Assembly: GCA_017483605.1 (NCBI GenBank)
Contig: JAFUWG010000010.1
Span: 1-64,000, forward strand
Reading direction: 5' to 3'
Length of the DNA: 64,000 nt
Source: Bacteroidaceae bacterium
GTDB lineage: Bacteria > Bacteroidota > Bacteroidia > Bacteroidales > Bacteroidaceae
Part shown: positions 1-64,000 of the stretch, one piece after another
How the letters are laid out: every line of letters begins with the position of its first letter
How positions within the stretch are numbered: the stretch's first letter is position 1
Program-made: the position numbers and the translations under genes
Notes under the pieces: model-generated
Told to the model about the DNA's origin: nothing
Databases searched by the model: none
The model's input: only the letters and a program-made list of their open reading frames with translations

Positions 1-69
1 TAAGCGGAAAGCGGAGTGCACAAAAATGCTGCCGGAGACATCACCCCGGTTGCTTCCCGAAAGCGAGTG

Positions 70-77
70 CAAAGGTA
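70..77 (-). promoter_or_regulatory. -7 promoter element facing left
   Basis: On the minus strand this reads TACCTTTG followed by C, a perfect match to the Bacteroidetes TAnnTTTG element. It points out of the window and implies a divergently transcribed gene starting to the left of, or within, the first 60 bases. Confidence 0.45.
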
Positions 78-203
78 CGACCTTTTCACGAAACGGCAAA
101 ATCTTTCACGAGGTTTTTTCAACTTTTCAGCAAAAAAGTTGCATTTTTACAGATTTTAAGAATAATAAACACTGAAAATCGCCTCTTTTTGAAAGAAATG
201 GTC

Positions 204-211
204 TATATTTG
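204..211 (+). promoter_or_regulatory. -7 element of the peptidase operon
   Basis: TATATTTG followed by C matches TAnnTTTG. Initiation would be near 216, giving a leader of about 60 nt before the ATG at 275. No clear -33 TTG lies 20 bp upstream. Confidence 0.5.
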
Positions 212-274
212 CAACAGATTTACGAAGCACTCACTTTCAAGTGCTTCTACCAATATCACTAACAAGAGAAACAA

Positions 275-2533
275 ATGAAAAACTTATCAAAATCACTCCT
301 TATATATATATTAATAATGTGTAATGGAGTGGCTTTCGCTCAGAAGAAGACTGACACAGCGAAAATTTTACAGTTGAGAGCCTACGGTTCCATCGTTTAC
401 CCTTCATACGCAAGACACATTGAGTGGATGCCTGACGGCGAACACTACCTGCAGGTAAACTTGAATGATGAAACGGGCAAACCTGAAGTTGCAGCCTACT
501 CTGCTAAAGATGAAAGCAAGACGGTGTTGATTCCATCAGAACAACTTGTGGTGAACAAGGAGAACGGAGAGTATTTCTTTGACCAAAAACCAGTCATGGA
601 TATCATTTTCAGCAATGATCAAGAGAAGGTCATGTTCTTCACAAACACAAAAAAGGTGTGGCGATATCACACTCGTGGTGATTATTGGGTGCTCGACCGC
701 AAGAGCGGGGAACTGTATCAGTTGGGCAAAGGGCTGCCAGAAAGTAGCCTGTTGTTTGCCAAGTTCTCACCCGATGCCAGCAAGGTGGCGTATGTGAGCA
801 AGAACAACATTTACGTGGAAGATTTAGCGACCAAGACGTATAAGGCCATCACGACAGATGGCAATGACACCATCGTGAACGGCACCTTCGATTGGGTGTA
901 TGAAGAAGAGTTCGATTGCCGCGACGGTTTCCGTTGGAGCGGTGACGGACAGTATATCGCTTATTGGCAGAGCAATACGAGCGGAACAGGATGGTTTGAC
1001 ATCATCAACAACGTGGATAGCATCTACCCTACCATCCAACACTTCCCCTACCCCAAGGCAGGTACAACCAATAGTGCCGTGAAGATTGGCTATGTCCGTG
1101 CCGATGGAGGCACAACGACATGGCTGCCCATTCCTGGTGATGAGCGGAACAACTATTTGCCACGCATGGAGTTTATTCCAGGCACCAACAAGTTGTTCAT
1201 TCAGCAGATGGACCGCCCACAGCACACCAACAAAGTATGGACAGCCACGATTGGACAGCAGGATTTGAAGACCATCTTCGAGGATAGCGACAGTGCTTGG
1301 GTCGAGACAAACGACAACGTGACATGGCTGAAAGGCAACAAATTCTTCACCTGGATGAGCGAGCGAGACGGGTGGAGACACCTCTACAGAGTGAGTGCCG
1401 ACGGCAAGCAGATGAGTTGCATCACGAAAGGAGACTTCGACGTCATCGGGCTGGTCGGCATGAACGAGAAGAGTGGCGATGTCTATTTCATCGCATCCCC
1501 CGACAATGCCACACAACGATACCTGTACAGAGCCAAACTGTTCGGCAATGGCAAGTGTGAGTTGGTGAGCGATGCCAACCAGAAGGGGCAGCACAGTTAC
1601 AACATGTCGCCCACCTGCACATGGGCGGTGCACACCTTCAGCAATGCCCACACCGTGCCACAGATAGACATGCAGTCTTTCCCCTCGGGCAAGTCGGTGA
1701 GGACTTTGGTGGATAACAGCAAGGCACAGAAAGAATATGAAGAAATAGGCGTGAACGCCAAAGAGTTTGTGAAGGTGAAATCGGGCGATTTGATGCTGGA
1801 CGCATGGATGATTAAGCCGTTCAACTTCGATGCCAGCAAGAAATACCCTGTGATTATCGACGTGTATGGAGAGCCCGCCAATTCGACCGTACAGGACGTC
1901 TGGTCAGGCAGCACATGGCACCAATATTTGGCAAGCCTCGGCTACATCGTCGTGAGCATCGACAACCGTGGTGCGGCAGCCCCTCGAGGCAGAGAGTGGC
2001 GGAAGTGCATCTACGGCGAGGTGGGCACCTTCGCCAGCGAAGACCAAGCCAACGGCATCCTCGATTTAGCCAAGCAATACCCTTTCATCGACACGGAGCG
2101 TATCGGCATCACCGGTTGGAGCGGTGGCGGCAGCCAGACACTCAACTGCATGTTCCGCTATCCCAAAGTGTTCAAGACGGGCATTGCCGTGGCATTCGTG
2201 GCTGACCAGCGACTCTACGACACCATCTATCAGGAGCGTTACATGAACACGCCACAGAACAACCCCGAAGGTTACGAAAACGGCTCTCCTATTAGTTATG
2301 TCGATGGTTTGGAAGGCAACCTGCTTCTGATTCATGGCACAGGCGACGACAACGTACACTATCAGAACTGCGAAATGCTGGTCAACAAACTCATCGAAGA
2401 GGGAAAGATGTTCTACCAGGTGTCCTACCCCATGCGTTCCCACAGCATCAGCGAGGGAGAAGGTACCACTCGACACTTGCGGAAGACGATGGAGAATTTC
2501 TGGCTGAAGTTCTTGCCGGCAGGAGGACGATAA
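275..2533 (+). CDS. Dipeptidyl peptidase IV (S9 family)
   Basis: Exported serine peptidase that removes X-Pro or X-Ala dipeptides from peptide N-termini, probably in the periplasm. Residues 1-22 form a signal peptide ending in AFAQ. A beta-propeller domain follows, with the substrate-anchoring pair in DWVYEEEF (Glu210-Glu211). The C-terminal alpha/beta-hydrolase carries Ser616 in GWSGGG, Asp691 in HGTGDDNVH and His723 in RSHSI. The usual family motif is GWSYGG, so the Tyr after the nucleophile is Gly here, but the triad is intact. The length of 752 aa is normal. The gene is followed 46 nt later by a TlpA-like lipoprotein gene, probably in the same transcript. Family assignment is secure; the exact specificity is inferred. 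Confidence 0.93.
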   Translation: MKNLSKSLLIYILIMCNGVAFAQKKTDTAKILQLRAYGSIVYPSYARHIEWMPDGEHYLQVNLNDETGKPEVAAYSAKDESKTVLIPSEQLVVNKENGEYFFDQKPVMDIIFSNDQEKVMFFTNTKKVWRYHTRGDYWVLDRKSGELYQLGKGLPESSLLFAKFSPDASKVAYVSKNNIYVEDLATKTYKAITTDGNDTIVNGTFDWVYEEEFDCRDGFRWSGDGQYIAYWQSNTSGTGWFDIINNVDSIYPTIQHFPYPKAGTTNSAVKIGYVRADGGTTTWLPIPGDERNNYLPRMEFIPGTNKLFIQQMDRPQHTNKVWTATIGQQDLKTIFEDSDSAWVETNDNVTWLKGNKFFTWMSERDGWRHLYRVSADGKQMSCITKGDFDVIGLVGMNEKSGDVYFIASPDNATQRYLYRAKLFGNGKCELVSDANQKGQHSYNMSPTCTWAVHTFSNAHTVPQIDMQSFPSGKSVRTLVDNSKAQKEYEEIGVNAKEFVKVKSGDLMLDAWMIKPFNFDASKKYPVIIDVYGEPANSTVQDVWSGSTWHQYLASLGYIVVSIDNRGAAAPRGREWRKCIYGEVGTFASEDQANGILDLAKQYPFIDTERIGITGWSGGGSQTLNCMFRYPKVFKTGIAVAFVADQRLYDTIYQERYMNTPQNNPEGYENGSPISYVDGLEGNLLLIHGTGDDNVHYQNCEMLVNKLIEEGKMFYQVSYPMRSHSISEGEGTTRHLRKTMENFWLKFLPAGGR

Positions 2534-2579
2534 ACTCTATCAAACAACCATATTATTAACCCCGAAACAAGAAAAAGCA

Positions 2580-3356
2580 ATGAAAAAGATTTTTGCATTG
2601 GTAGCCGTATTGGCCATGCTGACCACCATCAGTTGCAATCAAGCGGCCACAAAGCCCGAGCACGTGGCTTTGAGCGATTCAGCCATTGAAGCCAAACTCC
2701 AGCCTCTCTACGAGAAGATTCAAAACCTTCCCGAAGACGGCAACGAGGACAAAGCCATCAAGCAGTTGGCTCTCGACTTCATCAAAGACAACGAAAACGA
2801 AGCCGGCGTGTACGTCATCCAGAGTCTTTTGGCGTTCACCATGCCTGTAGAAGAACTCATCGAGTTTGTCGATGGCAACGAGTATTTCAAGAACGACTCT
2901 ACCATCATCGAGGCAAAAAAGACTTGGAACGTTCAGTTGGAAACTGGCGAAGGCAAGATGTTCAAGGACTTCGAAACCGAGTATGAAGGCAAAGTGACCA
3001 AACTGTCTGACTATGTCGGCAAGGGCAAGTATGTGCTTGTTGACTTCTGGGCAAGTTGGTGCGGTCCCTGCCGAATGGAAATTCCCAACTTGATTGCCGT
3101 TTACAACAAGTACAAGGGCGAGAAGTTCGAGGTGCTGGGTGTTGCCACATGGGACGAGCCGGATGCCACCAAGCAAGCCATCGAAGAGTTGGGCATTCCA
3201 TATCCTCAGATGCTGAATGCACAGAAGGCTGGTAGCGACGCATACGGCATCAGCGGCATCCCACAGATTATCCTTTTTGCCCCTGACGGCAAAATCGTGA
3301 AGAGAGACCTTCGCGGCGAGGAAATCGAGAAGGCTGTGGCAGACGTGCTGAAATAA
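2580..3356 (+). CDS. TlpA/ResA-like thioredoxin lipoprotein
   Basis: Predicted periplasmic disulfide reductase anchored as a lipoprotein. The N-terminus has a lipobox ending ISC (Cys19). Residues 20-120 form a helical, poorly conserved linker region. The thioredoxin fold occupies about 125-258 with active site WASWCGPC (Cys161 and Cys164) and a cis-proline loop SGIPQI. It lies 46 nt after the peptidase gene and is probably cotranscribed. In Bacteroidales such proteins are usually general periplasmic thiol reductases; the substrate is unknown. Confidence 0.88.
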   Translation: MKKIFALVAVLAMLTTISCNQAATKPEHVALSDSAIEAKLQPLYEKIQNLPEDGNEDKAIKQLALDFIKDNENEAGVYVIQSLLAFTMPVEELIEFVDGNEYFKNDSTIIEAKKTWNVQLETGEGKMFKDFETEYEGKVTKLSDYVGKGKYVLVDFWASWCGPCRMEIPNLIAVYNKYKGEKFEVLGVATWDEPDATKQAIEELGIPYPQMLNAQKAGSDAYGISGIPQIILFAPDGKIVKRDLRGEEIEKAVADVLK

Positions 3357-3367
3357 TCACACGACGC

Positions 3368-3455
3368 ATCAAAAGTGGTCTGAGTCAGACCGCCTCGGCG
3401 GTGTGACTCAGACCACCGAAGCGGTGTGAGTCACACCACTTTTGAGGTATCGAGC
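3368..3455. repeat. 23-bp-phased palindromic repeat, family A, copy 1
   Basis: Three 15-bp near-palindromes of the form GGTSTGASTCASACC are centred at 3384, 3407 and 3430, exactly 23 bp apart. Outer AAAGTGG and CCACTTT arms enclose them. The element lies between the convergent genes ending at 3356 and 3481, where it could act as a bidirectional terminator. Other copies are at 22101 and 32719. Confidence 0.9.
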
Positions 3456-3480
3456 AGAGGTTTTTCCTCTTATCGGAAAT

Positions 3481-5517
3481 CTACTTGTACATGATGCAGG
3501 CACTTTGGGCAGGAACGGTAACGGTCTTGCCCTTTATTGTGCCCAGGCCTGTCGGAGAGATGCGTCCGCCCTGAGCGATGAGCGTGTATGAACCTTGAGG
3601 GATGGCGACACGGGCAGGCTTGGTGCGGCTGTTCAGCACGACGATGACAGACGACCATTCATCGCCCACGGCGGCACCATCCAACTGATAGGCAATCACG
3701 TTCGTGCCTTTATAGGGCAGGAAATGGAGGTGTTGACGAACCGCCTCGGCACTGCCCATGTGGAAAGCAGGATGAGCCTTGCGGATGGCAACGAGCGTGC
3801 TGACATAGTCGAACAAATCCTTATATTCGGTCTTGTTCGCCCACGGAATCGTGTTGATGGAATCGGGAGAATTATAGGAGTTATGAACCCCTTTCTTGTC
3901 ACGCAAGATTTCATCGCCACACCAGATGAAAGGTACACCCTGAGAGGTGAGGACTGCCGTCTCCGCCAGTTTCTGCAGACGAAGGACTTCCTCGGTCGAA
4001 GGAACAACAGGAGCCTTCTTCTCAGCCAAGGTCAACTTGAGTCGGTCGGCAAGACAAAGGTCGTCGTGACACGAAACATAACTAATCATCTGTGTGGGTT
4101 CTCCCGCCCATGCCTTCTGGCTGTAATTCACCTGTCCATACGCTACTTGCGGATGGTCAATGCCTCCTACGATGCCAAACTTGACACTCTCCTCGTGCCC
4201 AGGGTTTCCAATCAGGAACGCCCCCTTCTTGTCGTCATCCCAACCGCCACGAAGACCGTCACGCATCTCGTCGCCAAAAGCAGCAATGCCGGGCATCTGA
4301 GCCGTGTTCGCCTTCATCGCCAACTGCGTCTCGGGCAGGGCAGGAGCCGACGCCGCCCATCCTTCGCCATAGATGAAGATGGTCGGGTCGATGGTGTTGA
4401 CCGCCTGCCGAATGGCATTCATCGTTTCGATGTCGTGAACCCCCATGAGGTCGAAACGAAGGCCGTCAATGTGGAACTCCCGAATCCAGTACAACACACT
4501 CTCCACCATGTACTTACGCATCATCGGCATCTCACTGGCCGTTTCGTTTCCGCATCCCGACCCGTCCGACAGAGTACCATCTGCCTTGTGGCGGAAGAAG
4601 TATTCAGGACAAATCTTGTTGAATTGTGACGAGGCAGCATCAAACACGTGGTTATACACCACATCGAGCACCACACGGATGCCCGCCTTATGCAGCGACT
4701 GCACCATCTGCTTAAACTCACGAATACGCACCGACGGCTCGTAAGGATTGGTGCTGTAACTTCCTTCCGGCACGTTGTAATTCACAGGGTCGTAGCCCCA
4801 GTTATACTGCTGCGGGATACGCCCATCCGTCTGTGCCAGCACGTTTTGAGCCTCATTCACCGAGCCGTAGTCATACGAAGGGAGGATATGCACATGATTG
4901 ATTCCCAACTGCTTCAAGTGGTCAAGCCCCGTGGGAAGCCCCTGACGGTTCTTCGTGCCCGTCTCCGTCAGAGCCAAGAACTGCCCCTTGTGCTGAATGC
5001 CCGACTCCCCGTCCATCGAGAAGTCGCGGTGGTGCATCTCATAGATGATGACCTCCGAAAAATCCTTGATGACAGGTCGCTGGTCATGCTCCCACCCCTC
5101 GGGATTGGTTGCCGCCATATCGATCACCTGGGCACGGCTGCCGTTCACGCCCACCGCCTTGGCAAACATGCCCGGTGTTTCGCCATACGAACGTGAAGCA
5201 TCCTCGCCAAAAACCTCGAACGTGAAGAACTTGCCAATCAGGTTTCCCTTCACGCTGAGCGACCACGTGCCGTCGCCATTCTTGTGCAGATGATGGCGAG
5301 CCTCCACGGCTCCTCCATCGCCCTGCGGATAGATGTTGACCACCACGTCGCTTGCCAATGGCGACCACAGCGAGAAGTGGGTGGCAGAAGGGGAATACGT
5401 CATTTCGGAGATAGGACCCACGGGAACAGGCAAAGACTTCAAATCCTGTGCCTTCGCCGTCCAAAGTGATGTGCTGAGCAGAGCACCCATAAGCATTTGT
5501 TTTAAGATTCTTTTCAT
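3481..5517 (-). CDS. pulA: Type I pullulanase, exported (GH13)
   Basis: Debranching enzyme hydrolysing alpha-1,6 links in pullulan, starch or glycogen fragments. The start at 5517 gives MKRILK and a signal peptide ending TAKAQ; a longer reading frame to 5538 has no such signal. An N-terminal CBM48/E-set domain (about 30-150) precedes the barrel, with the type I signature YNWGYDP, region I DVVYNHVFD, nucleophile Asp356 in RFDLMG, acid Glu385 in GEGW and Asp485 in SCHDD. The full 678 aa are present. It is monocistronic, with TAACTTTG about 60 nt upstream of the start. There is no SusC/SusD pair nearby, so it is not part of a visible starch-utilisation locus. Confidence 0.92.
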   Translation of the reverse strand: MKRILKQMLMGALLSTSLWTAKAQDLKSLPVPVGPISEMTYSPSATHFSLWSPLASDVVVNIYPQGDGGAVEARHHLHKNGDGTWSLSVKGNLIGKFFTFEVFGEDASRSYGETPGMFAKAVGVNGSRAQVIDMAATNPEGWEHDQRPVIKDFSEVIIYEMHHRDFSMDGESGIQHKGQFLALTETGTKNRQGLPTGLDHLKQLGINHVHILPSYDYGSVNEAQNVLAQTDGRIPQQYNWGYDPVNYNVPEGSYSTNPYEPSVRIREFKQMVQSLHKAGIRVVLDVVYNHVFDAASSQFNKICPEYFFRHKADGTLSDGSGCGNETASEMPMMRKYMVESVLYWIREFHIDGLRFDLMGVHDIETMNAIRQAVNTIDPTIFIYGEGWAASAPALPETQLAMKANTAQMPGIAAFGDEMRDGLRGGWDDDKKGAFLIGNPGHEESVKFGIVGGIDHPQVAYGQVNYSQKAWAGEPTQMISYVSCHDDLCLADRLKLTLAEKKAPVVPSTEEVLRLQKLAETAVLTSQGVPFIWCGDEILRDKKGVHNSYNSPDSINTIPWANKTEYKDLFDYVSTLVAIRKAHPAFHMGSAEAVRQHLHFLPYKGTNVIAYQLDGAAVGDEWSSVIVVLNSRTKPARVAIPQGSYTLIAQGGRISPTGLGTIKGKTVTVPAQSACIMYK

Positions 5518-5576
5518 TGGTGATAAAACATGACACAACCCTGTCGCTTTCGGTTGTCAGGTTAGTAACTATGTCG

Positions 5577-5584
5577 CAAAGTTA
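5577..5584 (-). promoter_or_regulatory. -7 element of the pullulanase gene
   Basis: The minus strand reads TAACTTTG followed by C, a perfect TAnnTTTG match, giving a leader of about 55 nt to the start at 5517. Confidence 0.5.
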
Positions 5585-5669
5585 ATAAAAAATTCAGTTT
5601 CTCATGCCTTTATTTCCGAATCTTCCACTCTGTACCAGAAAAAATGCCTTTTATTTGAAGAAAAATTAG

Positions 5670-5677
5670 TAACTTTG
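5670..5677 (+). promoter_or_regulatory. -7 element of the MATE gene
   Basis: TAACTTTG, a perfect match, lies about 30 nt upstream of the ATG at 5713 after the likely initiation site. Confidence 0.55.
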
Positions 5678-5712
5678 TACTCTCTAAACATAAAAGAGCA
5701 CACTACAAACCG

Positions 5713-7179
5713 ATGAGTTTATCCAAAGATGAATTGTTGGCACTTGTCAGAAAAGGTGCCAGAACGATGTCGTGGCAAGAAAAGTTGCGACTCACTGTGC
5801 TGTTGAGCCTACCCGCCATGGTGGCACAAATCTCGTCGGTTGCCATGCAGATTATCGATGCCTCCATGCTGGGGCACCTCGGCACCAAAGAGTCTGCCAC
5901 CGTAGGACTGGTTTCCACCACCATCTGGCTCTTTGGCGGACTCTGTTCTGCGTTTGCGGCAGGCTTCTCCGTGCAAGTGGCTCATTATGTCGGGGCTGAC
6001 GACCTGAAAGGAGCGAGAAACATCATTCGTCAGGGCATTGCGGCAGGATTGGCATTCAGCGTTTTCATGATGCTGCTCGGCCTTGCCATCGCACCGATGC
6101 TGCCCCACTGGTTAGGTGCCGACGAAAGCATCTGTGCCGGAGCCTCCGAATACTTCTCCATCGTTGCCGTCGCCCTCCCCATTCTGGAGATTAACATGCT
6201 GGCAGCAGGAAGTCTGCGATGCAGCGGCAACATCAAGGTGCCCAGTTTTCTCAACGCCCTCATGTGTGGCTTAGACGTAGCGTTCAACTACCTCTTCATC
6301 TTCGTCTTCAACATGGGCACGGCAGGTGCTGCCTACGGCACGCTGGTGGCATACGCCATCACCATGGCCCTGATGATGTACTTCCTTGCCGTCAGAGACC
6401 AACGCCTGCGATTCTCCCTCGACACAGAACTCCTTGACAAGTGGGACCTTGCCAGATATGTGCCCCATCGGGACACCCTCCTCAAAGCCCTCAAAATCGG
6501 CTCGCCCATCAGTTTGGAGCGAGGCGTGATGTGCGGGGCACAAATCGCCATCACGGGCATCATCGCGCCCCTTGGTTCCGTCGCCATCGCCGCCAACACC
6601 TTCGGCATCAACATCGAAAGCGTCTGCTACATGCCTGGTTACGGCATTTCCGAAGCCGCCACCACACTGGTCGGTCAGAGCCTCGGAGCCCGTCGGAAAG
6701 ACCTCATGCGTAGTTTTGCGTGGATATCAATGGGGTTAGGCATGACCATCATGGCAATCATGGGCGTGTTCATGTGGGTGTTCGCCTCCGAGATGATGTC
6801 GATTGTCACCACCGATGCCGCCGTCGTGCAACTGGGCACCGAAGTGCTTCGCATTGAGGCATGGGCAGAACCCATGTTCGCCGCCAGCATCGTTGCCTAC
6901 GGAGCCTTCGTTGGTTCGGGCAAGACCCTCGTGCCGAGCATCATGAACCTTGCCAGCATCTGGGTGGTGCGACTCACGTTAGCCATCCTTCTGGCACCCA
7001 CCATGGGGCTGCACGGCGTGTGGATCGCCATGTGCGTAGAACTCTGCTGGCGAGGTGCCGCCTTCATCTTCCGTCTCAGCCGCCGCGGATGGAGCAACAT
7101 CAGCATGGCAGAGGCAAAAGATTTGCCCAGCCAAGAAGAAAACGAAGAATACATCAAAACCATATATGAAACTGATTAA
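5713..7179 (+). CDS. MATE family multidrug exporter
   Basis: Inner-membrane antiporter of the MATE/DinF type that expels drugs or metabolites using a cation gradient. The 488-aa protein has about twelve hydrophobic helices in two related halves and typical loop sequences such as ASMLGHLGTKESATVGL and ALLKIG-like KALKIGSPISLERG. The last residues after helix 12 form a short charged tail. The next gene starts 14 nt before this one ends, so the two are translationally coupled. The substrate cannot be read from the sequence. Confidence 0.9.
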   Translation: MSLSKDELLALVRKGARTMSWQEKLRLTVLLSLPAMVAQISSVAMQIIDASMLGHLGTKESATVGLVSTTIWLFGGLCSAFAAGFSVQVAHYVGADDLKGARNIIRQGIAAGLAFSVFMMLLGLAIAPMLPHWLGADESICAGASEYFSIVAVALPILEINMLAAGSLRCSGNIKVPSFLNALMCGLDVAFNYLFIFVFNMGTAGAAYGTLVAYAITMALMMYFLAVRDQRLRFSLDTELLDKWDLARYVPHRDTLLKALKIGSPISLERGVMCGAQIAITGIIAPLGSVAIAANTFGINIESVCYMPGYGISEAATTLVGQSLGARRKDLMRSFAWISMGLGMTIMAIMGVFMWVFASEMMSIVTTDAAVVQLGTEVLRIEAWAEPMFAASIVAYGAFVGSGKTLVPSIMNLASIWVVRLTLAILLAPTMGLHGVWIAMCVELCWRGAAFIFRLSRRGWSNISMAEAKDLPSQEENEEYIKTIYETD

Positions 7180-8020
7180 AGACCAAGAATTTGGAGGTGA
7201 GCGTCCGCTCTATGCCTCCCACGACCTCCGACTGGAAGGTGTCACCATCCATCTCGGCGAATCGTCCATCAAGGAAAGCAGCAACATCGAAGCCGAGAAC
7301 TGCCGCTTCGAGGGCAAGTACGTCTTCTGGGAGAACGACGGCTTCCGCATCAACAACTGCTACTTTGCCGAGAGTGCCCGAAGCAGCCTGTGGTACTCAC
7401 GCCATTGCCGCATGACCAACTGCAAGGTCGATGCCCCCAAACTGTTCCGCCGCATGGACGACATCTATGTGGAGAACACCGATTTCCCCAATGGCGAGCA
7501 ATACCTGTGGGACTGCAAAAACATCGAACTGAAAAATGTCAAGATAGAGAACTGCGACTACGCATTCATGCACTCCGAAAACATCAAGATTGAGAACTAT
7601 CGCCAAGAGGGCAACTACGCTTTCCAGTATGCCAAGAACGTGGAGATTCGCAATGCGGTCATCAACTCGAAGGACTCCTTCTGGGAATCAGAGAACGTGA
7701 CCATCTACGACTCTGAAGTGAACGGCGAATACCTTGCCTGGTACGGCAAGAACATCCGCCTCGTCCGCTGTCACCTCACAGGCGAGCAACTCCTTTGCTA
7801 CGTCGATGGCCTCACGCTTGAAGACTGCACCTTTGGCCCCGACGCCAACCTCATCCTCGAATACTCCACGGTGAACGGCAACATCAAGGGCGATGTCCAC
7901 AGCATCAAGAACCCCACCAGCGGAACGGTCACCGTGGAAGGCAAAGTAGGCGAAATCATCTGGGACGAAAACCAGAAAGCACCCGCCGACGCAAAAATCA
8001 TTGTAAAAGAAAATCAGTAA
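7166..8020 (+). CDS. DUF3737 family right-handed beta-helix protein
   Basis: Predicted cytoplasmic protein (no signal peptide) made almost entirely of repeated strands of about 20 residues, such as NIEAENCRFEGKYVFWEN and NVEIRNAVINSKDSFWES, the pattern of a right-handed beta-helix. It matches the DUF3737 family as I remember it. The start MKLIKDQEFGG at 7166 overlaps the MATE gene by 14 nt; a longer frame upstream lies inside the MATE gene and is rejected. The coupling suggests a function shared with the exporter, but none is established. Confidence 0.8.
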   Translation: MKLIKDQEFGGERPLYASHDLRLEGVTIHLGESSIKESSNIEAENCRFEGKYVFWENDGFRINNCYFAESARSSLWYSRHCRMTNCKVDAPKLFRRMDDIYVENTDFPNGEQYLWDCKNIELKNVKIENCDYAFMHSENIKIENYRQEGNYAFQYAKNVEIRNAVINSKDSFWESENVTIYDSEVNGEYLAWYGKNIRLVRCHLTGEQLLCYVDGLTLEDCTFGPDANLILEYSTVNGNIKGDVHSIKNPTSGTVTVEGKVGEIIWDENQKAPADAKIIVKENQ

Positions 8021-8042
8021 CTCCTTTTTCGGCATTTCTCAA

Positions 8043-8106
8043 CCGTACCCCTCGGGTACGACGTACCGTACCCGAGGGGTACGCTGCACCATAGCCGAGG
8101 GGTACG
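8043..8106. repeat. 23-bp-phased palindromic repeat, family B
   Basis: Three 15-bp units start at 8045, 8068 and 8091, exactly 23 bp apart. The first two, GTACCCCTCGGGTAC and GTACCCGAGGGGTAC, are reverse complements of each other; the third, ATAGCCGAGGGGTAC, is a decayed copy of the second. The element lies between the DUF3737 and patB genes, about 25 nt after the first gene's stop. Confidence 0.88.
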
Positions 8107-8152
8107 TTTCTCCAATCACACTGCAAGACACCTATCAAAAACATCAGCCACT

Positions 8153-9334
8153 ATGATACCCACCCATCACGATTACAATTTTGACAAAGAAGTCAACCGC
8201 CACGACACCAACTGTGTGAAATGGGACGAGTTTTCCGCCCCCGACATCATCCCCCTCTGGGTGGCAGACATGGACTTCGAGACTGCCCCCTGCATACAGC
8301 AAGCCCTCATCGAGCGGATGCAGCACGGTTGCTACGGCTACACCCATGTGCCTGAAAGTTACTACGATGCAAACATCCAGTGGTTCCAGCGTCGTCACCA
8401 TTGGACCATCGACCGCACATCGTTCATCTACACCAGCGGCGTCGTGCCCGCCATCTCCGCCATCATCAAAGCCCTGACACAGCCAGGCAACAAGGTGCTG
8501 GTGCAGACACCTGTCTATAACTGCTTCTATTCCTGCATCCGCAACAACGGGTGCATCCTTGCAGAAAACCCACTCAAGGCGGAAGAGGGAACATACCACA
8601 TCGACTGGACAGACTTCGAACAAAAATGTGCCGACCCCGCCGTGAAGGTTTTCCTCCTCTGCAATCCTCACAACCCGGCAGGCCGTGTGTGGTCAAGGGA
8701 AGAACTGCAACGCATGGGCGACATCTGCCTCCAGCACGGCGTGTTCGTCATCAGCGACGAAATCCATTGCGAGTTCGTCATGCCCACCTCTCGACCCTAC
8801 ACCCCCTTCGCCTCTCTCTCCGAAGACTTTGCCCAGCATTGTGCCGTCTGCATCTCCCCCTCCAAAGCCTTCAACATAGCAGGCTTGCAAATCGCCAACA
8901 TCATTGTCAAGGACAAAGACATTCGTGCAAAAGTGGACAAAGCCATCAACATCAACGAGGTGTGCGATGTCAACCCCTTTGGAGTCATCGCCCTGCAAGC
9001 CGCCTACACCCCCGAAGGCGAAGAATGGCTCAATCAACTCTGCCACTACATCCACGAGAACTACCTCATGACGAAGTCCATGCTGGAAACGGCACTCCCC
9101 CACTGCCCCGTCACCACCCTCGAAGGCACCTACCTCCTATGGGTGAACATCCAGGCCACCGGCAAGACCTCCCAGCAAATCACCGACCACCTGCTTCGCC
9201 ATGCCAAAGTCTTTGTCAACGCAGGCACCATGTACGGCGAAACCACCGGCGAAGGCTACATCCGCATCAACCTCGCCACCCGTCGTGCCCTTCTCCGAGA
9301 AGGCATCCAACGCATCATCGACCACATTGCCTGA
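8153..9334 (+). CDS. patB: PatB/MalY-type PLP-dependent C-S lyase
   Basis: Cytoplasmic fold-type I aminotransferase-like enzyme, expected to split cystathionine or cysteine conjugates into a thiol, pyruvate and ammonia. The PLP lysine is Lys238 in SPSKAFNIAG. Other family signatures are WVADMDFETAP near the N-terminus, the cofactor-stacking region YTSGVVPAIS, and NPHNPAGRVW. The length of 393 aa is normal. Cystathionine beta-lyase is the likeliest role; a regulatory MalY-like role is possible. Confidence 0.88.
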   Translation: MIPTHHDYNFDKEVNRHDTNCVKWDEFSAPDIIPLWVADMDFETAPCIQQALIERMQHGCYGYTHVPESYYDANIQWFQRRHHWTIDRTSFIYTSGVVPAISAIIKALTQPGNKVLVQTPVYNCFYSCIRNNGCILAENPLKAEEGTYHIDWTDFEQKCADPAVKVFLLCNPHNPAGRVWSREELQRMGDICLQHGVFVISDEIHCEFVMPTSRPYTPFASLSEDFAQHCAVCISPSKAFNIAGLQIANIIVKDKDIRAKVDKAININEVCDVNPFGVIALQAAYTPEGEEWLNQLCHYIHENYLMTKSMLETALPHCPVTTLEGTYLLWVNIQATGKTSQQITDHLLRHAKVFVNAGTMYGETTGEGYIRINLATRRALLREGIQRIIDHIA

Positions 9335-9400
9335 GTAGTGCCAAGCAGACTTTCCTTTTTTCTTGAATGAGTTGCTTTTCCGATTGAGACAAAACAAAAT

Positions 9401-9431
9401 GCAGCCAAGAGCCCGAAAGGCTCTTGGCTGC
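9401..9431. terminator. Intrinsic terminator, 13-bp perfect stem
   Basis: GCAGCCAAGAGCC pairs perfectly with GGCTCTTGGCTGC around a CGAAA loop. On the minus strand the stem is followed by ATTTTGTTTTG, so it best serves the antitoxin transcript from 9777. It also lies about 65 nt downstream of patB on the plus strand. Confidence 0.8.
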
Positions 9432-9458
9432 GGATATAATCTCGAATACGAAGTTGGG

Positions 9459-9555
9459 CTACTGTGCTACAAGCCTTGTCTGCATGAACTCATCGAGGGT
9501 GACGAGGTTCAACTTTGGAAATGGAGTATTTTGAAGCACGCCGAAATATCGCCGA
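9459..9555 (-). pseudogene. Relic of a PIN-domain toxin (3' end only)
   Basis: Directly after the antitoxin stop codon, another minus-strand frame encodes a C-terminal piece beginning YFGVLQNTPFPKLNLVTL and ending shortly after DEFM. From memory this resembles the C-terminus of PIN-domain toxins that normally follow this antitoxin family. The catalytic part, over 100 codons, is missing. I infer that the toxin was deleted and the antitoxin kept. Confidence 0.5.
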
Positions 9556-9777
9556 CTACTTGTTATAAGGCGTGCGGAAGTGGGAGCCACGCAACTCCTT
9601 CATTCGCTTCTCGCCAAACTGACCACTCTCCCATAGAGCATCCATCTCGTCATCCACCTGCTTGGCGTAGAATGCGGCCAATTGCTCACGTAGATGCTCC
9701 AGTCCGACAGCCGTCTTGATGTGCGACACAAGATTGAACACATGTACTTGTGCAGGACTAAAGGTAATTGCTTCCAT
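9556..9777 (-). CDS. Orphan antitoxin-like small protein
   Basis: A 73-aa soluble, helical protein beginning MEAITFSPAQVHVFNLVSHI and ending in a basic tail with RMKELR and RTPYNK. It resembles the small Bacteroidales antitoxins found before PIN-domain toxins (recognised by pattern). Its -7 element TATCTTTG lies 30 nt upstream. Only a fragment of the toxin remains downstream. Confidence 0.6.
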   Translation of the reverse strand: MEAITFSPAQVHVFNLVSHIKTAVGLEHLREQLAAFYAKQVDDEMDALWESGQFGEKRMKELRGSHFRTPYNK

Positions 9778-9807
9778 ATCTTATATGTTTTTATAAGTTT
9801 CACGCTG

Positions 9808-9815
9808 CAAAGATA
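9808..9815 (-). promoter_or_regulatory. -7 element of the antitoxin gene
   Basis: The minus strand reads TATCTTTG followed by C, a perfect TAnnTTTG match about 30 nt before the start codon at 9777. Confidence 0.55.
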
Positions 9816-9847
9816 CAACTTTTCCGCGAGAAACGTTTCTTTTGAGC

Positions 9848-9888
9848 ACGAATTATCACGAACAGCCACAAATTATCACAAATAATTC
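9848..9888. repeat. Four units at a 10-bp period
   Basis: ACGAATTATC, ACGAACAGCC, ACAAATTATC and ACAAATAATT follow one another at 9848, 9858, 9868 and 9878, an exact 10-bp period. The stretch lies between the antitoxin promoter and the end of the next minus-strand gene. The role is unknown. Confidence 0.6.
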
Positions 9889-9911
9889 AAGAGATATTGG
9901 CTACGTCCGTA

Positions 9912-10505
9912 CTACCAGAACTTCAACTCTGGATGTTCTTTCACAATCTCCAGAATTTCCTCTTTGGTGAAACCTGTTCTTTCCTCCTGAATGGAAACAG
10001 AACGCACTTCATAGCCCGTAACCTTTTGGGCATCCTCATCCACAAAACTATAAACCCATGCGGCAAAGAACCGATCTGGCATGTCAAGAAAAACAATCCG
10101 AATAAACATACCGCCACCCAAGAAAGGCTCCGTATTGCCAATCACAAACTTGCCTTTTATCTTGTCTTTGTAAGGCTCCAGATTCTCGTTTTCCACTTTC
10201 CCTGCGTTATATTGGTCAAGATAGGTACGCAATGCACGAATGTATTCATTGTCCAACCAATCCTCCGCCGTAAAATCAGAAAAACGGATGTCATTAAGGG
10301 ACCAGCCCATTTCAGACCCGTCCTCCTCATTCTCCTCCTCATTTTGAGAGTTGATAACACCTTCACTTACGGAATCATCCACGATGGCGGCATCGACCCT
10401 CAAAGAATCATCACCACTTGTATTCCCATCGTGATGCACAGTCTTGTTTTGACAAGAAACAAAAGACAAACAGGCGATAGCCAAAAACACTTTCAAATAC
10501 TTCAT
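9912..10505 (-). CDS. Hypothetical lipoprotein
   Basis: The start MKYLKVFLAIACLSFVSC at 10505 gives a lipobox with the Cys at residue 18; the longer frame to 10556 does not. An acidic, Ser/Glu-rich linker (about 40-70) precedes a domain of about 120 residues with no family I recognise. The C-terminal stretch GFTKEEILEIVKEHPELKFW suggests a helix that closes the fold. The start codon sits 2 nt before the stop of the upstream gene, so the two form an operon. The region is more AT-rich than the flanking housekeeping genes. Confidence 0.65.
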   Translation of the reverse strand: MKYLKVFLAIACLSFVSCQNKTVHHDGNTSGDDSLRVDAAIVDDSVSEGVINSQNEEENEEDGSEMGWSLNDIRFSDFTAEDWLDNEYIRALRTYLDQYNAGKVENENLEPYKDKIKGKFVIGNTEPFLGGGMFIRIVFLDMPDRFFAAWVYSFVDEDAQKVTGYEVRSVSIQEERTGFTKEEILEIVKEHPELKFW

Positions 10506-10506
10506 A

Positions 10507-10749
10507 TTATAAAAAACATTTTGTTTCATAAGTATAAGCATATCCTTGTTTTTCACGAATTTCCCTCAGTGTTAGACCAGTCATATCTCCGTTCCCCGTG
10601 ATCGCTTCATCAATTTCATGAATCAACATTCTTGCACGTGAAAGTTTTTCTTGTATCCATGCCTTGGAACTTTTATCTGAAACATTACTTAGACAAGAAA
10701 AGAGGCATACCAGAAAGAGAATGACGAATAAATATGATATGTGTTTCAT
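10507..10749 (-). CDS. Small hypothetical lipoprotein
   Basis: An 80-aa protein starting MKHISYLFVILFLVCLFSC at 10749, with a lipobox Cys at residue 19 and one predicted helical pair after it. It ends directly before the next lipoprotein gene on the same strand. No family is recognised. Confidence 0.6.
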   Translation of the reverse strand: MKHISYLFVILFLVCLFSCLSNVSDKSSKAWIQEKLSRARMLIHEIDEAITGNGDMTGLTLREIREKQGYAYTYETKCFL

Positions 10750-10913
10750 TGACATATTGAATATGTTGTGATTAAAAATATTTGCGAAATTACACATTTT
10801 TTCTCATTAAAGAAACAAAGAGAGACATTTTAACATTTGAGGTATAAATATTATGAGACATCATGTACAGTTTCGTCTTTGGACTATTCAAAAAAATCTC
10901 ACACAAAAGTATA

Positions 10914-11516
10914 TTATACTTTTAATGAAAACGAGTCCAAATCTCTTTTACAGATATCAAGAGCCTTATTATACGTTATTCTGATTTGTTCCCACAATCT
11001 TTCATTAGGGCAGGGGGTATAATGCTTCTTATAAAAATGGTACACTTCTTGTATAAGCGGAAGGAGTTTGGTGGTGGTACAAGGACCTTTTTGGTCACAA
11101 TTTTGCAACTTGTTAAATGCCATTGCGATATCTTTATCAGGAAACAGGCTAAAGAGGATTATGTTATTCATGAAATCAGCAGCAGCCTCTTTGAGAAAAC
11201 CTCGGGTATAAATTTCAGCCTTGAAAGAATGAGTTTTAGGGTCTATTCCATTTATGGTGAAATGGGGAGAATCAGGATGCATCATATTATAAATTCTATA
11301 ATGCCCCTGAATGACATAACTAAATGTCCATCCATTCAATTTGAAATCCTCTGTTATACCATTGTTAAGAAAGAATGCTTCAAATATTTCCCATTTGAAA
11401 TCTCCTATATTTTTCCGTGAAAACTTGACCTCGTATCCATCTTGGGACAAAGTGTCTGTTTCGGTTGCATAATACGAATCAATCGTCGTGTACAGCTTAT
11501 AATAGTTGCTTTCCAT
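10914..11516 (-). CDS. Hypothetical soluble protein, AT-rich
   Basis: A 200-aa protein, MESNYYKLYTTIDSYYATET at the N-terminus, without signal peptide or membrane helix. Four cysteines (in NCDQKGPC, TPCPNE and DICKRD) are in the last third. I do not recognise the family. The low GC of 9.9-11.9 kb compared with both flanks suggests an acquired cluster; small secreted proteins around a soluble one could be an effector/immunity set, but no toxin domain is visible. Confidence 0.55.
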   Translation of the reverse strand: MESNYYKLYTTIDSYYATETDTLSQDGYEVKFSRKNIGDFKWEIFEAFFLNNGITEDFKLNGWTFSYVIQGHYRIYNMMHPDSPHFTINGIDPKTHSFKAEIYTRGFLKEAAADFMNNIILFSLFPDKDIAMAFNKLQNCDQKGPCTTTKLLPLIQEVYHFYKKHYTPCPNERLWEQIRITYNKALDICKRDLDSFSLKV

Positions 11517-11567
11517 TGATAAATTGATAACGTTTTTAAAGATAAGATCTAAATATATACATTATAT

Positions 11568-11858
11568 TTATGAGCATGATTTTATGACGGAAATAAGAAC
11601 AAGTACAGATACAATTATTCCGACAAGAGAAAAGCATCCCAACTTATTCATTTCTTTGTCAGATTCTCCTTTTATTAAACACTGTAACCATGCGTACACA
11701 AATAGACCGAAGAGCAGGACCCCTACTATACACGAAAGAAAAGCCATAAAATCACTCGGACCTTCTCCTCCATCCAATCGACTGCCCATTGGATCTTTCG
11801 CATATATGGGGGAGATTAGACTCTGAAAAGACATAAATAAAAATAGATTTTTTTTCAT
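11568..11858 (-). CDS. Small membrane protein
   Basis: A 96-aa protein with a likely signal sequence (residues 1-20, ending PIYAK) and two hydrophobic segments (about 36-60 and 73-92) separated by a charged loop CLIKGESDKEMNK. It sits in the AT-rich cluster with the 10914-11516 gene. Function unknown. Confidence 0.55.
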   Translation of the reverse strand: MKKNLFLFMSFQSLISPIYAKDPMGSRLDGGEGPSDFMAFLSCIVGVLLFGLFVYAWLQCLIKGESDKEMNKLGCFSLVGIIVSVLVLISVIKSCS

Positions 11859-11925
11859 TTATCTTTGTTTTTCACTCCAACTAGTCCCCAAACATTGGCG
11901 GTTAGTAAAATACATAATAAAGGCG

Positions 11926-12085
11926 TGGGAACTCTTTGCTTATCACCTACTTTGGCTCTGGACTGCCCTGATTGAATAATAAGCAATACCCACGCCAAGC
12001 GATATAATAAGCCCCTGAGGGTCGAATATACCATTGGCGTGGGCGTTCTTGCTCATCACCTTCAATCAAGAATTGTCCAGATTCA
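11926..12085. repeat. Alternating inverted-repeat element
   Basis: Three diverged units of about 40 bp alternate in orientation. Units at about 11930 and 12033 read GGCGTGGG-TTGCTNATCACC, and the middle one is inverted. The centre folds as CCCACGCCAA (from about 11990) pairing with TTGGCGTGGG (to 12041), with further pairing inside. A minus-strand reading frame runs through it. Confidence 0.6.
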
Positions 12086-12117
12086 AGTAGAGGTAACGTG
12101 CTAAACGCCCTTGTCAT
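11947..12117 (-). CDS. Possible small ORF in a repeat element
   Basis: A 56-codon frame MTRAFSTLPLLESGQ ending SPEPK lies 30 nt downstream of a good minus-strand promoter (12150-12157). It coincides with the inverted repeat at 11926-12085, so the open frame may be a by-product of an RNA or DNA structure. No family is recognised. Confidence 0.25.
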   Translation of the reverse strand: MTRAFSTLPLLESGQFLIEGDEQERPRQWYIRPSGAYYIAWRGYCLLFNQGSPEPK

Positions 12118-12149
12118 ACACAAACTCCAAAGAGTTGCATTCGACGTTG

Positions 12150-12179
12150 CAAATATACAACAATTTTCACAGACTCCAA
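12150..12179 (-). promoter_or_regulatory. Minus-strand promoter
   Basis: The -7 element TATATTTG (12150-12157) is followed by C and preceded, 19 bp upstream, by TTG (12177-12179). This is a near-canonical Bacteroidetes promoter driving the alternating repeat element at 11926-12085 and perhaps the small membrane protein gene beyond it. Confidence 0.6.
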
Positions 12180-12301
12180 ACTTTTCGGTGGAAAATTTGT
12201 GAGGCGAGAAAAGAAAAGTAATGGAAGAGGGGTGGTTTGGAGAAGGGAATGGGTTAGAGAAAGGAAGCACGATTGCGATGAAGGGCGGTTTGGGATCGGC
12301 A

Positions 12302-12740
12302 CCGTGTACGGGGTGATGCAAGAATCACGCAGGGCTGCGTTGCGTGGTCGTGCAGAGTGTCGCATCATGATCGTGCAGGGTGGCGTATCATGATCGTGCA
12401 AGGCTACGTTGCGGAGGCTTGCAGGGTGACGCTGTGTAGAGGCGTAGGGTGACATCGGGAGGTGTTGAAGGGCGAGGCTCGGTGGACTTGCTGGGCGAGG
12501 CGATGGAGAGGCGAAGGGATACGTGGGATGGTCACGCAGGGCGAGGCGAGGATACCACACAGGGCGAGGCAAGGTGGTCAAGAAGAGTGAGGCGAGGTGG
12601 TCAAGAAGGAACACTTTGGGCAACCACGTAGGGTTTCGCAAGGCTGTCGTGCTGGATGGCGTTGGGTTGCCACGTAGGGTGACAGGATAGAGGGTGTGCA
12701 GGGTTGCGTGTAGTGGAGGTGAAGGGCTATGCATCGTTGG
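12302..12740. repeat. 23-bp-period degenerate tandem array, G-rich arm
   Basis: About 19 units repeat with an exact 23-bp period; unit starts run 12325, 12348, 12371, 12394, 12417 and so on to 12670, with one base of slippage after that. The core is (C/T)ACGCAGGGTGACG-like, with AGGG at offset +6 in most units. Units differ at many positions, so this is old or selected for phase rather than a fresh duplication. Frames stay open here in several directions but none looks coding. No gene is present. Confidence 0.88.
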
Positions 12741-12800
12741 TGGGGGTGAAAAAAATTGTGCTGTTTTTCATGATGCCCCTCAATGTTCACTCAACTCTCT

Positions 12801-13022
12801 CACCCGTCTCTTGCGGAAACGGTTGCCAATGTCTTCCTCGTCCTCATGCCCGTCATCTCAAACGACTGTGTTCCGTGTCTTCCGAGTTCTCATGCCCGTA
12901 TCTTGCTCCGCCTCTTGCCCGTGTCTTCCTTTGCCTCTTGCTCGTTATCACTTTGTTCTGAGGCTCGTCATCACCTTTTCCTCACGCTCGTCATCACTCT
13001 GCTCTCTGGCTCGTGTCTTCTG
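12801..13022. repeat. 23-bp-period array, C/T-rich arm
   Basis: About ten units with core GCYCGTCATC or GCCCGTGTCTTC keep an exact 23-bp period, the CG of the core falling at 12805, 12851, 12897, 12920, 12943, 12966, 12989 and 12012+1000. Its reverse complement (for example AGGCAAAGGAAGACACGGG) resembles units of the G-rich arm such as AGGCGAAGGGATACGTGGG, so the two arms may form one large inverted array around 12741-12800. No gene is seen. Confidence 0.82.
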
Positions 13023-13076
13023 TAGAGGTGTTTTCAGAGGGAAAAGTCAAGAGACTTCAGAGAACTTTTTGAAGAC

Positions 13077-13145
13077 ATTTCAGGGTGTGAGACGAAAATA
13101 CCTCGACACGAGTTAATTCGTGTCGAGGTATTGTATTGATTTGTT
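13077..13145. repeat. 69-bp direct repeat, left copy
   Basis: This 69-bp sequence is repeated at 13849-13917 with one mismatch (A/G). Its centre is an inverted repeat, TACCTCGACACGA pairing with TCGTGTCGAGGTA around a short AT spacer. The two copies bracket the protease cassette. Confidence 0.92.
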
Positions 13146-13180
13146 CGGTTCAAGAGTCCTGTTGTCTCTGTCAGCAGTTT

Positions 13181-13612
13181 CTATCCTACCCAGAATGTCA
13201 ACGTCCCTTCGATGCTGTCTTCCGTACTTTCAATGTGAAGTGCTCCCATACTTATCACATCCATTCCAATTATAAGCACTTCTTGGGTTGCTTGTGTCTC
13301 AACAGGCAATCCATAGACCTCCAACGGCAGATTATAGCCCAAGGAGATGGTCATTTCAATCTCATATACAGGAAGTTCGCTGACATATCCATCAGCCATG
13401 CTAACCAGTTCGGAGCGTATGGGACTTAAATGAAGAAGTTCGGCAATCTCTTGGCTGATGCAAGTGTGAGTTGCCCCTGTATCAATAAGAGCATTTTCAA
13501 CACGGCAACTATGATTCTGTGCCATGTCTTGCAAGTTTACGCTACAAATGACCTTAAAGGAGTTCTCTGTGGGAAACGCCCTTAAAGTTATGCTTACGAA
13601 TTCGCTTTCCAT
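13181..13612 (-). CDS. Retropepsin-like aspartic protease
   Basis: A small single-domain aspartic protease, expected to act as a dimer like retroviral proteases. The catalytic motif is ALIDTGATHTCIS (about residues 43-55) and the second signature is LIIGMDVISMG near residue 120. No signal peptide or membrane helix is seen, so it should be cytoplasmic. The start MESEFVSITL at 13612 overlaps the preceding small gene by 59 nt, which indicates coupling. No retroelement reverse transcriptase is nearby. The substrate is unknown. Confidence 0.75.
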   Translation of the reverse strand: MESEFVSITLRAFPTENSFKVICSVNLQDMAQNHSCRVENALIDTGATHTCISQEIAELLHLSPIRSELVSMADGYVSELPVYEIEMTISLGYNLPLEVYGLPVETQATQEVLIIGMDVISMGALHIESTEDSIEGTLTFWVG

Positions 13613-13736
13613 TTCGTGCAATTTCTAAAGCCTTTCGTTCTTCTTCTTTCGTCATTGGAACAATCCTTGAGCGTGTGCTTTGGTATGCAGCAGGATAGAG
13701 AACCCCAACGCGACCTTTTATTTCTTTCTGTTCCAT
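13554..13736 (-). CDS. Small protein coupled to the protease
   Basis: A 60-aa basic protein starting MEQKEIKGRVGVLYP at 13736, 13-18 nt downstream of the -7 element. A charged helix MTKEEERKALEIARNGKRIR precedes the C-terminus. The reading frame overlaps the protease start by 59 nt. It could be the protease's substrate, inhibitor or DNA-binding partner; nothing in the sequence decides. Confidence 0.55.
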   Translation of the reverse strand: MEQKEIKGRVGVLYPAAYQSTRSRIVPMTKEEERKALEIARNGKRIRKHNFKGVSHRELL

Positions 13737-13753
13737 AGTCTCTGATTTTGCTG

Positions 13754-13761
13754 CAAATATA
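13754..13761 (-). promoter_or_regulatory. -7 element of the protease cassette
   Basis: The minus strand reads TATATTTG followed by C, 17 nt before the start at 13736. Its position excludes the longer upstream frame that would begin at 13847. Confidence 0.55.
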
Positions 13762-13848
13762 CAACTTATTTTTTTACTTCCAAACGCTTTAGGGAGAAAA
13801 AGTGTGGAACGAAGAAAGATGGTTGGGTGATTTGGTGTCGTTTTCATG

Positions 13849-13950
13849 ATTTCAGGGTGTGAGACGAAGATACCTCGACACGAGTTAATTCGTGTCGAGG
13901 TATTGTATTGATTTGTTACCCGTGCATAAATTGATACGTATCGAGGTAAC
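13849..13950. repeat. 69-bp direct repeat, right copy, with a decayed extension
   Basis: Positions 13849-13917 repeat 13077-13145. The inverted pair at 13871-13885 and 13888-13902 recurs in decayed form at 13917-13931 and 13934-13948, exactly 46 bp (2 x 23) further on. This places the element in the same 23-bp-phase class as the other arrays. Confidence 0.85.
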
Positions 13951-13959
13951 GACGTAGGG

Positions 13960-14004
13960 TTGGATTCACTTCGCCGAACGAAAGGGTTGACGAAGTGAAG
14001 CCAA
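13960..14004. terminator. Hairpin after pnp
   Basis: TTCACTTCG (13965-13973) pairs with CGAAGTGAA (13991-13999), with further TTGG/CCAA pairing outside. It begins a few bases after the pnp stop codon. There is no strong T-run, so termination efficiency is uncertain. Confidence 0.45.
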
Positions 14005-14007
14005 AGG

Positions 14008-16323
14008 TTACTTCAAGAGGTCGTCGAGTGCTGACTTGAAGTCGCTGCCTGCGTCTGGTGCATCGTTGCGTGGCTGACGTGGCTGGCGGTCGTTGCGCTC
14101 TGGGCGTGGACGACGTTCGCCGCGTTCGGGACGCTCACCTCGCTCGGGACGTGGACGGCGTTCACGCTGCTGGCGTGGCTCCACGTAGTCGGCGGGTTTC
14201 TCGATGAGGGCACGACGGGAGAGTTTGAACTTGCCGGTCTTCTGGTCGATGTCGATGAGTTTCACGTCGATTTCGTCATCTTCCTTGATGCCAGCCTCCT
14301 CGACGGTGTCGAGACGCTTCCAGTCAATCTCGCTGATGTGGAGCAGACCGTCCTTGCCGGGCAGGAACTCAACGAAGCAGCCGTATGGCATGACAGAGCG
14401 AACGGTGCCGTGATATACTTCGCCCACTTCGGGGATGGCAACGATTGCCTTGATTTTGGCAATGGCTGCCTCGATGGCTTCGCGGTCGGGAGCAGAAATC
14501 TGCACCTTGCCCACGCCGTCTTCTTCGTCGATGGTGATGACAGTCTTGGTGTCTTCCTGCATCTGCTGGATGACCTTGCCGCCAGGGCCAATGACTGCAC
14601 CGATGAACTCTTTCGGAATGATGATTTGCTCGATGCGTGGTACGTGTGGCTTGAGTTCTGGACGTGGTTCGGAGATGGTCTTCATCATCTCGCCCATGAT
14701 GTGCTCACGTCCTGCCTTTGCCTGCATGAGTGCCTTCTCGAGAATCTCGTATGAGAGACCGTCGCACTTGATATCCATCTGAGTGGCAGTCAGACCGTTC
14801 TTGGTACCTGTGGTCTTGAAGTCCATGTCGCCGAGGTGGTCTTCGTCGCCGAGGATGTCGGAGAGGATGGCATACTTCTCTTCGCCCGGGTTCTTGATGA
14901 GACCCATTGCGATACCAGCCACAGGGTTCTTGATTGGCACACCTGCGTCCATCAGGGCGAGGGTACCGGCACAAGTGGTTGCCATAGACGAGGAGCCGTT
15001 AGACTCGAGCACGTCGCTGACCACGCGGATGGTGTAAGGATAATCTTCTGGAATCTGTCCCTTGATACCACGCCATGCGAGGTGTCCGTGACCAATCTCA
15101 CGACGGCCTACGCCACGCTGTGCCTTGGCTTCGCCGGTAGAGAATGGAGGGAAGTTGTAGTGAAGCAGGAACTTCATGTAGTAACGCTCCAAGGCTCCAT
15201 CCACCAGTTTCTCGTCGAGTTTTGTGCCGAGGGTGGCAGTAGCGAGTGCCTGTGTCTCGCCACGAGTGAAGATGGCACTTCCGTGAGGACCTGGCAGGGG
15301 TTCTACCTCGCACCAGATAGGACGGATGTCGGTGGTCTTACGGCCATCAAGACGGATGCCTTCGTCGAGGATGCAGCGGCGCATGGCGTCACGCTCCACG
15401 TCGTGATAGTAACGGTCAATGAGTGCATACTTCTCCTCCAGTTCCTCTTCGCTCAACTCGGTGTGAGCAGCAGCGTATGCCTCCTTGTAGTCTTCACGAA
15501 TCTTCTCGAATGCCTCTGCACGTGCGTGCTTCTCAAGTGCCTGCTTAGTCACGTCGTAAGCGGGTTGATAGAGTTTAGCATTCACATCTGCCTTCAACTC
15601 GTCGTCATTCACCTCATGGCAGTACTCACGCTTCACGTCCTTGCCCAGTTCCTTCATCAGTTCCTTCTGCAAGCGGCACTGTGGCTTGATGGCCTCGTGT
15701 GCTGCCTTGAGTGCTTCGAGCAAGTCCTTCTCCTGCACTTCCTTCATCTCGCCTTCCACCATCATGATGTTCTCTTCGGTGGCACCGACCATGAGGTCCA
15801 TGTCAGCCTCTTTCAACTGCTCGAAAGTGGGGTTGATGACAAACTCGCCATTGATGCGTGCGACACGCACCTCAGAGATAGGACCCTCGAAGGGGATGTC
15901 TGACACGGCAAGGGCTGACGATGCAGCGAAACCTGCCAGTGCGTCAGGCATATCTACGCCATCGGCTGAGAAGACGATGACATTCACATAAACCTCTGCG
16001 TGATAATTGGATGGGAACAGAGGACGGAGTGCACGGTCAACAAGACGGCAGGTGAGGATTTCCTCGTCACTTGCCTTGCCTTCGCGCTTGGTGAAACCTC
16101 CAGGGAAACGGCCGTTAGCCGCATACTTCTCACGATACTCTACCTGGAGTGGCATAAAATCTGTTCCCGGTACTGCATCTTTCGCTGCACAAACAGTGGC
16201 GAGGAGCATGGTGTTGCCCATTCGGAGCATCACCGAACCATCCGCTTGCTTGGCAAGTTTTCCTGTCTCGATGCTGATTTCTCTTCCATCAGGCAGCGAG
16301 ACCTTCTTTGTAATTACGTTCAT
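14008..16323 (-). CDS. pnp: Polyribonucleotide nucleotidyltransferase
   Basis: Phosphorolytic 3'-to-5' exoribonuclease of RNA turnover. Two RNase PH domains (about 1-220 and 310-540), a KH domain with [11 protein letters not shown] and an S1 domain with [12 protein letters not shown] are in the normal order. After S1, a basic Arg/Pro/Glu-rich tail ([12 protein letters not shown] type repeats) of about 60 residues may bind RNA or a partner. The start [10 protein letters not shown] at 16323 is chosen over a frame to 16365 because it begins the conserved domain and lies 60 nt after the -7 element. Monocistronic. Confidence 0.96.
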
Positions 16324-16383
16324 TTGAAAAAAATAATATTGAATAAAAACATCTGTGTCGTACATCCTTTATGCACGAAAAAT

Positions 16384-16430
16384 CGGGCAAAGATAGCCAT
16401 TTCTTTCCATATAGCGACTATCTTTGCCCG
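16384..16430. promoter_or_regulatory. pnp promoter inside a 13-bp inverted repeat
   Basis: CGGGCAAAGATAG (16384-16396) pairs perfectly with CTATCTTTGCCCG (16418-16430). The left arm read on the minus strand is the pnp -7 element TATCTTTGCC. The right arm holds an identical element on the plus strand, facing no gene. The hairpin may also end the transcript from the gene upstream at 17642. Confidence 0.65.
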
Positions 16431-16487
16431 AAAATCTTACTTTATCGGGTGTTTTTTAGGCATTTAGCCCTGCTTTTGATTCGGCGG

Positions 16488-17642
16488 TCAGAGTAATTTC
16501 TGAATGTTTTCTTCGAGGCTTCCCTTCATGAAGTCGCTCCTCAGCACGATTTCGTTCTGCCGATTGACGAGGAAGAATGTGGGGAGGTTGGCAACGCCAT
16601 AGATGCGTGTGGTGGTGCCATCCGTCTCGTGTACACACACCCACGGCAGGTTCTCGCACGAGAACTTCCAGAAGTGTACGTCGTCATCCAACGAAATCTG
16701 GTAAATCTCGAAGCCTTGCGCGTGATACTTCTCATAGAGTGTACGCATGAGGCGTGTACGTTCGGCTGACTCCTGGGCGGCATAAACGGTGAAGTCGATG
16801 AGCACCACCTTGCCCTTGAGGTCGAGCACGCTGTGGAGGTTGCTGTTGATGTCGGGCAGGTTGATGTCGATGATGCCCGTCTCCTGCACCTTGTCTTCAT
16901 CCACTTCGACTACTTTCTGCTGTGGGGCGGCCGTGTTGTCCATGCCCTTAATTGCCATGTTGCAGAGTTGCTGGGTGCGAGGGGCTTCGGGATAGATGCC
17001 ATCCCATGCGGTGGCGACGGTGGCATAGCACTTCACGTCGCTACGGTCGGAGAGCGGATTGAAGAGCATGAAGGTGCCCCGAAGGTCGGTGAGGCTCTGG
17101 CAGACTGCATAGTAGGCAGAGGCGGAACGAGGTTCGGTGAAGATGTAGTCGTGCTTGATGCGTTCCTTGTACTGCTCGATGATGCTCTCGATGCTGTCCA
17201 CCTTATCACCCGGGTACATATCGTCATTCTGCTCGACCGCCACCAACTGTGCCTGCACTTGCTGCTGCATGAGGCTGATTTCGCGGATTTTCTCGCTGCT
17301 CTCGTTACCCTTGACGGTGTAACTGCTCTCCATCGTGGGGAGTTTTGCCTGGAAGGTCAACGTTTCGGTGCTGTCCACCGAGAAGTGGATGACGTGCCGC
17401 CCCACTCGGAGCAAGTAGAAATCAGGACAGCCGACAGGTGCTGCCGCCTTGAAAGAGAAGGAGCCGTCTTTGCCCAACTTGACGGAATCGAGGTTCTTCA
17501 CACCATCCAAAGTGCTCTGTGCGAAATAGAGCATGGAGTCGGCAGCCTCTTCTATCGTTCCCTCCACACGAAACTGAGGTGCGTGGTCGCAAGCACCCCA
17601 AAGAAGTGCTCCAGCCACGACAAAAGGAAGTATTTTCTTCAT
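16488..17642 (-). CDS. Thioredoxin-fold lipoprotein lacking the CxxC site
   Basis: Periplasmic lipoprotein (MKKILPFVVAGALLWGAC, lipid Cys18) with an N-terminal DUF4369-like beta domain (about 22-110), a helical middle and a C-terminal TlpA-type thioredoxin fold (about 255-384). Where relatives have W-x-x-W-C-G-P-C this protein reads TVYAAQES (285-292), so neither active-site Cys is present, although the cis-Pro region ANLPTFFLV is kept. Redox activity is therefore unlikely. The start at 17642 fits the promoter at 17661-17668. Function unknown. Confidence 0.82.
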   Translation of the reverse strand: MKKILPFVVAGALLWGACDHAPQFRVEGTIEEAADSMLYFAQSTLDGVKNLDSVKLGKDGSFSFKAAAPVGCPDFYLLRVGRHVIHFSVDSTETLTFQAKLPTMESSYTVKGNESSEKIREISLMQQQVQAQLVAVEQNDDMYPGDKVDSIESIIEQYKERIKHDYIFTEPRSASAYYAVCQSLTDLRGTFMLFNPLSDRSDVKCYATVATAWDGIYPEAPRTQQLCNMAIKGMDNTAAPQQKVVEVDEDKVQETGIIDINLPDINSNLHSVLDLKGKVVLIDFTVYAAQESAERTRLMRTLYEKYHAQGFEIYQISLDDDVHFWKFSCENLPWVCVHETDGTTTRIYGVANLPTFFLVNRQNEIVLRSDFMKGSLEENIQKLL

Positions 17643-17660
17643 ATTTCTGCAAATTTTCGG

Positions 17661-17668
17661 CAAAGGTA
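17661..17668 (-). promoter_or_regulatory. -7 element, minus strand
   Basis: TACCTTTG followed by C on the minus strand, about 18 nt before the start at 17642. It excludes the longer frame beginning at 17663. Confidence 0.55.
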
Positions 17669-17690
17669 GTGATTTTTGATGAAAAAGAGT

Positions 17691-17698
17691 TATCTTTG
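17691..17698 (+). promoter_or_regulatory. -7 element, plus strand
   Basis: TATCTTTG lies 40 nt upstream of the ATG at 17739. It falls inside the longer open frame from 17676, so it decides for the downstream start. The divergent element at 17661 is only 22 bp away. Confidence 0.6.
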
Positions 17699-17738
17699 TC
17701 TTTCAAAATCTATTCTATCACCTAAAAAAGACTTGAAG

Positions 17739-20288
17739 ATGTCTTTCGACTTACAGAAGGTTGCCATCATGGCAGGCAAGCGTGAAGTGACTTATGCCCA
17801 GATGCTCTATCACATCGGGGTGTATGCTCAGCAGCAGACTTTTGGCGAAGGTGGCAAGTGTCTGATTTTCGCCAACAACTGCGAGGGATGGGTGTATGCC
17901 CTCTATGCCATTTGGATGAAGAAGAGTGTCGCCGTACCGGTGGATGCCACCTCGACGGTGGATGACCTCGCCTATATCCTGTCCGACTGCACCCCCGACT
18001 GCATCTGGACTTCTCGCACCAAACTGGACACGGTGAGGGAGGCGATGAAGGAGGCAAACGTCACCGTGCCTGTGCTCTTCGTGGAGGACTATGCGACGGA
18101 AGACCCCGATGCGGACTTTTCCTACGACGCTTCTTCGCCCGAATACAATGGGGTCGTGATGCCACGCCCCGAAGCACTCTACGAACTGTCGGACGACGTG
18201 ATGCGTACCGCCCTCATCATCTACACGTCGGGCACAACAGGCTCGCCAAAGGGAGTGATGCTGTCGTTTGACAATCTGCTGGCGAACATCGAGGGAGTGT
18301 GGAAAGACGTGCCCATCTTCAGCGAAGACCGACGCACGATGATGCTCCTGCCCGTCCATCATGTGCTGCCACTGATGGGGTCGGTCATCGCCCCCATCCT
18401 GTGCGGAGGCGGCATCATCATTTGCCCGTCCCTGTCGGGTGCAGACATCATGGAGACGCTGAATCGTGGCAAGGTCGCCATCATCATCGGCGTGCCACGC
18501 CTGTGGCAAACACTTTACCGCACGATGAAGCAACGCATCGACGCTCATTTCCTCACCCGATTCTTGTTCTGGCTGTGCGAGAAGGCACAAAGCCGTGCCC
18601 TCTCCCGCTTCATCTTCAAAAGCATCCGAACCAAGATGGGCGGACACATCACCTATTGCGTGAGTGGCGGTGCGGCACTGGACTTGGAGATCGGCAAGGG
18701 GCTAAAGACGCTGGGCTTGGATGTCTTGGAAGGTTACGGCATGACGGAGGCTGCCCCAGTCATCGCTTTCACTCGCCCCGACGACATCCGACCAGGGTGT
18801 GCCGGCAAGGCTCTTCCTGCCGTGCAATGCGAGTTGCGAAACGGAGAACTGTATGCCAAAGGACGAAACATCATGCAGGGATATTACCATCGTCCGGAAG
18901 AGACGGCTGCCGTGCTACAAGACGGTTGGCTGCGGACAGGCGACCTCGCCACCATCGACAAGGACGGACACATCACCATCACCGGACGCACGAAGGAAAT
19001 CATCGTGCTCTCCAACGGTAAGAACGTCAACCCTGCCGAGTTGGAGTATCGGCTGGAGAAATTCACGGAGCAGGTGAAGGAAGCGGCTGTGCTGCCTGAC
19101 GGCGACAAACTGTGTGCCATTCTCGTGCCCCAGAAAGAATGGGCGAAAGGGAAGGACGATGCCGAGCAGGAAGAACGACTGAAGGAGGAGGTGCTGCAAC
19201 CGTACAATCAGACGGTGGAGCCATACAAGAAGGTGATGAGCCTCTTCGTCTATCATGGCGACTTGCCTCGCACCAAACTCGACAAACTCCAACGGTTCAA
19301 ACTCGCCTCTCTGTTGCAGGCAGGGGTGCATTCCGCTCCGAAGCCTCAACTGATGGAGCCGACTTTTGAAGAGTATCGACTCATCAAGCAATATATCCTC
19401 AGAGAGAAGCACCTCGACGAGTTGCGACCCACCGACAATCTGGAAACCGACCTCGCTTTCGACTCGCTCGACAACGTGGGGCTGCAAGGGTTCCTTCAGA
19501 ACACTTTCGGGTTGGATCTGACGGTGGAGGCGATGGGGCGTTTCCGCCATGTCACAGAACTGGCGGAACACGTGGCAAACTTCAAGACTCAGATGGAGAT
19601 GGCGGAGGTGGATTGGCACAGCATCCTGCACGAAGAGCATCCCGACGTGAAACTGCCCGACACATGGCCGACGGGGCCTTGGATTGTGCAGACGTTTAAG
19701 ACGTTCTTCAAGATGCAGTTCCGTCTGGCATCGAAGGGGGTGAAAAACATTCCTGCCGACCGTTCCTTCATCTTGGCGGCAAACCATCAGAGTTACCTCG
19801 ACGGCATGTTCGTGATGTCTTACGTCCAGCGGCAGCAAATCCGCAACACCTATTTCTTTGCCAAAGAGAAGCACGTCAACACGCCTATGCGCCGATGGCT
19901 TGCCAGTCGGCACAACGTGGTGGTGCTCGAACAAAACAACATGAAGCGTTCCATCGGGAAACTGGGCGATGTGCTGCGGCAAGGGAAGAACCTCATCATC
20001 TTCCCTGAAGGTACACGCACGGCAGACGGCAACTTGGGTGAGTTCAAGAAGATGTTTGCCATCCTAAGCGTAGAACTGCAAGTACCCATCGTCCCCGTGA
20101 CCATCCACGGAGCCTTCGAGGCCTTGCCACGAGGAAAGAAATGGCCTCTCCCCAAGAAAATCATGGTGGAATATCTGCCACCCGTGTGCCCTACCCCTTC
20201 GAGCACCTACGACGGCATCTGCGAGGAGGTGTGCCATGCGATAGAAAAGGCAATAGTGAAGAGAGAAAAAGGTAAAAGGGAAGAGTGA
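17739..20288 (+). CDS. Acyl-activating enzyme / ACP / acyltransferase fusion
   Basis: An 849-aa three-part lipid enzyme. Residues 1-500 are an ANL-superfamily adenylate-forming domain (TSGTTGSPKGVM near 163, GYGMTEAAPV, TGDLATIDKDG). About 555-630 is an acyl carrier domain with the phosphopantetheine site FDSLDN (Ser576). About 650-840 is a PlsC-type acyltransferase with NHQSYLD (His683, Asp688) and FPEGTRTADG. The plan is like Aas with an ACP inserted: a fatty acid would be activated, loaded on the internal ACP and passed to a lysophospholipid. The final residues KREKGKREE are encoded by an inverted repeat shared with the downstream spacer. Confidence 0.88.
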   Translation: MSFDLQKVAIMAGKREVTYAQMLYHIGVYAQQQTFGEGGKCLIFANNCEGWVYALYAIWMKKSVAVPVDATSTVDDLAYILSDCTPDCIWTSRTKLDTVREAMKEANVTVPVLFVEDYATEDPDADFSYDASSPEYNGVVMPRPEALYELSDDVMRTALIIYTSGTTGSPKGVMLSFDNLLANIEGVWKDVPIFSEDRRTMMLLPVHHVLPLMGSVIAPILCGGGIIICPSLSGADIMETLNRGKVAIIIGVPRLWQTLYRTMKQRIDAHFLTRFLFWLCEKAQSRALSRFIFKSIRTKMGGHITYCVSGGAALDLEIGKGLKTLGLDVLEGYGMTEAAPVIAFTRPDDIRPGCAGKALPAVQCELRNGELYAKGRNIMQGYYHRPEETAAVLQDGWLRTGDLATIDKDGHITITGRTKEIIVLSNGKNVNPAELEYRLEKFTEQVKEAAVLPDGDKLCAILVPQKEWAKGKDDAEQEERLKEEVLQPYNQTVEPYKKVMSLFVYHGDLPRTKLDKLQRFKLASLLQAGVHSAPKPQLMEPTFEEYRLIKQYILREKHLDELRPTDNLETDLAFDSLDNVGLQGFLQNTFGLDLTVEAMGRFRHVTELAEHVANFKTQMEMAEVDWHSILHEEHPDVKLPDTWPTGPWIVQTFKTFFKMQFRLASKGVKNIPADRSFILAANHQSYLDGMFVMSYVQRQQIRNTYFFAKEKHVNTPMRRWLASRHNVVVLEQNNMKRSIGKLGDVLRQGKNLIIFPEGTRTADGNLGEFKKMFAILSVELQVPIVPVTIHGAFEALPRGKKWPLPKKIMVEYLPPVCPTPSSTYDGICEEVCHAIEKAIVKREKGKREE

Positions 20289-20388
20289 AAAGTGAAAAAT
20301 TTGCTACCGCGAGTGTTTGCCAACAGGTGACATACTGCTGCGGTAGCAAATTTTTCACTTTTCACTCTCCCCTTTTACCTTTTTCACT
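20263..20388. terminator. Long inverted repeat between convergent genes
   Basis: A left arm of about 45 bp (20263-20310, ending AATTTGCTACCGC) pairs with 20340-20388 (GCGGTAGCAAATT onward) with a few mismatches. The left arm overlaps the last codons of the plus-strand gene. It probably terminates both convergent transcripts. Confidence 0.8.
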
Positions 20389-20415
20389 CTTCTCTTTTAC
20401 TTTTTCATTCTTTCC

Positions 20416-21504
20416 TCAGACGAACTCCTCGCCTAAGTTCAACTGTGCATCATTCACAAACTTGCGGATGTTCTTCTGGTCGCCCTTGCGGCAGATGACG
20501 AGGACATTCCCCTCTTCCACCACCACATAGTCTTCCAATCCCTGCACGACTGCCACATGGCCGTCGGGCAGTTTGATGATGCAGTCTTTGCAGTCGTAGA
20601 GGAGCGACTTCGAGTCGATGACCACGTTGCCCATGTCCGACTTGGGGAGTGCATCGTGGACAGCCGCCCAGGTGCCGAGGTCTGCCCAACCGAAGTGACA
20701 GAGCATCACGTCCACGTTGTCCGACTTCTCCAGCACGCTCTGCTCCAGGCTCATGTTTGGGCACTTCGTGAAGAGTTCCATCAGCAGGTCGGCGATGTAT
20801 TCTCCGTTGGCATACTTCTGAATGACCGACTGCACAATTCCTGCAAACTCGACGCTCGCCCCCTGCACGGCACGAAGGAAAGCATCGGCACTCCACACGA
20901 AGAGACCCGTGTTCCAGAGGAATTCGCCGCTCTCGTAGAAAATCTTAGCAAACTCGTTGGCGGGCTTCTCCGTGAAACTCTGCACTTTATATATATGTGG
21001 ATAGCCCTCCGCGGCTTCCGCCATCTGGATATAGCCGTATGACACCTCGGGGCGTGTGGGTTGAGCACCCATCGTCAGCAGCACCTGATGTGTCCCCACA
21101 AAGTCGAGTGCCTTCAGCACATCCTCCCGGAAAGCGTCATAGTCGGTAATGTTCTGGTCGGAAGGGCTGACGATGAAACGTCCTTCCGGGCAGCGGCGTT
21201 TCACCTCCAAGGCTGCCCATGTCACCGCCGGCACCGTGTTGCGCCGCATCGGCTCCATCAGGATGTTCTCATATCTGATGCCTGGAATCTGCTCCGTCAC
21301 CAGTTGGCGATAATTTTCGTTGGTGACGATAATGATGTTGTCGGTGTCAATGCAACTGGCAAAACGTTCGTAGGTCATCTGCAGCAACGTCTTCCCTGTG
21401 CCCAGCACGTCAATAAACTGTTTAGGTTTTGCTTCGCGACTCATCGGCCACAAACGGGTTCCGAGTCCGCCAGCCAGTATCACGCAATAATTTTTAATGT
21501 CCAT
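20416..21504 (-). CDS. manC: Mannose-1-phosphate guanylyltransferase
   Basis: Makes GDP-mannose from mannose-1-phosphate and GTP in the cytoplasm, for capsule, O-antigen or fucose pathways. The nucleotide-binding signature GGLGTRLWPMSREAKPKQF is near residue 12, followed by FIVSPSDQ and FTEKP. At 362 aa it lacks the C-terminal mannose-6-phosphate isomerase cupin of bifunctional enzymes. It stands alone, without other nucleotide-sugar genes. Confidence 0.93.
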   Translation of the reverse strand: MDIKNYCVILAGGLGTRLWPMSREAKPKQFIDVLGTGKTLLQMTYERFASCIDTDNIIIVTNENYRQLVTEQIPGIRYENILMEPMRRNTVPAVTWAALEVKRRCPEGRFIVSPSDQNITDYDAFREDVLKALDFVGTHQVLLTMGAQPTRPEVSYGYIQMAEAAEGYPHIYKVQSFTEKPANEFAKIFYESGEFLWNTGLFVWSADAFLRAVQGASVEFAGIVQSVIQKYANGEYIADLLMELFTKCPNMSLEQSVLEKSDNVDVMLCHFGWADLGTWAAVHDALPKSDMGNVVIDSKSLLYDCKDCIIKLPDGHVAVVQGLEDYVVVEEGNVLVICRKGDQKNIRKFVNDAQLNLGEEFV

Positions 21505-21570
21505 TTCGGTTTTTTAGTTTTTTAGGTAGCAAAAACGATTATTTAAGGTTTTGATGTGCGAAAGTAAAAC

Positions 21571-21606
21571 AAAAAAGTGAAACTCCCAAAGGATTTTCAC
21601 TTTTTT
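21571..21606. terminator. Bidirectional hairpin with T-runs
   Basis: AAAAAAGTGAAA (21571-21582) pairs with TTTTCACTTTTTT (21594-21606). On the minus strand it follows the HMA gene and ends in T-rich sequence, separating it from manC. Confidence 0.6.
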
Positions 21607-21625
21607 ATACCGAATTGACATTTTT

Positions 21626-21988
21626 TTACCCTTTTTGTTGAGGTGAAGCCCCTGTCGTACCGTCCACCGGCACCTTTTTCGAGTTCTTTTCGGGTGCCTT
21701 TCCGTCGCTGACCACGGTGCCCTCATAGCCCACCTTCTTCAAGGCGGCAAGAATGGTCTTGGCATCCGTCTTTTCGGCATCGTAGGTGATGGTCACCTGC
21801 TTGGTGGTCAAGTTCGTTTCGATTTTCTTCACACCCGCTGTGAAACGGACGTTGTTCTTGATTTTCGTCTCGCAGTTCTCGCAGTGCATCTCGGGGGTCG
21901 TCTTCACCACCAGCACCTTCAAGTCCTTGGCGAACGCAGTGGCACAGCACAGCACGGCTGCCACCACCAGTGTCAATGTTCTTTTCAT
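21626..21988 (-). CDS. Periplasmic HMA (heavy-metal-associated) protein
   Basis: A 120-aa exported protein with signal peptide (residues 1-19, ending ATAFA) and one ferredoxin-like HMA domain carrying the metal site MHCENC (about residues 32-37) and closing with KVGYEGTVV. It should bind Cu(I) or a similar soft metal, as MerP and CopZ do. A Lys/Pro tail follows. The start MKRTLT at 21988 is fixed by the -7 element at 22022-22029. No copper ATPase is adjacent. Confidence 0.85.
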   Translation of the reverse strand: MKRTLTLVVAAVLCCATAFAKDLKVLVVKTTPEMHCENCETKIKNNVRFTAGVKKIETNLTTKQVTITYDAEKTDAKTILAALKKVGYEGTVVSDGKAPEKNSKKVPVDGTTGASPQQKG

Positions 21989-22021
21989 GTCAGTTTTTGT
22001 TTTGGTTTCTGTTTCTGGCGG

Positions 22022-22029
22022 CAAAGGTA
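22022..22029 (-). promoter_or_regulatory. -7 element of the HMA gene
   Basis: TACCTTTG followed by C on the minus strand, about 30 nt before the start at 21988. Confidence 0.55.
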
Positions 22030-22100
22030 CAACTTTTTTGTCAAACCCGCAAGAAAAAAAGAAAGAACTGCAGCAGAGGGCTTTTAACCCCTGCTCGAAG

Positions 22101-22189
22101 CCTCAAAAGTGGTCTGAGTCACACCGCCTCGGTGGTCTGAGTCAGACCGCTCGGGTGGTGTGACTCAGACCACTTGAGGGGTATCGAGC
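22101..22189. repeat. 23-bp-phased palindromic repeat, family A, copy 2
   Basis: Units centred at 22118, 22141 and 22164 are exactly 23 bp apart: GGTCTGAGTCACACC, GGTCTGAGTCAGACC and GGTGTGACTCAGACC. The flanks CCTCAAAAGT and GGTATCGAGC are shared with copy 1. It lies between divergent genes, so here it cannot be a terminator. Confidence 0.9.
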
Positions 22190-22334
22190 GTACCGTTTTG
22201 GAGGTATCGGAATGTTGCTGAAAGTCGAGTGCTCATCACCGCCGAAACGGCGCTTCCACTTCTCGATTTCCCCTATTTTCTGGCCGAGATGCGTTAATTC
22301 CCCGAAATCTCTTCTCGGTCTCGTCGTTTTTTCG

Positions 22335-22342
22335 TACCTTTG
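22335..22342 (+). promoter_or_regulatory. -7 element implying a near-leaderless ABC mRNA
   Basis: TACCTTTG followed by C ends 8 nt before the ATG at 22351. Initiation 4-5 nt downstream of the element would leave a leader of only about 4 nt, with no room for a ribosome binding site. Confidence 0.55.
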
Positions 22343-22350
22343 CACCCACT

Positions 22351-23409
22351 ATGAGTACATCTATTGAAATTAAAGACCTCTCGACAGGTTACAAGATAAA
22401 GGGCGGCACGAAGGTGGTTGCGTCAGGGCTGAGTGCAGCACTCAGCAGCGGCGAGATGACTTGTCTGCTGGGCCCTAACGGTGCGGGCAAATCGACATTG
22501 CTCCGCACGCTGTCGGCATTTCAGCCAGCCCTCGGCGGCAGCATCGAGGTGGCGGGACAGGACATTCGGAAGTACACCAGCCAAGAACTGGCAAGGCTCA
22601 TCAGCGTGGTGCTGACGGACAACTCGGGCATCAAGAACATGACTGCCGAGGAGGTGGTGGCCATGGGACGCAGTCCCTACACAGGCTTCTGGGGCAGATT
22701 GAAGGACAAAGACCGTCAGATTGTGGCGAAATGCCTCAACTGGGTGGGCATCGAGGAACTGAAAGGCAGAAAGATGCAGACCCTCAGCGACGGCGAGCGG
22801 CAGAAGGTGATGATTGCCAAAGCCATCGCACAAGAGACGCCCATCATCTTTCTGGACGAGCCCACTGCCTACCTCGACTATCCGAGCAAGATTCAGATGA
22901 TGCTCCTGCTGCACCGGCTGGCAAAGGCACTGAAGAAGACCATCTTCATGAGTACGCACGATCTGGAACATGCCCTTCAGGTGGCGGACCAAGTGTGGCT
23001 GCTCGACCAGCGGGAGGGGCTGACCACAGGACTACCTGAGGACCTGAGCATCGACGGCAGCATTGAACGCTACTTTGCCCGCGACGGACTCCTGTTCGAC
23101 CGCGAATCGTGCTCGTTCTCCATCGAGCATGAGACGGCACGCGAGGTGTATGTGGAAGGCAAAGAGGGCACGCTGGAGTACAATCTGTGCTGCAAGGCGC
23201 TGATTCGAAACGGCATCAAGCCCTCGATGGAAAAAGGCGACGTGGGTGTCCGCATTCCTGGCGATGGCACGTACCGCCTGATGGAGAAAGGACAAGAGAG
23301 CATCAAGGTGGAGAAGATTGGGCACTTGCTGCACATGATTGTACCCACCATCACGAAATATCAAATCTCCGCCATCCGAGAAGCGGCGGATATGAATCAA
23401 TATGAATAG
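22351..23409 (+). CDS. FecE/BtuD-type ABC transporter ATPase
   Basis: ATP-binding subunit of the iron-siderophore/corrinoid importer type. The Walker A motif GPNGAGKST (about residue 43), signature LSDGERQ, Walker B IIFLDEPTAYLDY and H-loop STHDLEHAL are intact. A C-terminal extension of about 90 residues after the ATPase core is unusual for the family. No permease or binding protein lies beside it; it starts an operon with an M6 peptidase, a CbiK-like protein and CobS. That neighbourhood suggests a corrinoid substrate, which is inference. The next gene overlaps by 8 nt. Confidence 0.87.
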   Translation: MSTSIEIKDLSTGYKIKGGTKVVASGLSAALSSGEMTCLLGPNGAGKSTLLRTLSAFQPALGGSIEVAGQDIRKYTSQELARLISVVLTDNSGIKNMTAEEVVAMGRSPYTGFWGRLKDKDRQIVAKCLNWVGIEELKGRKMQTLSDGERQKVMIAKAIAQETPIIFLDEPTAYLDYPSKIQMMLLLHRLAKALKKTIFMSTHDLEHALQVADQVWLLDQREGLTTGLPEDLSIDGSIERYFARDGLLFDRESCSFSIEHETAREVYVEGKEGTLEYNLCCKALIRNGIKPSMEKGDVGVRIPGDGTYRLMEKGQESIKVEKIGHLLHMIVPTITKYQISAIREAADMNQYE

Positions 23410-25135
23410 ACTGCTGACAACCCTTTTGACGGCACTGTGCTGGTTGAGCACATTTGCGATACCGGCACGACGCACCCCATTCACCGTCTGGCAGAGCGAC
23501 AGCACGGCGTTGACGGTGACGATGATTGGCGACGAGACGTTCCACTTCCTCGCCACGCTGGACGGCACGCCTGTGGTGGAAGACGGAGAAGGCTTCTTTC
23601 GTCTGGCTCCAGAACTGAAGGAAGAGATGTCGGCGAAGTGGACACAGAAACTGGCGAAACGCAATGCCACAAGGCTGGCGAAGGCGAGAGGAAAGGCTGA
23701 GGCGATGAGAAAGGAATTTGGCAAGCCAACGACCTATGTGGGGAAGGCAAGAGGACTGGTGCTGCTGGTCAATTTTGCCAACCAAGCCATGAAGTCGGCA
23801 AACACCCAAACGGCGTGGAACAATCAGTTCAATCAGCAAGGCTACGACAAGAACCACTGCTCGGGGTCCGTACACGACTACTTTTATGACCAATCCTACG
23901 GCAAGTTCGACATCGAGTTTGACGTGGTGGGTCCTTTGACATTGAGCAAAGAATACGCCTACTACGGGAAGAACGACGACGAGGGGGACGACACGCACCC
24001 CTGCGAGATGGTGATTGAGGCGTGCAAACTGGCCAATCAGGAAGACATCGACTTCACACAATACGACTGGGACAAAGACGGAGAGGTGGACATGGTGTAT
24101 GTGGTGTATGCCGGCACAGGCGAACACGCCTCGGGTGAGACGAACAGAATCTGGCCACACGAATGGGAACTGAGCAGCGGTGCTTTATATGGCGACGGCA
24201 CGGGAGTCCTGACGCTCGACGGCGTGAAAATCGACAATTATGCCGTGAGTTGCGAACTGAGGGGCAGCAAGGGCAGCACGATGGACGGCATCGGCACCGC
24301 CTGTCACGAGTTCAGCCACGGCCTCGGTTTGCCCGACACCTACGACACCAGTTATTCCGGCGGCTTCGGCATGAACGCCTGGGACGTGCTGGATGCAGGC
24401 TCGTACAACGGTGCCACAGGCTACGGCGAGACGCCCGCAGGATTCACCGCCTACGAACGCAACTTCGTGGGATGGCTGAACTATACGGAACTGACAGAGC
24501 CATGCGACGTGGTGGATATGCCTGCCCTGCAAGACACGGCGGTGGCATACATCGTGAGAAACAGCAACCACTGGAACGAGTATTTCATCTTGGAGAATCG
24601 CCAAAACAGAGGATGGTTTCAGTATGCAGGTGACTCACAGGAGGCTCACGGGATGCTGATTTACCACGTGGATTACGACCTCTACGCATGGCAAAACAAC
24701 GAGGTGAACTCGGAGGCTAAACATCAACGCATGAGCATCATTCCCGCAGGAAAGACATACGGAAGATACTACAGTTCATCGGGTCAGTACAGCCCCTCGG
24801 CATCCCAACTGAACACCCAACTCTTTCCTGGCACCAAGAATGTGACCGAACTGACCAACACCTCACACGAAGACTACAACGCCAAGTTGTTCCATGTGAA
24901 CAAAGACGGCTCATACTATATGAACAAGCCCATCACGGACATCACGGAGGAGAACGGATTGATATCGTTCAAGTTCATGGGCGGCGGCACGAATGCCGTG
25001 ACTGGCATCAACCTCGACAATGAGGACAAAACGGAATATTTCACACTGAGCGGCACGAAAGTGGCTGAGCCCAAGCAAAGAGGCATCTACCTGATGCGTC
25101 AGAACGGTGTCGCTCGCAAGATTTTCATTCGATAA
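23402..25135 (+). CDS. Secreted M6 family metallopeptidase
   Basis: A 577-aa zinc peptidase of the immune-inhibitor-A type. A signal peptide (1-19, ending TFAIP or similar) and a propeptide-like region precede the catalytic domain, with the zinc motif HEFSHGLGLPD (His302, Glu303, His306, Asp312) and the downstream NAWDVLDAGSYNG Met-turn-like region. The C-terminus ITGINLD...YFTLSGTKV...RGIYLMRQNG resembles Bacteroidales C-terminal secretion or anchoring motifs. The gene overlaps the ABC ATPase by 8 nt and is followed 3 nt later by the CbiK-like gene, an odd partner set for a corrinoid operon. Confidence 0.88.
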   Translation: MNRLLTTLLTALCWLSTFAIPARRTPFTVWQSDSTALTVTMIGDETFHFLATLDGTPVVEDGEGFFRLAPELKEEMSAKWTQKLAKRNATRLAKARGKAEAMRKEFGKPTTYVGKARGLVLLVNFANQAMKSANTQTAWNNQFNQQGYDKNHCSGSVHDYFYDQSYGKFDIEFDVVGPLTLSKEYAYYGKNDDEGDDTHPCEMVIEACKLANQEDIDFTQYDWDKDGEVDMVYVVYAGTGEHASGETNRIWPHEWELSSGALYGDGTGVLTLDGVKIDNYAVSCELRGSKGSTMDGIGTACHEFSHGLGLPDTYDTSYSGGFGMNAWDVLDAGSYNGATGYGETPAGFTAYERNFVGWLNYTELTEPCDVVDMPALQDTAVAYIVRNSNHWNEYFILENRQNRGWFQYAGDSQEAHGMLIYHVDYDLYAWQNNEVNSEAKHQRMSIIPAGKTYGRYYSSSGQYSPSASQLNTQLFPGTKNVTELTNTSHEDYNAKLFHVNKDGSYYMNKPITDITEENGLISFKFMGGGTNAVTGINLDNEDKTEYFTLSGTKVAEPKQRGIYLMRQNGVARKIFIR

Positions 25136-25138
25136 CTT

Positions 25139-26023
25139 ATGCACAGATTTCTTTTGACCATCGCTCTTGCAGCATCATCTTTCATCTCGCTGATGGCACA
25201 AACCACCGAGATGGAGCAAGATATGTTTGAAGCCATGCGTGACGGAGACAAGGCGGTCATCGTGGCGGTACATGCCGGCACGGACAGCAGGGAGGCACAG
25301 CAGACGCTCGACCGCTTCAACATGAGGCTGCGTCAGGCATACCCCAATTATGACTTTCGGGAGGCGTGGACTTCGAAGGCTGTCAACAAGCAGGTGGCAA
25401 ATCCCGACGCCCTGTTCAGCCAATTGCAGAAAGAAGGCTACACCCATGTGCTGGTGCAGACATCGGAACTGATTGACTGTACGGACATGCAGTATCTGCG
25501 TTATGTGGTGGACAACAACAAGGGAAAATTCAAGCAGATACGTCTGGGCGAGCCGTTGCTGAAAGATGTGCAGGACTATGAAGAGGTGGTGAAGACGACG
25601 GTGACAGCATACGGAAAGCCTAAGGAGGTGAATGTGCTGGTGTGCAACGGCAGCGAGAATGTCACCACCGACGCACAATACACGATGCTGGAATATACCT
25701 TGCAGGACAAAGACTCGAAAAGTTGGTTTGTGGGCACGGTGGATGGCTATCCTTCGCTCGACAGCCTCATCAAAAGGCTGAAGCAGCAGAAGTTGAAGAA
25801 AGTGAACCTCATCCCCTTCATGTTTGCGGCTGACCAGCAAGCGGTGACCGACCGCATGAGGGAATGGGCTCAATCGCTGCAAAAGGCAGGATACAAGGTC
25901 ACAACAGAAATGCACGACCTGGGCGAACTGGATGAGATTCTGAATCTCTTCGAAAAGCATATTCGCCATGCGGAGAAATACCGTACCCTGTCTGCCAAGG
26001 AACTGAAATTGCTGGTACGATAA
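25139..26023 (+). CDS. CbiK-like cobaltochelatase homologue, metal site lost
   Basis: Exported (signal peptide 1-20, ending SLMAQ) homologue of anaerobic sirohydrochlorin cobaltochelatase, which inserts Co2+ early in cobalamin synthesis. The fold is recognisable from VAVHAGTDSREAQQTL, EGYTHVLVQTSELI, RLGEPLL and IPFMF. The residues that hold cobalt in known CbiK proteins (Salmonella His145, Glu175, His207) align with Asn170 in VCNGSEN, Asp202 in GTVDGYP and Gln234 in ADQQAV. All three are replaced, so chelatase activity is doubtful. It lies between the M6 gene and cobS. A metal- or tetrapyrrole-binding role is possible (inference). Confidence 0.82.
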   Translation: MHRFLLTIALAASSFISLMAQTTEMEQDMFEAMRDGDKAVIVAVHAGTDSREAQQTLDRFNMRLRQAYPNYDFREAWTSKAVNKQVANPDALFSQLQKEGYTHVLVQTSELIDCTDMQYLRYVVDNNKGKFKQIRLGEPLLKDVQDYEEVVKTTVTAYGKPKEVNVLVCNGSENVTTDAQYTMLEYTLQDKDSKSWFVGTVDGYPSLDSLIKRLKQQKLKKVNLIPFMFAADQQAVTDRMREWAQSLQKAGYKVTTEMHDLGELDEILNLFEKHIRHAEKYRTLSAKELKLLVR

Positions 26024-26050
26024 AGAAAAACGACTCAGAGAAGACAACGG

Positions 26051-26893
26051 ATGAAACACCTCGCCTACAGAATACTTGCCGCATTCATCTTCTTCACTCG
26101 CCTACCCTTCTGGCGAATCGCAGAAGTGCCGAAAGAGTGCTACCAAAAGGTGGTGTCCTTGTGGCCGTTGGTGGGATGGCTGACAGGTGGCGTGATGGCA
26201 CTGACCTTTTGGCTCACCTCCTTCATTCTTCCTCCAGGCATTGCCATTCTGTTGGCACTGACCGCCCGCCTCCTCATCACGGGGGCACTGCACGAAGACG
26301 GATTTGCCGACTTTTGTGATGGTTTCGGCGGAGGCACAACACGCCAGCGTGTTCTTGACATCATGAAAGACTCCCACATTGGCACCTATGGTGTGCTGGG
26401 GCTGATCATGTATTTCCTCCTGCTCTTCGTCACCTTCGACACGATTCTCGGTTTCGGACCATTTTCAGACGGGGCTTACCGCATCGTGCTCCTCTTCCTG
26501 ATGGCAGACCCTTTCTGCAAGTGGGTCTCCTCCACCATCATCTACTTTCTGCCTTATGCCCGGACGGAGGCTGAGGCAAAGAACAAACTCATTTACACCC
26601 GTGCATCACTCTTGGAGAAAATTCTCAGTTTGATGCTGGGAATACTTCCCATGGTCATCATCGTCATGGTCTTGCAACTATTCAACGACATTCCCCTTCT
26701 GATACTCGCTTGCACCACCTCCATCTTGACGGCCATCCTCTTGTTCCACCTCATGCACCGACGCATTCAAGGGTACACGGGTGACTGCTGTGGTGCCACC
26801 TTCATCATCTGCGAATTGGTCTTCGACTTGACGGCTTTGGCATATATACATACATATAATATAGTAACATGGCAGCACCTTTTCTCGAAATAA
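26051..26893 (+). CDS. cobS: Adenosylcobinamide-GDP ribazoletransferase
   Basis: Integral membrane enzyme of the last steps of cobalamin assembly, joining the nucleotide loop to cobinamide. The conserved motif GALHEDGFADFCDGFGGG near residue 80 and about seven hydrophobic segments identify it. At 280 aa it is full length. It is the only clear cobalamin-synthesis enzyme in the operon; cobU, cobT and cobC are not present. It overlaps the ABC-F gene start by 25 nt. Confidence 0.92.
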   Translation: MKHLAYRILAAFIFFTRLPFWRIAEVPKECYQKVVSLWPLVGWLTGGVMALTFWLTSFILPPGIAILLALTARLLITGALHEDGFADFCDGFGGGTTRQRVLDIMKDSHIGTYGVLGLIMYFLLLFVTFDTILGFGPFSDGAYRIVLLFLMADPFCKWVSSTIIYFLPYARTEAEAKNKLIYTRASLLEKILSLMLGILPMVIIVMVLQLFNDIPLLILACTTSILTAILLFHLMHRRIQGYTGDCCGATFIICELVFDLTALAYIHTYNIVTWQHLFSK

Positions 26894-28629
26894 AAGGACT
26901 GACGAAACGCATCGGCCACCGTGTGCTGTTTGAGGATGTCTCGTTCACCATCAACGAACGAGAGCACATCGGGCTGATTGCTAAAAACGGCACCGGCAAA
27001 TCGACGCTGCTCAGCATCATCGCCGGCAAGGAAGGCGACGACGGCGGCACGATGATTTTCCGCAACGACCTCAAGGTGGGCTATCTGGAGCAGACACCGA
27101 CCATCGACAGCAAGGAGATGGAAGGCAAGGGCGATGACTACCTGCAACGATACAAGCAGTTCCTCACGCAGATGAAAATCACGGAGGAAGAAGCCGCCCG
27201 TCCTGCCACCCAACTGAGCGGCGGACAGGTGAAACGCATCGCCCTTTCTCGTGTGCTGGCAGGGGAACCCGACTTGCTCATCCTCGACGAGCCGACCAAC
27301 CATCTTGACCTCGAGATGATTGAATGGTTGGAGAACCGTCTGTCACGCAGCACGATGGCAATACTGATGGTGACGCACGACCGCTATTTCCTCGACCGCA
27401 TCTGCTCGAGCATTATCGAGATGGACAACTCACGCATCTATACGTACAAAGGCAACTACTCCTACTATCTGGAGAAGCGGCAGGAGCGTATCGACAACAT
27501 GAACGCAGAGATTGCCCGTGCCAACAACCTGTACCGAACGGAACTGGAATGGATGCGTTCCACCCCTTGTGCCCGAACATCGAAAGCACGCTACCGCATT
27601 GAGTCTTTCTATGAACTGGAGAAGGTGGCAAAACAGCGTATCGAGGAACGAAACGTGCGACTGGAGATGGGTGGTACTTATATCGGCAACAAGATTTTCG
27701 AGATGAAGAATGTGTACAAAGCGTTTGGCGAGCACGTCATCCTGAAAGACTTCAACTACAACTTCGCCCGTTACGAAAAGATGGGCATTGTGGGCAACAA
27801 CGGTACGGGCAAATCAACCTTCGTGAAGATGCTGCTCGGGCTGGAACCACACGACAGCGGCATCATCGACATCGGCGAGACAGTGCGTTTCGGCTACTAC
27901 TCACAACAGGGAATGAGTTTCAAGGACGACCAAAAAGTGATTGATGCCGTGAGAGACATCGCTGAGTATGTGGACATGGGCAATGGCGACAAACTCTCCG
28001 CCAGCCAGTTCCTGCAGCACTTTCTCTTCCCTCCCGAAGAACAACATAGTTACATCTACAAACTTAGTGGTGGAGAACGACGGAGATTGTACCTCTGCAC
28101 CGTCTTGATGAAAGCCCCGAACTTCCTCATCCTCGACGAGCCGACCAACGACCTCGACATTGTGACCCTGCAAATCCTTGAGGACTATCTGAAGTCTTTC
28201 CGTGGTTGCCTCATCATCGTCAGCCACGACCGCTACTTCATGGACAGAGTGGTCGATCACACGTTGGTCTTCCACGGCGACGGCAACGTGCAGGATTTCC
28301 CTGGCAGTTACAGCCAGTACCGCATCTGGAAAGAACAAAACAGCAAACCTGCCACCGACAGCAAGCCCGCCCCCAAAGAGTCCTCACGAGAAAACAACCA
28401 CAACCAGAACCGAGCACGGAGGCTCACCTTCAAAGAGCGGCAGGAATATGCCCAACTGGAAAAGGACATCGCCACCCTCGAGGAAGAAAAGAAGCAGATT
28501 GAAGCAGCCCTCTGCGGCGGCACCACCTCCGTGGACGAAATCACAAAACTGAGCAAACGCCTCCCGCTCCTCAACGACGAACTGGAAGAGAAGGAAATGC
28601 GTTGGCTCGAACTCTCCGAGTTCACCTAA
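26869..28629 (+). CDS. ABC-F family ATPase
   Basis: Soluble tandem-ABC protein of the ribosome-associated ABC-F class (Uup/YheS-like). Two nucleotide-binding domains have Walker A KNGTGKST and NNGTGKST, signatures LSGGQ and LSGGE, and Walker B LLILDEPTNHLD and FLILDEPTNDLD. A linker of about 75 residues with RTELEWMRSTPCARTSKAR separates them, and a coiled-coil-like Glu/Lys-rich tail (about 510-586) ends the protein. The start MAAPFLEIKGL lies inside the end of cobS (25-nt overlap), so translation is coupled. No membrane domain. Confidence 0.92.
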   Translation: MAAPFLEIKGLTKRIGHRVLFEDVSFTINEREHIGLIAKNGTGKSTLLSIIAGKEGDDGGTMIFRNDLKVGYLEQTPTIDSKEMEGKGDDYLQRYKQFLTQMKITEEEAARPATQLSGGQVKRIALSRVLAGEPDLLILDEPTNHLDLEMIEWLENRLSRSTMAILMVTHDRYFLDRICSSIIEMDNSRIYTYKGNYSYYLEKRQERIDNMNAEIARANNLYRTELEWMRSTPCARTSKARYRIESFYELEKVAKQRIEERNVRLEMGGTYIGNKIFEMKNVYKAFGEHVILKDFNYNFARYEKMGIVGNNGTGKSTFVKMLLGLEPHDSGIIDIGETVRFGYYSQQGMSFKDDQKVIDAVRDIAEYVDMGNGDKLSASQFLQHFLFPPEEQHSYIYKLSGGERRRLYLCTVLMKAPNFLILDEPTNDLDIVTLQILEDYLKSFRGCLIIVSHDRYFMDRVVDHTLVFHGDGNVQDFPGSYSQYRIWKEQNSKPATDSKPAPKESSRENNHNQNRARRLTFKERQEYAQLEKDIATLEEEKKQIEAALCGGTTSVDEITKLSKRLPLLNDELEEKEMRWLELSEFT

Positions 28630-28699
28630 CTCCCCATCATTCCCATCATTCCTATAATTCCCATAACTCCTAATTCCCATCACCCCCATCACTCCCCCC
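28626..28699. repeat. 9-bp-period spacer repeat
   Basis: The spacer between the ABC-F and engB genes is almost entirely variants of a nine-base unit TCCCATCAT, with about seven copies. It gives a G-free, C/T/A-rich leader to engB. Confidence 0.65.
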
Positions 28700-29296
28700 A
28701 TGAAAATAACCTCCGCTAAATACATCGGCAGTCAACCACGGGCAGACAAATGTCCGACCGACGGACGCCCTGAATATGCCTTCATCGGACGAAGCAACGT
28801 AGGCAAATCCTCTCTCATCAATGCCATGACAGAAAGGAAAAACCTCGCCCTCACCTCTTCCACACCAGGCAAGACCATGTGCATCAATCACTTCCTCATC
28901 AACGAGGATTGGTATCTCGTCGATCTGCCCGGGTACGGCTATGCCCAACGAGGCAAAAAGGCAATAGAACAACTTCGCCAGATGATTAGCCACTATGTGC
29001 TCGAACGCGAACAACTCACCTGCCTCTTTGTCCTCATCGACATCCGTCACGACCCGCAAGCCGTTGACATGGGATTCCTCTCTTTCCTGGGCGAACATGG
29101 TGTACCCTTCGCCATCGTCTTCACCAAAGCAGACAAACTGAAGAATGCTCAAATCAAGCCTGCCGTGGAGAAATACCTTACTGCCCTCAAGGAACAATGG
29201 GAGGAACTGCCACCTCATTTCATCACCAGTGCCTCCACGAAACTTGGCAGGGAAGAACTGCTTAACTACATCGACAGCATCAACAAAAACCTATAA
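28700..29296 (+). CDS. engB: Ribosome biogenesis GTPase EngB (YihA/YsxC)
   Basis: Essential GTPase of large-subunit assembly. The G1 motif GRSNVGKSS, G2 TSSTPGKT, G3 DLPGYGYA and G4 TKADK are in the normal order within 198 aa. It follows the ABC-F gene by 70 nt on the same strand and ends in a strong terminator. Confidence 0.95.
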   Translation: MKITSAKYIGSQPRADKCPTDGRPEYAFIGRSNVGKSSLINAMTERKNLALTSSTPGKTMCINHFLINEDWYLVDLPGYGYAQRGKKAIEQLRQMISHYVLEREQLTCLFVLIDIRHDPQAVDMGFLSFLGEHGVPFAIVFTKADKLKNAQIKPAVEKYLTALKEQWEELPPHFITSASTKLGREELLNYIDSINKNL

Positions 29297-29333
29297 AAAA
29301 GTGCTCAAGACGACTCTCTTGAGCACTTTTTTT
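29295..29333 (+). terminator. Intrinsic terminator after engB
   Basis: AAAAAAGTGCTCAAGA pairs with TCTTGAGCACTTTTTT around CGACTC, ending in a seven-T run. It begins at the engB stop codon. Confidence 0.9.
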
Positions 29334-29342
29334 GCAAAAATC

Positions 29343-29373
29343 TTGGCTGTAACAAAAATAATCACTACTTTTG
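29343..29373 (+). promoter_or_regulatory. rho promoter
   Basis: TTG (29343-29345), 20 bp, then TACTTTTG (29366-29373) followed by C. This is the canonical Bacteroidetes arrangement. The resulting leader to the ATG at 29523 is about 145 nt, long enough for autoregulation. Confidence 0.75.
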
Positions 29374-29522
29374 CATTGTCTTTTTGAGACAACAGACACC
29401 ATGACCTTTACGAGTGCCGTCTCAAAATCAAAATCTCACAAAACATTTCAAATATTGACATTTCAAAATACTGAAACTTTCCTGCACGAAAGGAAAGATT
29501 CGATATTTCAACCTATTTTTAT

Positions 29523-31481
29523 ATGTACAACTTAGAAGAACTTAACGGCAAGGAGAAAGAAGAACTTGTCAGCATCGCCTCCGAACTCGGCATCAAGAAT
29601 GCAGAGAAGATGGAGCCTTCCATGCTGAGACTCACCATCATTGACGAGCAGGCTGCGAACTTCGCATCCAATGCCACATCAACAGAGAAATCATCACGGA
29701 AACGTTCACGCGTCAGTGTGAAGAACGTGGACCGTGTTTACACCGCAAACCAAGATAAGGCAAAAAAGGTGGACAAGAACATGAAAGTGACCAAGGACGA
29801 ATCACTCTTTGCAGACCTGTCGGACGAAGAGAAAGCCATGCTTTCCACCACCGAGGCTGAACCTGCTGCGGCAGAAGAAACGCCTGCACCGAAAAAGCGT
29901 GGACGCAAGCCAAAAGCAAAGGCCGAAGAGACGGAAGCGGGAAATGCAGCAACCGAAACCGTTGAAGAGCCCAAGGCAGAAGAGGCTCCTGCTCCCAAGA
30001 AACGTGGACGCAAGTCCAAGGCACAAGCCGAAGAATCTGCGGCTACAGAGGAGGTTCCAGCAGGCAACAACGAAAATGACTTCACCGTCCCTGAAGAGAC
30101 TTACGTTCCATCACAAGAGGCGGAGCATCAGGAAATCATTCTGAACAACTATGCGAATGCTGGCACACAGAACGACGACCCTGATTTCATCATCCTCGAA
30201 GACATTCCTCAAGAGGTGGAATTCTATGCACCGATGGACATCTTCAACCGTTTTGAAGAAGAAAATCAGCCTGTTGAGAACTATGATGCTCCACAGTATG
30301 AGGAGTACAATGTTCCGGAACCGCCCATCAAGAATGAAAAAGTCATCAAGGAAAAACCATACGACTTCGACAACATTGTGCGTGTGAGTGGCGTGTTGGA
30401 GACAGTGGACAACTACGGTTTCCTCCGTAGCAGCGACTATAACTACCTGCCATCACCCGACGATGTGTATGTCAACTTGCAGCAAATCAAGCACTACGGC
30501 CTCAAGACGGGCGACGTGGTGGATGGTTTCGTGCGTCCTCCCAAAGACGGCGAACGTTTCTTCCCACTTGTCAGCGTGGAGAAAATCAACGGATGCGACC
30601 CTGCCCGTGTGCGTGACCGTGTCGGTTTCGAGTTCCTCACGCCCCTTTTCCCCGACGAGAAGTTCAAACTCTGCAAAGGTTTCAACGACAGCAAATCCTC
30701 TCGTGTGGTGGACCTCTTCTCCCCTATCGGAAAAGGACAGCGTGCCCTCATCGTGGCACAGCCAAAGACGGGTAAGACCCTCTTGATGAAAGACATTGCC
30801 AACTCCATTGCCGCCAACCATCCCGAAGCATACCTGATGATGCTGCTCATCGACGAACGTCCTGAGGAAGTGACCGACATGGCCCGCACCGTCAATGCCG
30901 AAGTCATCGCCAGCACCTTCGACGCGCCTGCTGAGAACCACGTGAAGATTGCAGGCATCGTGCTCGAAAAGGCAAAGCGTATGGTAGAGTGCGGACACGA
31001 CGTGGTCATCTTCCTCGACTCCATCACCCGCTTGGCACGTGCCTACAACACCGTTTCTCCCGCATCGGGCAAGGTACTCTCTGGTGGTGTCGATGCCAAC
31101 GCCCTGCACAAGCCCAAGCGTTTCTTCGGTGCTGCCCGCAACATCGAAAACGGCGGCTCGCTCACCATCATTGCCACCGCCCTCATCGACACAGGCTCCA
31201 AGATGGATGAGGTCATCTTCGAGGAATTTAAGGGAACCGGCAACATGGAACTGCAACTCGACCGCGGTCTTGCCAACAAGCGAGTATTCCCAGCCGTCAA
31301 TCTCACGGCATCTTCTACTCGTCGCGACGACCTGCTGCAAGACCAGACCACCCTCAACCGCATGTGGGTGCTCCGCAACCATATCGCCGACATGACCTCG
31401 ATGGAAGCCATGGACTTCGTGATGAAACAGATAGAACGCACGAAGAACAACGAAGAGTTCCTCATCAGCATGAACGGGTAA
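29523..31481 (+). CDS. rho: Transcription termination factor Rho with long disordered insertion
   Basis: Hexameric RNA helicase that ends transcription. An N-terminal helical domain (about 1-50) is followed by a disordered, Glu/Ala/Pro/Lys-rich insertion (about 55-275) carrying two AT-hook-like blocks, [13 protein letters not shown] near 125 and [13 protein letters not shown] near 160. The RNA-binding cold-shock-like domain begins near [15 protein letters not shown], and the ATPase domain has Walker A AQPKTGKT (about 415) and the Q- and R-loop regions intact. At 652 aa it is far longer than E. coli Rho. Long insertions are known in Bacteroides Rho, where one was reported to drive condensate formation. 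Confidence 0.95.
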
Positions 31482-31503
31482 GAACAACGAATTTTTTATT
31501 ATA

Positions 31504-31663
31504 AAACAACGAATTTTTCGAATTAGACGAATTATTTTGTAGCAATGCCATAAATGGCAACTAATAAAAGCGAATGCCACACGATTGGCATTCGCTTTTA
31601 TTAGTTGCACCAAAGATGCATGATTCCCTAAATAATTCGTCTAATTCGAAAAATTCGTTGTTT
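31504..31663. terminator. Nested 160-bp inverted repeat between convergent genes
   Basis: Outer arms of 34 bp (31504-31537 and 31630-31663) are perfectly complementary. Inside, 23-bp arms (31557-31579 and 31586-31608) are also perfect, with a 6-nt loop. The outer arms contain CGAATT three times at a 9-bp spacing. It separates rho from the convergent lipoprotein gene and probably terminates both. Confidence 0.88.
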
Positions 31664-31669
31664 AAAAAA

Positions 31670-32377
31670 CTATTCGCCGTTACCTTCGCACAGATTCATG
31701 TATTCCTTCACATCCTTATTATTCCTGAACGATTCCGGAGCACGGCCATAAATCTCATCAATCTGCGGCGTTGTGGTTGGGTAGCCAAACTGATTGTAGG
31801 CGTTATCGCAAAGCACCAAGAAATAAGTGATACCCAACACATTATCATAATTCGCCGTCACGAAATCCGTTTCCAGCCTGTCAATCGCCTGACGCAACTC
31901 ACCTTCCTCTTCGCCCAACTGACGAAGAATCTCGTCATGGTCATAGCCATCCAGAATCATCGTACTCTCCTTGCGAGGCAACTCCTGCAAAAGAAACATC
32001 AGCGAATCACGCTCCGTCATGAAAGCATAGAAACGGTCATTCAGCGGAGTGCCCTCCACCTTCATCGCATTGTTCAGGGCAATCACCTTGATATCACCCT
32101 CCTCCAAAATCACAGGGATGTTGTCGCCGCCGTTACCAAAGAACATCCTCACACACATCACAGAGTCCACAGGGCCATTCATCGAAAAGGCACCGTGCAA
32201 AATCTTGCACGAGTCCACCGTCTTGCTCGCATCCGTACCTAACGGACGCAAATACACCATATCGCCATCATAGACCGACTGCAACGATGTGCCCGTGATG
32301 TTGTAACTGCTCGAACATGCCGCCAGCATCACCGTCACCAGTCCCGCAATCGCCAATATGTTCAAATTCTTTTTCAT
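31670..32377 (-). CDS. DUF4369-type lipoprotein
   Basis: Periplasmic lipoprotein starting MKKNLNILAIAGLVTVMLAAC (lipid Cys21). About residues 25-120 form a DUF4369-like beta domain, seen at the N-terminus of many Bacteroidales thioredoxin lipoproteins; the remaining helical part has no thioredoxin fold. The start at 32377 is fixed by a -7 element ending 4 nt upstream. Function unknown. Confidence 0.72.
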   Translation of the reverse strand: MKKNLNILAIAGLVTVMLAACSSSYNITGTSLQSVYDGDMVYLRPLGTDASKTVDSCKILHGAFSMNGPVDSVMCVRMFFGNGGDNIPVILEEGDIKVIALNNAMKVEGTPLNDRFYAFMTERDSLMFLLQELPRKESTMILDGYDHDEILRQLGEEEGELRQAIDRLETDFVTANYDNVLGITYFLVLCDNAYNQFGYPTTTPQIDEIYGRAPESFRNNKDVKEYMNLCEGNGE

Positions 32378-32381
32378 GTTG

Positions 32382-32389
32382 CAAAAGTA
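32382..32389 (-). promoter_or_regulatory. -7 element implying a leaderless mRNA
   Basis: TACTTTTG on the minus strand ends 4 nt before the ATG at 32377, so transcription should begin at or next to the start codon. Confidence 0.55.
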
Positions 32390-32437
32390 CAAATCCTTTC
32401 CCACCTGACAAAATATTTCACACACCTTAAACCACAA

Positions 32438-32718
32438 TTAAAGGTAGTTTAACTTTTCGGAGGCACAATTACAACCATACACACCCGTATGTCGTTGAGA
32501 AAGACTGCCACCAATCGGGCAAAGGATATTTATGTATCCAAACAAAAATAGAGGGAAACTTGTTGTTTCCAGACATATTGATGTTGCAACATAGATAAAA
32601 AGAGGAGGAAAAGAGGATTGACGCAACGTTGGGGTGGCTCATCGCATGGCATCTTCCGATTCCTTCCCGTCTTGGCAGGAATGTCAATTTCGTCTTGGTC
32701 AAAACGGCACACAGGGAG
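32438..32718. other. Gene-free spacer
   Basis: I see no convincing gene here. Several minus-strand frames of 60-80 codons are open but lack coding character and a promoter. Confidence 0.5.
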
Positions 32719-32793
32719 CCTCAAAAGCGGTCTGAGTCAGACCGCCTCGGCGGTGTGACTCAGACCACCTGGGCGGTGTGAGTCACACCACTT
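32719..32793. repeat. 23-bp-phased palindromic repeat, family A, copy 3
   Basis: Units centred at 32736, 32759 and 32782 (exact 23-bp period) match copies 1 and 2. The right flank has diverged. It lies between two minus-strand genes, upstream of a separate hairpin. Confidence 0.9.
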
Positions 32794-32844
32794 CAGACGC
32801 AACGAGCGTGTCATTTTGTCCTATCGGGAGGAATGGAAAAACCT

Positions 32845-32880
32845 GTGTGCCCGACTCGAAACCATTCGAGTCGGGCACAC
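32845..32880. terminator. 16-bp perfect hairpin
   Basis: GTGTGCCCGACTCGAA pairs perfectly with TTCGAGTCGGGCACAC around ACCA. It lies about 100 nt beyond the asnS stop on the minus strand and has no long T-run, so its role as terminator is uncertain. Confidence 0.5.
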
Positions 32881-32919
32881 GGGTTGAGTTTATCGAGGGG
32901 TAAATCAATAAAAGGAAAA

Positions 32920-32946
32920 GGCACAAAGCGAAAAGTGCTTTGTGCC
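32920..32946 (-). terminator. asnS operon terminator
   Basis: GGCACAAAGC pairs with GCTTTGTGCC around a 7-nt loop, and on the minus strand is followed by CTTTTCCTTTTATT. It starts about 35 nt after the asnS stop codon. Confidence 0.75.
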
Positions 32947-32981
32947 TCGTATCATATCATTTACTGAGACTGACCAAGTGT

Positions 32982-34403
32982 TTAGAACTCGGCTGTCTTC
33001 GGCGTGCGTGGGAAGGGGATGACGTCGCGGATGTTCTGCATACCGGTAACGAAGAGGATGAGGCGTTCGAAACCGAGACCGAAACCTGCATGGGGACAAG
33101 AGCCGAACTTACGGGTGTCGAGATACCACCACATATCTTTCATCGGAATTTGGCGTTCCTCAATCTCGTTCATCAGTTTGCCGTAGTCTTCCTCGCGGAC
33201 AGAACCGCCGATGATTTCGCCAATCTGAGGGAAGAGCACGTCGGTGCCCTGCACGGTCTGCTCCATCTCCTTGCCGTCGAGTACGGGGTTCTTCTCGTCT
33301 ATCTTCATGTAGAACGCCTTGATTTTCTTGGGGTAGTTCGTCATGATGACAGGCTTCTTGAAGTATTCCTCGACGAGGTAGCGCTCATGCTCGCTGGCGA
33401 GGTCGTCGCCCCAGTTGCAGGGGAACTCGAACTTCTTGCCGTCCTTGATGGCTTGCTGCAGGATCTCGATGCCCTTGGTGTAGGGCAGACGCACGAAGTC
33501 TTCCTTGAGGATGCCTTCGAGACGTTCGATGAGCCCCTTGTCTATCATCTTGTTGAGGAAGTCGAGGTCGTCCTTGCAATGGTCGAGTGCCCAACGGACA
33601 CAATACTTGATGAAGTCTTCCTCAAGATCCATGAGGTCGTCCAAATCCATGAAGGCAATTTCTGGCTCAATCATCCAGAACTCAGCCAGGTGGCGAGGGG
33701 TGTTGGAGTTCTCAGCACGGAAAGTGGGACCAAAGGTGTAGATGGCACCCAAGGCGGTGGCACCCAGTTCGCCTTCCAACTGACCGGAGACGGTCAGAGA
33801 GGTCTGCTTGCCGAAGAAGTCGTCATCGTAGATGATGGAGCCATTTTCGTCTTTCTTGAGGTCGTAGAGGTTCTTGGTGGTCACCTGGAACATCTGACCA
33901 GCACCCTCACAGTCGGAGGCGGTGATGATGGGGGTGTGGAAGTAGAAGTAACCGTGCTCATGGAAGTAGGTGTGGATGGCCATCGCCATGTTATGGCGAA
34001 TACGCATCACAGCACCAAACGTGTTAGTACGCAGACGCATGTGGGCGTGCTGACGCATATACTCGAAGGACTGTCCCTTCTTCTGCATCGGGTAGTCGGC
34101 AGGACATTCGCCAAAGACCTTGATGTCCGTGGCTTGCACTTCTACTGCCTGACCCGAGCCGATAGATTCTACCATCGTTCCTGTCACAGAAAGACAGGCA
34201 CCAGTGGTAATCAGTTTCATCATTTCCGGGTCAAACTTCTCCACGTCAGCAACCACCTGCACATTCTTGATGGTAGAACCATCGTTCAAGGCAATGAAGT
34301 TGACAGCCTTGCTGCCTCGCTTGGTGCGAACCCAACCCATGACGGTGACCTCGGCACCGAAGTCGGTGCGCTGAAGGAGGTCTATGATTTTTGTTCTTTT
34401 CAT
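32982..34403 (-). CDS. asnS: Asparaginyl-tRNA synthetase
   Basis: Class IIb aminoacyl-tRNA synthetase that charges tRNA-Asn. An OB-fold anticodon-binding domain (about 15-110) precedes the catalytic core, with motif 2 around [20 protein letters not shown] and motif 3 [15 protein letters not shown]. The C-terminus [16 protein letters not shown] is typical. It follows the pseudouridine synthase gene by 12 nt and is probably cotranscribed with it. Confidence 0.96.
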
Positions 34404-34415
34404 CTGTTTCCTTAT

Positions 34416-35822
34416 TTATTCATAATGTCCTGTGTGCAGCATAGCCACTTCCTGCTCGGTGAGGAAACGCCAATCGCCACGCTTGATGCCCTTCTTGGTG
34501 AGACCTGCAAACATGACGCGGTCGAGTTTGCAAACCTTGTAGCCAAGGCTCTCGAAGATACGGCGAACGATGCGGTTCTTGCCAGAGTGAATCTCGATGC
34601 CCACCTGCTTGCGGTCGGTCTCGGAGGCATAACTGATAGCATCTGCCTTGATGTCGCCATCCTCGAGGGTGATGCCCTCGGCAATCTGCTTCATGTCAGC
34701 AGCGGTCAAGTTCTTGTCGAGGAATACATGGTAAATCTTCTTCTTGAGGAACTTAGGATGGGTCAACTTAGAGGCAAGGTCGCCATCGTTGGTGAAGAGA
34801 AGCACACCCGTGGTGTTGCGGTCGAGACGACCTACAGGATAGATGCGTTCGCGGCAACAGTTCTTCACGAGGTCCATCACGGTCTTGCGCTGCTGTGGGT
34901 CATCGGAAGTAGTCACGTAATCCTTGGGTTTGTTGAGGATGACGTACACCTTCTTCTCTATGCTGACAAGTTGATCGTGGAAATGTACCTCATCAGTACG
35001 CTGCACCTTCGTACCCAACTCAGTCACCACCTGTCCGTTGACAGACACAACGCCTGCCTGGATGAACTGGTCGGCCTCACGACGTGAGCAGACGCCTGCA
35101 TTTGCCAAGAACTTATTGAGACGGATAGGTGCATTGGGGTCTTCCAGATACTCCTTGTACTCAATCTGCTTCTTCATGCTATACTTGGCATTGGGGTTGT
35201 AGTCGGCAGAGTGCTGACGATATGGACGCTGCTGATAGCCACCACGCTGATTGTTGTAGCCGCCACGCTGGTTATTATAACCACCACGTTGGTTGTTGTA
35301 GCCACCACGCTGCTGATAACCACCCTGCTGGTAGCCACCACGCTGGTTGTTGTAGCCGCCTTGGCGTGGCTGATAACCTCCCTGACGTGGCTGATAGCCG
35401 CCACGCTGTTCGTAGCCACCCTCCTGGTCACCATTGGGCTGATAACCACGATTGTTGTAACCACGCTGCTGATAACCGCCACGGTTGCTCTGATAGCCAC
35501 CACGATTGTTATAGCCGCCATTATTATAAGAAGGACGTGGCTGATAACCGCCTTGACGTGGCTGGTAGCCACCCTCCTCGGAGGAAGAGCCGCCAAAACC
35601 TGCTGGACGGAAACCACGCTCATTCTGAGAGCCATTGGAACTGTAGGCAGCACCACGGTTGATGCGAGGACGCTGCGGACGGTCGCCACGGTTGTAGGAG
35701 GGGCGACTGCCATAGTTGTTTTCACGGTTGTAGGATGGACGATAGCCCTCGCGGCTGCCTCCATTTTCAGATGTTTCTTCTGATGCAGGTGTCTTGCCCT
35801 GCCATTCATCAATTTCAGACAT
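34416..35822 (-). CDS. rluB: RsuA/RluB-type pseudouridine synthase with RGG/Tyr-rich tail
   Basis: Converts a specific uridine to pseudouridine in rRNA, most likely in 23S rRNA as RluB does. The C-terminal half has an S4 domain (about 228-285, IRLNKFLANAGVCSRREADQF) and the catalytic Asp334 in GRLDRNTTGVLLF. The first 215 residues are low-complexity, with tens of GGYNNQRGGYQ-type repeats rich in Gly, Tyr, Asn, Gln and Arg, similar in make-up to prion-like RGG domains of eukaryotic RNA-binding proteins. DNA repeats in this part make length variation likely. asnS follows 12 nt downstream. Confidence 0.9.
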   Translation of the reverse strand: MSEIDEWQGKTPASEETSENGGSREGYRPSYNRENNYGSRPSYNRGDRPQRPRINRGAAYSSNGSQNERGFRPAGFGGSSSEEGGYQPRQGGYQPRPSYNNGGYNNRGGYQSNRGGYQQRGYNNRGYQPNGDQEGGYEQRGGYQPRQGGYQPRQGGYNNQRGGYQQGGYQQRGGYNNQRGGYNNQRGGYNNQRGGYQQRPYRQHSADYNPNAKYSMKKQIEYKEYLEDPNAPIRLNKFLANAGVCSRREADQFIQAGVVSVNGQVVTELGTKVQRTDEVHFHDQLVSIEKKVYVILNKPKDYVTTSDDPQQRKTVMDLVKNCCRERIYPVGRLDRNTTGVLLFTNDGDLASKLTHPKFLKKKIYHVFLDKNLTAADMKQIAEGITLEDGDIKADAISYASETDRKQVGIEIHSGKNRIVRRIFESLGYKVCKLDRVMFAGLTKKGIKRGDWRFLTEQEVAMLHTGHYE

Positions 35823-35877
35823 AATTGTTAATGCTATTAAATGTTTGTAATCCTAAAAATTTTTTATGTGTTGTTAT

Positions 35878-37224
35878 TTAGATTCCAGTGTAAGTGTGAG
35901 GGGTGATGGCACGAAGTTCCGCCTTCACGCTCTCCGACACGTCCAAGCCATCGATGAAGCCCGCGATGCTCTCGGCGGTGATGGCGGCATTGGTACGAGT
36001 GAGTGCCTTGAGTGCCTCGTATGGATGAGGATATGCCTCACGACGAAGAATCGTCTGGATGCCTTCCGCACACACTGCCCAGCAGTTGTCGAGGTCGCGA
36101 TTGATGGCATCCTGATTGAGCAGAAGTTTGCGAAGCCCCTTCAAGGTTGACTGGATGGAGATGACCATGTGACCCATCGGCACGCCCACGTTGCGAAGCA
36201 CGGTCGAGTCGGTCAGGTCACGCTGCAAACGGCTGACTGGCAACTTTTGGCTCAAGAAGGCAAGGATGGCGTTTGCCATGCCAAGGTTGCCCTCCGAGTT
36301 CTCAAAGTCAATGGGGTTCACCTTGTGAGGCATGGCGGAAGAACCGACCTCACCTGCCTTAATCTTCTGCTTGAAGTATTCCATCGAGACGTACATCCAG
36401 AAGTCGCGGTCGAGGTCGATGATGATGGTATTGATACGCTTCATGGCATCGAAGATGGCACCCATGTTGTCGTAGTTGCTAATCTGAGTGGTCCATTGTT
36501 CACGCTCCAAGCCCAACTTCTCGCTCACAAACTTGTTGCCAAAGGCTTTCCAATCGTAAGCGGGATAAGCAATGTGATGGGCATTATAATTACCTGTCGC
36601 ACCACCAAACTTAGCCGTTATCTTGCAAGCCTTCAACTGGTTCAGTTGCTCGGTCAGTCGATAGACATACACCATCACCTCCTTGCCCAAACGGGTAGGA
36701 GAGGCTGGCTGTCCGTGTGTCTTTGCCAACATCGGGATGTCTTTCCATTCGTCGGCATACTCCTGCAACTGGGCAATCAGTTCCTCCACCTGAGGATAGT
36801 ACACCTCAGCGAGTGCATCCTTGATGGTCAACGGGATGGAAGTGTTGTTGATGTCCTGACTGGTCAAACCAAAGTGAATAAACTCTTTATATTCGTCAAA
36901 GTTTCCGATTTTATCCAACTCCTCCTTGATGAAGTATTCCACTGCCTTCACGTCGTGATTCGTCACCTTTTCGATGTCCTTCACACGCTGAGCATCCGCC
37001 TCGGTGAAGTTGCGGTAGATGTCACGCAGCCGCTCGAAGAGGCTCTGATCGAAACTCTTCAACTGAGGCAAAGGCAGTTCGCAAAGCGTGATGATATACT
37101 CGATTTCAACCCGCACACGATACTTAATAAGTGCATATTCGGAAAAATAGGAAGCCAAGTCCTGTGTTTTACTTCTGTAACGGCCATCAATAGGAGAAAT
37201 GGCCGTAAGTGCATCAAGTTCCAT
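35878..37224 (-). CDS. purB: Adenylosuccinate lyase
   Basis: Purine biosynthesis enzyme of the fumarase/aspartase superfamily, splitting fumarate from SAICAR and adenylosuccinate. The signature GSSAMPHKVNP lies near residue 290, with TSQDINNTS and KTHGQPASPTRLGKE upstream. The 448-aa length is normal. It has its own promoter (37334-37341). Confidence 0.95.
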   Translation of the reverse strand: MELDALTAISPIDGRYRSKTQDLASYFSEYALIKYRVRVEIEYIITLCELPLPQLKSFDQSLFERLRDIYRNFTEADAQRVKDIEKVTNHDVKAVEYFIKEELDKIGNFDEYKEFIHFGLTSQDINNTSIPLTIKDALAEVYYPQVEELIAQLQEYADEWKDIPMLAKTHGQPASPTRLGKEVMVYVYRLTEQLNQLKACKITAKFGGATGNYNAHHIAYPAYDWKAFGNKFVSEKLGLEREQWTTQISNYDNMGAIFDAMKRINTIIIDLDRDFWMYVSMEYFKQKIKAGEVGSSAMPHKVNPIDFENSEGNLGMANAILAFLSQKLPVSRLQRDLTDSTVLRNVGVPMGHMVISIQSTLKGLRKLLLNQDAINRDLDNCWAVCAEGIQTILRREAYPHPYEALKALTRTNAAITAESIAGFIDGLDVSESVKAELRAITPHTYTGI

Positions 37225-37333
37225 ATTTTCTATACGTTTATACTAATCTGTCGGCGTCTCCGAGACGCTCTATACCTAAATGTGTCTAATTGATTGCTAA
37301 ATTAAACGATGATTGTCTTTTGCTTTTACGTTG

Positions 37334-37341
37334 CAAAGTTA
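37334..37341 (-). promoter_or_regulatory. -7 element of purB
   Basis: TAACTTTG followed by C... read on the minus strand matches TAnnTTTG and leaves a leader of about 105 nt before 37224. Confidence 0.45.
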
Positions 37342-37410
37342 ATGCTTTTTCGCCAAGAAAACGGGCTGTCACCCTAAGAAAATGCCTTTCGCCATGACAT
37401 TTACGCATTT

Positions 37411-37800
37411 TTAACCTTTATCGACGGCTGAAATGCGAAATGTGGTGTACACTTCTATCACCACAAAAATGACAAACAGTACCAGCCACGACGATGGCCC
37501 CACATACATGCCGCTATAGAAGCCCTGAGGCAGAAACATCAGCATGGCAGAAAGGATGAGTGCCACCATGCCAAACACACGTTGATGATAGAGTCGTCGC
37601 AAGGTCAATTCTTTGGGGTCACGCTCGGAATATTTCTGATAGAAAGGAGTCTGCACGAACCTGCCCACAGCAAACAACACCACCCCCACAGCCATCAGCC
37701 ACGGAGCCACGGCACGCATCGGCAGCCACCCGATAGCACCTACCACTACCAGCGTTTCGCCCAACATCTCCACATATCCCAAAATTCTGTCTCTTTCCAT
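37411..37800 (-). CDS. Small integral membrane protein
   Basis: A 129-aa protein with about four hydrophobic segments and the positive loop FYQKYSERDPKELTLRRLYHQR between helices 2 and 3. The start MERDRILGYVEML at 37800 follows the FtsB-like gene by 19 nt; an upstream frame overlaps that gene and is less likely. No family name is secure. Its pairing with the division protein suggests an envelope role (inference). Confidence 0.6.
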   Translation of the reverse strand: MERDRILGYVEMLGETLVVVGAIGWLPMRAVAPWLMAVGVVLFAVGRFVQTPFYQKYSERDPKELTLRRLYHQRVFGMVALILSAMLMFLPQGFYSGMYVGPSSWLVLFVIFVVIEVYTTFRISAVDKG

Positions 37801-37819
37801 CACAAAACTGGTCAATCGC

Positions 37820-38119
37820 CTAATCCTCGTCTTCCTCCACAATGAAAATATCTTCATTGTCAGTCTTCATGTAGTAGCGGCGGCGAGCCACTTCCTTCAC
37901 AGCCTCATGGTCGTTCTTCAAGGCATCGAGCGTCTGCTTGTCTGTGTCGAACTTTCGGTTATACTCTTCGATTTCCCCTTTCAGTTTTGCAATCTCCTGC
38001 CGCTGACCAATGCGGTTGACGATACTGCTTTCGCCAACAAAACCCGTCACACCGACAAAAATTGCCAGTGCCACAAAATACTTCAGTTTAAAAACCCAAT
38101 ACAAAATGGAACGTTTCAT
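37820..38119 (-). CDS. DivIC/FtsB-like septum formation protein
   Basis: A 99-aa bitopic protein with a short cytoplasmic N-terminus, one membrane helix (about 13-30), a coiled coil (about 38-80) and a short acidic tail, the plan of FtsB/DivIC proteins of the divisome. The sequence ARRRYYMKTDNEDIFIVEE after the coil matches the conserved family end. It is the first gene of a two-gene operon. Confidence 0.82.
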   Translation of the reverse strand: MKRSILYWVFKLKYFVALAIFVGVTGFVGESSIVNRIGQRQEIAKLKGEIEEYNRKFDTDKQTLDALKNDHEAVKEVARRRYYMKTDNEDIFIVEEDED

Positions 38120-38177
38120 AAGTTCTTTCCGTCCTCCAAAGTTGAAAAATTACAATTCAAATTACATTTTCGACCCA

Positions 38178-38185
38178 CAAAGATA
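38178..38185 (-). promoter_or_regulatory. -7 element of the FtsB-like operon
   Basis: TATCTTTG on the minus strand, about 55 nt before the start at 38119. Confidence 0.5.
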
Positions 38186-38227
38186 GATTAAAATTCATTA
38201 AACAGCAAATATCTTTCAAAGAATTTG

Positions 38228-38258
38228 TTGTAAAAACCGACAAAGATGCGTACTTTTG
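38228..38258 (+). promoter_or_regulatory. Promoter of the DUF4923 gene
   Basis: TTG (38228-38230), 20 bp, then TACTTTTG (38251-38258): canonical spacing, with a leader of about 40 nt. Confidence 0.7.
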
Positions 38259-38301
38259 TAGAAAATTACAGATTCACCTATCTATTCACTTGATTAAAAA
38301 C

Positions 38302-38949
38302 ATGAAAAAGAACATGATTAAACTTGCCCTTGTGGCAATGGTGGCATTCATCGCACCTACGACCATGAATGCACAACTCAACGAGATTCTCGGAAAAGCC
38401 AAAGAAGCCATCTCTGGTTCGTCCTCCACAGCCGGCACCGTCACCGATGTCATTGGCGACCTGCTCGGTTCCAGCAAAATCACAGAGAAGAATTTGTCTG
38501 GCACATGGGTGTACACGCAGCCTTGCGTTGCGTTCGAGAGCGAGAACGTGCTCAGCAACATCGGTGGCAGCGTAGCATCGTCGAAAGTCGAAGAGAAACT
38601 GAAAAAGGCTTTGGAAAAGGCAGGCATCAAGTCAGGCAAAGTGACCATCACCTTCAACACCGACAAGACATTTGCCATGAAGGTCAGCAAAAAGTCACTC
38701 TCTGGCACCTACGAGATTGACGGTTCCAACGTGATCCTCAATTTCACTTCACCCGCCCGCAGCATCAAGACGAACGCCAAAATTTCGTTGGGCACGTTGC
38801 AACTTGCCATGAATGCCGACAAGATGTTGGAAATCGTCAACACCATCACCACCAAGGCAAGTGCCTACTCCAGCCAGATGGCAACCGTCTCTTCGGTGCT
38901 CAGCCAGTACAACGGCATGTATCTCGGCATGAAGTTCAACAAGAAATAA
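38302..38949 (+). CDS. DUF4923 family secreted protein
   Basis: A periplasmic or surface protein of about 215 aa with a signal peptide ending TTMNAQ. The middle LSGTWVYTQPCVAFESEN and later SGTYEID and KISLGTLQLAMNADKML motifs form the lipocalin-like beta pattern of DUF4923. The start MKKNMIK at 38302 is preferred; an in-frame ATG at 38290 adds four residues. Monocistronic, ending at the family E repeat. Confidence 0.75.
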   Translation: MKKNMIKLALVAMVAFIAPTTMNAQLNEILGKAKEAISGSSSTAGTVTDVIGDLLGSSKITEKNLSGTWVYTQPCVAFESENVLSNIGGSVASSKVEEKLKKALEKAGIKSGKVTITFNTDKTFAMKVSKKSLSGTYEIDGSNVILNFTSPARSIKTNAKISLGTLQLAMNADKMLEIVNTITTKASAYSSQMATVSSVLSQYNGMYLGMKFNKK

Positions 38950-38951
38950 CA

Positions 38952-39035
38952 AAATGGGGGCACCCCAAAATCGGAGTGCCCCACATCAATCCATCGGAGT
39001 GCCCCACATCGATTCACAGATGTGGGGCACTCCGT
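38952..39035. repeat. Phased repeat, family E, at a convergent junction
   Basis: CGGAGTGCCCCACATC starts at 38972 and again at 38995, 23 bp apart, and its reverse complement follows at 39019-39034. A decayed inverted unit lies at 38952-38967. The last direct and inverted units form a 16-bp hairpin followed by TTTTTT, which should terminate the DUF4923 transcript. Confidence 0.88.
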
Positions 39036-39049
39036 TTTTTCGTTCTTTA

Positions 39050-40300
39050 TTATTTCCCAACTTTCACACGGACAGGATGATTCACGCCATCCTTCCAAGC
39101 ATCCAACGAGGCAAACCATTCTTTGGCCGAATGATAACCTTGCTCTTCTTTGTCGGCACAGAAACTGACATAGTAGCGAATCGAATTGCTACGGTCGGCT
39201 TCCACCGTGAACAAATAGTTCAAATCATCCTCCTGTGCCCCTTGGATATACTCCTTGGGCACATACACCGCCAAGCCCACAGGCTCAGGTGCCCACTGCT
39301 GCTTCTTGCCCATATCGGGGTAGTCACATCCCCACGATGCAGCAACACCGTCTGCATGCCAAAAGCCTTCAGACTGATGTCCACGTCGAGTTTCCTCGTC
39401 GGCTGTGGCACCCACCTTCTGCACACCCGTACAGAACCGATGGTCTCCTGCACCCTCCAACATCACATCCACCGTCAAGTCGCGATGTCCTGCATAGAGC
39501 GAATAATACTGGTGCATATCGTAAGTGCCGCCATCCGCAGCCTTCACCCCCAAGTCATACACTTCCACGACCGTCCGCAACGCACCACTCGTCACCACAC
39601 GTTGACCTCTCACCGCCACATCTGTCCAGTTCTCTGGTTGCAAGGTCTTCATGTTCCAATCTTTGAACGAGCCACATCCGATGGCATTACCTGCCCATAG
39701 CACATCCACGCCATATCCCTGCTGCAACTGCTCAGCCGACGTGTAGAACTGCGTCTCTGGCAACTCTATCCGCCTGTACTTCTTCCCATACAGGTCAATG
39801 TTCTGCCGATGGTCGAAGTAAATGCGATACCCCGTCAACTCCGACTCTATCGTTACGCCGTGCATATAAATGTCGTTAAACAAGAAACTCTTCCCCGGAG
39901 CCTCCACCTTCAGCACATCAGGATGCTTGTCCTGCTTGTCACGAATCTGCAACGCCGTATATACACGCGGCTTTTCGTCCGCATGACTTTCCTCCCCCGA
40001 CAGTTCCACCTGAAACGATTTCGTTTCCAACCCCTTCACATCCGTCAAGAAAAACACCTCATCCGCTCTCAAATCCCCATCCATATCATCCAACTGACAA
40101 GGCACTTCCCTACCCTCGCAAGTAACCCTTGCACTCTTCACCTCAAAGCCCACCTTCTTCACCTCCTTCAACCTCACCACCACAGGCTCATCCACCTTGT
40201 CCACACTCCACTCGTTCGAGACCGTCACCTTGACCGTCTTCGTTTGTGCCGATGCTGCCACCGAAAGCAGCCATAGACATATAAAAGAAATCTTTTTCAT
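39050..40300 (-). CDS. DUF4861 family secreted protein
   Basis: A 416-aa exported protein (signal peptide MKKISFICLWLLSVAASAQ) of the DUF4861 family, often found near polysaccharide-degradation genes. Recognisable parts are the N-terminal DEPVVVRLKEV, the FNDIYMHGVTIESELTGYRIYFDHRQ block and the late VGLAVYVP. No catalytic site is established. The start at 40300 is fixed by the promoter at 40325-40355. Confidence 0.75.
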   Translation of the reverse strand: MKKISFICLWLLSVAASAQTKTVKVTVSNEWSVDKVDEPVVVRLKEVKKVGFEVKSARVTCEGREVPCQLDDMDGDLRADEVFFLTDVKGLETKSFQVELSGEESHADEKPRVYTALQIRDKQDKHPDVLKVEAPGKSFLFNDIYMHGVTIESELTGYRIYFDHRQNIDLYGKKYRRIELPETQFYTSAEQLQQGYGVDVLWAGNAIGCGSFKDWNMKTLQPENWTDVAVRGQRVVTSGALRTVVEVYDLGVKAADGGTYDMHQYYSLYAGHRDLTVDVMLEGAGDHRFCTGVQKVGATADEETRRGHQSEGFWHADGVAASWGCDYPDMGKKQQWAPEPVGLAVYVPKEYIQGAQEDDLNYLFTVEADRSNSIRYYVSFCADKEEQGYHSAKEWFASLDAWKDGVNHPVRVKVGK

Positions 40301-40324
40301 AAATCCATGATTTTGTTGATACTG

Positions 40325-40355
40325 CAAAGGTAGCAAAAAAATTACATTGTTGCAA
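40325..40355 (-). promoter_or_regulatory. Promoter of the DUF4861 gene
   Basis: On the minus strand TTG (40353-40355), 20 bp, then TACCTTTG (40325-40332) followed by C. Confidence 0.7.
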
Positions 40356-40777
40356 TACTTTTTCCGCCGAGAGTTGCTTTTTTGCCCTCACCTTGAACTT
40401 CCGCCACGACAAGCCTATATCCGTGCTACAGGCTTGAATAATGTAGGCAAGTTCAAGGATACGTGCCCATTGTGCCATCGTCGTTGGCAATTCCTGCTCA
40501 GCACGGCCTTCTGCCAAATCCAAGCATGTATTGGTGATAGAAGTCAAGTTTGCGATTCACGCTCCTTTTTCCTTCCTGTTGAACTATCCGAATTTTTCGG
40601 ATAGTTGCTTCTTCCGTCAATTCTCTACTATTTTAAATGGTAGTTTACTGTACGCACATCTACCCCGAACAGTTCTGCCATTCTTTTCTGTGTCAGCCAA
40701 AACGTGCCGTCCTCATATTGTACTTAGACGTTTACGTTTCCAATGTCAGTTGTATATAGTATGATGTTGCTCTCCAT
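40345..40777 (-). pseudogene. RhuM family protein, broken
   Basis: Pieces of a RhuM-like protein are readable in three frames. Frame one starts MESNIILYTTDIGNVNV, hits TAA at about 40724-40726, then continues VQYEDGTFWLTQKRMAELFG. After a frameshift comes ELTEEATIRKIRIVQQEG and VNRKLDFYH. A third frame gives CLDLAEGRAEQELP. RhuM proteins are about 330 aa, so most of the middle is deleted. RhuM genes commonly sit inside restriction-modification loci, which fits the island upstream. Confidence 0.75.
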
Positions 40778-40871
40778 AATTCTAAATATACTCGCATTAG
40801 AAGAATTTGGTGTAATAGTTTACCAGTTTATCATCCATTTCCTTCAACTTCCTGATGACTTGGTTGCATCA

Positions 40872-41861
40872 TTATCTGAATCTGATTTGGAAATTGACCA
40901 CTATATAGAAGTCTTCGCCATCTTGATATACATATCCAAAATCACCCTTCTTACTATTCTTAGTTCCATCTTTGCCATTCTTATAGATGATTTTTTTCCT
41001 TTCTGCCTCAGTCAATTCTCGCTTTTCATCAATTCTCACCTTAGCTTCAGCCATTGCCAAAGTCTTGCAGGCTCCCCTATCTGGGCGGTCTAAATATGTA
41101 TGTTTGTAAAGGTAGTTTTCAAAAATATCGTCAGAGATAGCACGATAATAAAGCAATTCCCCATCTTTATCTACGTCAATATAGCCTCCAGTAAGTTTCT
41201 TGCGCCCGTTCCATTCGGTTGATGCAGTCATACCAGCAAATGAAGCAAAGAGCAAGCACTTTATTTTGGATTCATAGAAATAGTTAGGGTTTCTTGCTCC
41301 AAGTGGATTCTCTTTAGCAAGGGCAGCACACATATCCTCAATATTACTTGAATCTAGCCCCTCATTATATCCAATCTGCATAAGTAAGGCATGGCTGAGG
41401 ATTTCGTCCATTCGCCAATCAATCATCCGAAGATTCTGTTCGAATATTTCATTTCGACAGCCAGCATACTCCAAACTGTAGTCCTTCTTAATAGCATCAA
41501 TGATGTCACGGAAGCCCTCCTTGTAGTTTAACCGATACATTCCGTCAACGTCGCATCCAACAACTCTGTAAATAAAACCAGATGTTGAGGAACAGTTAAA
41601 CAATGTGGGCGAACTGCCAATGTGAGATTTTGCATTAGACAAATCAAGATTTAACCGATTCTCAATATACTCCGTAGCCCTCAAGGAAAAATTGCATGTA
41701 GCATTCAGAATAGCATATACAACATGAACCGAACATCTAAGAATTACGGAAAGTTGTTCGGGAGTCAATCCGTTTTTTCTTAGATATTGAGTAAGAAAGA
41801 CTTTTATTTCGTCTGAAGCCTCTTTCCTATAATCATCGTTTTCAAATTCTGACAGTTTCAT
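40872..41861 (-). CDS. HpaII-like restriction endonuclease with N-terminal HTH
   Basis: A 329-aa cytoplasmic protein. About residues 18-75 look like an XRE-type helix-turn-helix (YLRKNGLTPEQLSVILRCS). From about 75 on it matches HpaII-family restriction enzymes as I remember them: AKSHIGSSPTLFN, FYESKIKCLLFASFAGM, TEWNGRKKLTGGYIDV and the C-terminal FGYVYQDGEDFY with NFQIRF. The usual N-terminal part of that family is not seen. It overlaps the HNH gene by 4 nt. No DNA methyltransferase lies in the window, so it may act on modified or foreign DNA (inference). Confidence 0.62.
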   Translation of the reverse strand: MKLSEFENDDYRKEASDEIKVFLTQYLRKNGLTPEQLSVILRCSVHVVYAILNATCNFSLRATEYIENRLNLDLSNAKSHIGSSPTLFNCSSTSGFIYRVVGCDVDGMYRLNYKEGFRDIIDAIKKDYSLEYAGCRNEIFEQNLRMIDWRMDEILSHALLMQIGYNEGLDSSNIEDMCAALAKENPLGARNPNYFYESKIKCLLFASFAGMTASTEWNGRKKLTGGYIDVDKDGELLYYRAISDDIFENYLYKHTYLDRPDRGACKTLAMAEAKVRIDEKRELTEAERKKIIYKNGKDGTKNSKKGDFGYVYQDGEDFYIVVNFQIRFR

Positions 41862-42622
41862 AGTGATTCACGATATTTTTGATAATGAATAGCCAATAGT
41901 TCTTTGTCAGGATTAAATTTTTCGGGCATGATGATCTTCTTGCCATTGATTGAGGTGAGATAGTCACGGAAAGTGATTTCAGTTACGGTCTCTATCATTT
42001 GATCAGAAACAACAATGACATAGTCTGGCGTGACGGTGAAAAGGAAATGGTCGAACGCTCGGTGGAAGAGCGGGTTCATGCACAGCCCATTCTTGGGGTT
42101 AGTGCGGTTTCTCTTATCATCTGACCAGCTAGATATATGGCAAGCTTCTAGCAGTGGCGAATTGGAAATACCTGTGATACAACAATGATAATTGTATGCC
42201 GACAACACGGTATTATGAAAGAAACGCTGGTTTACACGTTGGCGTACCACTACTTCTCGTGTCTTGCCTTCAGGCAAGTCTTCCGTGCGTATCTCTGTAT
42301 ATTCTTCCAGCGTCTTTCCCATCCTTTGAGCCAGCAGCTGTTCGCTCTCGTAAATCACCTTTTCAGGATTCTCTTCAAATTCAGCCCAAACAATAGGGGC
42401 AAGGTTTCCTGTATGAGATAATCCTTTGGCTTGAACGCCACTGTCACAATGCCCGAAATTACAAATCTTCGTGTATAATCCACCTGGCGAGCGACCAATA
42501 ATCTTCGCCCACTTGATAATGTCGGGAGATAACTTGTGTGCTTTTATGAACGGAATCTTGCAATAGACATTAATTGCCATCTTCAGTTCATTCTCTGTCC
42601 AATTGGGATTTCTCTTCATCAT
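41858..42622 (-). CDS. HNH endonuclease
   Basis: A 254-aa nuclease. The N-terminal part NWTENELKMAINVYCKIPF is an SANT/Myb-like DNA-binding region seen in some Bacteroidetes HNH proteins. The HNH motif covers about 147-192: Cys147-Cys148 in CCITG, His162 in ACHISSWSDD, Asn178 in NPKNG and His187 in PLFHRAFD. The gene overlaps its neighbours by 4 nt on both sides, so three genes form one translational unit. Expected role: DNA cleavage in phage defence. Confidence 0.8.
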   Translation of the reverse strand: MMKRNPNWTENELKMAINVYCKIPFIKAHKLSPDIIKWAKIIGRSPGGLYTKICNFGHCDSGVQAKGLSHTGNLAPIVWAEFEENPEKVIYESEQLLAQRMGKTLEEYTEIRTEDLPEGKTREVVVRQRVNQRFFHNTVLSAYNYHCCITGISNSPLLEACHISSWSDDKRNRTNPKNGLCMNPLFHRAFDHFLFTVTPDYVIVVSDQMIETVTEITFRDYLTSINGKKIIMPEKFNPDKELLAIHYQKYRESL

Positions 42623-43008
42623 GCAGCAATATTTTCAATGTTTTCGAGAAAGGTCTTAAATGTGCGGCCTCTGTCATGGATGGCAAACCCCTTCACGTTT
42701 TCGAAGAAGAAGTCTGCGAAGAGGTCGTATTGCGTGGCATCTTCGGTAACACGCCAGACTTCCTCGTCGCTCATTTCATCTTGTAAGCCCTGCTGGAATT
42801 GTTTACGCGAAAGAAACTCGCGGACAGCAGAGATAATTTCCGCCTTTCGTTCTTCTGATTCATCCGAGCCTTCATTGTGCAGATAGTGGCTCAGCACCGC
42901 CATCTGATTCTCGTATGATGTCTCGCCATAAATCTTGATGCCGTCCTCGGTGATTTCCTCGGGGAAGGCTTCAAGTTTCAGGCCGTCTTTGAGTTTTCTT
43001 TTTGTCAT
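42619..43008 (-). CDS. Unknown protein of the restriction operon
   Basis: A 129-aa acidic protein starting MTKRKLKDGLKLEAFPEE at 43008, ending FKTFLENIENIAA. No transmembrane or signal segment. The frame is open upstream to 43059, but the basic start MTKRK is the more natural one. Its stop overlaps the HNH start, so it is likely a required partner, perhaps a specificity or control subunit. I do not recognise the family. Confidence 0.6.
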   Translation of the reverse strand: MTKRKLKDGLKLEAFPEEITEDGIKIYGETSYENQMAVLSHYLHNEGSDESEERKAEIISAVREFLSRKQFQQGLQDEMSDEEVWRVTEDATQYDLFADFFFENVKGFAIHDRGRTFKTFLENIENIAA

Positions 43009-43075
43009 AATCATCTGTATTTCTGACTTATCCACTAACTTTTCCGAGTTACCCACCAAATGTATTTATAGTTAT

Positions 43076-43376
43076 TCACGAACTCACTTCTTGTCCTCTT
43101 GGATATGCTCTGTCAAGTTTTGTTCCCCAAAAATCCTTTAGAGGATTCAGATACTCTGCATCCAGATTCCAATGTTGGGTTTTCTTGTAGTCACGATTTG
43201 CCTCCTTTATCGAGTTAGGAAGCCAGTCATCAAACCAGTGTCATATCTCGTATCTATCAATTCCTTTATCCCAAATATAGAAATCCTCATCTATGCACTT
43301 ATTTCTATCAATGGGTACATTCTTAAAACTCATTCCAGAGTTTTTCTAATTCTTCAAATGACATTTGTAGATTCAT
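43076..43376 (-). pseudogene. Broken small gene ahead of the restriction operon
   Basis: The frame starts MNLQMSFEELEKLWNEF at 43376, then stops at TAA. A +1 shift continues KNVPIDRNKCIDEDFYIWDKG and IDRYEI, an in-frame TGA follows where the family pattern YEIWHWFD expects Trp, and the frame then reads HWFDDWLPNS to RGQEVSS (stop 43076-43078). One frameshift and one nonsense change in about 300 bp mark a decayed gene, unless both are sequencing errors. It begins 5 nt after the HigA stop. Confidence 0.68.
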
Positions 43377-43381
43377 CTAAC

Positions 43382-43693
43382 CTAACCAACAACCAATGAG
43401 AATTTCAAGCCTAACGCTTTAGTTATAAGCATAAAAGTAGAAAGTTGCATATCTGTCTTACCTTGCTCCAGCGAAGAAATATACTCTCGCTTCTTACCTA
43501 TACGCTCGCCCAATTCTTGCTGCGTCAGTTTCTGACGCTTGCGCTCATCTCGCAGTAACTCGGAATAATACCAAGCCTCCGCTTTCGCCTGAAACTCCTT
43601 GCGTGATGGTGAACCTATAGGACCATACTTTTCAGTCAGGCAGTCATCTATTTGTGGCAACTTTGCCCACTTTTCATCACTAATCTTTATCAT
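43382..43693 (-). CDS. HigA-type antitoxin
   Basis: A 103-aa DNA-binding antitoxin. The C-terminal XRE helix-turn-helix (about 52-103) reads KLTQQELGERIGKKREYISSLEQGK. The start MIKISDEKW at 43693 overlaps the toxin stop by 4 nt. It neutralises the adjacent toxin and is expected to repress the operon. Confidence 0.85.
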   Translation of the reverse strand: MIKISDEKWAKLPQIDDCLTEKYGPIGSPSRKEFQAKAEAWYYSELLRDERKRQKLTQQELGERIGKKREYISSLEQGKTDMQLSTFMLITKALGLKFSLVVG

Positions 43694-44043
43694 AAACTGT
43701 CCTCCCATTCTTTTAATAGTCGTTCTGCTTTCTTAATCTCGGCAGGGTACTGCTTCGTACCCTTTTCAACAAAAGAGTTAAGCATCACCATACGATGGCA
43801 TTCCATAAAATTGTCTGAGTCAATGGCGAATAGTACGGTGCGGTACTCGTTGTTGCCAACAGACACACGCATCTCATAGAACTCTGTTTTCTCAAGGCGT
43901 TTCACAAATTTCGTACTGACAACGTATTTTGTCAGCATGATTTCGAACACATAATCATATTTGTCTCTTATCTTCTGAGGCAAGTTCTGATAGTATTCTT
44001 CAAACTCCTTCGTATATGTTGCTGCTCTAATTCTATCGTTCAT
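43690..44043 (-). CDS. HigB/RelE-type toxin
   Basis: A 117-aa toxin of the HigB (Gp49-like) branch of the RelE superfamily, expected to cut mRNA on the ribosome. Family pieces are FVKRLEKTEFYEMRVSVGNNEYRTVL-like strands (in short, YEMRVSV and EYRTVLFAID) and HRMVMLNSFVEKGTKQYP. The toxin-first order is typical of HigBA. The -7 element ends 4 nt before the ATG, so the message is probably leaderless. Confidence 0.85.
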   Translation of the reverse strand: MNDRIRAATYTKEFEEYYQNLPQKIRDKYDYVFEIMLTKYVVSTKFVKRLEKTEFYEMRVSVGNNEYRTVLFAIDSDNFMECHRMVMLNSFVEKGTKQYPAEIKKAERLLKEWEDSL

Positions 44044-44047
44044 GCCG

Positions 44048-44055
44048 CAAAAGTA
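44048..44055 (-). promoter_or_regulatory. -7 element implying a leaderless toxin mRNA
   Basis: TACTTTTG on the minus strand, CGGC, then the ATG at 44043. The spacing is identical to that at 32382-32389. Confidence 0.55.
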
Positions 44056-44225
44056 ATATATTTATTCCAATTATCCAAATATTTGGGAAGAAAAACGTTC
44101 TTTTTCTTTGTTTTCGTTATTATTGAGTTAGCATTGCATTCAGAACCTCCACGCTCTGTCTTCCGTCGCTTCTAATAACGACCACTCATAACCTCTGCTC
44201 ACAGCCTTACATGACTAATGAAACT

Positions 44226-44353
44226 TTTAGTTTGATTATAAAAATAGATTTGGCTTGATTATACAGAATAATTTGGCTTGAATACACAAAAGTGTAATCA
44301 AGCCAAATCGGAAGTTGTAATCAAGCCAAATTTTGAGGTGTAATCAGGCTAAA
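44226..44353. repeat. Six-unit 23-bp-phased inverted array, family F
   Basis: TTTGGCTTGATTATA-type units start at 44226, 44249 and 44272; their reverse complements TGTAATCAAGCCAAA start at 44293, 44316 and 44339. Both sets keep exactly 23 bp, with a 6-nt centre. The whole is a 128-bp palindrome-like array, about 170 bp upstream of the HigBA promoter and downstream of the DUF4252 gene. Confidence 0.92.
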
Positions 44354-44403
44354 TATTTGATAGATATCGGGCAGGAGGTGGGGAAGGTGATGGAAGAACA
44401 CAA

Positions 44404-44453
44404 ATTGTGGATGTTCCGAATGCTCTGGCGGAGCAATTGGGAACATCCACAAT
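44404..44453. terminator. Cruciform-type hairpin after the sigma operon
   Basis: ATTGTGGATGTTCC (44404-44417) pairs perfectly with GGAACATCCACAAT (44440-44453), and TGCTC/GAGCA pairs inside. It lies about 75 nt downstream of the minus-strand gene ending at 44528. No T-run, so the terminator role is tentative. Confidence 0.45.
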
Positions 44454-44527
44454 CGTAGTAGAAAAGGGAGAATTGTGTGTTTGAAAAATGTGATGAATTG
44501 AGAAAAGATGCAGTGGAGAGAGGTATG

Positions 44528-44998
44528 CTAATTGTCCACCATTTTCATCACGTCTTCGAGGGAGAAGGTGCCGGAAAAGACGATGACGGTGGTTTCGGCG
44601 GTCTCTTCGGTGAGCATGACGACGACGGACTGCTGCTTACCGTTGCGATGGTAGATACGCACTTTCTCGTCATCTTCGTCCACTTGCATGAGGAGGTCGT
44701 AGTTACCTTGTTTGATGATGGCCTGCGTGTCGGCTTTCAGTCGGGCTGCAGCGGCTTTTTCCTCCGAGGTGATGATTTGGATGCCAGAGAGTTTGTGCAT
44801 GATGCTCTTCGTATCCACACCAGGAACGGAGGGCGTGGAGGCTACGCCAGCCAGACGGAGCATGAATTTGGAGATGTAAACGTAGGTCACATTCTTCGTG
44901 TCGGAGTATTTTTCAAACTCCTTCACCTGGGCGTTGGCAGCGAGGCTCGTGAGAGCCATGACTGCACAAAGGATGATTTTTGTTATGATTGGTTTCAT
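44528..44998 (-). CDS. DUF4252 family secreted protein
   Basis: A 156-aa periplasmic protein with signal peptide ending AANAQ. The family pattern is present: an N-terminal KEFEKYSDTKNVTYVYISKFML, a KLSGIQIITSE block, a helix LKADTQAIIK and a closing GTFSLEDVMKMV. DUF4252 proteins recur with ECF sigma factors in Bacteroidales. It starts 1 nt after the anti-sigma stop codon. Confidence 0.82.
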   Translation of the reverse strand: MKPIITKIILCAVMALTSLAANAQVKEFEKYSDTKNVTYVYISKFMLRLAGVASTPSVPGVDTKSIMHKLSGIQIITSEEKAAAARLKADTQAIIKQGNYDLLMQVDEDDEKVRIYHRNGKQQSVVVMLTEETAETTVIVFSGTFSLEDVMKMVDN

Positions 44999-44999
44999 G

Positions 45000-45491
45000 T
45001 TATTCTAATGCTTTCAGTTGCTTGTTCAGTGTTGTTTCGGCTCGGTCGCTGAGGGCTTTGGCTTTCTCCAGATGTCCCATGCCTTTGTTGAGGTTGGCAG
45101 CAAGGAGGGTGAGAGCCCTTTCCGCTTCCTGCTGAGCGAGGAGAGGGTCGTGGTAGGTGTCTTGTTCGGCAAGGGGGGAGACGGTGACTGAATCACCGTG
45201 CACACTCGTGAATGCATAGTATCCCAATCCCAAGACGAGGGCGATGGATGCCGCTGCGAGCCAAGCAGACCCTCTCCCCAGCCCTCCCCCTCTATGGGGA
45301 GGGAGTCCATGCGGCTTGTTTCCCAATGGCAAAGACTCCGAATGGTTCTCCCCATAGAGGGGGAGATGTCCGCAGGACAGAGGGGGTCTGTTCTCAGCCT
45401 GTTCCCACTCGTCAATCTTCTGCGAGAGCCGTTCCTCCAGCCCTTCGGGGATGGGGATGCGTTCGAGTTCTTGTCTGTTCAGTTTGTCCAT
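45000..45491 (-). CDS. Probable anti-sigma factor with repeat-derived insertion
   Basis: A 163-aa single-pass membrane protein encoded right after, and overlapping by 13 nt, the ECF sigma gene. Residues 1-32 (MDKLNRQELERIPIPEGLEERL) form the cytoplasmic part, the membrane helix is about 77-95, and a periplasmic coiled coil with AEQDTYHDPLLAQQEAERAL follows. Residues about 34-75 are a Pro/Gly/His-rich stretch encoded by an inserted palindromic DNA element (45268-45389). Function is inferred from position and topology. Confidence 0.68.
   Translation of the reverse strand: MDKLNRQELERIPIPEGLEERLSQKIDEWEQAENRPPLSCGHLPLYGENHSESLPLGNKPHGLPPHRGGGLGRGSAWLAAASIALVLGLGYYAFTSVHGDSVTVSPLAEQDTYHDPLLAQQEAERALTLLAANLNKGMGHLEKAKALSDRAETTLNKQLKALE
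45268..45389. repeat. Palindromic element inserted within a coding gene
   Basis: CTCCCCCTCTATGGGGAG (45284-45301) pairs perfectly with CTCCCCATAGAGGGGGAG (45348-45365), with outer CAGACCC/GGGTCTG pairing. The element keeps the frame of the anti-sigma gene and supplies about 41 residues. A related GC-rich hairpin is at 54993-55032. Confidence 0.75.
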
Positions 45492-45991
45492 GTCTTGGTC
45501 AGTTTTTGGAATTGGAGTTTCAGTTTTTGTTTCGTTCTCATCACGATGAGGCGGATGTTACCTTGCGAGAGCCCTGTGTCTCGTTCGATTTCTTCGTAGG
45601 AGCGTTCTTCGACGAGGTGCATTCGGAGGACTCGTCCGTCCCGTTCGGGCAATCCGTCCAGCAGTTGCGTCATTTGCTCTGCCTCGTCGTGTGCCTCGAT
45701 TTGCTGGGAGAGGCTTCGTTCATCGGGCGGTTCCGCTTGTTCGTCGATGTCGGCAGAGGTGTCGAGACGCTTCAGTCGCCTTTGGTCGCGGAAGAGGTTT
45801 CGCATGAGGGTGATGAGGTAAGCCTCCGTCATCGCCTCGTCGGGTAGGTCGTCCCGTTTCTGCCAGAGCCTCAAGTAAGTGTCTTGCAGCAAGTCCTCGG
45901 CATCTTGGGCGTTCCCTGTCAGACGGTAGGCAACCCGATAGAGCAGCCTGTGGTGAGGCAAAAAGCGTTGCTTAAACTCTCGTGCGTCCAT
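45479..45991 (-). CDS. ECF-type RNA polymerase sigma factor
   Basis: A 170-aa sigma-70 family ECF factor. Region 2 contains LYRVAYRLTGNAQDAEDLLQ and TYLRLWQKRD; region 4 contains RSYEEIERDTGLSQGNIRLIV. The start MDAREFKQRFLP at 45991 lies 10 nt after the preceding gene's stop; a longer frame to 46045 overlaps that gene. It probably directs its own operon in response to an envelope signal. Confidence 0.92.
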   Translation of the reverse strand: MDAREFKQRFLPHHRLLYRVAYRLTGNAQDAEDLLQDTYLRLWQKRDDLPDEAMTEAYLITLMRNLFRDQRRLKRLDTSADIDEQAEPPDERSLSQQIEAHDEAEQMTQLLDGLPERDGRVLRMHLVEERSYEEIERDTGLSQGNIRLIVMRTKQKLKLQFQKLTKTWTN

Positions 45992-46001
45992 GCGTTTTTC
46001 C

Positions 46002-46817
46002 TTACTCTGCACCTTTCTTCGTTTCGGTGTATTCGATGACGACATTGCGGTCGGTGTGGGGGTATTTCTCTTTCACTTGCTCGCCAACCACCCACGTTTC
46101 GCTGTTCCACCGGATGCCGTTGGCTATCATGTAGTCACGCACTTCTTCTGCCGAATGGAATTCTGGATGTTCCTTGCCATGAATGACGAACAGCACATGG
46201 CCGTTGTCCACGTCTTCCACGACCTTCTTCATGTCAACCAAGTTGCCTTCATCCTCGTCATCACCAAAACTAACCAGATTGCCATCGAAAAGTGCTTGTG
46301 CCAGCAAGTCTTTACGCACCTTGCAATCGAGATGTGCCAACACCACTTTGCCCCAGATGTCCCAACGCAACAGGATATTGCTGACGATGTTCCCTTTCAC
46401 CTTGCCATACGCCGCGAGTTTGTACTTCGGAGCGAATGTCTGATTCCAAAGTTGACCCAGGATGCTGGTGGAGTCGTTCGGTTCCTTGTTATCATTCTGA
46501 ATGAACAGCATCTCGTAGCCTTTCAGCGACTGGATGTCTCGCTCCAGTTCTTGTAGTTGGCCTTCATCGAGGGTCAGTTGCACCTGTTCACACTTCTTGA
46601 GGCTTTTCAGCGTAAAGTCAATCTCCTTTGCCGTCAAGCCCAGGTCATTGCCCTTCTTGTTCTCCTTCATGGCTTCACGCACTTCGTCAGTCGTGTCCTC
46701 ATACTGAGCGTTCGGTGCTGCCATCGTGATGTATTTCACAAACAGTTCCTCCACCGTCTGCCCAAACAGGCTGCCCGCCACCAGAGCCAGCATGAGTGAT
46801 AAAATCGTCCTTTTCAT
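46002..46817 (-). CDS. Unknown secreted protein of the sigma operon
   Basis: A 271-aa periplasmic protein (signal peptide ending GSLFGQ). The N-terminal third has charged helices; the middle WNQTFAPKYKLAAYGKVKGNIVSN and the end HVLFVIHGKEHPEFHSAEE are more conserved-looking. I do not recognise the family with confidence. It lies between a DUF4252 gene and the ECF sigma gene, with short gaps on both sides. Confidence 0.62.
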   Translation of the reverse strand: MKRTILSLMLALVAGSLFGQTVEELFVKYITMAAPNAQYEDTTDEVREAMKENKKGNDLGLTAKEIDFTLKSLKKCEQVQLTLDEGQLQELERDIQSLKGYEMLFIQNDNKEPNDSTSILGQLWNQTFAPKYKLAAYGKVKGNIVSNILLRWDIWGKVVLAHLDCKVRKDLLAQALFDGNLVSFGDDEDEGNLVDMKKVVEDVDNGHVLFVIHGKEHPEFHSAEEVRDYMIANGIRWNSETWVVGEQVKEKYPHTDRNVVIEYTETKKGAE

Positions 46818-46838
46818 CTCTGTCTCGTTTTTTAGGGG

Positions 46839-47351
46839 TTAGTCTTCTTCTGCTTGTTGTTTTACCAGTTCCATCAGTTTGGCGAGGTCAAGTGAACCGT
46901 CAATCAGCACCAACGTGGTTTCCTTGTCTTCGACATCTTCTACAAAGATGACGTTCAGCGTCTTCTCGCCATTGTGGGACTGGCAGATTTTCACGTAACC
47001 ATCTTCTCCATTCACGTCAATCAGCGACTGGAATTTCTCATCTTTCAAGAGAGCCAGCACTCCTTTTTTCAGTTTCTGGGCTGCCTTGTCCGCCTTGCAA
47101 GAGAAAACTTTCACGTCATCTACTTGACGAAGGATATCGCCACTGGTATCACCAATGATGATGTTATCGCCATGCTTGATAGGGTTGCCATTTTGGGCAG
47201 CCAACTCTATCATGCTTTTGTCCACATGAACATACTCTACGCCTTTGATGTTGGCAAACTTTTCAAAGTCTTTCGTTTGTGCCCCTGCACTGAGCGTGAG
47301 GCACACCGCAGCGGCACACACCGCCATTCTCTTTAATAATGTACACTTCAT
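46839..47351 (-). CDS. DUF4252 family secreted protein
   Basis: A 170-aa paralogue of the protein at 44528-44998, with a signal peptide ending LSAGAQ and the same block order (KDFEKFANIKGVEYVHVDKSM, VDDVKVFSC, GSLDLAKLMELV). It is the first gene of the five-gene operon running down to 44528. Confidence 0.82.
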   Translation of the reverse strand: MKCTLLKRMAVCAAAVCLTLSAGAQTKDFEKFANIKGVEYVHVDKSMIELAAQNGNPIKHGDNIIIGDTSGDILRQVDDVKVFSCKADKAAQKLKKGVLALLKDEKFQSLIDVNGEDGYVKICQSHNGEKTLNVIFVEDVEDKETTLVLIDGSLDLAKLMELVKQQAEED

Positions 47352-47452
47352 ACTATTTACAATTTAACGATTTACCATTTACTGTTTTCTTAGAAGTTGC
47401 ATCGATGACTGCCTTCTATCTGTACAAACGAGAGTTTTGAGAAGTTTGTTAC

Positions 47453-47460
47453 AAAGATAC
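47453..47460 (-). promoter_or_regulatory. -7 element of the sigma operon
   Basis: TATCTTTG on the minus strand, about 100 nt upstream of 47351. If the operon is served by its own ECF factor, a second promoter may exist. Confidence 0.45.
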
Positions 47461-47557
47461 GGAAGTTTTTTTGCAAAGAAGAGGTTTTTTCTCTGCATGG
47501 CAGTGTTTTTCCCGCAATTTATAGTGCTTTCCCTATCGTTGTTTCATTTTTATGTCG

Positions 47558-47565
47558 TATCTTTG
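47558..47565 (+). promoter_or_regulatory. -7 element of the paired lipoprotein genes
   Basis: TATCTTTG followed by C, about 35 nt upstream of the ATG at 47602. Confidence 0.5.
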
Positions 47566-47601
47566 CGACCATAATCAACCTAAAACAAACCTTCAAGTGT
47601 A

Positions 47602-48264
47602 ATGAAGATGAAAAAAACAACTTTTATTGCAGGAATCATTGCCACGCTCTGCATCGCCCTGTTCACCTCGTGCAGCAAAGACGAGAAACTTTCCAACCGT
47701 ATCTCTGGCACATGGGAAGGCGACTGGGGCATGTCGTATGTGGATCGCGACGGCCACCAATACGATTCCCACTACACGGTCATCGAGTTTCATTCCGACA
47801 AAATCTTCGAGACGCAAGGCTATGGCTATCAGGAAGACTACTACACAGATGGACCATTCGAGAAGATTGGCCTCTACTTTAATTGGAGCATTGACAATCA
47901 GGTCATTTACCTCATTTATCCAGGGTATTCTCAGTACAACTGCCGCATCCACGACTACGTGATGAAGAAGAAACTTTTCACGGGCTACATCGGCAACACA
48001 CCCTTTGAACTTCATAACCTAACGAAAGATTACAAGTGGTATAACTATGCAGGATTCTACACTTCTGCCACTGTAGGCACGACGATCGTGCTGCTTTGGG
48101 AATGGGGCGCCACGGCACCCATCTACTACGATGACTACTACGCAAAGACACGAGGTGCCGATGCATCCGCACCCGATGCCATCACCATGCCTGACGGCAC
48201 GACGGTGCAACCAGCCGGAAAAGATTGTCCTATCCGCGTTTTCAACCGCTTTGAAGAAGATTAA
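47602..48264 (+). CDS. Hypothetical lipoprotein, paralogue 1
   Basis: A 220-aa lipoprotein (lipobox LFTSC, Cys about 24) with a single beta-rich domain. Blocks GTWEGDWGMSYVDRDG, YGYQEDYYTDGPFEK and NWSIDNQVIYLIYPGYSQYN are shared with the next gene, so the pair arose by tandem duplication. DDYYAKTRGADAS near the C-terminus is also shared. The opening G-T-W-x-G pattern resembles lipocalin-like proteins. No function known. Confidence 0.68.
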   Translation: MKMKKTTFIAGIIATLCIALFTSCSKDEKLSNRISGTWEGDWGMSYVDRDGHQYDSHYTVIEFHSDKIFETQGYGYQEDYYTDGPFEKIGLYFNWSIDNQVIYLIYPGYSQYNCRIHDYVMKKKLFTGYIGNTPFELHNLTKDYKWYNYAGFYTSATVGTTIVLLWEWGATAPIYYDDYYAKTRGADASAPDAITMPDGTTVQPAGKDCPIRVFNRFEED

Positions 48265-48284
48265 TCATTAAAAAAATGACAGAA

Positions 48285-48899
48285 ATGAAAAAGACATTTA
48301 CACTTTTCAGCCTTCTTGCCGTGCTCGGGCTCTGCACGATGTTTACATCATGTACCGACGACGACACAGAAGAAGCCATGGTTCTTTCAGGACAATGGCG
48401 AGGCGATTGGGGCATGTATTACGAGATTGAGCATCTCGGCCTCATCTACACGTTCGACTCGTATGACACCGACATCGTGTTCTATCCCGACCATGACTAT
48501 GCCACACATGGCTATGGCTACCAAGTCGATTGGTATCGCGAAGGACCTTACGAGCGAATGAGTTACCGCTTCAACTGGAGCATCAACAACGGCGTGGTGT
48601 ATCTGACCTATCCCGGGTATCCAGAGTACAACACCAGCATCCGCGACTATCGCATGAACAACGACCGATTCACGGGCTATTTCAGCAATGGCACACAGCC
48701 GTTCTACCTGTACAAGATTGCGGATTACTACAACTGGAGTTACTATTATGATTACGGCGATTACTACTACTGGTACTATGACGACTGGAGTTGGGATTAT
48801 TACGCCAAGACTCGTGGTGCAGCAGAAGGCGATTCTGTGAATGGATTGACGAAGGAAGACAGAATCGTGAAGATTGGCAGTCACTTGGCAGAACAATAA
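48285..48899 (+). CDS. Hypothetical lipoprotein, paralogue 2, Tyr/Trp-rich
   Basis: A 204-aa lipoprotein (MKKTFTLFSLLAVLGLC, lipobox MFTSC) parallel to the gene before it: GQWRGDWGMYYEIE, YGYQVDWYREGPYER and NWSINNGVVYLTYPGYPEYN. Before the shared DYYAKTRGA it has a dense Tyr/Trp/Asp tract (about residues 145-175, for example YYDYGDYYYWYYDDW). An ATG at 48276 would add three residues. It lies 20 nt after paralogue 1. Confidence 0.68.
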   Translation: MKKTFTLFSLLAVLGLCTMFTSCTDDDTEEAMVLSGQWRGDWGMYYEIEHLGLIYTFDSYDTDIVFYPDHDYATHGYGYQVDWYREGPYERMSYRFNWSINNGVVYLTYPGYPEYNTSIRDYRMNNDRFTGYFSNGTQPFYLYKIADYYNWSYYYDYGDYYYWYYDDWSWDYYAKTRGAAEGDSVNGLTKEDRIVKIGSHLAEQ

Positions 48900-48907
48900 T
48901 AGTCTTT

Positions 48908-49073
48908 AACAACGAATTTCACGAATTAAACGAATTTCTTCTTTTGAATGCCGCAAGCGGCGACGAATGGAAACAAATGTGGAGCGTTTGACATTCGCCA
49001 AATCCAAAGGATTCATTCGATGGGTTTACCCATTCAAAAGAAAAAATTCGTTTAATTCGTGAAATTCGTTGTT
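48908..49073. terminator. Inverted repeat with 43-bp arms between convergent genes
   Basis: Arms 48908-48950 and 49031-49073 match at 42 of 43 positions. The arms contain CGAATT three times at a 9-bp spacing (48913, 48922, 48931), as in the element at 31504. The 80-nt centre has its own CCGC/GCGG hairpin. Confidence 0.88.
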
Positions 49074-49081
49074 TTTAGAAA

Positions 49082-50155
49082 TTAGTTGCCCAGCCGTTTC
49101 AGGTGGCAAAGGAGCAAGTTGCCGTCTTCGTCTCTGAGGTGCATTCCCCCACCCTCGCAGTATCGGAACATCTTGCAGTCGGCACAGTCGCCGGTTTTCA
49201 TCCATTGGCGGTTGCGGTACGAGTCGAAGCCGTTTTCCCACACATCCCAGAAGTTTTCCTTGTAGATGTTGCCTTGGTAGTATTTGCCTCGGATGCTGGT
49301 ACAAGCCGAGATGTTGCCATCGATGAGGATGGATGCCACGCTGATGCCGGCGGCACAGTGGTAGAGATGGTCACGCACCTTGCCCTCATATTCGCCGAGG
49401 AAGCCCTCGCAGGCAAAACTTGCGTGTACCTTTCCTTCCTTGCGGCAGGCGATGATGAACTCCATCACCTCGCGGAATTTCTCGTCGGAGATTTGCAGGT
49501 CGGGATGCTGCTTGGCACGCCCAGCAGGGAAGATGGTGAAGAGTCGCCAGTCACGCACACCCGCCTCGTAGAGCATATCCTTCAGTTGCGGCAGGTAGTT
49601 GACATTGCGGTTGTTGACACACGTCACCACGTCCCATATCACCTGCTGCTGACCAGCCAACAGACGGATGGCCCGCATGGCGTTCTTGAAACAGCTCTCG
49701 TGCCCACGCATCCAGTTGTGGTCTTCTTCCATGCCGTCCAGGCTCACCGCCATGCTTCGCAAGCCCGACTGACACAGCCGCTTGAAACGTTCCTCGGTCA
49801 GTGCCATGCCGTTGGTCACCATGCCCCAAGGGTACTCACGCTTGTAGAGTGCCAGCCCCACTTCCTCAATGTCCTTCCTCACCAGCGGCTCACCGCCCGA
49901 GATGATAATCATCACCTCATGCGGATTGACGTGCGGCGTGATTTGTTCGTCAATCACACGCAGGAAGTCCTCCTTCGGCATGTCGGGGGTCAGTTCCTCA
50001 AACTTGCAGTCGCTGCCGCAATGCTTACACTTCAGGTTGCACCGCAGGGTACACTCCCAGAACAGTTGCCGCAAGGGGTGCAGTTGTTTCTTGTTGTTAC
50101 GCAGTTGGCGTTCCAGTTCCAAGCCAACCTTTTGTTTGATGGATAGTTTAGACAT
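49082..50155 (-). CDS. Radical SAM/SPASM enzyme of an rSAM/lipoprotein system
   Basis: A 357-aa radical SAM enzyme. The SAM-cluster motif CNLKCKHC uses Cys39, Cys43 and Cys46; GGEP lies near residue 90. The C-terminal third has a SPASM-type cysteine set (CAAGIS, ACTSIRG, GDCADCKMFRYCEGG) for auxiliary Fe-S clusters, typical of peptide-modifying enzymes. It follows two small lipoproteins with YG-x-P motifs at 9 nt, matching the rSAM/lipoprotein family described by bioinformatics (TIGR04133/TIGR04134 as I recall). The likely job is modification of those lipoproteins before export; the chemistry is unknown. Confidence 0.85.
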   Translation of the reverse strand: MSKLSIKQKVGLELERQLRNNKKQLHPLRQLFWECTLRCNLKCKHCGSDCKFEELTPDMPKEDFLRVIDEQITPHVNPHEVMIIISGGEPLVRKDIEEVGLALYKREYPWGMVTNGMALTEERFKRLCQSGLRSMAVSLDGMEEDHNWMRGHESCFKNAMRAIRLLAGQQQVIWDVVTCVNNRNVNYLPQLKDMLYEAGVRDWRLFTIFPAGRAKQHPDLQISDEKFREVMEFIIACRKEGKVHASFACEGFLGEYEGKVRDHLYHCAAGISVASILIDGNISACTSIRGKYYQGNIYKENFWDVWENGFDSYRNRQWMKTGDCADCKMFRYCEGGGMHLRDEDGNLLLCHLKRLGN

Positions 50156-50164
50156 GGCCGCCGG

Positions 50165-50440
50165 TCACTTTTTGATTTCGATGTTTACCCCATCCTGTTC
50201 AATGGCAGGGTTTTTCTCATACTTCACAGGTGCAACCCCATACATCAACTTGTACTCCTGCCGTCCGCCCGGATTGGGCTTGACCGTATCAGCAGGATTG
50301 TAGCCAGGATCTGGAATGCCATACATCACAGGCTGTGCTTTCCTGAACAGCGAGCACGCAGACACCAGTCCCAACAGGGCTATCACTGCCGACAGCACCT
50401 TACCATAGAACAGTATCCACTTCTTCTTCAGAACTTTCAT
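50165..50440 (-). CDS. rSAM-associated lipoprotein 2
   Basis: A 91-aa lipoprotein (lipobox GLVSAC) preceded by the unusual signal MKVLKKKWILFYGKVLSAV. The mature part has VMYGIPDPGY and LMYGVAPVKY, two copies of the M-Y-G-x-(P/A) motif separated by a Pro/Gly-rich linker. It overlaps lipoprotein 1 by 41 nt and ends 9 nt before the rSAM gene. Confidence 0.8.
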   Translation of the reverse strand: MKVLKKKWILFYGKVLSAVIALLGLVSACSLFRKAQPVMYGIPDPGYNPADTVKPNPGGRQEYKLMYGVAPVKYEKNPAIEQDGVNIEIKK

Positions 50441-50672
50441 TGTCAGCCTCATTGTTTTCGTCCGTGGTGCGGAACTTGGCGTATGGAGTGCCGTACATCT
50501 CCATCATCGTTGAATCCACATCGACCGAATCGACAGGAGGCATCCCATACATGACAGGAATGCCATACATGTCCTCACTTTCCTTCGTGCAAGTCACGAA
50601 ACCCAACATTGCCATTGCCGCAGCCAGCACCTTGCTGGACCACAGAAGCCATTTTGTTTGAATCTTTTTCAT
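50400..50672 (-). CDS. rSAM-associated lipoprotein 1
   Basis: A 90-aa lipoprotein with the same long signal plan (MKKIQTKWLLWSSKVLAAAM, lipobox FVTC). The mature part has MYGIPVMYGMPP and later MYGTPYA, three YG-x-P motifs, then an acidic Glu/Asp-rich tail. The start at 50672 is fixed by the promoter at 50731. Probable substrate of the rSAM enzyme (inference). Confidence 0.8.
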   Translation of the reverse strand: MKKIQTKWLLWSSKVLAAAMAMLGFVTCTKESEDMYGIPVMYGMPPVDSVDVDSTMMEMYGTPYAKFRTTDENNEADNESSEEEVDTVLW

Positions 50673-50730
50673 ATTCCTTTCGTTTAATCGTTCTGTCTGT
50701 TTAAACGCAGAAACGCACGAAATACTGCTA

Positions 50731-50761
50731 CAAAAGTACGGCTTTTTCACAAAAATTGCAA
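50731..50761 (-). promoter_or_regulatory. Promoter of the rSAM/lipoprotein operon
   Basis: On the minus strand TTG (50759-50761), 20 bp, then TACTTTTG (50731-50738). The leader is about 55 nt. Confidence 0.7.
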
Positions 50762-50796
50762 AAAAGCCGCACAAAAAGAACCGAAAATCGCCAATT

Positions 50797-51417
50797 CTAT
50801 CTCAAAATATACACTTTCGTGCTGCGAGTCCCCTCAAAACCGATGCCCGTCGATGCGTCCTGACTGAAACGACGCAACTCCGCACCTGCCACGCTGTGGC
50901 TCTGACCCGTCAATTCGGCATAAGTAGCCACGCGGATGTAAGCATGTTCCTTCAGGTATGCCTTCAACGCCGCCAGACGCTCCTCCACGGTGCTCTTCAC
51001 CTCGGCAATCTCAGCCACCTCGCCCACCTTCTCCAGTTCGATGGTGCGGCGGAGTTGACGCATCCAGTTGCGGTCAGCACTGAACGTCACCTTCTTGATG
51101 GTCACGTCGTTGGTGTTGTAGCGGCTGCCATCCGTCTTCAGTTCCTCAGCCTTCACGCCATCCTTCATGCCCAGCGACACGTAGAACACACCCAGGCCAT
51201 CGACCTTCACCGAGTGACCCACTTCGATGTAGTGTGTGATTCGATTGACCAGGGCATCAATCACGCCCTTCGTCATGCCCGAGTTGAAACCCATCTGCTC
51301 GGCAATCTCGCGAGTGAGGGCATCGGTGTCAATCACTGGATAATGGTCTGCGTGCGGATAGATTTTCCGCTTGCCCTCACCGTTCAGGTCGGGCAGTTCT
51401 CTAAACTTGTACTGCAT
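50797..51417 (-). CDS. HU-family DNA-binding protein with C-terminal extension
   Basis: A 206-aa relative of HU/IHF of the Bacteroidetes HU-HIG type. Residues about 1-125 contain the HU-like fold (LTREIAEQMGFNSGMTKGVIDAL and HYIEVGHSVKVDGLGVFYVSL). The last 75 residues (EERLAALKAYLKEHAYIRVATYAELTG) look like a winged helix. A nucleoid or regulatory role is expected. A 21-bp-phased AT palindrome array lies just upstream of its promoter. Confidence 0.78.
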   Translation of the reverse strand: MQYKFRELPDLNGEGKRKIYPHADHYPVIDTDALTREIAEQMGFNSGMTKGVIDALVNRITHYIEVGHSVKVDGLGVFYVSLGMKDGVKAEELKTDGSRYNTNDVTIKKVTFSADRNWMRQLRRTIELEKVGEVAEIAEVKSTVEERLAALKAYLKEHAYIRVATYAELTGQSHSVAGAELRRFSQDASTGIGFEGTRSTKVYILR

Positions 51418-51515
51418 AGTTGTTCATTTTTTATCGTTCGGTTTAACACATCTCTTGAAAGAGCCGGCTCGTTCTTCCACCACCTCATCAGCCGTTCCGC
51501 CGCCGCTTTCGCCTA

Positions 51516-51523
51516 CAAAGTTA
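51516..51523 (-). promoter_or_regulatory. -7 element of the HU-type gene
   Basis: TAACTTTG on the minus strand, leader about 95 nt. The phased AT array begins 50 bp further upstream. Confidence 0.5.
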
Positions 51524-51555
51524 GGCATTCTTTTTCAATCTACCAAGCAGGGGCT

Positions 51556-51667
51556 CTTAAAACTAAAGTTAAATTTTATAAAATCCAAGTTAGATTTATA
51601 TAAATTTAAGTTCAATTTTATAAAATTTAAGTTGAATTTTATAAAATCTAAGTTTAGTTTTAAGAAC
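51556..51667. repeat. 21-bp-phased AT palindrome array, family G
   Basis: Four 12-bp palindromes, ATTTTATAAAAT (three times) and ATTTATATAAAT, start at 51573, 51594, 51615 and 51636, exactly 21 bp apart. TCTTAAAACTAAA and TTTAGTTTTAAGA arms close the array as a larger inverted repeat. It sits upstream of the HU-type gene. Confidence 0.9.
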
Positions 51668-51717
51668 ACCAGCCGAAAAAGCCGCCAAATGGCACCCAAA
51701 AGACAGGATTAAAGCAG

Positions 51718-51755
51718 CGAAGGGGCGACGGACTTTCCTGTCCGCCGCCCCTTCG
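51718..51755. terminator. GC-rich hairpin after the secreted protein gene
   Basis: CGAAGGGGCGACGGAC pairs with GTCCGCCGCCCCTTCG (one mismatch) around TTTCCT, about 40 nt after the minus-strand stop at 51792. Confidence 0.7.
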
Positions 51756-51791
51756 GGTTCGTATTTCTGTTTCGGAATCGTCAGTTCCGGG

Positions 51792-53756
51792 TTACTTCTG
51801 CCAAGTCACCTTGCCCTGCTTGATGACGTAGCCGCGGTAACTGCCATCGACACGCTGACCAGAGAGGTTGTAAACGTTGCCGCCCTTGGCTGCCGACGCT
51901 GCGGAAAGTGCGGCGATGGCATCGGGAGCGTCTTCTGGCACCACGGTGATGTTATAGACATAATACTTGCCGTTGTAGCCAATGGCGAGACGGATGCGGT
52001 ACTGAGCATCGGCAGCAAGGTCTTGCCAAGCCTCCACATAGAAGCCACCTTCTTCGGCGCTGTAGGAAAGTTGATAGATGGCACTTGCGGCACCCTCTTC
52101 GGTGTCGATGTTGCAGGTCTTGCCGTCGGCATCAAATGCGTAGCCTTCGCCTGTGAAGTTCACTTGGCCGAAGATGGTTGCAAACGATGGAACCACCCAT
52201 TGTGCATCCTCGGGCAACTCCGTCTCTTCGATGCCCAGGGCGGTGAGGGCAGGTGTGATGTCCACCGGTGTCAGCACACCGTCGTAGCCAGCCACGAGGG
52301 TCACGTCTTCTTCACCCACCACGGTGTTCTCCACGATTTCCGTCACGAAGTCGATGCGATACTTCACCGTGTAGTAGTAGCCGTTGGCTTCGTTCACATA
52401 GTAGAACTCGCCCTCATAGGTCGTGCCTGGGTCATCAGCAAGAGGCACGTGTCCCCAGTTGCCAATCACACCATTGTTCACGTTCTCGAAGAAGTAAGCG
52501 TGATCCTGACCATACCAGCAGAAAGCGCCGTCGGCCGTCTTCCAGAAACCGTATGGCGTGGTGGTTGAGCAGTCCTTTGTCCAAGCACCTTCGGCTGTCT
52601 TGGCATAGAGGGTGAGTTCATCGCCCTGCTCGCACTCCGTCAGTTCGCAAGCACGCTCATAGTTCAGGTGCACATCGTAACCCACGCTCCAACTATTCTC
52701 GTTGGCAAGGCCTTGCAGATAGAGTTCTTCGTAGCCCTTCTCGATGAACTCGGAAGGAACTTCACGGTTAGGAATCACCTTCATAGTGACATTGATTTGC
52801 CACATCATGTCGTACCAGCCGACATATACCGTTCCGTGGCACTCTTCTGTGCCGTCGCCGTCAAACACGTCTGGCATCTGACCCACATTGAGCGAACCGT
52901 CTGAACGCAACTCGACAAACCACAGTTGTGCCCCTTCCTCGTAAGGAACCACCTTGCCGTCCATCGTCATCCAGAAGCCTGCCGTGGCGGTGAAGTTAGG
53001 ATTCAGATAACCGTCGTCGTCCAGATAGAAGAAATGGAGGTCGCCAGCACCGCAACCGAGGGAATCGAGTGCCTCGGAGAGATTCCAATTGACCGTTCTG
53101 CCGTTCCAGCCGTTGCCCACCTGATTGTTGGTGTACACATCGCTTTCGCCATAGACAGTACACTCCTCCAATGGACGCATCGCCTGACCGATAATCTCCA
53201 CATCTATATTGTACAGGATGGCATCTTCGCCAATGACAGCATAGAGTTGAGAGTGTGCCTTCTGACCCACTTCGGCTCCGTAGTAGGGTGCGAGCCACAA
53301 CCAGAAGATGCCATCTTCGGTCAACTCCACATCGCCGCCTGTCCAACCCCAACTATCTGCTGTCCACGAACCAGCCACGAAAGTGGTCTTGGCATCATCA
53401 GCAAACACAAGAGGCCACCAACCCATTTCGCCCAGTGGCTGCAACTCGTCTGCCACAAAGAAATCTTCGGCTGTCTCGGAGTTATCGTATTTCCACAGAT
53501 ACAGCACGTTGCCCAAATTGGCAGACGCATCGGCGATGCTGACTCCTGCCTGTTCGAGCAATGGATTGACATCAATCTCAATCCAACCACCCTCGGTGGT
53601 CGTCATCTGATAATCTATCTGAACGGTATTGATGATGTTCAGATTCTTGTAGTTGGTCGTCGGTGTAGGCAGTTGTGCCTTTGCCAACAAACTGAATGAT
53701 GCCATGCACAGGATCATGGCAATGAGCATTGAGGCTCTTGAAGTAAAGATTTTCAT
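51792..53756 (-). CDS. Large secreted protein with DUF4859-like repeats
   Basis: A 654-aa exported protein (signal peptide ending LLAKAQ). It has about three to four related beta-rich domains of about 150 residues, each mixing Trp/Gly/Tyr blocks such as GWTGGDVELTEDGIFWLW and GFWKTADGAFCWYGQ, which resemble DUF4859 carbohydrate-related modules (pattern match, not certain). The C-terminus VYNLSGQRVDGSYRGYVIKQG is a common Bacteroidales end motif. It could be a surface glycan-binding protein. It starts 30 nt after the next gene upstream and may be cotranscribed. Confidence 0.62.
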   Translation of the reverse strand: MKIFTSRASMLIAMILCMASFSLLAKAQLPTPTTNYKNLNIINTVQIDYQMTTTEGGWIEIDVNPLLEQAGVSIADASANLGNVLYLWKYDNSETAEDFFVADELQPLGEMGWWPLVFADDAKTTFVAGSWTADSWGWTGGDVELTEDGIFWLWLAPYYGAEVGQKAHSQLYAVIGEDAILYNIDVEIIGQAMRPLEECTVYGESDVYTNNQVGNGWNGRTVNWNLSEALDSLGCGAGDLHFFYLDDDGYLNPNFTATAGFWMTMDGKVVPYEEGAQLWFVELRSDGSLNVGQMPDVFDGDGTEECHGTVYVGWYDMMWQINVTMKVIPNREVPSEFIEKGYEELYLQGLANENSWSVGYDVHLNYERACELTECEQGDELTLYAKTAEGAWTKDCSTTTPYGFWKTADGAFCWYGQDHAYFFENVNNGVIGNWGHVPLADDPGTTYEGEFYYVNEANGYYYTVKYRIDFVTEIVENTVVGEEDVTLVAGYDGVLTPVDITPALTALGIEETELPEDAQWVVPSFATIFGQVNFTGEGYAFDADGKTCNIDTEEGAASAIYQLSYSAEEGGFYVEAWQDLAADAQYRIRLAIGYNGKYYVYNITVVPEDAPDAIAALSAASAAKGGNVYNLSGQRVDGSYRGYVIKQGKVTWQK

Positions 53757-53785
53757 GTTAAAATGGTTTTAGATATTGTTAGTTA

Positions 53786-54736
53786 TCAGTTTGATTCTTC
53801 CAGCAGTTCCTTGATGAGAGCGGTGAAATAGGGCTGCATCTGCTTGTAAGAGAAGGTGACCGACGGCATACCCATCGCGTAGGGACCAATCTCGTAGGCA
53901 CCATAGGCAAAGTCCACACCCTCATCTGTCAGAGTTGCCCCATCGCTTGGGAAGTCTATCTCTTCGTTCATTTCTTCGCCGTAGCCTTGTCCTATCAAGT
54001 CCTTCCTAATCATCTTGAGCACAACGGGTTGGCTTTCGGGCTTGATGATGTCGTCCAATGTCAACTGACGCAGGTGCTTCAGGTCGAATGTCGTCGCATA
54101 GCCAAACGGCATCGGGTGTACACCACAGGCGGCATACTCTGACCCACCAATGCGGATGACCAAGAGGCCCTTGGTACACTTCTGCACATTGACTTCCTTA
54201 TAGTAAGAGTCGCCCGACTCGAAGGGCCAAACGATGTCGTCTTCATCTTGATCGTCCAGGTGGATATTGCCCAACATACGACAGCCTCCGCCTTTGATCT
54301 TGAATGCCGAATGCACATCGGTGACACCTTCCGCCTTCAGTTCGGCATATTTGTTGGCCACCTTTTCCACCGTGACGGGTGCCTCAACAGACTCTTCTGC
54401 CGCATCGATGGTCAGCCACTGGTTGATGAACTTCACCACCTCGGCAGGACCTGCCACCGCCTGAAGCGTATGGACGGTGTAGTCGCAGGTCATCTTGCCT
54501 ATCCTGTAGCCACTTCCGTCTCCTTCATTACTATCTGCCTGAATTTTCGCCTTGTAAGAGGACGAATCGGCCAGTTCGACCGATTCAAACTTGAGAACCG
54601 CAGCCGTGGTATCTACCTGCACGGTTGCAGATTCGCCGTCACCCTCCGCACCGGAGGCTGCCCCACCCTTGTTTCCTGTACACGCCATCAGGCTCAGCAG
54701 CATCAGGGTCATTGCTGTGGTTTGTAAACGTATCAT
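53786..54736 (-). CDS. RsiV/DUF3298-type lipoprotein
   Basis: A 316-aa lipoprotein (lipobox LMAC) with a Gly/Ser/Glu-rich linker (20-45) and a C-terminal DUF3298 domain (about 215-316) ending VDFAYGAYEIGPYAMGMPSV, the region related to the lysozyme-binding domain of RsiV. No transmembrane anti-sigma part is present. The promoter is at 54767-54774. Ligand unknown. Confidence 0.75.
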   Translation of the reverse strand: MIRLQTTAMTLMLLSLMACTGNKGGAASGAEGDGESATVQVDTTAAVLKFESVELADSSSYKAKIQADSNEGDGSGYRIGKMTCDYTVHTLQAVAGPAEVVKFINQWLTIDAAEESVEAPVTVEKVANKYAELKAEGVTDVHSAFKIKGGGCRMLGNIHLDDQDEDDIVWPFESGDSYYKEVNVQKCTKGLLVIRIGGSEYAACGVHPMPFGYATTFDLKHLRQLTLDDIIKPESQPVVLKMIRKDLIGQGYGEEMNEEIDFPSDGATLTDEGVDFAYGAYEIGPYAMGMPSVTFSYKQMQPYFTALIKELLEESN

Positions 54737-54766
54737 ACTATGTGATGGTTAAATACTACTTTGTGG

Positions 54767-54774
54767 CAAAGTTA
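54767..54774 (-). promoter_or_regulatory. -7 element of the DUF3298 gene
   Basis: TAACTTTG followed by C on the minus strand, about 27 nt before the start at 54736. Confidence 0.5.
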
Positions 54775-54941
54775 ACCATTCCTTTTCAATCTACCTAACA
54801 ATCCCCGCTCATTTTCACCGATTCAGCAACAAATTGCCTCGTTCATTCTCCATTTTTACACCACGAGGGAAAGTTTGAGGAGGTCTCCCCTTATTCCAAA
54901 TGTTAAAAAACGAAGAAAAGAATAAATAATTCACAAAATAA

Positions 54942-54973
54942 TTTGGTTTATAAAATAAACTTCTTTAACTTTG
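54942..54973 (+). promoter_or_regulatory. Promoter of the membrane protein/regulator operon
   Basis: TTTG (54942-54945), 20 bp, then TAACTTTG (54966-54973) followed by C. The leader of about 150 nt contains the hairpin at 54993-55032. Confidence 0.7.
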
Positions 54974-54992
54974 CATCGTGATTCGAACACAA

Positions 54993-55032
54993 CCGCCCTC
55001 CCATTCCCTTTCTGCAGGAGGGTTTGGGGCGG
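54993..55032. repeat. GC-rich hairpin in a leader
   Basis: CCGCCC/GGGCGG outer and CCTCCC/GGAGGG inner pairing around a short loop. Its CCCTCCC...GGAGGG make-up recalls the element inserted at 45268. It lies in the 5' leader of the gene at 55129. Confidence 0.5.
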
Positions 55033-55128
55033 CAAGAGAGCAGTAAAAGAAGTTCAAAAATCGGGTCGGGTGTGTCCTATATATAAATAATGTGTAAGGA
55101 CAGCCCTACCCAAAACAGAATCAAAACA

Positions 55129-55809
55129 ATGGAAGAAAAGAAACATTTGACTGCAGAGCGCAGTCTTGAAATCATTACAGAACAGATTGAGCAAAGCCGC
55201 AAAGCCGTGGCTAAGGACACAGGACTTTCGCTCTACATTGCAGGACTGTGTACAATGGGCATGGCAATCCTCATAGGTATTTGCATCTTCTTCACGGTCA
55301 ATACGACCTACTATCTACTCTACGTTTCGCTGCCACTTGTCATCTATGGTGTTGACCGCTATGTAAAAAGAAACATTCCAAAAGTGCCAGAAAATTTTGT
55401 TGGCACGATGGTCAATAGGACTTGGCTGACATTCGGCATCTTTACAGTATCATTCTTTGTGTTTGCCAATCTTTATCATTTCCTAATGAGTCACACGGAA
55501 AGTCCTGAAATATATTCACGCCTGATGATTCATCCGTTCCGTATCATACTCCTGCTGATGGGCATGGCAATCACCATCAATGGCTATACATTGAAGAGCC
55601 GTTGGATGGTTGCCTGTGGCATTATCGGTGGTATCGGTGGCTTTATCTGGGAGTCGTTCTACGTGACGCAGACGCTGGTGGGTTGGCTTGGTTCTTACAC
55701 CAACAGTAACTACTGTGGAATCACCTTTGGTATCATTCCTGGTATCATCGTTGCAATCTTTGCTTTCATCGGTTTGACGCTCCCTGGTATGATGCTCAAA
55801 AACAAATAG
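55129..55809 (+). CDS. Multi-pass membrane protein beside a wHTH regulator
   Basis: A 226-aa protein with about six membrane helices in three pairs and a charged N-terminus (MEEKKHLTAERSLEIITEQI). An upstream ATG at 55090 would add 13 residues without improving the start. It is followed 3 nt later by its likely regulator. This membrane protein/wHTH pair recurs in Bacteroidales, but no function is established. Confidence 0.68.
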   Translation: MEEKKHLTAERSLEIITEQIEQSRKAVAKDTGLSLYIAGLCTMGMAILIGICIFFTVNTTYYLLYVSLPLVIYGVDRYVKRNIPKVPENFVGTMVNRTWLTFGIFTVSFFVFANLYHFLMSHTESPEIYSRLMIHPFRIILLLMGMAITINGYTLKSRWMVACGIIGGIGGFIWESFYVTQTLVGWLGSYTNSNYCGITFGIIPGIIVAIFAFIGLTLPGMMLKNK

Positions 55810-55812
55810 CCT

Positions 55813-56103
55813 ATGTTCCAGCCATTAGACCCATTGTTGCACTCAGAACTGCGCCTCGCGATTGTCTCCCTGCTCATCAGTGTGGAGGAAGCCGAATTTC
55901 CCTACATCAAAGAGCAGACGGGTGCCACGGCTGGCAACTTGAGCGTGCAACTCGACAAACTCTCCACGGCTGGCTACATCGACGTGGAGAAGACCTTCAA
56001 AGGCAAGAAACCCTGCACCCTCTGCCGCATGACCGACAAGGGGCGTGAAGCCTTCGAAGCCTACGTGGAAGCGTTGAAAAGTTACCTTGTTGTGAAGAAT
56101 TGA
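55813..56103 (+). CDS. Winged-helix transcriptional regulator (HTH_34 type)
   Basis: A 96-aa MarR-like wHTH protein. The recognition region reads ATAGNLSVQLDKLSTAGYIDVEK and the wing KGKKPCTLCRMTDKGREAFE. The paired cysteines in PCTLC are unusual and might sense redox state or metal (speculation). It is cotranscribed with the membrane protein upstream. Confidence 0.85.
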   Translation: MFQPLDPLLHSELRLAIVSLLISVEEAEFPYIKEQTGATAGNLSVQLDKLSTAGYIDVEKTFKGKKPCTLCRMTDKGREAFEAYVEALKSYLVVKN

Positions 56104-56114
56104 AAAATTAAAAA

Positions 56115-56192
56115 ATTGAAGGATTGAAGTTGCCATGCGGAGAGTGCACCAAACTTCAATCCTTCAATCCTTCAATTCTTCAATCCTTCAAT
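56115..56192. terminator. 8-bp-period inverted repeat between convergent genes
   Basis: ATTGAAG occurs at 56115 and 56123; its complement CTTCAAT follows at 56154, 56162, 56170, 56178 and 56186, exactly 8 bp apart. The arms can pair in several registers and probably end both converging transcripts. Confidence 0.78.
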
Positions 56193-57089
56193 TCATTCTT
56201 CCACCTCGCCAAAATACCGCGTTTCTGCCAATTTCAGCAGATACTGCCCATACTGGTTCTTAATCATCGGCTGAGCCAACTCACGCAGTTTCTGGGTCGT
56301 AATCCAACCTTGACGATAGGCGATACCTTCGAGACAGGCGATTTTGAGACCCGTGCGTTTCTCCAGTACCTCGATGAAAGTGGAAGCCTCAGAAAGTGAA
56401 TCGTGCGTACCCGTGTCGAGCCAAGCAAAGCCACGACCGAGCAGTTGCACCTTCAGGTTCTTCTCCTTGAGGAACTCCTGATTGACCGTGGTGATTTCCA
56501 ACTCGCCACGTGGTGAGGGCTTGATGTGCTTCGCCACTTCCACCACCTTGTTGGGGTAGAAATAAAGACCGACCACAGCATAATTGCTCTTTGGCTCCTT
56601 CGGCTTCTCTTCGATGCTGAGGCAGTTGCCATCCTTGTCGAATTCAGCCACGCCGTAACGCTCGGGGTCTTGCACCCAATAGCCAAACACACTTGCCTTA
56701 CCCTGTGCGGCGTTTGCCACACACTCCTTCAGCATCCCTGAGAAGCCACGCCCGTGGAAAATGTTATCGCCCAACACGAGGCACACATCATCGTTGCCCA
56801 CAAACTTCTCGCCAATGATGAACGCCTGTGCCAATCCATCAGGCGAAGGCTGTTCGGCATACTCGAAGTGAACCCCGTAGTCGCTGCCGTCACCTAAGAG
56901 CCGCTTGAACCCCGGCAAATCGTAGGGTGTAGAAATGATGAGAATCTCACGGATGCCTGCCAGCATCAGCACGGAGATAGGATAATAAACCATCGGCTTG
57001 TCAAAAATGGGGATGAGTTGCTTGCTCACGCCCTTGGTGATGGGATAAAGCCGTGTACCCGAACCACCTGCCAGAACTATTCCTTTCAT
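56193..57089 (-). CDS. rfbA: Glucose-1-phosphate thymidylyltransferase
   Basis: First enzyme of dTDP-rhamnose synthesis. The N-terminal signature [35 protein letters not shown] and LGDNIFHG are conserved. The 298-aa length is normal. It stands alone; rfbB, rfbC and rfbD are not in the window. Confidence 0.95.
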
Positions 57090-57166
57090 TGCTTTTTGAG
57101 AGATTACAATTTGTCGCTACAAAGGTCGCATTTTCTTTTGTATTGAACAAGAAAAATCGACAAAAG

Positions 57167-57198
57167 TTGGGCTTTTCGGGAAAAAAGTCGTACCTTTG
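57167..57198 (+). promoter_or_regulatory. Promoter of the RND efflux operon
   Basis: TTG (57167-57169), 21 bp, then TACCTTTG (57191-57198) followed by C. The leader to 57347 is about 145 nt. No operator can be named. Confidence 0.65.
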
Positions 57199-57346
57199 CA
57201 ACGAATCTCAGACAGAGATTTCTCTCTGTCGTACAATTGGTTCTGTTGGTAGGCATTACTCCATTTTTTAGGATTATGTGACATCGGTGAGATAATGCTC
57301 TAGAGACACTAATCACACATTATTTATTATTATACAAAACAACTCA

Positions 57347-58474
57347 ATGGGAAAAAAGATTCTTTTTAACCACTGTGTCTGTGTGGCTATGATGGTAGCC
57401 GCCATGACTGTGACCGCTTGCTCGTCGAAGGGTGACAGCAAGGGGGATGTTGCCCAGCAGGGGCAGAGTGCGTATCAGTTTATGAAAGTGAAGAAGGGCG
57501 ACCGAACGCTCAACCTGTCGTACAGTGCCACGATTCGTGGTAAGCAGGATGTGGCGATTATGCCACAAGTGGGGGGAACCATCACGAAGGTGTGCGTGAC
57601 GGAGGGTCAGCAAGTGCGAGCAGGACAGACGCTGTTCATCATCGACCAAGTGCCGTTCCAAGCCGCTCTCCGCACAGCCGAAGCGAATGTTCAGGCAGCC
57701 AAGGCACAACTGGCAACGGCAAAACTGAACTATGACTCGCAAAAAGAACTGTTCAACCAACAGGTGGTGAGCCAACACACGCTCTCCACAGCCGAAAACG
57801 GCTATCTGACCGCTCAGGCAGGATTGGCTCAGGCAGAAGCAGCATTGGTGAATGCCCGCAACTCACTCAGTTACACGATGGTGAAAGCACCAGCCAATGG
57901 ACAGGTGGGCAACCTTCCATACAGGACGGGCGACCTGGTGAGCCCACAAATTCCCACACCACTGACAACCGTCAGCGACAACTCGGAAATGTGGGTGTAT
58001 TTCTCGATGACTGAGAATCAGTTCCTCAACTTCACTCGCGAATACGGCTCGATGAGTGCGGCAGCCAGCCAGATGCCAGCGGTAAGTTTGCTGCTAAAGG
58101 ATGGCTCGACGTATGAAGAGACGGGAAAGATTGAAAGCGTGAGTGCTGTGATTGACCGCTCAACAGGAACCGTGACTTGCAAGGCGGTCTTCCCCAATCC
58201 CAATGGTTTGCTCCACTCGGGATTGAGCGGCACGGTGCAGATTCCGACGCTCTATAAAGACGTCGTGATTGTGCCACAAAGTGCTACCGTAAGCCAGCAG
58301 GACAAGTATCTTGTCTATCAAGTGGGCAAGGACGGCATGGCTGAGGGTACGCTCGTGGAAGTTGCCCCCATCAATGACGGCAAAGAGTTTATCGTGACGA
58401 AAGGACTGAAAGAAGGGGATGAAATCCTTGCCACAGGTGCAGGATTGGTGCGTCCTGGAACTAAACTGAAGTAA
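57347..58474 (+). CDS. RND efflux membrane-fusion protein (AcrA type)
   Basis: Periplasmic adaptor lipoprotein (lipobox VTAC) linking the inner-membrane pump to the outer-membrane channel. The order is lipoyl half (VGGTITKVCVTEGQQVRAGQ), alpha-hairpin (AKLNYDSQKELFNQQVVSQH), second lipoyl half (YTMVKAPANGQVGNL), beta-barrel and membrane-proximal domain. The 375-aa length is normal. First gene of the operon. Confidence 0.93.
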   Translation: MGKKILFNHCVCVAMMVAAMTVTACSSKGDSKGDVAQQGQSAYQFMKVKKGDRTLNLSYSATIRGKQDVAIMPQVGGTITKVCVTEGQQVRAGQTLFIIDQVPFQAALRTAEANVQAAKAQLATAKLNYDSQKELFNQQVVSQHTLSTAENGYLTAQAGLAQAEAALVNARNSLSYTMVKAPANGQVGNLPYRTGDLVSPQIPTPLTTVSDNSEMWVYFSMTENQFLNFTREYGSMSAAASQMPAVSLLLKDGSTYEETGKIESVSAVIDRSTGTVTCKAVFPNPNGLLHSGLSGTVQIPTLYKDVVIVPQSATVSQQDKYLVYQVGKDGMAEGTLVEVAPINDGKEFIVTKGLKEGDEILATGAGLVRPGTKLK

Positions 58475-58477
58475 AAC

Positions 58478-58503
58478 AACGAATGAAGCGAATTCAACGA
58501 ATG
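58478..58503. repeat. Single arm of the 9-bp CGAAT repeat
   Basis: CGAATG, CGAATT and CGAATG start at 58480, 58489 and 58498, preceded by AACAA. It is the same 9-bp motif as the arms at 31504 and 48908 but has no inverted partner here. It fills the spacer between the first two efflux genes. Confidence 0.65.
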
Positions 58504-58505
58504 AC

Positions 58506-61500
58506 ATGGGAAATAAAGGAAATATATTTATCAAGAGACCTGTGATGGCGGCTGCCATCTCGATTGCCATTCTGATGGTGGGTCTCATCTCGCTGTTCAC
58601 ACTGCCTGTGGAACAGTATCCTGACATTGCACCTCCATCGGTGTATGTGATGGCCACCTACACGGGTGCCGATGCTGATGCCGTGATGAACTCCGTCATC
58701 ATGCCGCTGGAGGAGAGCATCAACGGCGTGGAGAATATGGATTATATCACTTCCACCGCCTCCAACAACGGACAGGCAACCATCACCGTCTATTTCAAAC
58801 AGGGAACCGACCCCGACATGGCGGCTGTGAACACGCAGAACAAGGTGTCGGCGGCATTGGGTTTGCTGCCATCGGAAGTGACGCGCATTGGCGTGACCGT
58901 CATCAAACGTCAGAACTCAATGCTGCAAATCTGTGCGTTGACGAGTCCTGACGGCAGATACGACAATGCATTCCTCTCCAACTATCTGAACATCAACGTG
59001 GCTCCACGCATCCGACGCATTCAGGGCGTGGGCGAAGTGGTTGTGTTGGGCGACACCTACTCCATGCGTGTGTGGATGAAACCCAACCTGATGGCACAGT
59101 ATGGTTTGGAACCAGGACAGATTGCCGCTGCCATCAACGAACAGAACGTGGTGGCTCCAACGGGACAACTTGCAGAGAACACAGACAACACTTTCTTGTT
59201 GACCATGAAGTATAAGGGTCGTCTGAAGACGGTGCAGGAGTTTGAAGATATTGTCATCACGTCAAAACCCGACGGCAGTGTGCTCCGATTGGGCGATGTA
59301 GCACGTGTGGAACTCGGCTCGCTCAGTTACGGCTTCAACTCGCAGATTGACGGTCAGCCGGGTGTCACCTTCCTGACCATGCAGGTGGCTGGAGCGAATG
59401 CCACCGAGGTGAACGCCAACATCGACAAACTGAAGGAGGAGATGAAGGACGAACTGCCAGAAGGCGTGGAGTTTGCCACGATGATGACCACCAACGACTT
59501 CCTCTTTGCCTCTATCGAGAATGTGGTGTGGACGCTTATCATCGCCGTAGTGCTCGTGGTGCTGGTCGTTTACTTCTTCCTGCAAGACCTGAAGGCAACA
59601 CTCATTCCGTCCATCTCCATCATCTGCTCACTGGTCGGCACGTTCGCCTGTATGCAGATGGCTGGCTTTTCTATCAACCTCTTGTCGCTCTTCGCACTGG
59701 TGCTTGCCATCGGTACGGTGGTCGATAACTCCATCGTGGTGGTAGAGGCAGTGCAGTCGAAGTTCGACAGCGGCTATAAGAGCAGTTACCTCGCCACCAA
59801 GGATGCCATGTCGGATGTGACGATGGCGATTATCACTTGTACGCTCGTCTTCATGGCAGTGTTCATTCCCGTCTGCTTCATGGGCGGAACATCAGGCGAG
59901 TTCTACACCCAGTTCGGCATTACGATGGCAACTGCTGTGGGACTTTCGCTGGTCAACTCCCTGACCCTCTGCCCTGCCCTTTGTGCGGTGCTGATGCGAC
60001 CGACAAAATATGTGGGCAACAGCGATTCACTCCGCGAACAGTATGAAAAGCGGAACATCAATTACTGGACAAAGGTGGCATATCAAGCATCGTTCAATGC
60101 CACGATGAACCAATACAAGCGTTTCGTCAAAGCCATCTTCCGCCGCCCTGCCGTGGCATGGCTCGCCATTGCTGCAACGGCCGTGCTGTTGGTGTATCTG
60201 ATGACCACCACCAAGACTTCGCTCGTGCCACAAGAAGACCAAGGAACTATCATGGTGAATGTGGGCACTGCACCGGGTTCCACCCGTGCATCGACCGACA
60301 AGGTTATGACGCAGATTCGTGAAATCATTGCCAAACAACCCGAGGTGGAACGTCAGTCAACGGTGGCTGGATATGGCTTGATTTCGGGCGAAGGAACATC
60401 CTACGGTATGGCGATTGTACGTCTGAAGCATTGGGACGAACGACCAGGCAAGGAACACACCGCCGATGCCGTGATGGGACGACTGATGGCTGAGTTCAGT
60501 CAAATCAAGGAGGCGGACATCTTCTGCTTCCAACCCGCCATGATTCCAGGTTACGGAACGGGTAATGCGATTGAACTCTATCTGCAAGACCGCAAGGGTG
60601 GCGAACGCAGCGACCTTTACGCCTTGACCATGCAGTTCCTCGGAGCCTTGAACCAACGTCCTGAGATTGCCGTGGCATACACTTCGTTTGCCATGAATTT
60701 CCCTCAGTACAATGTGGACGTGGATGCCGCAGAATGTAAGCGTGCGGGCATTTCGCCACAGTCGGTACTGGACGTGATTGGTGCCTATTGCGGTGGTGCT
60801 TACATCAGCAACTACAACCAGTTCGGCAAGGTGTATCGCGTGATGATTCAGGCAGCACCCGAGTATCGTCTGGACGAGCACGCTTTGGACAACATGTTTG
60901 TGCATTCGGGAGCAGCGATGGCACCCGTGAGTCAGTTTGCCAAACTCGTGCCTTCGCAGGGTGCAGAGGTTTCGACCCGTTTCAACCTCTATTCGAGCAT
61001 CCAAGCCAACGTCACACCAGCCGAGGGTTATTCGACAGGTGAAGCACAGAAGGCGATTGCAGAAGTGGCGGCACAGGTGTTACCACAAGGGTATTCTTAT
61101 GAGTACGGCGGCATGTCACGCGAGGAAGCGAAGTCGGCAGACAGCAACATGACGGTGTTCATCTATGCCGTTGCCGTGTTCCTGATTTACCTGATTCTCT
61201 GCTGCCTCTACGAGTCGTGGTTTGTGCCATTGGCAGTCATCCTCTCCGTACCGTTCGGCTTGATGGGTTCGTTCCTGTTTGCCCGTTTCTTCGGATTGGA
61301 GAATAACATCTATCTCCAGACAGGTGTCATCATGCTCATCGGCTTGCTCTCCAAGACCGCCATCCTCATCACCGAGTTTGCCCTCGACCGTCGTCGTAAG
61401 GGCATGAGCATCCAAGACGCCGCTTTCGTAGCCGCACAAGACCGTTTGCGTCCTATCCTCATGACGGTGCTCACGCTTATCTTTGGTATGATTCCGTTGA

Positions 61501-61742
61501 TGTTTGCTACAGGTGCAGGTGCCAATGGTAACTCTTCGCTCGGCATTGGCGTGGTGGGCGGTTCTTTCATCGGCACCATCGCCCTGCTCTTCGTCGTGCC
61601 TGTGCTCTTCATCGTGTTCGAGACGATTCAGGAGAAGTTCCGCAAGCCTCAACCCCTCATCGCCGATGCCGCCATGCAGGAAAAGAAAGAGCAGGTGCTC
61701 GCCGAAATGTCTGCATTTAATCCTAAAAATCAAGAAGAATGA
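58506..61742 (+). CDS. RND multidrug efflux transporter (AcrB type)
   Basis: Inner-membrane proton-driven pump of the HAE1 family, 1078 aa, with twelve membrane helices and two large periplasmic loops. The start IFIKRPVMAAAISIAI, the helix-4 region with LVLAIGTVVDNSIVVVEAV carrying proton-relay acids, and GLLSKTAILITEFA in helix 10 are typical. The C-terminal tail of about 30 residues is charged. The next gene overlaps by 4 nt. Confidence 0.95.
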   Translation: MGNKGNIFIKRPVMAAAISIAILMVGLISLFTLPVEQYPDIAPPSVYVMATYTGADADAVMNSVIMPLEESINGVENMDYITSTASNNGQATITVYFKQGTDPDMAAVNTQNKVSAALGLLPSEVTRIGVTVIKRQNSMLQICALTSPDGRYDNAFLSNYLNINVAPRIRRIQGVGEVVVLGDTYSMRVWMKPNLMAQYGLEPGQIAAAINEQNVVAPTGQLAENTDNTFLLTMKYKGRLKTVQEFEDIVITSKPDGSVLRLGDVARVELGSLSYGFNSQIDGQPGVTFLTMQVAGANATEVNANIDKLKEEMKDELPEGVEFATMMTTNDFLFASIENVVWTLIIAVVLVVLVVYFFLQDLKATLIPSISIICSLVGTFACMQMAGFSINLLSLFALVLAIGTVVDNSIVVVEAVQSKFDSGYKSSYLATKDAMSDVTMAIITCTLVFMAVFIPVCFMGGTSGEFYTQFGITMATAVGLSLVNSLTLCPALCAVLMRPTKYVGNSDSLREQYEKRNINYWTKVAYQASFNATMNQYKRFVKAIFRRPAVAWLAIAATAVLLVYLMTTTKTSLVPQEDQGTIMVNVGTAPGSTRASTDKVMTQIREIIAKQPEVERQSTVAGYGLISGEGTSYGMAIVRLKHWDERPGKEHTADAVMGRLMAEFSQIKEADIFCFQPAMIPGYGTGNAIELYLQDRKGGERSDLYALTMQFLGALNQRPEIAVAYTSFAMNFPQYNVDVDAAECKRAGISPQSVLDVIGAYCGGAYISNYNQFGKVYRVMIQAAPEYRLDEHALDNMFVHSGAAMAPVSQFAKLVPSQGAEVSTRFNLYSSIQANVTPAEGYSTGEAQKAIAEVAAQVLPQGYSYEYGGMSREEAKSADSNMTVFIYAVAVFLIYLILCCLYESWFVPLAVILSVPFGLMGSFLFARFFGLENNIYLQTGVIMLIGLLSKTAILITEFALDRRRKGMSIQDAAFVAAQDRLRPILMTVLTLIFGMIPLMFATGAGANGNSSLGIGVVGGSFIGTIALLFVVPVLFIVFETIQEKFRKPQPLIADAAMQEKKEQVLAEMSAFNPKNQEE

Positions 61743-63121
61743 AACAACATCTTTTCATCATAGCCGCTCTCTGCTCCCTCTTGAGCAGTTGTGGCATCTA
61801 TTCCTCCTATCAAGCAAAGACGGACAGCGATGTTCGTCCCGACCTGTACGGGAGTGTGGAATTGGGCGACAGTGCCTCCAGTTTGGGCAATGTGCAGTGG
61901 CGTGAACTCTTCACCGACCCACAACTGCAAGCCCTCATCGACACCTGCCTTGCCCACAACGTGGATATGCGTACCGCCCACCTCCACATCGACGAAGCCA
62001 ATGCAGGGCTCACGGCAGCCAAACTGAGTTATCTGCCCAGCCTTGCTTTCACGCCCAACGGTGTCCTGACCAAGTACGGCTTGGATGGTGCCACCACCGG
62101 CAAGGTTTACACCCTGCCTCTCACCGCCCAATGGCAAGTAGATATCTTCGGGCAACTCCGCAACCAACACATGGAGCAGAAAGCCACTCGCGACATGCTC
62201 ATCGACGTGGAACAAGCCGTGAAGACAGGATTGATTGGCGGCGTGGCAAATGTCTATTACACCCTTGCCATGCTCGACGAACAAATCCGCATTGCTCAAG
62301 AGACGGAGCAAACATGGCAGCAGTCGGTCAAGACGATGAAAGCCCTGATGAACGCAGGAATGGCGAACCAAGCCGCCGTGAGTCAGATGGAAGCCGCATG
62401 GTATGGGGTGCAGTCGCAGGTGCTCTCGCTGCAACAGAGCCGCAACGAGGTGTGCAACGCCCTGTCCCTCTTGCTCAATGAACCTGCAGGCAGCCGCACA
62501 TCGCTCCATCCGACACTCGACAGTTTCCATGCACCTGCTGTGCTCAACGTGGGCATTCCTTGCCAACTGCTCCACAACCGACCTGACGTGCGAGCCGCCG
62601 AGAATCAACTGCGTGCCGCTTGCTATGCCGACAAGGCAGCCACCAGTGCCTTCTTCCCTCAACTCAACCTGACAGGCACCTTCGGATGGACGAACACGAC
62701 AGGTTCTGCCATCATCAACCCTGCCTTCACCATCGCCCAGTTGGTCGGCTCACTCGTCCAACCTATCTTTGCCAAAGGTGGACTTCGGGCACAAAAGATT
62801 GCCGCCAAGGACGAACTGGAAATTGCCTCGATGAACTTCGAGCACAAACTCCTCGAAGCCGGCACCGAAGTGAACAATCACCTGGATGCCTGCCAGAAGG
62901 CTCGGCAAAACATCGACCTCTACCAACAGCAGGTCGATGCCCTCCAGAAAGCCTATCGAGCCACCCTACTGACCATGCAGCACGGCAACACCACCTACCT
63001 TGAGGTGCTCACCGCCCAACAGTCGCTCCTTGGGGCACAACTCGGACAGGTTGCCAACCGCTTCACCGAGATTCAATCTGTCATCGACCTCTACACCGCC
63101 TTGGGTGGAGGACGGGAATAA
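61739..63121 (+). CDS. Outer-membrane efflux lipoprotein (TolC/OprM type)
   Basis: Trimeric outer-membrane channel of the efflux system, 460 aa, with a lipobox (LLSSC) and two internal OEP repeats. RPDVRAAENQLRAACYADKA and LVQPIFAKGGL are conserved NodT-family segments. It completes the three-gene pump. Confidence 0.93.
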   Translation: MKQHLFIIAALCSLLSSCGIYSSYQAKTDSDVRPDLYGSVELGDSASSLGNVQWRELFTDPQLQALIDTCLAHNVDMRTAHLHIDEANAGLTAAKLSYLPSLAFTPNGVLTKYGLDGATTGKVYTLPLTAQWQVDIFGQLRNQHMEQKATRDMLIDVEQAVKTGLIGGVANVYYTLAMLDEQIRIAQETEQTWQQSVKTMKALMNAGMANQAAVSQMEAAWYGVQSQVLSLQQSRNEVCNALSLLLNEPAGSRTSLHPTLDSFHAPAVLNVGIPCQLLHNRPDVRAAENQLRAACYADKAATSAFFPQLNLTGTFGWTNTTGSAIINPAFTIAQLVGSLVQPIFAKGGLRAQKIAAKDELEIASMNFEHKLLEAGTEVNNHLDACQKARQNIDLYQQQVDALQKAYRATLLTMQHGNTTYLEVLTAQQSLLGAQLGQVANRFTEIQSVIDLYTALGGGRE

Positions 63122-63145
63122 CGCTTCGGACAAGCAACAAAAAAG

Positions 63146-63181
63146 AAGAAGGCTCAACTCTCGACGGGGTTGAGCCTTCTT
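63146..63181. terminator. Bidirectional terminator after the efflux operon
   Basis: AAGAAGGCTCAAC (63146-63158) pairs perfectly with GTTGAGCCTTCTT (63169-63181), with A-runs before and T after. It separates convergent genes. Confidence 0.85.
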
Positions 63182-63199
63182 TGTGTGACAGGGGCATGT

Positions 63200-63913
63200 T
63201 CAGAACGAAATGCCTGCTGTGAAATAAATCTTCTGTGTGCTCGGATTGGCAATGACACTTCCGAAGAGCGGCACAGAAAAGGTTGGCGTAATCTTGATTT
63301 CCTTGCTCGTTCCGATACCGATGTTGGTAACGGCAAAATGGTGGGCATCCTCGTAGAAATCGGTAGCGTATGGCACTGCACCGAGCGTAAAATCCCAATC
63401 GAGGCCACCCAACTTGAAGGGCACACCTATCTCCACATAGGAAGAATAAGCACGGTCGCCCGACTTGTTCACACCGTCAGCACCCGCAAAGTTGGTGTAC
63501 CAATTGAGGGAGAGCACATCGAAATCGTAGCCGATGTTCGCCTCGAACGTGTGTGCTGTGCGGTGGGCATCGTAGAGGAAATACCGCGAAGGGCAGTTGT
63601 CGTAGCCATTCACGCAGAAATAGTCAGTGACACCAATGGTGAAACCGCCTGTGGAGTATGCCAGCGTGAGGTCAAACTCTTTGGTGTCGTCGCGGTCAAC
63701 GATGCCGTAAGACCCCCACCCTGTCAGGCTCAAGCCTTTCCACGAAACACCCAACGAGGGCTGAATGGCTGCCGCACCAAGGTCTTGACCTCGCCAAATG
63801 TAGTTGGCCACGAGGTCGGCTCCAATGGTCGCTTCTACCTTGTCTTGAGCATCCGCCCCAAGAGGGAATGCCATTGCAGCACACACGGCTGCCACCTTGA
63901 GCATGGTGTTCAT
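63200..63913 (-). CDS. TorF family putative porin
   Basis: A 237-aa outer-membrane beta-barrel protein with signal peptide ending GADAQ, ATIGADLVANYIWRGQDLG at the barrel start (the TorF/Gcw_chp family signature) and a terminal Phe. Alternating aromatic strands continue throughout. The start at 63913 (MNTMLKVAAVC) lies 12 nt after the upstream gene's stop, so the two are probably cotranscribed. In Bacteroidales, relatives often sit with nitrogen-assimilation genes (recollection). Confidence 0.78.
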   Translation of the reverse strand: MNTMLKVAAVCAAMAFPLGADAQDKVEATIGADLVANYIWRGQDLGAAAIQPSLGVSWKGLSLTGWGSYGIVDRDDTKEFDLTLAYSTGGFTIGVTDYFCVNGYDNCPSRYFLYDAHRTAHTFEANIGYDFDVLSLNWYTNFAGADGVNKSGDRAYSSYVEIGVPFKLGGLDWDFTLGAVPYATDFYEDAHHFAVTNIGIGTSKEIKITPTFSVPLFGSVIANPSTQKIYFTAGISF

Positions 63914-63925
63914 CAACGCTTCGCC

Positions 63926-64000
63926 TTAGAACAACTTGTTAGGATAAACGCCGTCGGCAACGAGTTTGGCAATGCGTTCAACAGTAGCCTCACGGTCGGC
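63926..64000 (-). CDS. C-terminal end of an unidentified gene
   Basis: The last 24 codons of a gene entering from the right read DREATVERIAKLVADGVY and end PNKLF before the stop at 63926. Too short to identify. Confidence 0.6.
   Translation of the reverse strand, partial: ADREATVERIAKLVADGVYPNKLF

What the first reader, a model, noticed from the sequence alone, without database searches (positions are those of the whole stretch)
12302..13022. Intergenic arrays of 15-bp units at an exact 23-bp period, in several unrelated families
Direct observation: in this 720-bp gene-free stretch about thirty degenerate units keep a 23-bp phase although the bases have diverged. The same 23-bp phase (15-bp unit, 8-bp spacer) occurs with different sequences at 3377-3437, 8045-8105, 13871-13948, 22111-22171, 32729-32789, 38972-39010 and 44226-44353. 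Keeping phase while sequence drifts suggests selection on spacing, as for a protein binding one face of DNA, or a copying mechanism with a 23-bp step. I know of no named element with this plan.
Basis: partly seen in the sequence, partly recalled or inferred. Interest (0 to 1): 0.85.

Follow-up and report, generated by a model that had tools for sequence, protein, structure and literature searches.

The report
Intergenic repeats phased every 23 bases
A gut-type bacterium and its close relatives carry many scattered non-coding repeats whose units keep an exact 23-base step although their letters have been swapped out, a plan already seen once in a gum bacterium, so what seems to be kept is the spacing and symmetry of the units, not their sequence.

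Summary
Lag-23 identity over 12302-13022 is 0.50 against 0.29 in shuffles. Six of seven other listed places hold the phase; 13871-13948 does not. In 465 kb of this genome 23 leads among lags 10-60 (38 segments, next 9). It also leads in five relatives of the genus, not in G016 or G002; outside the genus 2 segments in 667 kb.

Class I elements are three palindromes centred 23 bp apart between inverted arms, folding as one hairpin; 49 elements in about eight sequence families (grouped by eye) share one layout with strong covariation. Class II, which includes the finding's locus, are long direct arrays copied to several loci; copies differ by substitutions and whole 23-bp units, with few other indels.

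I read these as MITE-like repeats of that plan, diversified here, with spacing under constraint, most likely because units are protein-binding sites about two helical turns apart. No cognate protein or transposase was identified.

The parts
12302..12760. class II array, first (G-rich) half: about 18 degenerate 23-bp units, conserved core about GCAGGGtGACG; no other copy found in the DNA searched
12762..13022 (.). class II array, second (C-rich) half, family F: about 10 units; copies in L055, L043, L048 (own genome) and L149-L153 (G061); L163 (G034) added in the alignment
3377..3437 (.). class I element family A, 3 x GGTSTGASTCASACC at 23 bp with inverted arms
   Evidence: absent at the syntenic place in G061
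8043..8108 (.). class I element family B, 3 x GTACCCCTCGGGTAC type at 23 bp, 22 bases after the stop of ORF 7055-8020; kept at the same place in G061
22111..22171 (.). class I element family A; no such array at the syntenic place in G061
32729..32789 (.). class I element family A
38963..39034 (.). class I-like element: two direct units GGAGTGCCCCACATC and one inverted
44223..44360 (.). family C, three direct then three inverted A+T-rich units (TTTGGCTTGATTACA type); predicted hairpin of stem stretches separated by 5-7-base loops; second copy in L038
51566..51672 (.). sister element with period 21-22: palindromes ATTTTATAAAAT between inverted arms; further copies in L041, L042, L045, L046, L053

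Best explanation
These are dispersed, non-coding, MITE-like repeats built from units spaced about two helical turns apart. SHOWN: the same multi-unit elements recur at many intergenic places; some are present in one and absent in the other of two close relatives; three-unit elements share one layout (inverted arms, three palindromes centred 23 bp apart); sequence families replace one another under covariation; non-23 indels are scarce in the long arrays. INFERRED: each unit is a binding site for a protein (dimeric where the unit is a palindrome), several copies of which must sit at fixed distances; this is what fixes the step. The protein is either the machinery that once mobilised the elements or a host DNA-binding protein that now uses them. 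Families differ because the recognised sequence has changed in step with its protein while the geometry stayed. The finding's locus is a long direct-array member of this set, on the plan of BrickBuilt.
For: Own genome: 174 exact adjacent pairs of GGTSTGASTCASACC at 23 bp, reversed-pattern control 0. Spacing of neighbouring A units (up to two mismatches, up to 120 bp apart) is 23 in 36 of 37 cases in own DNA and 14 of 18 in same-genus DNA, the rest 24; B 9 of 9 and 8 of 8. Lag 23 leads in G000, G061, G007, G023, G032, G034. Layout and covariation: 49 elements, 77% of cells paired against 34-39% when slid by 1-3; 43 of 49 positions with at least two sequences changed on both sides, against 23-33 when slid. 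Elements were chosen for hairpin symmetry and centred, so the percentage paired is partly built in; the variety of pair types is less so. Hairpin-forming arrays occur almost only at lags 21-23: in 1.34 Mb of the genus 56 at lag 23, 9 at 21, 6 at 22 (three of these re-read lag-21 arrays), none at 24, and 5 in all over 15-20 and 25-35; outside the genus (667 kb) 2 at lag 22 and 1 at 32. Scarcity of non-23 indels in class II. At one orthologous A element two changes fall in the 45 core positions, both at C/G-variable positions of the family, and four in the 16 spacer positions (counted by eye). A elements sit in co-directional, convergent and divergent gaps 12:7:6, as random insertion would give (crude gene calls).
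Against: No protein was identified and no binding was tested. 23 bp is 2.19 turns, so successive sites would be rotated by about 70 degrees. The only Y1 transposase gene found in the own genome has other palindromes beside it (by eye) and no family A element; a weak lag-23 stretch lies about 1.3 kb downstream of it, with lag-21 and lag-22 stretches nearer by, none examined. No insertion sequence with the arms' outermost motifs was seen (by eye). Target-site duplications could not be read because intergenic DNA of the nearest relative is too diverged. In G016 and G002 of the same genus lag 23 does not lead. Class I and class II may have separate origins and share 23 by coincidence. The indel control uses crude gene calls, one genome pair and local alignments that cannot hold long gaps; class II pairs are not independent.
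Confidence: 0.5

Rival explanations
1. Hairpin, not protein spacing: the elements work as long RNA or single-stranded DNA hairpins (transcript ends, RNase targets, or hairpins taken by a transposase); 21-23 bp is about two turns of A-form duplex.
For: RNA fold z-scores: A -9.6, -4.7, -11.8; B -5.7; D -9.8; L148 type -7.8; C -13.6. Covariation about one centre. B elements lie within 75 bp of a stop codon in 10 of 10 cases, against 7 of 25 for A (Fisher p 1e-4; crude gene calls, the window one corrected by eye, and one B flagged as inside a crude ORF).
Against: The finding's second half does not fold (z +0.8) nor does the L055 copy (z +1.7), and the first half only weakly (-3.1), yet they keep the same step. 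A hairpin needs one centre of symmetry, not units that are each palindromic and repeated at a fixed step. The commonest A unit (CTGAGTCAC core) has a mismatch when folded on itself.
Confidence: 0.25
2. Plain minisatellites carried by MITEs: the 23-bp step is an accident of ancestral arrays and spreads by copying; no selection on spacing.
For: Tandem repeats of other periods exist in the three groups of DNA sampled. MITEs carrying minisatellites are known (PMC4596501, which also names a 41-nt type).
Against: Several sequence families share 23. Non-23 indels are scarce in diverged class II copies: four against about 38 expected from the control rate. Spacers between conserved cores vary in sequence but hardly in length.
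Confidence: 0.2
3. A copying or duplication enzyme with a 23-bp ruler (for example staggered cuts 23 bp apart, or template-directed repeat addition) makes the arrays.
For: Gain and loss of exactly one 23-bp unit in class II copies; 23 leads the lag spectrum in six genomes of the genus.
Against: Dispersed copies share the order of their diverged units, so whole arrays were copied; sister elements have period 21-22. No candidate enzyme was sought.
Confidence: 0.05

Closest known systems
BrickBuilt MITE of Porphyromonas gingivalis (Klein et al. 2015, PMC4596501; read: abstract, parts 1-2 of 9 of the text, part 1 of 2 of section 7, section 8)
   Same: 23-nt imperfect tandem repeats, variable unit number, intergenic and dispersed, one part of the unit more conserved than the other, strain differences in unit number; same bacterial order by my recollection.
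   Different: Its consensus AGAYCATARTATCCTCTCRTRTG was not found here. The paper reports 19 copies, no spacers, non-repetitive leader and tail with IS5-like ends. Here there are several sequence families, a three-palindrome hairpin class not described in the parts I read, an estimated 90 copies of one family, and ends unlike the published ones.
REP / REPIN elements with their RAYT transposases (recalled; of PMC3733652 only the search listing with the start of its abstract was seen)
   Same: Small extragenic palindromes in many copies whose sequence differs between lineages while the fold is kept.
   Different: Three palindromes at a fixed 23-bp step. The own Y1 transposase gene has other palindromes beside it and no family A element; the GTAG tag is absent from the three family A elements checked.
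Plasmid iterons (recalled, not tested)
   Same: Direct repeats about 22 bp apart, about two turns, bound by a Rep protein.
   Different: Iterons lie at one origin; these are scattered over a chromosome. No search for a Rep gene was made.

Membership tests
BrickBuilt-type MITE (minisatellite within a MITE) | 23-nt imperfect tandem repeat | tested here: met
BrickBuilt-type MITE (minisatellite within a MITE) | multi-copy, dispersed, intergenic | tested here: met
   family F in 4 own and 5 G061 places; family A 174 pairs; positions against crude gene calls (one B element flagged as inside a crude ORF; F arrays overlap spurious ORFs)
BrickBuilt-type MITE (minisatellite within a MITE) | leader and tail with short terminal inverted repeats like those of a resident IS | tested here: inconclusive
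   class I has inverted arms but no IS with such ends was seen; class II leaders align only in part
BrickBuilt-type MITE (minisatellite within a MITE) | sequence homology to the published 23-mer | tested here: not met
   0 matches with up to 3 mismatches in the window; best in the 2.4 Mb held has 5 mismatches
REP/REPIN | GTAG or CGTC tag | tested here: inconclusive
   GTAG or its complement absent from 3 of 3 window family A elements; CGTC or its complement present in 2 of 3, position not tested
REP/REPIN | cognate RAYT gene flanked by the element | tested here: not met
   the one PF01797 gene found in the 81.5% complete assembly has other palindromes beside it and no family A element in 1.5 kb on either side; a weak lag-23 stretch lies about 1.3 kb downstream
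MITE (general) | target-site duplication and empty site | tested here: inconclusive
   presence/absence between relatives seen, exact ends unreadable
CRISPR array | near-identical repeats with unique spacers of roughly repeat length | tested here: not met
   units diverged, 8-bp spacers

The most novel reading that the evidence does not exclude
A lineage-wide class of elements whose conserved trait is geometry alone: palindromic or direct sites every two helical turns (21-23 bp), with the recognised sequence replaced again and again by covarying change between close species, implying a fast-changing DNA-binding partner (transposase or nucleoid protein) that measures distance; BrickBuilt would be a distant outlier of the same principle.
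Probability: 0.3. Interest if true: 0.75.

Novelty: new variant of a known kind. Interest (0 to 1): 0.55.

Why it matters
If spacing rather than sequence is what is kept, these arrays give a direct way to find the protein that reads them, and a natural series of about eight sequence variants on one layout with which to study how a DNA-binding partner and its sites change together. They also bear on BrickBuilt: the same step in a second lineage suggests that 23 is not an accident of one species.

Tried and rejected
DUF4143 ATPase link: two 23-bp arrays flank a gene that looks by eye like an AAA_14-DUF4143 ATPase in another family of the order (L090), and the own DUF4143 gene has a 22-bp array at its start (L107). 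Among 30 fetched DUF4143 loci (the 30 given out of many more matches) there was no general link: one row at period 23, none at 22. Dropped as an explanation, kept as a lead.

RAYT/REP: not supported, though a weak lag-23 stretch and lag-21 and lag-22 stretches lie in that locus and were not examined. IS with matching ends: 16 places with the motif GAGGNTRTGTCAAAA and 33 with CGNNATAGGACAAAATNR (one mismatch allowed); by eye one pair about 140 bp apart, which is a class I element, and none at insertion-sequence distance. Phage or plasmid origin: no match of 12302-13022 in the phage and plasmid collections at E 1e-5; no viral contig with the exact A or B pattern. Rfam: no hit in the window at gathering score. 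The two halves of 12302-13022 as an inverted pair: weak (4 of 200 shuffles as good), not claimed. Empty sites with exact ends: not readable. Literature searches. A first indel count with a stiffer gap penalty, array columns only and L153 left out, gave only gaps of 23 and 46; the count with control-like scoring gave four other gaps and is the one used. The leader of L048 and L150 also shows a phase break of about 13 bases against other copies (by eye).

Full report
WHAT WAS CHECKED. The 720-bp stretch 12302-13022 has lag-23 identity 0.499. Shuffling each half 2000 times gives 0.290 with sd 0.016 and a maximum of 0.354, and no other lag from 5 to 59 except 46 exceeds 0.314. It consists of two arrays of different consensus with a short non-repeating middle. 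Six of the seven other places hold a 23-bp phase; 13871-13948 does not. Three overlapping reading frames have no Pfam family, and Rfam has no hit in the window.

GENOME-WIDE. The window lies in a 3.06-Mb, 56-contig assembly, 81.5% complete. The 32 named loci that carry family A (a capped list) come from MAGs titled Prevotellaceae, Bacteroidaceae or Bacteroidales, two of them from goat reticulum and roe deer rumen. Counting stretches with at least 27 of 38 matches at lag L (lags 10-60), 23 has 38 segments in 465,319 bp and the next lag, 21, has 9. A slightly different merging rule over lags 5-100 gave 39 in 457,000 bp, next lag 7 with 12, and 0 at every lag in one Markov resample. Lag-23 segments per 100 kb: G000 8.2, G061 7.7, G007 7.8, G023 10.1 (2 segments in 20 kb), G032 5.0, G034 8.3; in G016 0.7 and G002 0.8, where other lags lead; in eight other same-genus genomes together 2.6, level with lag 14; outside the genus 2 segments in 667 kb, both in G054. 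Of those 40 outside stretches two are from another genus of the same family, the rest from other families. The choice of stretches was not random: several G007, G023, G032 and G034 stretches were taken because family A hits had been reported there, which raises their figures; own stretches come from contigs high in the list, G061 stretches partly from contigs with class II hits.

CLASS I. An exact pattern for two neighbouring units GGTSTGASTCASACC-N8 finds 174 places in the own genome, 3-17 places in 4 of 36 other same-genus genomes and none in 24 genomes of other families, with 0 for the reversed pattern. The own sample holds 14 exact trimers, so I estimate about 90 elements in all. Seventeen aligned copies show inverted arms, about CTCGAtaCCTCaAAAGT before and ACTTTtGAGGtaTCGAG after. 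A symmetry screen of 102 lag-23 segments in stretches of 14 genomes of the genus gave 56 hairpins, 49 of them centred on a base and found in 8 genomes. Laid out about their centres without gaps, all but one (L163 19664) show three palindromes in register: the ends of the middle 15-mer are G and C in 48 of 49, those of the outer pair in 48 of 49. Their inner 15-mers fall into families that I group by eye: GGTSTGASTCASACC, GTACCCCTCGGGTAC, GACCACGWCGTGGTC, GAYRTCGWCGACRTC, GATGTCCCCGACATC with GGAGTCSSSSACTCC, GACGTGGGGCACGTC, GGACTGSWSCAGTCC, GGAGWGAGTCTYACC. Paired cells are 77% in register and 34-39% when slid; 43 of 49 positions show at least two sequences with both sides changed (slid versions 23-33). 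Since elements were picked for symmetry, the first figure is partly circular. Related copies count more than once.

TWO-TURN PERIODS. Hairpin arrays appear at lag 23 (29 own, 27 other same-genus), lag 21 (7 and 2) and lag 22 (3 and 3, three of them re-readings of lag-21 arrays), none at 24, and 5 in all at lags 15-20 and 25-35; outside the genus 2 at lag 22 and 1 at lag 32. Two of the nine lag-21 rows (L050, L070) look like other kinds of repeat. The A+T-rich lag-21 family is in the window at 51566-51672 and in five other own stretches.

CLASS II. The second half of the finding's locus has BLAST matches to three further own places and five loci of G061; one in G034 (L163) was added for the alignment of ten copies. 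With scoring like that of the control, nine pairs show 311 substitutions and gaps of 23, 23, 7, 6, 1 and 1. Non-coding DNA aligned between the own genome and G061 (2,794 sites) shows 483 substitutions and 59 indels of 1-10 bases; local alignments cannot hold long gaps, so the lack of 23-base gaps there means little. At that rate 38 indels were expected and 4 non-23 gaps seen; the nominal Poisson probability is 3e-12, which overstates the case because pairs share sequences. Three pairs that share no copy (window-L055, L150-L149, L151-L152) still give 147 substitutions and two non-23 gaps against about 18 expected (from, reckoned by hand). A phase break of about 13 bases in the leader of L048 and L150 is visible by eye.

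PLACEMENT AND TURNOVER. Family A sits in co-directional, convergent and divergent gaps 12:7:6. Two of the window's A elements are missing at the syntenic place in G061, while one on own contig C1 is shared with it; there two of 45 core positions changed, both at C/G-variable positions, and four of 16 spacer positions (counted by eye). Family B lies near stop codons (10 of 10 within 75 bp; A 7 of 25) and the copy at 8043 is kept in G061. So A looks like a recent spread and B like an older, perhaps adopted, element.

WHAT IT WORKS LIKE. The class I elements tested fold strongly (z -4.7 to -11.8; family C -13.6) but the class II arrays tested do not. The trait common to both is the step. The simplest reading is a row of binding sites at a fixed distance of about two turns; this is an inference and no protein is known. 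RNA or DNA hairpin function is the main rival for class I.

WHAT IS KNOWN. The parts I read report nucleotide matches in P. gingivalis and homologues in P. gulae. Its 23-mer was not found here. A search for the name found three papers; the other two were seen as passages (PMC5771137, PMC10969869). I found no report of the three-palindrome class in the searches, where apart from these three papers only listings were seen; the library lacks most subscription papers.

VERDICT. Real, constrained in spacing, on a plan already published once, but in a new and much more diversified form. New variant of a known kind; interest 0.55.

Noticed in passing
window 13080-13145 and 13853-13918: A repeat of about 65 bp with a perfect hairpin (tacctcgacacgagttaattcgtgtcgaggta) occurs twice in direct order, flanking a small aspartyl-protease-like gene (13181-13621 -, Pfam PF13975).
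   Followed up: partly
window 51566-51672; L041, L042, L045, L046, L053: A sister family of A+T-rich hairpin arrays with 21-22-bp period and inverted arms, in six places of the own sample.
   Followed up: partly
window 20245-20291 and 20359-20416: Two 22-bp arrays, one purine-rich and one pyrimidine-rich, about 70 bp apart; the first overlaps the end of ORF 17676-20288.
   Followed up: no
L090 8227-8304 and 9629-9757: In another family of the order, 23-bp arrays (CTCACAAGTTTGTCA units) flank an ATPase gene that looks like AAA_14-DUF4143 by eye.
   Followed up: partly
L107 2550-2629: A 22-bp array lies at the start of the own genome's DUF4143 gene.
   Followed up: partly
L139: The single Y1 (RAYT-like) transposase gene has its own palindromes nearby (CCCTGAAGGGGCGA, by eye); lag-21 and lag-23 stretches lie at 3079-3235.
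   Followed up: no
window 3481-5538: A pullulanase-like gene (PF21653, PF00128) next to a family A element is missing from the syntenic place in G061.
   Followed up: no
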